21,159 bases of DNA from a virus (IMGVR_UViG_3300031566_000440:1-21159); one strand, 5' to 3'. Shown: positions 1-21,159, counted from the stretch's first letter. Made by a program: numbers and translations. The notes: generated from the letters alone by a model not told the origin.

Positions 1-72
1 AAACGTCTAAAGGAGAGAAATAAAATACGTGAGTTAATGAAGGTTATTAAAGGTCAAAATAATTTAGATTAA
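1..72 (+). CDS. C-terminal end of an upstream gene (partial)
   Basis: Frame 1 is open from the first base and ends at TAA (70-72), giving a 23-residue tail that is basic and probably helical (KRLKERNKIRELMKVIKG, then QNNLD). The start lies outside the window. The tail is too short to identify. It is followed by 24 non-coding bases and then the tRNA. The alternative, that this is non-coding, cannot be excluded from 23 codons, but the frame fits the dense left-to-right layout. Confidence 0.5.
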   Translation, partial: KRLKERNKIRELMKVIKGQNNLD

Positions 73-96
73 GTTTTAAAAAATAGTTGTATTTTA

Positions 97-169
97 GCAT
101 CATTGGTGTTAATGGTCAGCACGCCGGCTTGCCAAGCGGGAGGTATGGGTTCGAATCCCTTATGATGCT
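97..169 (+). tRNA. tRNA-Gly (anticodon GCC)
   Basis: The sequence folds as a full 73-base cloverleaf. The acceptor stem GCATCAT/ATGATGC (97-103 with 162-168) pairs perfectly. The D stem is GTGT/GCAC with GG in its loop. The anticodon stem CCGGC/GCGGG has one G-G mismatch, and its loop TTGCCAA puts the anticodon GCC at 131-133. The T arm is ATGGG/CCCTT with one T-T mismatch and the loop TTCGAAT. The discriminator base is T, and no CCA is encoded. It would read GGC and GGT glycine codons. It is the only tRNA I found in the window. The two stem mismatches are unusual but do not break the fold. Confidence 0.92.
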
Positions 170-230
170 CTTTTTTATTATATATAGTCATATAATTTTT
201 GGTAAGTTTAATGAACGGGAGATTTTTATT

Positions 231-971
231 ATGAAAGCAATAGCCAAACTCAAGTATTCAGTCTTGAAAGGCATTTCAATGGTTGGGACTTGGTATAAGA
301 ACTTGACAAATGTTAGCATAATGAAGTTTTGTATTGGTGCGTTAATTGTTATGTTTTATACAATGTGGGCTCACGCATCAATTTTAAATATTGACATTTA
401 TAAGCAAAACAAACATATTAGTAACTTAAATGTTCAGATTGCTTTTTTACAACAAGAAAATCTTGAAAAAGATGGTGTTATTGTGTTACAACAAGAAAAA
501 GAACAACTTGTAAAGGAGTTTGTTCGTGAAGTATTTTCATCGAAATATTATAGGACAAGTTTAACTGGGTATCATCCAACAGTAGAACAGTGTGACAACA
601 CACCTGATGTAACTGCAGATGGAACGAAGTTTGATATTGACCGTGCAGGTGAATACAAGTATGTAGCGTTGAGTAGGGATTTACTTTTACATTTTAACAA
701 ACGTGGTGCTCGAATAAACTTTGGCGATTACATTTATATCAGGGGAACACCAAAGGGCGTTCAAGATGGTGTTTATCAAGTTCGTGACACGATGAACAAA
801 CGACACACGGAATGGATAGATATTCTTTTAACGCCAGGAGAACAATCATTTTATTATCGTAATATATTGATGTATAAAATTGATAATCCTGAATATGTAG
901 GCGTTTTGAATGAGATTTATGATTCTCCTGAAACACTACTTCCGTTAGCGATGATGAATCCGGAGATATAA
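231..971 (+). CDS. Membrane-anchored 3D-domain protein (probable peptidoglycan-acting, MltA/RlpA-like fold)
   Basis: I place the start at ATG 231, behind a CGGGAG ribosome site (216-221). An upstream ATG at 87 in the same frame would read through the tRNA, so it is unlikely. The 246-residue product has a basic N-terminus and one hydrophobic segment at about residues 32-52. A glutamine/glutamate-rich coiled-coil stretch follows (about 58-100), then a C-terminal 3D domain (about 110-203). The three aspartates that name that domain fit D150 (ALSRD), D186 (VRDT) and D197 (IDIL). TGYHP and CDNTPDVTADGT match the usual TAY-C-TADG opening. 3D domains share the double-psi barrel of MltA-type lytic transglycosylases. 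I infer a role in cell-wall cleavage during lysis or entry, tethered to the inner membrane. Catalytic activity is not shown by the sequence. Confidence 0.72.
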   Translation: MKAIAKLKYSVLKGISMVGTWYKNLTNVSIMKFCIGALIVMFYTMWAHASILNIDIYKQNKHISNLNVQIAFLQQENLEKDGVIVLQQEKEQLVKEFVREVFSSKYYRTSLTGYHPTVEQCDNTPDVTADGTKFDIDRAGEYKYVALSRDLLLHFNKRGARINFGDYIYIRGTPKGVQDGVYQVRDTMNKRHTEWIDILLTPGEQSFYYRNILMYKIDNPEYVGVLNEIYDSPETLLPLAMMNPEI

Positions 972-972
972 A

Positions 973-995
973 AAACCTGAAAATAAGTCAGGTTT
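973..995 (+). terminator. Probable terminator hairpin after the 3D-domain gene
   Basis: AAACCTGA (973-980) and TCAGGTTT (988-995) form a perfect 8-bp stem around a 7-base loop, starting just after the stop codon. The U-tract is only three bases before CACTTGAC, so termination may be partial. The A-run before the stem could also let it work on the opposite strand. Confidence 0.5.
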
Positions 996-998
996 CAC

Positions 999-1027
999 TT
1001 GACTTTTATTCTGTTTTGGTGTATATT
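999..1027 (+). promoter_or_regulatory. Sigma70-type promoter
   Basis: TTGACT (999-1004) and TATATT (1022-1027) each match five of six consensus bases and are separated by exactly 17 bases. The expected transcript start is near 1034, leaving a leader of about 25 bases with an AAAGGA ribosome site before ATG 1059. This is the best host-type promoter in the window. It suggests that the next gene is read early by unmodified host polymerase. Confidence 0.75.
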
Positions 1028-1058
1028 TGTTATGTCAAAAGAATGAAAGGACAAAGAA

Positions 1059-1862
1059 ATGTCAACAACAATTGAATCAAAAGGAATGTCACTTACATCA
1101 CGTAGATGGAAACTTGATGTAAAGGGTATGGTGAATGAATACAACTTTAAGTTGAATCATGTTCACGGTGATTCGGGTAAATGTGATTTTTGTGGTAATC
1201 CTTTAGTATATGTTGCTGTGATAGATGGCGACAATCTTAAAGACAAATCAACTAAAACTTATAGTATTGGTCTTGATTGTTTACAACTCGTTTTGGGTAC
1301 TGAATGGGCTTACTATTCACAAGTAAATCGTGAAATCAAACGGTTGAAGAAAATCGCCGCTGCTAAATCGCGTGCTAAAAAATATGCCGTACAATATAAA
1401 GATTTACTTGATTGGTTTAATTCATTACATCCTGAACAACTCAAGTCAAATCCTTTTTATGTTGTTATGTATAAGATTTTGACAACTGGTGAACGTGTGT
1501 TTACTGATAATATGTATAGAGCCATTCGTGACAAAATGAGTAAGGTTCGTATGTCTGTCAATGAATATGATGAAAAACTTAAACATCACAAAGATGTGGT
1601 TATTCCAAGGATTAAAACTTTGAGAGCTCTTGTGATGGAAGTTGACGGTATTACTGATGCTATGTCAATCTATGATACACCAAAATATTCTGCTTATGGG
1701 TTTGTAACTGATGTACTCTCTTTTGCCATTAAAGCTAATAGGATTACTCCTGGACAAATCGAAGGATTGAATAAAGTTCACGTTCGGTATACCAAAATGA
1801 AAAAGGAATGTAGTGAAGTTGCCAATAAAAAGGAACTTGATATAAGTTCTATTCCTTACTAA
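1059..1862 (+). CDS. Unrecognised 267-residue protein with a cysteine (probable zinc-binding) motif
   Basis: The start ATG has AAAGGA seven bases upstream. I do not recognise the family. The N-terminal third carries CDFC (C42, C45) and a third cysteine in GLDC (C74). H34 and H36 lie close by, which suggests a small zinc-binding or treble-clef-like module of the form CxxCG-x(27)-C. A strongly basic helical stretch follows at about residues 93-112 (REIKRLKK, AAAKSRAKKYA), which could bind nucleic acid. The rest is helical with no clear motif. The gene stands alone between a sigma70-type promoter and a strong terminator, unlike the surrounding late operons, so I infer early or middle expression. 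A nucleic-acid-binding or host-takeover role is only a guess. Confidence 0.85.
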   Translation: MSTTIESKGMSLTSRRWKLDVKGMVNEYNFKLNHVHGDSGKCDFCGNPLVYVAVIDGDNLKDKSTKTYSIGLDCLQLVLGTEWAYYSQVNREIKRLKKIAAAKSRAKKYAVQYKDLLDWFNSLHPEQLKSNPFYVVMYKILTTGERVFTDNMYRAIRDKMSKVRMSVNEYDEKLKHHKDVVIPRIKTLRALVMEVDGITDAMSIYDTPKYSAYGFVTDVLSFAIKANRITPGQIEGLNKVHVRYTKMKKECSEVANKKELDISSIPY

Positions 1863-1867
1863 AACTT

Positions 1868-1893
1868 AAACCCGACTTCGGTCGGGTTTTTTT
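1868..1893 (+). terminator. Strong intrinsic terminator with UUCG tetraloop
   Basis: AAACCCGAC (1868-1876) and GTCGGGTTT (1881-1889) form a 9-bp stem closed by the loop TTCG (1877-1880). A T-run continues to 1893. The hairpin begins six bases after the stop of the cysteine-motif gene and separates it from the late operon that follows. Confidence 0.93.
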
Positions 1894-1912
1894 CTGCACA
1901 CCGCGGAACTTT

Positions 1913-1920
1913 TATAAATA
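1913..1920 (+). promoter_or_regulatory. T4-type late promoter (TATAAATA)
   Basis: An exact copy of the T4 late promoter octamer TATAAATA lies between the UUCG terminator and the HD-domain gene. By T4 geometry (octamer at about -13 to -6) transcription would start near 1926, leaving a leader of about 40 bases. The operon it leads contains the gp55-like late sigma factor, which in T4 recognises this sequence. That fits positive feedback. A TATAAT (1928-1933) just downstream has no convincing -35 partner. Confidence 0.65.
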
Positions 1921-1966
1921 ATATAAGTATAATATATATAATAAAGTATTTAAAGAAAGGAAAGAT

Positions 1967-2770
1967 ATGTTGAGTTTAGATCAAATAGAACAAAACTGGA
2001 AGAAATTAGTAACTTTTATTGAAGATGGTTTTAGTGGTGAACGTAGAGAAAACTTATTGAAGTTATACAATGAACACGAAAATAAAATAGCGACCGCACC
2101 AGCGTCCAGTAAAGTACATTATCATTCAGCTTTCGTTGGTGGTTATGTTCATCATGTATTGAACGTATTGAGGATTGCTCCGAGGATGTCAACATTATGG
2201 GAATCATTAGGTGGGGAAAAGGTTTGGACTGACGACGAGTTATTTTTTGTCGCCCTAAATCACGATTTGGGTAAGGTCGGCGACGTAAAATATGAAAATT
2301 ATTTTGCAGCAACTGATGATTGGAAGATAAAACGTGGAATAGAGTTCGACATAAATCCAGAAATGCCGTATATGAAAGTACAAGATCGTTCATTATTTCT
2401 TTTACAATACTATGGCGTCAAAATGACACAACGAGAATTTACTGCGATTCAATTACACGATGGGTTGTATGATGAAGGAAACAAAGCATATTATATGAAC
2501 TTTGTACCAACATTTGAGTTAGATAGGTTTGTTCATGTTATTCATTTCGCGGATATGTTTGCTACAAAGTTAGAATATGAGGAATGGGCGCGGTTACCTG
2601 AGGGGAAACAATTTTTACAAGGTGAAAGCAAACTAAAACCAAAGACACAAAAGGGGAAGAAAACGTTAGAGAAAGTTTTAAACGGCGATAACACAATAAA
2701 ACAAGATGATGTAAAAATAAAGAGTTTTGAAGATTTATTTGGGAACGTATTTGGAGAAAATAACAAATGA
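1967..2770 (+). CDS. HD-domain phosphohydrolase
   Basis: The 267-residue protein carries an HD metal-dependent phosphohydrolase core. H51/H53 lie in HYHSAFVGGY, H62-H63 in YVHHVLNVL and H99-D100 in NHDLGKVGD. A later histidine is in QLHDG (about 163), and the final aspartate is in HFADMF (about 195). The opening HYHSAFVGGYVHHVLNV recalls YhaM-type 3'-5' exoribonucleases, but there is no obvious OB-fold in front. The C-terminus is lysine-rich. Substrates in this superfamily include nucleotides, cyclic nucleotides and RNA, and the sequence does not decide between them. AAAGG lies before the ATG. The stop overlaps the next gene's start (ATGA at 2767-2770), so the two are translationally coupled. 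gp55 lies downstream in the same probable operon. Confidence 0.85.
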   Translation: MLSLDQIEQNWKKLVTFIEDGFSGERRENLLKLYNEHENKIATAPASSKVHYHSAFVGGYVHHVLNVLRIAPRMSTLWESLGGEKVWTDDELFFVALNHDLGKVGDVKYENYFAATDDWKIKRGIEFDINPEMPYMKVQDRSLFLLQYYGVKMTQREFTAIQLHDGLYDEGNKAYYMNFVPTFELDRFVHVIHFADMFATKLEYEEWARLPEGKQFLQGESKLKPKTQKGKKTLEKVLNGDNTIKQDDVKIKSFEDLFGNVFGENNK

Positions 2771-3180
2771 TATTCATAATAATAATTTTATCAATACTAC
2801 TAGTAATGGTGGGTTACGCTTTATGGAATCAAACTCGTAAGATAGGTGCTTACGAAGAAACAATGGCTTTATATGAAGGTTGGATAGAAAATTTTGCCAC
2901 GACAATAAAAAAGATCGACGACGAGTTAAATGATCTTGATACCGAAGGCACATTTCGTGCTGATGATGAAGTAGGTTATTTTTTTCAAGCCATGTATTCC
3001 ATACTTAAACAATTAGAAGAATTTATGTTAATTGAACCAGAGGAAAATATTAATGAGGCAGAGGATTTACTTCCTGAAAGAAATGTAACCTATGAAAAAA
3101 TGAAAAAACGAAATAGACAAAAAGACGTAACAATGGAAACTATACAAAAGTTGGACAGAAAAAATTACAAATCAGTGTAA
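2767..3180 (+). CDS. Small single-span membrane protein, function unknown
   Basis: The 137-residue product starts within the stop of the HD gene (4-base ATGA overlap). It opens with a hydrophobic segment (about residues 2-20, MIFIIIILSILLVMVGYAL) and continues as an acidic, probably coiled-coil cytoplasmic domain (DDELNDLD, QLEEFM, then EPEENINEAEDL), with a basic tail. The stretch DTEGTFRADDEVGYFF looks conserved; from memory, similar short proteins occur near gp55 in marine T4-like phages, but I have not checked this. I can give no function. Its place between an HD hydrolase and the late sigma factor hints at a regulatory or membrane-associated role. Confidence 0.85.
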   Translation: MIFIIIILSILLVMVGYALWNQTRKIGAYEETMALYEGWIENFATTIKKIDDELNDLDTEGTFRADDEVGYFFQAMYSILKQLEEFMLIEPEENINEAEDLLPERNVTYEKMKKRNRQKDVTMETIQKLDRKNYKSV

Positions 3181-3186
3181 TTTTGT

Positions 3187-3267
3187 ATGGTACGTAAAAA
3201 TAAAGCCGCTATTAAATGCCCTCCAATTAAAAATGAAACGAAAAACTCAAAAAAATTAAAACGTTGA
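3187..3267 (+). CDS. Possible micro-ORF, 26-residue basic peptide
   Basis: ATG 3187 opens 26 codons ending at TGA 3265-3267, in the 116-base gap between the membrane protein and gp55. The peptide begins MVRKNKAAIKCPPIK and is rich in lysine, arginine and asparagine. No good ribosome site precedes the ATG. The start lies six bases after the upstream stop, so re-initiation is possible. It may equally be chance in AT-rich spacer DNA. Confidence 0.3.
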   Translation: MVRKNKAAIKCPPIKNETKNSKKLKR

Positions 3268-3296
3268 AACGAAATCGATAATGGGAGATGATATGA

Positions 3297-4004
3297 ATGC
3301 GAAATAGAATTTACTTTACAAAAGAGACGGAGAACGCGATTGTTGATCTTAACGAGTCAGATGATCAGATATTAAAATCAAAGATATACAGCGAGAAAAT
3401 AGAAAAGCCTTTAAACAGACTCGTTGAGAATATAATAAACCGATTTAAATTCCCGCACTTTAAAGATGCTTCAATAGATTTACAAGCAGATACTGTTTCA
3501 TTTCTTGTAATGCAGATGGACAAGTATCACCAAGAAAAGGGGCGTGCTTTTTCATATTTTTCTATTTTGGCGAAAAATTATTTAATACTTGGAAACAACG
3601 AACATTGGAAACTCAAGAAACAATCACATCGTATTGATACAAATGCCAGTGAACATGCATTTGATATTATAGATGAACTTCAAGACATTCGACAAAATGA
3701 TGAAACACCCGAATTTGTGAGGTTGATGTTAGCTTATTGGGAAAACAATTTAACCAACGTTTTTTCAAAACGACAAGAAATACAAATTGCTGATGCGGTT
3801 CTCACTTTATTTAGACGTTCCGTAAATATAGAAAACTTCAATAAAAAAGCACTCTATTTAATGATTCGTGAAATGACGGGTTTACGGACACAATATATTA
3901 CTGCAGTTGTAAATAAAATGCGAGTTCATAATGATATTCTTGTCAAGGAATATAATGCTATTGGATACTTTGACACTGAAATGTGTTTAGATGATTTTAC
4001 TTGA
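3297..4004 (+). CDS. gp55: gp55-like sigma factor for late transcription
   Basis: This 235-residue protein resembles the T4 gene 55 sigma family, especially the longer versions in marine T4-like phages. Recognisable parts are KPLNRLVENIINRFKFPHF (about residues 37-55), then FLVMQMDKYHQEKGRAFSYF and SILAKNYLI (about 70-98). These match the sigma region 2-like part that contacts the core polymerase clamp and the late promoter. T4 gp55 is 185 residues; the extra length is at the C-terminus. GGGAGA at 3283-3288 sets the start at ATG 3297; an ATG at 3293 is in another frame. It should direct host RNA polymerase to TATAAATA promoters, one of which leads this operon at 1913 and another lies at 20226. 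A highly structured non-coding stretch follows the stop. Confidence 0.85.
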   Translation: MRNRIYFTKETENAIVDLNESDDQILKSKIYSEKIEKPLNRLVENIINRFKFPHFKDASIDLQADTVSFLVMQMDKYHQEKGRAFSYFSILAKNYLILGNNEHWKLKKQSHRIDTNASEHAFDIIDELQDIRQNDETPEFVRLMLAYWENNLTNVFSKRQEIQIADAVLTLFRRSVNIENFNKKALYLMIREMTGLRTQYITAVVNKMRVHNDILVKEYNAIGYFDTEMCLDDFT

Positions 4005-4065
4005 GGAACTGGGGTAAACACTCCAAAGGTTATAAGTGGAAGTGCCGCCAAGTGGTTCACTTGGT

Positions 4066-4073
4066 AATAAATA
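4066..4073 (+). promoter_or_regulatory. Possible degenerate late promoter (AATAAATA)
   Basis: Seven of eight bases match TATAAATA. T4-type spacing puts the transcript start near 4079, at the foot of the third hairpin of the candidate small RNA. This is weak evidence in AT-rich DNA. Confidence 0.22.
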
Positions 4074-4114
4074 TTTTCATTTCGTTCTCCTACGGAATGG
4101 GTTAGAGAGAAAAG

Positions 4115-4145
4115 AGGTTGGTCTATTATAGGTCAACCTTTTTTT
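4115..4145 (+). terminator. Strong intrinsic terminator
   Basis: An 11-bp stem (4115-4125 with 4129-4139, two G-U wobbles) closes on the three-base loop TTA. It is followed by an unbroken T-run through 4145. It ends the HD-membrane-gp55 operon and the candidate small RNA. The purine-rich AAAAGAGG in front means it could also act on the opposite strand. Confidence 0.9.
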
Positions 4146-4191
4146 GTTTATCTATATTTATATGTGAGATAAAATACATTGGAGATTATCA

Positions 4192-4629
4192 GTGATTAAG
4201 TTAAAATCATTATTGAAAGAAGATTTACTTGGTGAGCTTAATGGGTATGAAGTATATAAAAATCCCAAATCTATTACAAGAATGGAAGACGACATAAGAG
4301 GGATAAGTTTTCCTGACGGAGATTTGTTTGTAGTAAATGATGCTCGGCATATATTACATCATGAATTATCTGGTTGGTTGATACGAAATGGTTATAGAGT
4401 ACCGGTAAATATAAATTTCAATCAAGGAATATTAGATGGTGTCAAAACAGGATATGTAACTTGGCAGAGAAGGAGTTCAAGTAATGAATTTTGGTTAGGT
4501 GAATCTATAAGTTTCAAGAATAAAAAGTATTTCAACAAGAAAGAACTTATACCGTATTTAGAAAAATGGGTGAAAAAGGTAAAATCAAAAAATTCACAAT
4601 ATAAATTTGTATTAGAAACAATAAGATAG
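4192..4629 (+). CDS. Putative internal head protein with capsid-targeting N-terminus (145 aa)
   Basis: Translation starts at GTG 4192, seven bases after TTGGAGA; there is no nearby in-frame ATG that keeps the N-terminus. The first ten residues, MIKLKSLLKE, share the pattern M-I-K-L-K-x-L-[L/I]-x-E with the products at 7981 and 8258. T4 internal proteins begin with a ten-residue capsid-targeting sequence (MKTYQEFIAE), cut by the prohead protease after [L/I]-x-E. Here LKE at residues 8-10 would be that site. The mature part contains RGISFPDGDLFVVND (about residues 36-50) followed by a histidine-rich HILHHELSGW, and a basic C-terminus. I do not recognise this domain. I infer packaging in the head with the DNA and delivery to the host; the function there is unknown. 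Confidence 0.75.
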   Translation: MIKLKSLLKEDLLGELNGYEVYKNPKSITRMEDDIRGISFPDGDLFVVNDARHILHHELSGWLIRNGYRVPVNINFNQGILDGVKTGYVTWQRRSSSNEFWLGESISFKNKKYFNKKELIPYLEKWVKKVKSKNSQYKFVLETIR

Positions 4630-4640
4630 AGAGGAGCGAT

Positions 4641-5078
4641 ATGTCCGAAGATAAAAAATTTTATGAGTTATTTCCAGACAAAACACTCAGCGATGTTTAT
4701 AAAAACATTTACGATAATTCTACAAAAACAAGGAATCAAATAACTGGTTTGATTGACCAATTAAAACCGTTTGTAAAGTCATTAGATTCGGCTGCCACGA
4801 TAGTACCGTTGATTCGTGAATACATGGAGATTTTAGTAAGGAACGACGAACACCTAATCAAGTTAGCAGATTCGGCGACAAGATTATTAAAAGAGGGTAG
4901 GGTTGGAACTGATGAAAGTGGTGGATTTTTAACTGAGGAAGAAAAAGAACAACTTCTCAAAGATGCTGAGGATTACAATGAATATGCAAAGATTGAAACA
5001 AAAAATAAGAAAACATTAGACGAGAAGGTTGAAGAAATTAAGGCAGAACTATTAGAAAACAATAAGGATATAAATTAA
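4641..5078 (+). CDS. Unrecognised helical protein in the structural cluster (145 aa)
   Basis: A strong GAGGAG site precedes the ATG. The protein looks wholly alpha-helical and acidic, with a charged coiled-coil C-terminal third (EEEKEQLLKDAEDYNEY, then EKVEEIKAELLEN). It has no signal peptide or membrane segment. Its stop overlaps the start of the spike/hub-like gene by one base (TAATG at 5076-5080), implying coupled translation. I infer a small virion or tail-assembly protein working with its neighbour, but the family is not one I recognise. Confidence 0.8.
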   Translation: MSEDKKFYELFPDKTLSDVYKNIYDNSTKTRNQITGLIDQLKPFVKSLDSAATIVPLIREYMEILVRNDEHLIKLADSATRLLKEGRVGTDESGGFLTEEEKEQLLKDAEDYNEYAKIETKNKKTLDEKVEEIKAELLENNKDIN

Positions 5079-6304
5079 TGGCTCATTCGCGAGATTTAAA
5101 TAGAGGGGCAGTACAATCATCAAATCAACAATTACTTGGATTAACAACCGTTAATTCAAATCCAGGTCGTGGAATAGGCGCACCACATTTTGAATTTTAT
5201 GAATTAGAAGCGGCTGAGGTACAAGATGTTATTCTTGATATAAATCATAAAGCGTCAAATGATGATTATCGTAATATTGGTAATGTACAAATACGAGCTG
5301 TAATTAGTGAAAATGGTAAAGAAAGATCAACTTTATCTTGGGCGAGACCATTAGATTCTAATATAAAGTCTTATCCATTGATTCACGAAGTTGTAATAAT
5401 TGTACAATATTTGGGTCAACTTTTTTATACACAACGAATGAATGCGTATAATAATCCAAATCAAAATGCTATACCTGGTATAAGTTTACCTTCTTTTTCA
5501 TCAAAAGAAGAAACCACTAAACCTGCGAATGCTCAAGATTTTGAATCTGTTAATGCGTCTGGAATACCAAATAAAAAAAATGATCAAGAAGATGTTTCAT
5601 TAGGAAAGGTATTTAAGCCGAATATAGATATAAAACCAATGAAACCTTTTGAAGGCGACATCATATATGAAGGTAGGTTTGGACATTCAATAAGATTTGG
5701 ATCGAATCAAGAGAATGGTTTACCTACATTTAAAATGAAAGTAGGACAACCTGATGAAGTGCCTGACACATCATTACAAACAATAGAGGAAAATATAAAC
5801 GATGATCCAAGTTCATTTTGGATAGTAAATGACGAGAATGTGCCGCTCATTCCAGCGACTGCCGAGAGTGAAGTACATTTACAATTTTATCCTGACAAAC
5901 CAAACGAATTTCTTAATAACCAAATATTTATAAATAGTGATAGAATAGTTCTCAATAGTAAAACACAAGAGATTATGGGATTCGCCAAAAAAGCAATGAA
6001 CTTTGTAACTGAGGGAATCTTTACTGTTGACGCGGTGGATGATATAATAACGAATACAACATCAAGAACGATATTAAATTCACCTGAAATATATTTAGGT
6101 GGGGAAGATGCTGAAGAAGCACTTGTATTGGGAAATACTTTATTAAATTTATTGAATGAGTTAATTGATTTGGTACTTAATCACAAACATCCAAGTGGAA
6201 CTGGGCCAACAGGACCTGTTGTTATTCCACCTGAGAATAGTCAATTGAATCAACTTAAAAGTAAGTTGGAAAGTGCTTTAAGTTCAAGAAACTTTACGTC
6301 ATAA
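5078..6304 (+). CDS. Baseplate spike/hub-like protein
   Basis: The 408-residue protein has an N-terminal part (about residues 30-130) that reads as an OB-fold-like beta barrel (QIRAVISENGKERSTLSWA). The motif GDIIYEGRFGHSIRFGS at about 193-209 recurs in central spike and baseplate hub proteins of tailed phages. The C-terminal third is beta-rich (INSDRIVLNSK, FTVDAVDDI, INTTSR-like strands, SPEIYLGG), then a helix and NHKHPSGTGPTGPV, a His-x-His-Pro/Gly-Pro pattern often seen in spikes. I infer the trimeric central spike or hub that punctures the outer membrane, equivalent in role to T4 gp5. No lysozyme domain like that of T4 gp5 is visible. The start overlaps the upstream stop. Confidence 0.65.
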   Translation: MAHSRDLNRGAVQSSNQQLLGLTTVNSNPGRGIGAPHFEFYELEAAEVQDVILDINHKASNDDYRNIGNVQIRAVISENGKERSTLSWARPLDSNIKSYPLIHEVVIIVQYLGQLFYTQRMNAYNNPNQNAIPGISLPSFSSKEETTKPANAQDFESVNASGIPNKKNDQEDVSLGKVFKPNIDIKPMKPFEGDIIYEGRFGHSIRFGSNQENGLPTFKMKVGQPDEVPDTSLQTIEENINDDPSSFWIVNDENVPLIPATAESEVHLQFYPDKPNEFLNNQIFINSDRIVLNSKTQEIMGFAKKAMNFVTEGIFTVDAVDDIITNTTSRTILNSPEIYLGGEDAEEALVLGNTLLNLLNELIDLVLNHKHPSGTGPTGPVVIPPENSQLNQLKSKLESALSSRNFTS

Positions 6305-6315
6305 AAAGGTAAATA

Positions 6316-6852
6316 ATGGCTATAGATTGGAAGACATTTAAACAAATGACAAAAAGTTACTTTAAAAGTATGGTTGCACGGAATGAACAAGAAGCGGCAG
6401 ATTTTATTACTACTCAATATATTTCTGCAATATTGACCGGTGGAGATTTGTCATATGGAAATATAGTTACACCGACGTATAATCAACAAGCCTTATCATT
6501 AGCGATAGGAAACGCTTTTATACAAGGTGCGACATTAGTAAATGAAGGACTTATTCCAACAATATTTGGAATAACGATTTCTCAAGGATTGATAGGATTT
6601 TGGACTGGTGCTCAATTATCGCTACTCGTTCCACCACCTGGTTCTGTTGTAGTGGTGTCGAATATTGTAAGTGTACCTGGAACGATAATTTCGGTGTTAA
6701 ATGTGAGTGCTACAGAAAACGAAAATGAGTTTGTAGATAATTTGGTAGATTTTTTTACACAACATCTACAAACGTTACAGGGTATTACGACGGCGATAGT
6801 TCCTGGTACGCCGCCAATCCCAACACCGTTCCCATGGCAGGGATACGGATAG
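6316..6852 (+). CDS. Unrecognised hydrophobic, glycine/proline-rich virion protein (178 aa)
   Basis: AAAAGGT precedes the ATG. After a charged N-terminus (DWKTFKQMTKSYFKSMVARN) most of the protein is hydrophobic and small-residue rich. Examples are GLIPTIFGITISQGLIGFW (about residues 75-93) and SVVVVSNIVSVPGTIISVL (about 105-125). It ends in a proline-rich tail, PGTPPIPTPFPWQGYG. The hydrophobic stretches could be membrane-inserting or a tightly packed beta core. Placement between the spike-like gene and gp25 suggests a baseplate or tail component. I do not recognise the family. Confidence 0.8.
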   Translation: MAIDWKTFKQMTKSYFKSMVARNEQEAADFITTQYISAILTGGDLSYGNIVTPTYNQQALSLAIGNAFIQGATLVNEGLIPTIFGITISQGLIGFWTGAQLSLLVPPPGSVVVVSNIVSVPGTIISVLNVSATENENEFVDNLVDFFTQHLQTLQGITTAIVPGTPPIPTPFPWQGYG

Positions 6853-6865
6853 GAAGGAGTAAAAT

Positions 6866-7540
6866 ATGACAAAAAAAGAATTACAAGAAATAATAACTAT
6901 TGCTATTCGAACGGTAGTACAAAAAGAAATCAAACCTTTAATAGAAGCAACGATTAGAAAAGAATTTTACAAGATTCTCAACGAAGCGGAAACGGCAGCG
7001 AAACCGAAAAGGACAATAATGGTCGAAGACGACGACAACACATCACTTTTGAGTTTAATAGAGGAAGATATAGATAGTGATCCGGCGAGAGCTCAAATAA
7101 ACGAAAAGATTTTCAAGGGTAAAACACCATTTGCGGATGTATTGAATCAAACAGCGGATGCCGTAAAAAATAGAACTGGTATTTATGCTAACCCATTGAA
7201 ACAAACGGGCAGTCAAGTAAAAATGAAATTAAATAACGATGGACTTGCTACAACGGCACCAATTGATGCTCAAATGTCTACTCGAACATACAACCGTAGT
7301 GAAATGGCTGCCAAGATAGGATATGGTGATATGCCAAAAATAGGTGTAGATAATAAGGTGAAAAACATTATAGCAAAAGATCCAACATCAGCACCATTGA
7401 ATGAGATAGAACTTCCAACGACGAATGCTGACGGCAAACCAATAAATTATGCGAATGTTCCACAAGATATAGTAAAAAATATGATGAAAAATTATAGTGG
7501 TCTTTTAAAAAAGGTAGAATCTAAGGTAATGAGACCGTAA
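6866..7540 (+). CDS. Unrecognised structural-cluster protein with helical N-terminus (224 aa)
   Basis: A strong GGAAGGAG site precedes the ATG. The N-terminal 50 residues form an amphipathic, probably coiled-coil helix (IAIRTVVQKEIKPLIEATI). An acidic patch (VEDDDN, EEDIDSDPAR, about 52-75) and a low-hydrophobicity, probably extended remainder rich in Asn, Thr and Lys follow. SLLSLIEED holds an L-I-E triplet that would fit a T4-type prohead protease site, but such triplets are common. The make-up resembles a scaffold, chaperone or linker more than an enzyme. The next gene, gp25, starts ten bases after its stop. Function unknown. Confidence 0.8.
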   Translation: MTKKELQEIITIAIRTVVQKEIKPLIEATIRKEFYKILNEAETAAKPKRTIMVEDDDNTSLLSLIEEDIDSDPARAQINEKIFKGKTPFADVLNQTADAVKNRTGIYANPLKQTGSQVKMKLNNDGLATTAPIDAQMSTRTYNRSEMAAKIGYGDMPKIGVDNKVKNIIAKDPTSAPLNEIELPTTNADGKPINYANVPQDIVKNMMKNYSGLLKKVESKVMRP

Positions 7541-7550
7541 GGGAAGATAA

Positions 7551-7937
7551 ATGACACAACCAATAGGAGTAAAAGTGCCCATTCGGATGGGCAGCACCGG
7601 ATTTTTTGATCAGACATTTTCGTCAATAGATGAAGCTAAATCAAATATGATAAATCTTCTATTGACGAGAAAAGGCGAAAGACCAATGCAACCTGATTTT
7701 GGCACAAAAATATACAACTATTTATTTGACCAACTTACGGGCGACTTGGCGAATAGGATAGAACAAGAGATACAATCAGCAGTAGATACTTGGTTACCTT
7801 ATGTCGAGTTGATAGATGTTAATGTAGATGCCAGTCCGACGAATATGGATAGGAATAGAATTGATGTAAATATTAGATTTGGATTACGACGAAATATAAG
7901 AGAACAAGAAGAAATAGTAATAACATATGTAATTTAA
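7551..7937 (+). CDS. gp25: Baseplate wedge protein gp25 (GPW/gp25 family)
   Basis: At 128 residues this is typical of the GPW/gp25 family (T4 gp25 is 132). LLTRKGERPMQPDFGTKI at about residues 37-54 contains the family's signature, with the conserved E-R-P of GERPMQPDFG. A helix (NRIEQEIQSAVDTWLPYVEL) and a two-strand end with IDVNIRF follow. gp25 is the sheath-initiator-like wedge component at the tube/sheath base of contractile tails and related secretion systems. Having gp6 a few hundred bases downstream is the usual arrangement in myoviruses. The ribosome site is GGGAAG. Confidence 0.95.
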   Translation: MTQPIGVKVPIRMGSTGFFDQTFSSIDEAKSNMINLLLTRKGERPMQPDFGTKIYNYLFDQLTGDLANRIEQEIQSAVDTWLPYVELIDVNVDASPTNMDRNRIDVNIRFGLRRNIREQEEIVITYVI

Positions 7938-7947
7938 AGGAGATAAA

Positions 7948-7977
7948 ATGAAACGATCTGAATTAATTAGGAGATAA
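7948..7977 (+). CDS. Nine-codon mini-ORF, possible remnant of a capsid-targeting cassette
   Basis: A near-perfect AAAGGAGAT site (7937-7944) precedes ATG 7948, and the frame MKRSELIRR stops at TAA 7975. The last codons (AGG AGA) themselves form the ribosome site for the gene at 7981. The peptide resembles the start of a capsid-targeting leader (M-K-x-x-x-L-I-x) but lacks the closing glutamate. It is either a translated leader that couples gp25 to 7981 or the stub of a lost internal-protein gene. Confidence 0.35.
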   Translation: MKRSELIRR

Positions 7978-7980
7978 CAA

Positions 7981-8244
7981 ATGATTAAGTTGAAACAACT
8001 TATTAAAGAAGAAATCAATGTTGTAAATACTGCGAATTATTTTGCACAAAAACTCTATGATTTATTAAGAGATGAAAAACCCATATTTGCATTTAATAAA
8101 TTTGAAAGAGAATTATCTACATTAAATTTATCTGACGAACAAATAAAACAGGTAAGTAAAAAATTATGGAATAGTAAAGGAAATATGAATTTAAATCGTC
8201 TTAAACAATTGACTCGACAAGAGTTAATTAAAATTTTATCATAA
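7981..8244 (+). CDS. Putative internal head protein with capsid-targeting N-terminus (87 aa)
   Basis: The first ten residues, MIKLKQLIKE, match the leaders of the products at 4192 and 8258 and end in I-K-E, a T4-type prohead protease site. The predicted mature part is 77 residues, basic and helical (NTANYFAQKLYDLLRDEKP, then LSDEQIKQVSKKLW), with no motif I recognise. The ribosome site AGGAGA (7969-7974) lies inside the mini-ORF just upstream. The gene sits between gp25 and gp6, among late virion genes, so it should be made during head assembly. Internal proteins of T4 are small, basic and abundant in the same way. The role after injection is unknown. Confidence 0.75.
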   Translation: MIKLKQLIKEEINVVNTANYFAQKLYDLLRDEKPIFAFNKFERELSTLNLSDEQIKQVSKKLWNSKGNMNLNRLKQLTRQELIKILS

Positions 8245-8257
8245 AAGGAATTAAGAA

Positions 8258-8482
8258 ATGATTAAATTAAAACAATTATTAGAAGAACTTCGAAAAATTA
8301 TAAATGAAAGAACGGGAGAAGAACACCCAGATCCGAAAGTAAGTGAACTTATAAAAAAATTTAACAAGACGGGTAGAACAGCGTTTACGTATCCTAAAAA
8401 AAAGATGATAAATGTTAATGGTCGGGGAATGTCAGAAAAGAAAGCTATAGAATATATGAAAAATGTTATTAAGGAAAAATAA
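8258..8482 (+). CDS. Putative internal head protein with capsid-targeting N-terminus (74 aa)
   Basis: The leader MIKLKQLLEE has the same ten-residue pattern as 7981 and 4192 and ends in L-E-E. A further L-R-K-I-I-N-E segment could carry a second cut. The mature part is small and very basic (KKFNKTGRTAFTYPKKK, then GMSEKKAIEYMKNVIKEK). It has a short predicted beta hairpin (TAFTYPKKKMINVNGRG) between helices, which could bind DNA or protein. AAAGGA lies eight bases before the ATG. Tandem with 7981 at 13 bases distance; the shared leader differs mainly at third codon positions, so the similarity is held at protein level rather than being a fresh copy. Confidence 0.75.
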   Translation: MIKLKQLLEELRKIINERTGEEHPDPKVSELIKKFNKTGRTAFTYPKKKMINVNGRGMSEKKAIEYMKNVIKEK

Positions 8483-8495
8483 TTGGAGAAAATAA

Positions 8496-10403
8496 ATGGC
8501 TAATACAAGTAAAGAGATTAGATATTTAGGTCGGGATTTTAATGATTTTAGAAATAATCTCATAAATTTCGCCAAAGTATACTTCCCAACTGTGTATAAA
8601 AATTTTAATGAATCTAGTGTGGGAATGATGTTTATTGAAATGGCGTCTTATGTTGGCGATACATTGAGTTATTACATTGATTCGTCTCTAAAGGAAAGTT
8701 TACTCTTGTACGCTGAAGAAGAGCAAAACATTTATGCTCTTGCTCAAACACTTGGGTATACTCCAGCATTAATTGTTCCCGCTACAACTCAACTTGATAT
8801 TTATCACATAGTTCCGGCCGTGGGTAGTGGTACATCAGTTACTCCTGATTGGAGTTATGCTTTAATTGTGAATGCTGGTATGCAGGTTGCAAGTAAAACC
8901 GATTCAAATGTAATTTTTAGAACATTAGAAGATGTTAATTTTGCTAATTCTTCAAGTAGTGATCCAACGAAAGAAAATTATACAAATGCTACGGTTTGGG
9001 AAACTGATGATAGTGGAAATCCTACTTTTTTTGTGCTCAAAAAAACAACTCAGGTTGCAGCGGGTGAAATAAAGACGGTTGGGTTTAGTTTTAGTTCACC
9101 AACTCGGTTTGAAAAAAAGGTAATATCTGATACTGATGTTGTTCAAATACTTGATGCTACTGATTCTGATGCCAATACTTGGTATCATGTACCTTATCTT
9201 GCTCAAGACACAATATTTACTGATCTTAGAAATGTTGCTGCATATGATAAGGATTTAGCACAATACAACGACACGGCGCCATATTTATTAAAACTCAAGA
9301 AGTCTGCTCGTCGCTTCACATCGCGGATTCGTGGCGACAAAAAGACAGAAATACAGTTTGGTGCTGGTATTTCTGATAATCCTGACCAATTATTAATTCC
9401 AAATCCGACAAACATTGGGTCAACTTTATTTGGATCTGTAACATTTACTGATACACCGATTGATCCAGCAAACTTTTTACATACAAAAACTTATGGACAA
9501 GCACCAACGGACACAACTATTACTGTAAGGTATGTAGTTGGCGGTGGTTTATCATCAAATGTAAATCAAGATGAATTAACACAAATAAAGGATGTAACAT
9601 TTACGATTGACGACGATGATTTAAATGCTGCTACATTAGCACAAGTAAAAAACTCGATTGCTTGTAATAATTCTGAAGCAGCTACGGGTGGTCGTGATGG
9701 AGAGAGTGTTGAGGAAGTAAGAATGAATGCTTTAGCTAATTTTCCAACACAACTTCGTGCAGTAACGAAAGAGGATTACATTACAAGGGCATACTCAATG
9801 CCGGCGAGATATGGACGAGTAGCGAAAGCATACATTATGCAGGATGATCAACTCAGTCAATCGCCTGATTGCAAAGATTTAGTAGGTAATAACACGAGAA
9901 TTCCCAACCCACTCGCTTTAAATTTATATTTATTGGGATATGATAAAAATGGAAAACTTACACCATTAAGTTGTGCGATTAAAGAAAACTTGAAAGTATA
10001 TCTTGGTCAATATAGAATATTAACCGACGCGATAAACATTAAGAATGGGTTTATTGTAAATGTTGCAGTGAAATTTTCTATTATTGCTTTTAAAAATTAT
10101 AATAAAAAAGAAGTTTTATTAAGATGTATTGAGAGGATTAAGGGATTTTTTAAAACAGACAATTGGCAATTTAATCAACCAATTATTCTTGCGGATATTC
10201 AAACTGAGCTTTTCAAAGTTGAAGGGGTGCAAGCAGTTGTTAATACTGAAGTGGAAAATAGGTGGTTAACTGCTAATGGATATTCTGGAAATATATATAA
10301 TATTCAAGAGGCGACAAAAGATGGAATAGTATATCCAAGTCTTGATCCTTGTATATTTGAGTTGAAATATCCAAATAAAGACATTGAAGGGAGGGCATTA
10401 TAA
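8496..10403 (+). CDS. gp6: Baseplate wedge protein gp6-like
   Basis: The 635-residue protein is close to T4 gp6 (660) in length and starts with the family's pattern. IRYLGRDFNDFRNNLINFAK is followed by FNESSVGMMFIEMASYVGD and then SLLLYAEEEQNIYALAQTLGY (about residues 8-90). The central region has AATGGRDGESVEEVRMNALANF and VTKEDYITRAYSMPARYGRV (about 395-445), the stretch shared with gpJ/gp6-type wedge proteins. gp6 joins the wedges into the ring that surrounds the hub and carries the tail fibres. The position downstream of gp25 supports this. The stop overlaps the next start by one base (TAATG). The ribosome site is TTGGAGA. Confidence 0.9.
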   Translation: MANTSKEIRYLGRDFNDFRNNLINFAKVYFPTVYKNFNESSVGMMFIEMASYVGDTLSYYIDSSLKESLLLYAEEEQNIYALAQTLGYTPALIVPATTQLDIYHIVPAVGSGTSVTPDWSYALIVNAGMQVASKTDSNVIFRTLEDVNFANSSSSDPTKENYTNATVWETDDSGNPTFFVLKKTTQVAAGEIKTVGFSFSSPTRFEKKVISDTDVVQILDATDSDANTWYHVPYLAQDTIFTDLRNVAAYDKDLAQYNDTAPYLLKLKKSARRFTSRIRGDKKTEIQFGAGISDNPDQLLIPNPTNIGSTLFGSVTFTDTPIDPANFLHTKTYGQAPTDTTITVRYVVGGGLSSNVNQDELTQIKDVTFTIDDDDLNAATLAQVKNSIACNNSEAATGGRDGESVEEVRMNALANFPTQLRAVTKEDYITRAYSMPARYGRVAKAYIMQDDQLSQSPDCKDLVGNNTRIPNPLALNLYLLGYDKNGKLTPLSCAIKENLKVYLGQYRILTDAINIKNGFIVNVAVKFSIIAFKNYNKKEVLLRCIERIKGFFKTDNWQFNQPIILADIQTELFKVEGVQAVVNTEVENRWLTANGYSGNIYNIQEATKDGIVYPSLDPCIFELKYPNKDIEGRAL

Positions 10404-12040
10404 TGCATTATTTTTTATTTCCAGAAAAAGATGCCACACTTTATGAGGATTCTGTATATCAGAACTCTGGGATGGATCAGATATTAGAATTACAAAAAAT
10501 ATTGGTTCATGCTTTAGGTGATGCTCCATATAATTCTCGTATATTGATACAATTTGACTTAGACGATTTTTCTGCATCACTTACAACTGGCGAAACAAGT
10601 GGTAGTGATATGAAATACTATCTTAATCTTGCTACGGATGAAGCGGTAGAGATTCCTGCAACATATAGTGTATATGTTTATCCTGTATCACAATCATGGC
10701 AAATGGGTGATGGCAAGCGGGGAGACAATCCAATAACGACAACTGGTGTAAGTTGGAATTCGCGAGATGGAGTAACTATATCCGGAGTAACTGGAAGCGC
10801 TTGGGAATCTGGTTCGGCTGGTGGCCCTGGTGGCGCTTATTTTTCTGGAACGTTAGCAGAACCGACAAAATACCAAGCCTCACAATCGTTTAATTATCAA
10901 ACAACCGATTTACACGTTGATGTAACAAATATTGTTGAAGGTTGGTTGAGTGATTCAATACAAAATTTTGGATTTTTAATAAAACGAGATAATGCGTCTG
11001 AACAAAGTGTATTAAATCAAGGAAATCTTCAATTTTTTTCAAAAGAAACACACACAATTTATCGTCCAAGATTAGAAGTTGTTTGGAAGGATTATTCTTG
11101 GTCGCCATATACGACATCGAGTATAAGTTCAAGTATTTCAAGTTCAGCTGATGTTAGTACAACGACAACAGATCCTATACTTTATTATTCGACATCAAGT
11201 TTTTATACTGGAAGTGGGATAGGGACTGGTAGTGGATATTTCACACAAAGTGGCGACACAAATACATGGTATAGTGAGAGTTATTCGTGGATGACTTCAT
11301 CCATTTATTCATATACTGGTAGTATTGGTTTATATCACAGTTCAAGTTTAAGTTATGTGTATTCAACTGCATCATATGATACATGGACAAGTGCAAGTAT
11401 AACGTGGATAAGTGGTACTCTTTCACGAGTTGGAACTGTAGCTGATTTTTATACAGCAAGTTTAGGAAGTGAATATGAAAGTGCGAGTGTATTTTTTAGT
11501 AGTGGGTCATTGACATCCAGTGATGCGATGTGGACATATAATACGGTAGGTGGATATTATGCAAGTCAAAGTTATGCTGCCGTAACTGCGAGTTATAGTT
11601 GGGTGAGTTCAAGTTTATCGAGTTCTATTTCATCTTCGACAACGACAACGGCTCTTATGAGTAACGTTCCTGGCGAAACTTTTGTTGTTTATCTTGATAA
11701 CTTACAAAATGAATATGTACAAGATTCAAAAATAAGATTTAGAGTAAATGCAAGAGATCGTTATCCAAGAAAAACTTATGTAACTGAAAGTTGGGCATAC
11801 ACACGAGATACCTATTACATTTCTTCGTCTTATTATGCGGTACGTGATGCTTGGACTGAAGATGAAATAATGCCGTGGTCAACTTATACGCAAATATCTG
11901 TTGATTCTTCTGGAAGTTATTTTAATTTACATCTCAATGGAATGGAGCCGGAAAGATTATATAGAATATTATTTAAGATAGTAAAAGGAAGTATAGAAAC
12001 TGTTTATGATAAAAATTATACATTCAGAATAATAAGGTAA
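10403..12040 (+). CDS. DNRLRE-like baseplate/tail protein with a Ser/Tyr-rich insert (545 aa)
   Basis: The first 235 or so residues look like a jelly-roll of the DNRLRE/CBM96 kind. FPEKDATLYEDSVYQNSG is followed by LIQFDL, VYVYPVSQSWQMGDG, TDLHVDVTNIVEGWL and FGFLIKRD, the usual order in that fold. Residues of about 236-416 are a low-complexity stretch dominated by Ser, Tyr, Thr and Gly with regular Trp. It is bounded at both ends by SSSISSS plus a run of four threonines. The C-terminal 125 residues (VPGETFVVYLDNLQNEYV, FRVNARDRYPRK) form a separate beta domain. Such modules are often carbohydrate-binding or adhesive, so I infer an exposed baseplate or fibre component. GGAGGG precedes the ATG, which overlaps the gp6 stop. 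Confidence 0.7.
   Translation: MHYFLFPEKDATLYEDSVYQNSGMDQILELQKILVHALGDAPYNSRILIQFDLDDFSASLTTGETSGSDMKYYLNLATDEAVEIPATYSVYVYPVSQSWQMGDGKRGDNPITTTGVSWNSRDGVTISGVTGSAWESGSAGGPGGAYFSGTLAEPTKYQASQSFNYQTTDLHVDVTNIVEGWLSDSIQNFGFLIKRDNASEQSVLNQGNLQFFSKETHTIYRPRLEVVWKDYSWSPYTTSSISSSISSSADVSTTTTDPILYYSTSSFYTGSGIGTGSGYFTQSGDTNTWYSESYSWMTSSIYSYTGSIGLYHSSSLSYVYSTASYDTWTSASITWISGTLSRVGTVADFYTASLGSEYESASVFFSSGSLTSSDAMWTYNTVGGYYASQSYAAVTASYSWVSSSLSSSISSSTTTTALMSNVPGETFVVYLDNLQNEYVQDSKIRFRVNARDRYPRKTYVTESWAYTRDTYYISSSYYAVRDAWTEDEIMPWSTYTQISVDSSGSYFNLHLNGMEPERLYRILFKIVKGSIETVYDKNYTFRIIR
11112..11655 (+). repeat. Region coding a Ser/Tyr-rich imperfect repeat
   Basis: The segment codes for about 180 residues made of loose units of about 35-45 residues, each with Trp-Thr/Ser followed by Ser/Tyr-rich strands (SYSWMTSSIYSYTGS, DTWTSASITWISGTL and MWTYNTVGGYYASQS). 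It is flanked by two copies of SSSISSS followed by TTTT. The DNA copies have diverged, so the repeat is visible in the protein rather than as exact DNA repeats. Confidence 0.5.
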
Positions 12041-12044
12041 CAAT

Positions 12045-13337
12045 ATGGCGAAACGAATAAAAGAAGTACAATTACAACAAAATTCTGTGGGTATTAATGG
12101 AGACGCATTAAACAATCAAGAATTGCGGGAGACGGCATTAAATCTTCTTACTGTATCTGGTGGGTATATTTCTACTGAACGTGATGAAATGGGAAACATT
12201 CTTTTATATGAAGACCCGAATAACATTGGCAGTAACAAACAACTTGTTACTCAATGGATTTCTGTTGATTTGGCTCGTAGGGATTATGATGATGACGAAT
12301 TACAAAAAGTATTTGATACAAACATAAACGAATTATTTAAAGTACCAAAGACGAAAACTGCTGCCGAATTAAGAGCAGAAATAGAAAGAATGAGAAGATT
12401 ACTTGCTGATGCTGAAAGTGATATTAACATTACAATTCAAGAAATTATAGTTAGTGAGAGTATTGGTACAACACCAACAGGGCCATTACCGGGAGAAAGT
12501 GGATTTAGAACCGTAAACAGTGCTCAAATTGCAATACCAGCTCAAATCGATATTGGTATAAAACTTAATTCATTAGATGAATCTAATGCCGTTCTCAATG
12601 TTGATACTGCTATTTGGAGTGATGATAATCACCAACTTGAGGAATATGAGCGTCCAATTGGCGAAATAAGATATGAGATATTACAAGATATAGCTACTAA
12701 TGATTATTTTGTTAAATTGACGAGTAACATTAGCAGCCCACAACAATTTCAAGGATGGTATTTTGATAAAGAGAATCAATTGGATACATCAACATACGAA
12801 TTATTACAAGGTAGAAGTAGTGTAGTGACTATACCAATAGTTAAAAGAGAACTTATCGAAAACAATAGTACATGGAATTTAAGAAGAAACATATTTACTG
12901 TAGCTGCTGCGTATATAGGTGATTCTCCTTCGGGAGCTCCGCCGGGAGGGCCGACGATAACAACAACTGATGTGGCAAACATTCTAATTCAAGAACAGGA
13001 TTTTATTGATGGACGTTTTGCGAACGTACGGGATGATACGATTATCAAATTTAATTATAATATATCTGATCCTGAGGGAAATATTATAGCTGGTGCAGGC
13101 AAGGATGATGTAAATAATCCTTATAATGTAAGTGTTAAAGTTGAAAATACAATAAGATTTTGGATTGAAACTGAACCCGATACGAATATTGAAATGATAC
13201 AAGGATGGTGGATTATTGCACAAAATGATGATAGGGAGCAGATATCAACTGGGCCGGGGCAACATTCTGTAGAATTTGTTGCTACTGCTGATATAAAGGG
13301 TTTATTAATTGTGATTACACCAAAAATTATAGTTTAA
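12045..13337 (+). CDS. Unrecognised structural-cluster protein with coiled coil and beta modules (430 aa)
   Basis: The start follows AAGGT. Residues of about 1-100 are mixed. TAAELRAEIERMRRLLADAE (about 105-125) is a clear coiled-coil helix, likely a trimer or dimer stalk. After a Pro/Gly linker (TTPTGPLPGESG) there are two beta-rich parts separated by a second Gly/Pro linker (PSGAPPGGP). Each part contains a GW-aromatic motif: QQFQGWYFDKENQ at about 232-244 and EMIQGWWIIAQND at about 382-394. That suggests two related beta-sandwich modules. Placement between the DNRLRE-like and LamG-like tail genes suggests a peripheral baseplate, fibre or attachment protein. I do not recognise the family. 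Confidence 0.8.
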   Translation: MAKRIKEVQLQQNSVGINGDALNNQELRETALNLLTVSGGYISTERDEMGNILLYEDPNNIGSNKQLVTQWISVDLARRDYDDDELQKVFDTNINELFKVPKTKTAAELRAEIERMRRLLADAESDINITIQEIIVSESIGTTPTGPLPGESGFRTVNSAQIAIPAQIDIGIKLNSLDESNAVLNVDTAIWSDDNHQLEEYERPIGEIRYEILQDIATNDYFVKLTSNISSPQQFQGWYFDKENQLDTSTYELLQGRSSVVTIPIVKRELIENNSTWNLRRNIFTVAAAYIGDSPSGAPPGGPTITTTDVANILIQEQDFIDGRFANVRDDTIIKFNYNISDPEGNIIAGAGKDDVNNPYNVSVKVENTIRFWIETEPDTNIEMIQGWWIIAQNDDREQISTGPGQHSVEFVATADIKGLLIVITPKIIV

Positions 13338-13346
13338 GAGAATAAC

Positions 13347-16300
13347 ATGATTAAAGATTTTAAAAATTATGAAAATATAAAGAACGCTAATGGTAGCGTT
13401 CGTGGCGAAAACATTGAAGAAAAAGATTTATCTTTAATATTTTTTGATAAATATTTTGAGGAAAATTATAATCTTAGTGGTCGTGATACTATTGAATTTT
13501 CTGTGTATGACATGGAAGATAATCAATTATTTTGGACAATCAAACAACCACCGTATGAAACATATGATCAATTTTCGCCATCGAAACTTATTCTGCGTCC
13601 TGGTGACGATTTAAGAAATAATAATTTTCAACGTGGTCAATATCGTATAGTATATGATTTTTATCGAGACGAACTTGGTTCTGGAATATATCTTTTAAAC
13701 TATAAAGTATTTATTGATGAAATTTCACCTTCAAGAAAAGAAGTTAGAGTTTTACCTGTTAGTAAGGGGGATTTTGGATTAGATGCTGATTTTGCAGAAC
13801 AATTCCTTAATTTTTCTTCTCCTGGTGTTGATAAAATAGTATTCAATCGTCGTTTTAGTGAAAGAATGAAACAAATAAGTAAACGTCAAATATATTCTTC
13901 TTATGGTTATGATATAAAAACAATAAATCAAATTAATAACAATTTTGTATCATTGAAAGATACTACAATTCAAAAAGTAGCTGATACAATAGATGCTTAT
14001 GAGAAAAATTCACAAGATATTCTTACAAAAGATGAACAACGAAAAATAATAAATAGTGTTCATATAGATGTATGGAATGAAGTTTGGGGTATTGATTCTG
14101 GTTGGGATCAAATGCCGAATAAAGCGGGATTCAATGATTGGGTAACATTGATAAATGGATTTGTGTTTGAAGACGTAGCTGCTATACATGGTGATTTTTA
14201 TCTTAATTTCGGAAATGGGCGACAATATTTAATTACTAATTGGGAGAAGGATAATATTACTTATCCTGAAACTCCAAATTCAATTGTATTCAAATTGTAT
14301 GAGCCACTCCCAAGAGACATAAAAGTAAAAGATCAACTTTGGGTTTCTCGTCAAATAACTCCTTCTGTAATAGAAAAAGTATTTTTACTTGGTAGTGATG
14401 AAATACAAGAAACTGGTTATTATTTACGAGCAGCTAATTGGGATGTAGAAGTAGCTGGTATGACTGGTCGTGGAACTGGATTTGAAACTTGGAATAGTTT
14501 GGTTTCTACTGAAGTATCAACTTCACAACAAATCATAGATCATTATTTTAGTGCGTCTGATATGGGCGATGTCGCTTTGAATATAGATTATCGTGATTAT
14601 TACAACTTTATACATTTTGGGTCTGCAGAAGAAAGATTGAAAAACTTCAAATACAAAATGGAAGTTATAGATCAATATAGTGAAAACATAAAAAAACTAA
14701 ATAACTATACCAGTTCATTATATGTTTCGCAAAGTGTTGGTGGATTCAGAACAAAAATACGACAAACAATAAATACTTTTGATTCGTATGAACGACATTT
14801 ATATTATGTATCTGGTTCATATTATTCAGGATCTCTGATAACAACTGACACATATTTAGTAAACAACATACATGAATGGCCGAAATCAAATAGAACAGAA
14901 CCTTATCAACTATATCCATTAACATCTTCTCAAGCAACAAACTGGTATAATGATCAATTAGCGATTACGCAAAGGTTTGACCGTGATAACATATACAGTT
15001 TTGTAAATAATATACCGGTGTATTTGAGTGTAGAAGAAGATAATGAAGATTATTTAACTTTTATTTATATGATAGGGCAACATTTTGATATTCTTTATAC
15101 ATACATAAAACAACTCACATTAATTTCAAATCGCGATGAATCGTTGTATGAGGGATTAGCAAAAGATTTAACTTTTAATGTTGCTAAATCAATGGGTTTT
15201 GATTTAACAAATGGGCAAGATAATGTAGATCTTTGGAAATACGCATTCGGTTTTGCTAATTCAGGCAGTTATAGTTCATATTCAACCGGTTCGGCTATGA
15301 GTGTTAGCGGGTCGGGCGAAGTTCATATGAGTGGTGAGAATGCTTCAAAAGAAATTTGGCGAAGACTTTTAAATAATTTACCTTATATATTGAAAACAAA
15401 AGGAACATCAAGAGCCATTAAAGCATTACTTGCTTGTTATGGTATTCCAACTTCAATGTTGACAATACGAGAATACGGTGGCCCTGATCCAAGAGATTAT
15501 CCAAATTTTGAAGATAAATCAGCTTGGATATTTGATGATTTTGTATATGCTATAGATTTTGAAGGTAGTCAAAGTGTTTCGCGTGCGTGGAGTGCTTATT
15601 ACGATAGTATATTTCCACAAACGATTGAATTCCGTTTTGCTGCTGCACCAACGACGAAAGTTACACAATCTTTGTTTTGTACAGAAAATTTTTCTATAAA
15701 CCTTCTTAAAACAGCAAAAGAAAATCATGGTCGTCTTGAAATTATTGATAGTGTGAATAGTGCTCTGACAGATCAATATCAATATTTTGATGGCGAATTT
15801 AATACTCTTATGTTGAGAACTTATAGTGGTTCTGGTGGTTGGATACACGAACTTGTAACAAAAAAAGCCGAAAGCGATCATATAATTTGGGAAAGTTCAG
15901 CAAGTATTGTTACTGGTTCTGATTATTCTACCGTTTCAACATTTTATATTGGTGGTGATGATGTACCTACGTGGGGTCAACAATTTACTGGTTCGATGCA
16001 AGAATTTAAATTGTATCAAACGGCTTTATCTGAATCAACATTTAATAATCATGTAAGGTGGCCGAAATCATATAATTCTAATACACCTACAAGGACATAT
16101 TATGATTTAACATTGAGATATTCTTTTGATGATCCAACAAATCACACAATAACATCAACGGTAACTGATACGAAACCAAATCAAACAACAGTTGGTGGTC
16201 CTGGTACACTTCAAGGAACGGCAAACGATTTTGATAGCGAAATAAATTATCATCCAATAGTTGAGGAATATGCTGCGTTGACACCTTTGCTTGGATCTGG

Positions 16301-17225
16301 TAGATTTATTAATAATAAAGTAAGAATTGAAGCCAATGAACTTGCTTATGGGCAATTAAATGTTGGTAAGAGAGTTGAAAAATCATCATTTGATAGAGCA
16401 CCTTTAGATTCACCTAAACTTGGTATATATTTTACTCCGCAAGACGCAATAAATAAGGATATTGTTGCAACATATGCCGGTCTTGATTTACTCGGATATA
16501 TTGGTGATCCACGAGATAAATTTACTGATACATATGATGATTTAGATGAATTAAATAGATTTTATTGGAGTAAATATATTGATAAACCTAATAACAACGA
16601 TTTTGTACGAATAATAAAAAATTATGATAAGTCATTTTTTGATCAATTAAAATCATTAATTCCTGCGCGTGCTAAGCCGGTAATTGGAACATTAATTGAA
16701 CCACATATACTTGAGAGATACAAAGTAAAATGGATGCCACTTGACGAAGAACGAAATGATTATCAAACATATATAAATTTAGCAGCATATCCAACATTTA
16801 GTAATGATTATCTTACTTATGAAACTAGGTTACTAGTAACTCAATCAAGTGGATCGGCAGAATATTTAACTTATGTTACTGAATTGGATACTGGGTTTGA
16901 AGCGTCTTCTATTTATTATACCGGAGAACAACAAGTAATAGATATGATATGGCCGATTCAAGACAATTCTACATATAATTCGAGTGGTTTTCAAACGAAA
17001 AGACAAGTTGTAGGATATAATAGTTCATCATATTATGTATATGATTTATATCCAGGAAATTGGTATTTACAATATCGTGAATTAGAAAGTAGGGTTTGGT
17101 ATAATGGAACATTGAATACAAGGAATACAACTTTTGATGGAAAAGAACCGGTAGAAATTACTTTTACAAATCCAAATAAATTAAAAGCCACGGATCAAGG
17201 GCCAACTAAAATAACTGTGGAATAA
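13347..17225 (+). CDS. Large tail/baseplate protein with LamG-like domain (1,292 aa)
   Basis: This is the largest gene of the window. The N-terminal 150 residues are beta-rich (DTIEFSVYDMEDNQLFWTI). A long helical/beta middle follows. At about residues 669-712, EIWRRLLNNLPYILKTKGTS and ALLACYGIPTSMLTIREYGG form a pattern common in phage tail and baseplate proteins. Residues of about 745-910 resemble a LamG/concanavalin-like lectin domain (QTIEFRF, FYIGG, FTGSMQEFKLYQTALSES). The C-terminus has PARAKPVIGTLIEPHILER and more Tyr/Ser-rich beta sequence. Size and position after gp6 suggest the wedge protein that fills the place of T4 gp7, but I see no direct match to T4 gp7. The LamG-like part may bind surface sugars. 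The ribosome site is weak (AAGAGA). Confidence 0.75.
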   Translation: MIKDFKNYENIKNANGSVRGENIEEKDLSLIFFDKYFEENYNLSGRDTIEFSVYDMEDNQLFWTIKQPPYETYDQFSPSKLILRPGDDLRNNNFQRGQYRIVYDFYRDELGSGIYLLNYKVFIDEISPSRKEVRVLPVSKGDFGLDADFAEQFLNFSSPGVDKIVFNRRFSERMKQISKRQIYSSYGYDIKTINQINNNFVSLKDTTIQKVADTIDAYEKNSQDILTKDEQRKIINSVHIDVWNEVWGIDSGWDQMPNKAGFNDWVTLINGFVFEDVAAIHGDFYLNFGNGRQYLITNWEKDNITYPETPNSIVFKLYEPLPRDIKVKDQLWVSRQITPSVIEKVFLLGSDEIQETGYYLRAANWDVEVAGMTGRGTGFETWNSLVSTEVSTSQQIIDHYFSASDMGDVALNIDYRDYYNFIHFGSAEERLKNFKYKMEVIDQYSENIKKLNNYTSSLYVSQSVGGFRTKIRQTINTFDSYERHLYYVSGSYYSGSLITTDTYLVNNIHEWPKSNRTEPYQLYPLTSSQATNWYNDQLAITQRFDRDNIYSFVNNIPVYLSVEEDNEDYLTFIYMIGQHFDILYTYIKQLTLISNRDESLYEGLAKDLTFNVAKSMGFDLTNGQDNVDLWKYAFGFANSGSYSSYSTGSAMSVSGSGEVHMSGENASKEIWRRLLNNLPYILKTKGTSRAIKALLACYGIPTSMLTIREYGGPDPRDYPNFEDKSAWIFDDFVYAIDFEGSQSVSRAWSAYYDSIFPQTIEFRFAAAPTTKVTQSLFCTENFSINLLKTAKENHGRLEIIDSVNSALTDQYQYFDGEFNTLMLRTYSGSGGWIHELVTKKAESDHIIWESSASIVTGSDYSTVSTFYIGGDDVPTWGQQFTGSMQEFKLYQTALSESTFNNHVRWPKSYNSNTPTRTYYDLTLRYSFDDPTNHTITSTVTDTKPNQTTVGGPGTLQGTANDFDSEINYHPIVEEYAALTPLLGSGRFINNKVRIEANELAYGQLNVGKRVEKSSFDRAPLDSPKLGIYFTPQDAINKDIVATYAGLDLLGYIGDPRDKFTDTYDDLDELNRFYWSKYIDKPNNNDFVRIIKNYDKSFFDQLKSLIPARAKPVIGTLIEPHILERYKVKWMPLDEERNDYQTYINLAAYPTFSNDYLTYETRLLVTQSSGSAEYLTYVTELDTGFEASSIYYTGEQQVIDMIWPIQDNSTYNSSGFQTKRQVVGYNSSSYYVYDLYPGNWYLQYRELESRVWYNGTLNTRNTTFDGKEPVEITFTNPNKLKATDQGPTKITVE

Positions 17226-17236
17226 AAGTAAATATT

Positions 17237-17266
17237 TTGAATGTTTATATTTATATATGGTATAGA
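17237..17266 (+). promoter_or_regulatory. Possible promoter in the gap before the 17310 gene
   Basis: TTGAAT (17237-17242) and TATAGA (17261-17266), 18 bases apart, each match four of six sigma70 consensus bases. The same gap holds TATATTTATAT (17246-17256), also present before the 4192 gene at 4153-4163. On the minus strand this includes an exact TATAAATA. At 84 bases this is the longest gap in the structural cluster, so a promoter here would make sense. None of the candidates is strong. Confidence 0.25.
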
Positions 17267-17309
17267 AAAAGTAAAAAAGTAAAAATGTAAGAAAATAAGG
17301 AGATATAAA

Positions 17310-17978
17310 ATGGGATACTTGGATAATAGTACCGTAACTGTAGAAGCAATTTTAACTAAAAAAGGCAGAGAAGTTTTATCAAGAGGCGGAACTTTGAATA
17401 TTACAAAATTTGCACTTGCAGATGATGAAGTTGATTATTCTTTGTGGCAAGCCGATCATCCGCTTGGTACGAATTATTATGGAACAATCATAGAAAATAT
17501 GCCTGTGCTTGAAGCTACACCTGATGAAACTCAGACGATGAGATATAAACTTGTAACTTTACCAAAACAGACGACAAAAATGCCGTTGCTTTCTATTGGG
17601 TTTTCCTCAATTCAGCTTGGAAAAGTGGGTGATACAGTTCTTGTTCAACCGAAGACAAGATTTTATGAAGCCGATACTTATGGATATACTGCTATTGTTG
17701 AAAATTCTAATTATGTCGATTTACAAGTAAAATCTACGGTAGGCCAATCAGTTGTGCCGCTCATTCCATCATTTTTACGTGATGATGAATTAAATCAATC
17801 TCTTGTAAAAGTTGGTAAATCTTTTACTCTTATTAGTAAAGATGTTACTGCTTATACAAGTACATTTGTAAAAACAAATTTAACAATAATAGGTAATGAT
17901 ACTGGTGCAACGATGACTATTCCTGTTACAGTTTATAGGGACAGAATACGAGTACGTGATATGGAAGCTATTAGTTAA
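17310..17978 (+). CDS. Conserved virion structural protein (222 aa)
   Basis: A strong AAGGAGAT site precedes the ATG. The N-terminus, MGYLDNSTVTVEAILTKKGR then FALADDEVDYSLW (residues 1-20 and 35-46) and YGTIIENMPVLEATPDETQ (57-75), is a pattern I associate with a widespread structural protein of T4-like and other marine tailed phages. It usually sits among baseplate and tail-fibre genes, and its function is not established. The C-terminal half is beta-rich. It is the first gene of a three-gene set with the two paralogous proteins downstream (spacings of 24 and 32 bases). Confidence 0.85.
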   Translation: MGYLDNSTVTVEAILTKKGREVLSRGGTLNITKFALADDEVDYSLWQADHPLGTNYYGTIIENMPVLEATPDETQTMRYKLVTLPKQTTKMPLLSIGFSSIQLGKVGDTVLVQPKTRFYEADTYGYTAIVENSNYVDLQVKSTVGQSVVPLIPSFLRDDELNQSLVKVGKSFTLISKDVTAYTSTFVKTNLTIIGNDTGATMTIPVTVYRDRIRVRDMEAIS

Positions 17979-18002
17979 GAAAAATAAATAGGAGAATATA
18001 AA

Positions 18003-19190
18003 ATGGCAAAACGATTAACCCCAATACAAGCAGCGACATTAGAAGCGGCTGGAGTTCCTGCTACACCAGAACAAATTGACGGGACTCCAATAACGCCAGC
18101 AGCAAGAGGAACTAGTAGATCTATACAAGAAATCGCAGCTGATCCGGGAGTTACGACTGAAATGAAAGTATTTACGCCGTTTACTGCTGATGACAAAGTA
18201 TTGAATATGAGTAGACGTGTAACGGCCGGCATGTGGACTGGAAATACTGGAAGTTTATATACATTTTTTACTTCTAGTGTTCAATCAGCAAGTAGTGGTT
18301 ATTGGTATTATGATATTTATAATTCAGCAGCATCAACTGGCGAAGTTCAATTCGCATTAGCATATGGTCACAAAGATGGAGGTGGTTATCCAGTAATTTC
18401 TGCATTAAACACATCAAAAGAACCAACAAAAGCTATTTATGCTCAATATAGAAATATATTACTTGATCCTGAAGATGAAACTTTTTCATTTGCTAATAGT
18501 TGGGACAGCGATCATATTTTTGTATTAAATATACAACGATCTCGTTTAAAACAAAAAATGGATGCCGGTAATTGGGAATTACATATTGTATCTGGAAGCT
18601 CCCCGGCTGTACAAAAAACTATAAAATTAATTGATGATAGTGGACAAAAATTTGACCAAGCGGTATCTCTCGGTGGTAGAAAATATAATGTGGTCAGTGG
18701 GTCTCTTAATGTTGGTGCTGCTGCAACAATTAAAACTACGGCAGCTAATGAGCCAGCCGGTGGAATGGGATTGTTTTATCCTGACAGAGGATTTATTGTT
18801 CTCAATCCGCATGCTTTAGAATATCATTTAGGGCGGTTTATTTCTTCCGGTTCAGCTACAACAGCAATTGCTAACAATCATGGCAAATTATATAAGATGA
18901 TAGAATCCGGATCATATTTTACGGCGAGAAACGAAGAAATAGTAACTTCAGCACATTATTTTGTAAGAGTAAAGAATAAAGAATATAATCTTAGTAATAA
19001 TCCAACTTATTATACATCATCTGATGGATCATTGAATGTTTCTACATTTATTGGTGATCCACATTCTTATATTACTACTATTGGTCTTTACAATGATTCC
19101 AACGAACTTCTTGCTGTCGCTAAAGTGAGTACACCATTATTGAAATCGTTTGATCGCGAAGCTTTAATCAAAGTCAAATTAGATTATTAG
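18003..19190 (+). CDS. Virion structural protein, paralogue of the 19223 product (395 aa)
   Basis: TAGGAGA precedes the ATG. An Ala/Pro/Thr-rich N-terminal arm (TPIQAATLEAAGVPATPEQ) leads into a large beta-rich body. Three elements recur in the next gene's product in the same order. RLKQKMDAGNWELHI (181-195) is followed by KLIDDSGQKFD and MGLFYPDRGFIVLN, and the C-terminal element is YITTIGLYNDSNELLAVAK (356-374). The C-terminal element reads like a conserved baseplate/virion module in marine T4-like phages. I infer a baseplate or fibre-attachment role. The unique N-terminal arm could anchor it. No enzymatic motif is visible. Confidence 0.8.
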   Translation: MAKRLTPIQAATLEAAGVPATPEQIDGTPITPAARGTSRSIQEIAADPGVTTEMKVFTPFTADDKVLNMSRRVTAGMWTGNTGSLYTFFTSSVQSASSGYWYYDIYNSAASTGEVQFALAYGHKDGGGYPVISALNTSKEPTKAIYAQYRNILLDPEDETFSFANSWDSDHIFVLNIQRSRLKQKMDAGNWELHIVSGSSPAVQKTIKLIDDSGQKFDQAVSLGGRKYNVVSGSLNVGAAATIKTTAANEPAGGMGLFYPDRGFIVLNPHALEYHLGRFISSGSATTAIANNHGKLYKMIESGSYFTARNEEIVTSAHYFVRVKNKEYNLSNNPTYYTSSDGSLNVSTFIGDPHSYITTIGLYNDSNELLAVAKVSTPLLKSFDREALIKVKLDY

Positions 19191-19222
19191 CATTAATAAA
19201 AACAATAGGATAGAGTGATGAT

Positions 19223-20194
19223 ATGTCAGCATACAAAGAACTGCCACCAGAAAATGTTAGTTTTCGTACATTTGTTGCGAATAAAGAATGGATTTTTACT
19301 CAAGATGATACCGACGCAGCTCAAGTAAGAAGTGCGTTCCAACGTACAGGAAGTTGGTATTATATTATAAATGATGGAGCAATAAGTGGTTCTTTTATCC
19401 CGCCCCGAACTCTTTACGATAGTATAAAACATTTATATTATAATGAAACGACTATTATTAATTATACCGGTTCATCAGTATACAGATCCGATGTTGGATT
19501 GACTGCTAACGGGCATGTAATAGGTAGTGGGGATTTTTCAGCGGGTTCTGCATACGTGACGAAATTTTTTGAACCTTTTAAGAATTTTGGGCCAAACAAT
19601 TTTTCCACATATAAAATGTTGGGCGACAGAGCTGTTGTTGTTTCAGTTGCACAAGAGAGATTTGGAGATGGAATAAAACCTGGAACTGTGCATCTCGAAC
19701 AAGTTTCCGCTTCTTATGCAGGCGTTTCACAATCTTTTACTTTATATGACGATGAAAAAGGGAATCTTTATGATTATGATTATTCCGCAAGTTTTGCTGC
19801 TAATAAACCTTTATATACTGTAGGAAATGTTTTTTACGATCATGGTAATATGATAATAACGGCGACTGGTTCACAATACCAATATTTCGGAACTGGTTCA
19901 AGCACTTACACTGTAAAATTTAGAGCGACACAGAAAATATATGAGTTGGAAGCGTATTGTACGGCGAAAGCTGGAGAATTCAATACGCCAATGAATCCTA
20001 GTGCAAGAGTAAGTAGGTCATTACAAACATCTGATCCATTGGGATTTGTATCGAGTTCGGATTTTTCGTCTTATGTTACGACAATTGGGCTATACGATGA
20101 TAATCTGAATTTGCTAATGGTTGGAAAGACTGCTCAACCTATACGCAATGATCCTGATCTTGCTATAACTTTTGTAGTGAGACTTGATTTATAA
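19223..20194 (+). CDS. Virion structural protein, paralogue of the 18003 product (323 aa)
   Basis: AGGATAGA lies before ATG 19223. The body matches the upstream protein in order: ERFGDGIKPGTVHLEQ (145-160), TLYDDEKGNLYD (173-184), VGNVFYDHGNMIIT (200-213) and the C-terminal YVTTIGLYDDNLNLLMVGK (284-302). The N-terminal 130 residues differ and contain no Ala/Pro arm. The pair probably arose by an old duplication, because similarity is now confined to these blocks. I infer a second version of the same baseplate/virion component, perhaps forming a heteromer or serving another attachment site. No terminator is evident after the stop. Confidence 0.8.
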   Translation: MSAYKELPPENVSFRTFVANKEWIFTQDDTDAAQVRSAFQRTGSWYYIINDGAISGSFIPPRTLYDSIKHLYYNETTIINYTGSSVYRSDVGLTANGHVIGSGDFSAGSAYVTKFFEPFKNFGPNNFSTYKMLGDRAVVVSVAQERFGDGIKPGTVHLEQVSASYAGVSQSFTLYDDEKGNLYDYDYSASFAANKPLYTVGNVFYDHGNMIITATGSQYQYFGTGSSTYTVKFRATQKIYELEAYCTAKAGEFNTPMNPSARVSRSLQTSDPLGFVSSSDFSSYVTTIGLYDDNLNLLMVGKTAQPIRNDPDLAITFVVRLDL

Positions 20195-20225
20195 GTAGTT
20201 ATGGAACTTTTCTAGTTTAAAATAG

Positions 20226-20233
20226 TATAAATA
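20226..20233 (+). promoter_or_regulatory. T4-type late promoter (TATAAATA)
   Basis: An exact TATAAATA lies in the gap between the last structural gene and the nuclease gene. T4 spacing puts the transcript start near 20239, which leaves a leader of only about 12 bases with the AGGA ribosome site at its very 5' end. GGAACTTTT occurs upstream here (20203) and at the other late promoter (1905), though at different spacing. Confidence 0.5.
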
Positions 20234-20250
20234 ACAAAAGGAATAGTTAT

Positions 20251-20592
20251 ATGAAAACGAGTAGCTGTAAAGCCAAAGGCAGACGTTTACAAGATGCCGT
20301 TGCTAAATCATTACAAGAAACTTACACATCTTTACGAGAAGGTGATATAAAGGTAGCAATTATGGGCGAAAGTGGGCGTGATATAGGATTGTCGCCAACC
20401 GCCGAAGATGTGATACCTTTTGATATCGAATGTAAGAATCAGGAAAAAATTAACATCTGGTCTGCGATGGAGCAAGCAGAATTTAATAAAAAAGAGGGGC
20501 GTATTCCCTTAGTTATTTTCAAACGCAACAGATCAAAGACTTATGCAGTAATAGAATGGGAAAAGTTATTGGAACTAATTAACAAAAAATGA
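20251..20592 (+). CDS. PD-(D/E)XK nuclease, Holliday-junction-resolvase-like
   Basis: The 113-residue protein shows the nuclease core. A helix with KAKGRRLQDAVAKSLQE is followed by MGESGRDIGLSPTAED with the metal-binding D44. DIECKNQEKINIWSAMEQA then gives E60-x-K62 and the trailing QA of the usual last helix. SGRDI and ECKN are typical of small phage nucleases of the VRR-NUC/resolvase type. It probably cleaves branched or nicked DNA during recombination-dependent replication or packaging. It sits next to DNA primase and may be co-transcribed with it from the late promoter at 20226. The stop TGA overlaps an ATG (20589) that opens only seven codons. Confidence 0.8.
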   Translation: MKTSSCKAKGRRLQDAVAKSLQETYTSLREGDIKVAIMGESGRDIGLSPTAEDVIPFDIECKNQEKINIWSAMEQAEFNKKEGRIPLVIFKRNRSKTYAVIEWEKLLELINKK

Positions 20593-20604
20593 GTATAACA
20601 TTAT

Positions 20605-21159
20605 ATGAATGAAACAAGGTTATTACAACTCATAGAAGTCATTTTAGGCTCAAGTAAAAAACAGGGAAACAAAGGCGATTTTTTATTTTTTTGTCCGCAA
20701 TGTAATCACTATAAGAGAAAGTTGTCGATAAATGTAGATCAATCGTCTAAAAAGTTTGGCAGGTGGGCGTGTTGGGTTTGTCAGGATTACAACAACACAA
20801 AAGGTAAATCTCATTGGTCGTTATTCAAGAAATTCAAGGCATCCCCGCAACAGCTTACGGAACTCAGCGAGATATTAGGCGAGAGGCGATACACGACTAA
20901 GAAAGATGAAGAGGTCAAGAAGATTTTGACTTTACCATCTGAGTATATATCTATGTGGGGTTACACAGGAAGTCTTGAAGATTTAGATTATCGCCGAGCG
21001 GCTGTGTATTTGAATAAGCGGGGCATTACGTGGGGCGACATAATAAAATATCAAATAGGATTTTGTAAGAGTGGCGACTATAAAGGTAGGATAATAATAC
21101 CGTCATACGACGAAGATAACAAACTCAACTTTTTTTCAGCACGAAGTTATTATGAAGAT
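20605..21159 (+). CDS. gp61: DNA primase, gp61-like (partial, runs off the window)
   Basis: The first 185 codons are present and the frame is open to the last base. The N-terminal zinc ribbon is complete: CPQC (C30, C33) and CWVC (C56, C59), with NHYKRKLSINVD between. GKSHWSLFKKF follows, the order seen in T4-like marine phage primases. The last part, RAAVYLNKRGITWGDIIKYQIGFCKSGDYKGRIIIPSYD, resembles the DnaG-type catalytic-core entry where a product of the form GRIIIPSYD precedes the TOPRIM domain, which would lie beyond the window. It makes RNA primers for lagging-strand synthesis with the replicative helicase. No clear ribosome site precedes ATG 20605; it may be coupled to the nuclease stop 12 bases upstream. 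Confidence 0.88.
   Translation, partial: MNETRLLQLIEVILGSSKKQGNKGDFLFFCPQCNHYKRKLSINVDQSSKKFGRWACWVCQDYNNTKGKSHWSLFKKFKASPQQLTELSEILGERRYTTKKDEEVKKILTLPSEYISMWGYTGSLEDLDYRRAAVYLNKRGITWGDIIKYQIGFCKSGDYKGRIIIPSYDEDNKLNFFSARSYYED

Follow-up and report, generated by a model that had tools for sequence, protein, structure and literature searches.

Why do three small genes among the tail genes of a T4-like phage encode products that begin with nearly the same ten residues and then part company? The question is raised by a 21,159-base IMG/VR virus record from an uncultured T4-like phage, the whole of which is referred to here as the window and which carries a T4-type tail cassette. The features that bear on this question are the following.

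4109..4145, + strand: strong terminator-like hairpin followed by a T run, just 5' of leader gene 1 (RNA fold z = -3.9).
4192..4629, + strand: leader gene 1, with a GTG start and 145 aa; leader MIKLKSLLKE in codons 1-10 (4192-4221); putative mature part of 135 aa, pI 9.5.
7551..7937, + strand: gp25-like baseplate wedge protein, an anchor gene outside the leader family (PHROG 261, 8e-24; Pfam GPW_gp25, 4e-15).
7938..8495, + strand: candidate cargo slot, from gp25 to gp6, which holds other leader genes in relatives and none in distant relatives.
7948..7977, + strand: mini-ORF encoding MKRSELIRR and a stop, with its own Shine-Dalgarno sequence.
7981..8244, + strand: leader gene 2, 87 aa; leader MIKLKQLIKE (7981-8010); putative mature part of 77 aa, pI 9.6, all-helical by prediction (pLDDT 78).
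8258..8482, + strand: leader gene 3, 74 aa; leader MIKLKQLLEE (8258-8287); putative mature part of 64 aa, pI 10.1.
8496..10403, + strand: gp6-like baseplate wedge protein, an anchor gene (PHROG 219/6, ~1e-17) with 41 relatives in IMG/VR and others in phages Mel-JY01 and immuto.

Taken with the residue that follows (after the slash), the three leaders read MIKLKSLLKE/D (4192), MIKLKQLIKE/E (7981) and MIKLKQLLEE/L (8258). Pairwise comparison gives 7, 7 and 8 identical residues of 10 within the leader, and 1, 0 and 1 over the 20 residues that follow, so that the preliminary description of a common start on otherwise divergent products was borne out, as were its ORFs and coordinates. The shared K and L residues are encoded variously (AAG/AAA; TTA/TTG/CTT). 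Because the codons vary while the residues stay, it is the protein that is conserved and not a DNA repeat, and a DNA-level repeat was accordingly dropped as the cause of the common start. The parts beyond the leader are small and basic, as had been described (7.5-15.9 kDa, pI 9.5-10.1), whereas most other proteins of the window are acidic.

These leaders resemble the capsid-targeting sequence (CTS) of T4 internal proteins. Within the CTS of T4 IPIII, residues 4 and 7 are needed for targeting, and residues 8 and 10 for cutting (PMC9026906). All three window leaders have L4, L7, L or I at 8 and E10, which coincide with these positions. The likeness extends to T4 IPI, IPII, IPIII and Alt, which carry the CTS and are cut by gp21: as in the window, a ten-residue leader with hydrophobic residues at 4 and 7, I or L at 8 and E at 10 stands on differing small basic proteins, and a pattern made for the T4 CTS finds MKTYQEFIAE encoded at two places in the T4 genome. 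The core of the leader is LKxLL in the window clade and YQEFI in T4, and the residues after E10 are D, E and L, whereas T4-type sites usually continue with A or S. The resemblance holds for length, spacing, key residues and the [L/I]-x-E end (the 8258 leader ends LLEE), and not for the residue after the site. On evidence that is good but indirect, the ten residues are quite likely to be a T4-type propeptide for capsid targeting. Giant phages phiKZ and SPN3US offer a further parallel, with ejection proteins in the head whose N-terminal propeptides are cut after x-E by a prohead protease, and SPN3US gp53 and gp54 share an identical 15-residue start (PMC5694885). These propeptides are mostly >100 residues long and have other cleavage motifs (A/S-x-E), unlike the ten-residue leaders of the window.

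The preliminary description had also proposed a search for more such starts, which was run with the motif class [KR][LIF][KRQN]x[LIF][LIVF]xE near Met. This class occurs at the start of 3/21 window genes, with 0 internal occurrences in 6,204 residues. In a set of 346 deduplicated genes, drawn from the window and relatives found via gp6, 25 carry it within four residues of Met, against a single internal occurrence over 86,952 residues (0.02 expected). The offset after Met varies from 0 to 4 residues, and the L-x-x-L-[LI]-x-E spacing stays. Permuted motifs of preserved composition average 0.3 N-terminal occurrences, and only 3 of 3000 column permutations reach the observed count, the top scorers being near-equivalents of the motif itself.

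When IMG/VR was scanned at the DNA level with a degenerate form of M-K-L-K-x-L-[ILFM]-K-E, at least 120 stretches were retrieved, compared with 77 for a permuted control; the control count is complete, and the leader figure is a lower bound. ORFs with a Shine-Dalgarno sequence account for 46 of 125 among the leader matches listed, with many different bodies, against 17 of 77 for the control, where at least 12 of the 17 belong to one homologous family. The mature parts of leader ORFs (160 among the matches listed) fall into at least 80 unrelated clusters. Leader-like starts are also found on a 6866-family protein and on the TerL of G030, which are unlikely to be internal proteins; such similar amphipathic N-termini indicate that the broad pattern gives false positives. 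Since the same tag stands on dozens of unrelated proteins in related phages, it probably marks exchangeable cargo, which on this comparative evidence would be carried in the virus particle.

Exchange itself can be followed in the slots flanking gp6. When all ORFs of >=50 aa between gp25 and gp6, and between gp6 and the next gene, were collected from ten relatives and the window without selection for the motif, 30/35 carried the leader in a looser pattern. Elsewhere among the relatives these slots are occupied by different leader genes, and in distant relatives gp25 adjoins gp6 directly. The 7981 gene and its copy in L346 are 93.9% identical in DNA, compared with 65.4% for the gp25 gene before it and 72.9% for the gp6 gene after it. 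A copy so much closer than its flanking genes indicates that the cargo moves horizontally; misassembly of L346 is possible, yet unlikely because the divergence is bounded by the gene on both sides. The ortholog of the 4192 product in G001/L006, which begins MANIKLKDLLKED, is 59% identical and keeps the leader, and slot genes of L006 have leaders ending LLE/V and LVE/G, one residue short.

The setting of these genes was described earlier as a place among late virion genes. More exactly, the leader genes of the window lie beside baseplate (tail) genes, and the product at 5078 weakly matches a baseplate protein; the 21-kb window contains neither head genes nor a head protease. The head cassette is also missing from G001, an incomplete close relative of 161 kb. 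The sole S77 match in G001 was considered as a head protease and rejected, being a 136-aa ORF away from head genes that represents a small non-head paralogue. A scan of genome contigs with gp6 yielded no relative and thus gave no basis for proposing a host, and a distant blastn search with positions 3900-8500 gave no match among phage records.

Head genes and a gp21 of the T4 type are, as in T4 itself, present in other relatives of the window phage. A gp21-type protease is encoded by Mel-JY01, immuto, G006, G007 and the leader-bearing G017, G025, G026 and G030, and in the cultured Mel-JY01 and immuto the genes for terminase, portal, gp21, gp22 and gp23 follow one another as they do in T4. Among records of 40 kb or more, gp21 is found in 8/19 with leaders and 3/21 controls, which is a trend only. 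When the MCPs of Mel-JY01, immuto and leader-bearing contigs are aligned to T4 gp23, [LI][LIV]xE falls exactly at the T4 cut, E65. The sites read LISE/A, LVSE/V, LIDE/A, LIKE/S, IVSE/A, LLDE/A, LVVE/S and LLNE/S, with A, S or V as the next residue, and that of G006, QLIKE/S, is the leader's own ending. The gp21 proteins appear to follow the same rule, with [LI][LI]xE/S near the N-termini of those from immuto and Mel-JY01 (for example, GLLTE/S and KIIKE/S). Towards the C-terminus, where the catalytic domain ends, gp21 relatives also share a conserved L/I-x-E.

The start of the MCP provides a second point of similarity. The pattern hydrophobic-x-x-[LI][LIF] opens 8/9 MCPs of gp21-bearing relatives, compared with 84/682 ORFs (12%), as in IKSLLSE, VKSLLTN and the MSDIKSLLSE of G007, and it is absent from the MCP starts of the distant G035, T4 and S-SM1. 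Judging by this resemblance, the leader and the beginning of the MCP may share one binding site on the core.

Eight records contain gp21 together with an MCP. In these, 8/9 strict leaders are no more than 6 kb away from the TerL-gp23 cassette, compared with 195/682 ORFs (29%; hypergeometric p = 3e-4), which favours the capsid-targeting reading, whereas the head cassette proper shows no enrichment (p = 0.38). A leader gene stands directly beside gp21 in G017 and between gp22 and gp21 in G030. Leader genes at such places would also fit a leader that served for prohead-core targeting and cutting while its products were structural core components or assembly helpers, like gp67, gp68 and IPIII, and not injected effectors; IPIII itself influences head assembly (PMC9026906). 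We regard this explanation as unlikely, because the genes are not conserved among close relatives and the slots hold different, swapped genes, a pattern more in keeping with cargo that can be dispensed with than with factors needed for assembly.

The virion proteome of Synechococcus phage S-SM1, with 41 proteins detected by mass spectrometry (PMC3037559), connects the leader with a particle. The only annotated full-length S-SM1 gene with a strict leader is SSM1_190, the T4-GC190 cytidyltransferase, which begins MKKFSAFLNE/A, and T4-GC190 is among the proteins detected in purified S-SM1 virions (PMC3037559). The leader is kept in the T4-GC190 orthologs of Syn9, P-SSM4 and S-ShM2. Here the layout of the window leaders is found on a virion-detected protein, although T4-GC190 is one conserved enzyme in Kyanoviridae and not swapped cargo, unlike the window genes. 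As a single protein from another phage family, it supports packaging and does not prove it. A search of the open-licence literature retrieved no description of the leader letters or of a CTS in cyanophages.

It is also conceivable that the leader serves to dock its proteins in the tail or on the baseplate, with the tube lumen as one option. In contractile injection systems, signals at the N-terminus direct the loading of cargo, and in the window clade the leader genes have gp25, gp6 and further tail genes as neighbours. We consider this explanation improbable, given that the same leader type occurs near head genes in other relatives, that it copies the head-protease site of the MCP, and that the leader-bearing cytidyltransferase of S-SM1 is a virion protein encoded far from tail genes. 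Least probable of all is a common start that has no role in the protein, arising from a favourable AT-rich translation start or from a short homology patch that aids gene swapping: the first codons are AAA/ATT-rich, the genes are exchanged between phages and unrelated conserved proteins, too, can have amphipathic N-termini rich in K and E, yet column permutation at the same composition removes the excess, the residues are kept while the codons vary, and the L-x-x-L-[LI]-x-E spacing is maintained at offsets of 0-4 residues.

On the capsid-targeting reading, the leader proteins would be made late in infection from the tail operon, and the hydrophobic face of the leader (4, 7 and 8) would dock on the prohead core, perhaps at a site also used by the MCP N-terminus. 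Given the matching [LI][LIV]xE site of the MCP, a gp21-type protease presumably cuts after E10. By analogy with T4, the small basic mature protein would then remain with the DNA and leave the head at infection. The leader proteins would be alternative cargo, the slots beside gp6 holding leader genes that comparison of relatives shows to be swapped. Points that run against such a reading are the location of the leader genes in the tail operon, the D, E and L that follow E10, the missing head cassette in the window and G001, the lack of enrichment within the head cassette of relatives, the leader-like starts on proteins unlikely to be internal and the L006 endings that are one residue short; the gp21 trend and the single S-SM1 protein from another family limit the support.

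We tentatively propose, as a possibility short of an even chance, an open cargo system in a large and mostly uncultured T4-like group. A ten-residue leader that imitates the start and the processing site of the MCP would suffice, on whatever gene, for packaging in the head and injection, and slots in the tail operon beside gp6 would serve for swapping, such that each phage carries an effector set of its own. For a T4-type leader as such, the principle is already known; what is new is its form, its slots in the tail operon, the wide range of cargo that bears it and the movement of these genes from one backbone to another. In T4, leader genes are not placed in tail-operon slots as they are in the window clade, which has many more, and unrelated, candidate cargo types. 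Should the leader direct packaging, candidate injected proteins could be recognized in uncultured phage genomes by a simple rule for the N-terminus. Most of the at least 80 mature clusters are without a known family, and the proposal, if true, would permit a direct, testable search for new counter-defence proteins. Leaders of this type might likewise be usable for loading proteins into non-T4 heads.

Injected proteins of this sort do their work as infection begins, and those of T4 include a restriction-enzyme inhibitor and an RNA-polymerase-modifying enzyme. Countering defences or reprogramming the host are likely roles of the mature proteins of the leader family in the host. As anticipated, none of the three window proteins has a convincing match in Pfam or PHROGs, known anti-defence and effector families included, and the 4192 product gave no match among phage records. 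The 7981 product is predicted to form a four-helix structure (pLDDT 78), with no match better than E 0.7 among PDB and viral structures. For 4192, the structure predicted from an alignment of two rows had a mean pLDDT of 37.7 and was set aside. Few of the 74 cluster representatives among the leader ORFs listed match named families, cytidyltransferases included, and PADLOC gave one marginal Csm2 match for these 74.

Some aspects of gene layout can be added. All three leader genes have a Shine-Dalgarno-like GGAG/AGGA upstream, and no + strand copy of the T4 late-promoter motif TATAAATA was found directly upstream of them. The 4192 gene may be the first gene of a late operon that follows the hairpin at 4109..4145. 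Finally, comparison with MRKSELRQIIKEE, encoded in the same slot of L009, would suggest that the mini-ORF at 7948..7977 may be a stub left from another, second kind of leader.

An alternative common start, xxWNKIFRxNKLxEGK, is carried by unrelated bodies in two related phage records, L006 and L346, where the genes bearing it lie between homologues of window genes 5078 and 6316:
L006 7630-7956, gene with this start
L346 1155-1415, gene with this start
In both records the start terminates in L-x-E followed by G, and perhaps represents a second leader class.

The conserved gene that precedes the baseplate wedge gene gp25 also begins in a leader-like manner:
window 6866-7540 (plus homologues), N-terminus MTKKELQEII
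Its homologue in the cultured relative immuto has a similarly leader-like N-terminus, KKLIKEAV. This likeness could be a false positive, or the gene could encode a genuine internal protein.

Comparable starts occur in other phages:
T4 NC_000866, about 19130 down to 18966 (L275:1366-1530), minus strand, 54-aa ORF adjoining the primase gene, start MKTFKEFIKED..., by its sequence a putative CTS-like leader
P-SSM2 NC_006883 100269-100529, PSSM2_115 (T4-GC111), start MKSFKQFLEE, neighbouring a gene annotated as a virion structural protein
LR756508 (484-kb uncultured phage) 182802, 263330, 299011 and 334044, MK[LF]KxL[IL]xE starts
Because of these four starts in LR756508, the leader type may also reach huge phages.

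A short protein encoded in the 161-kb relative G001 (C1:132144-132554, L054) is a second member of the S77 family, and its gene lies in no head cassette. In the window, a tRNA-Gly (GCC) at 97-170 overlaps the start of a predicted ORF.
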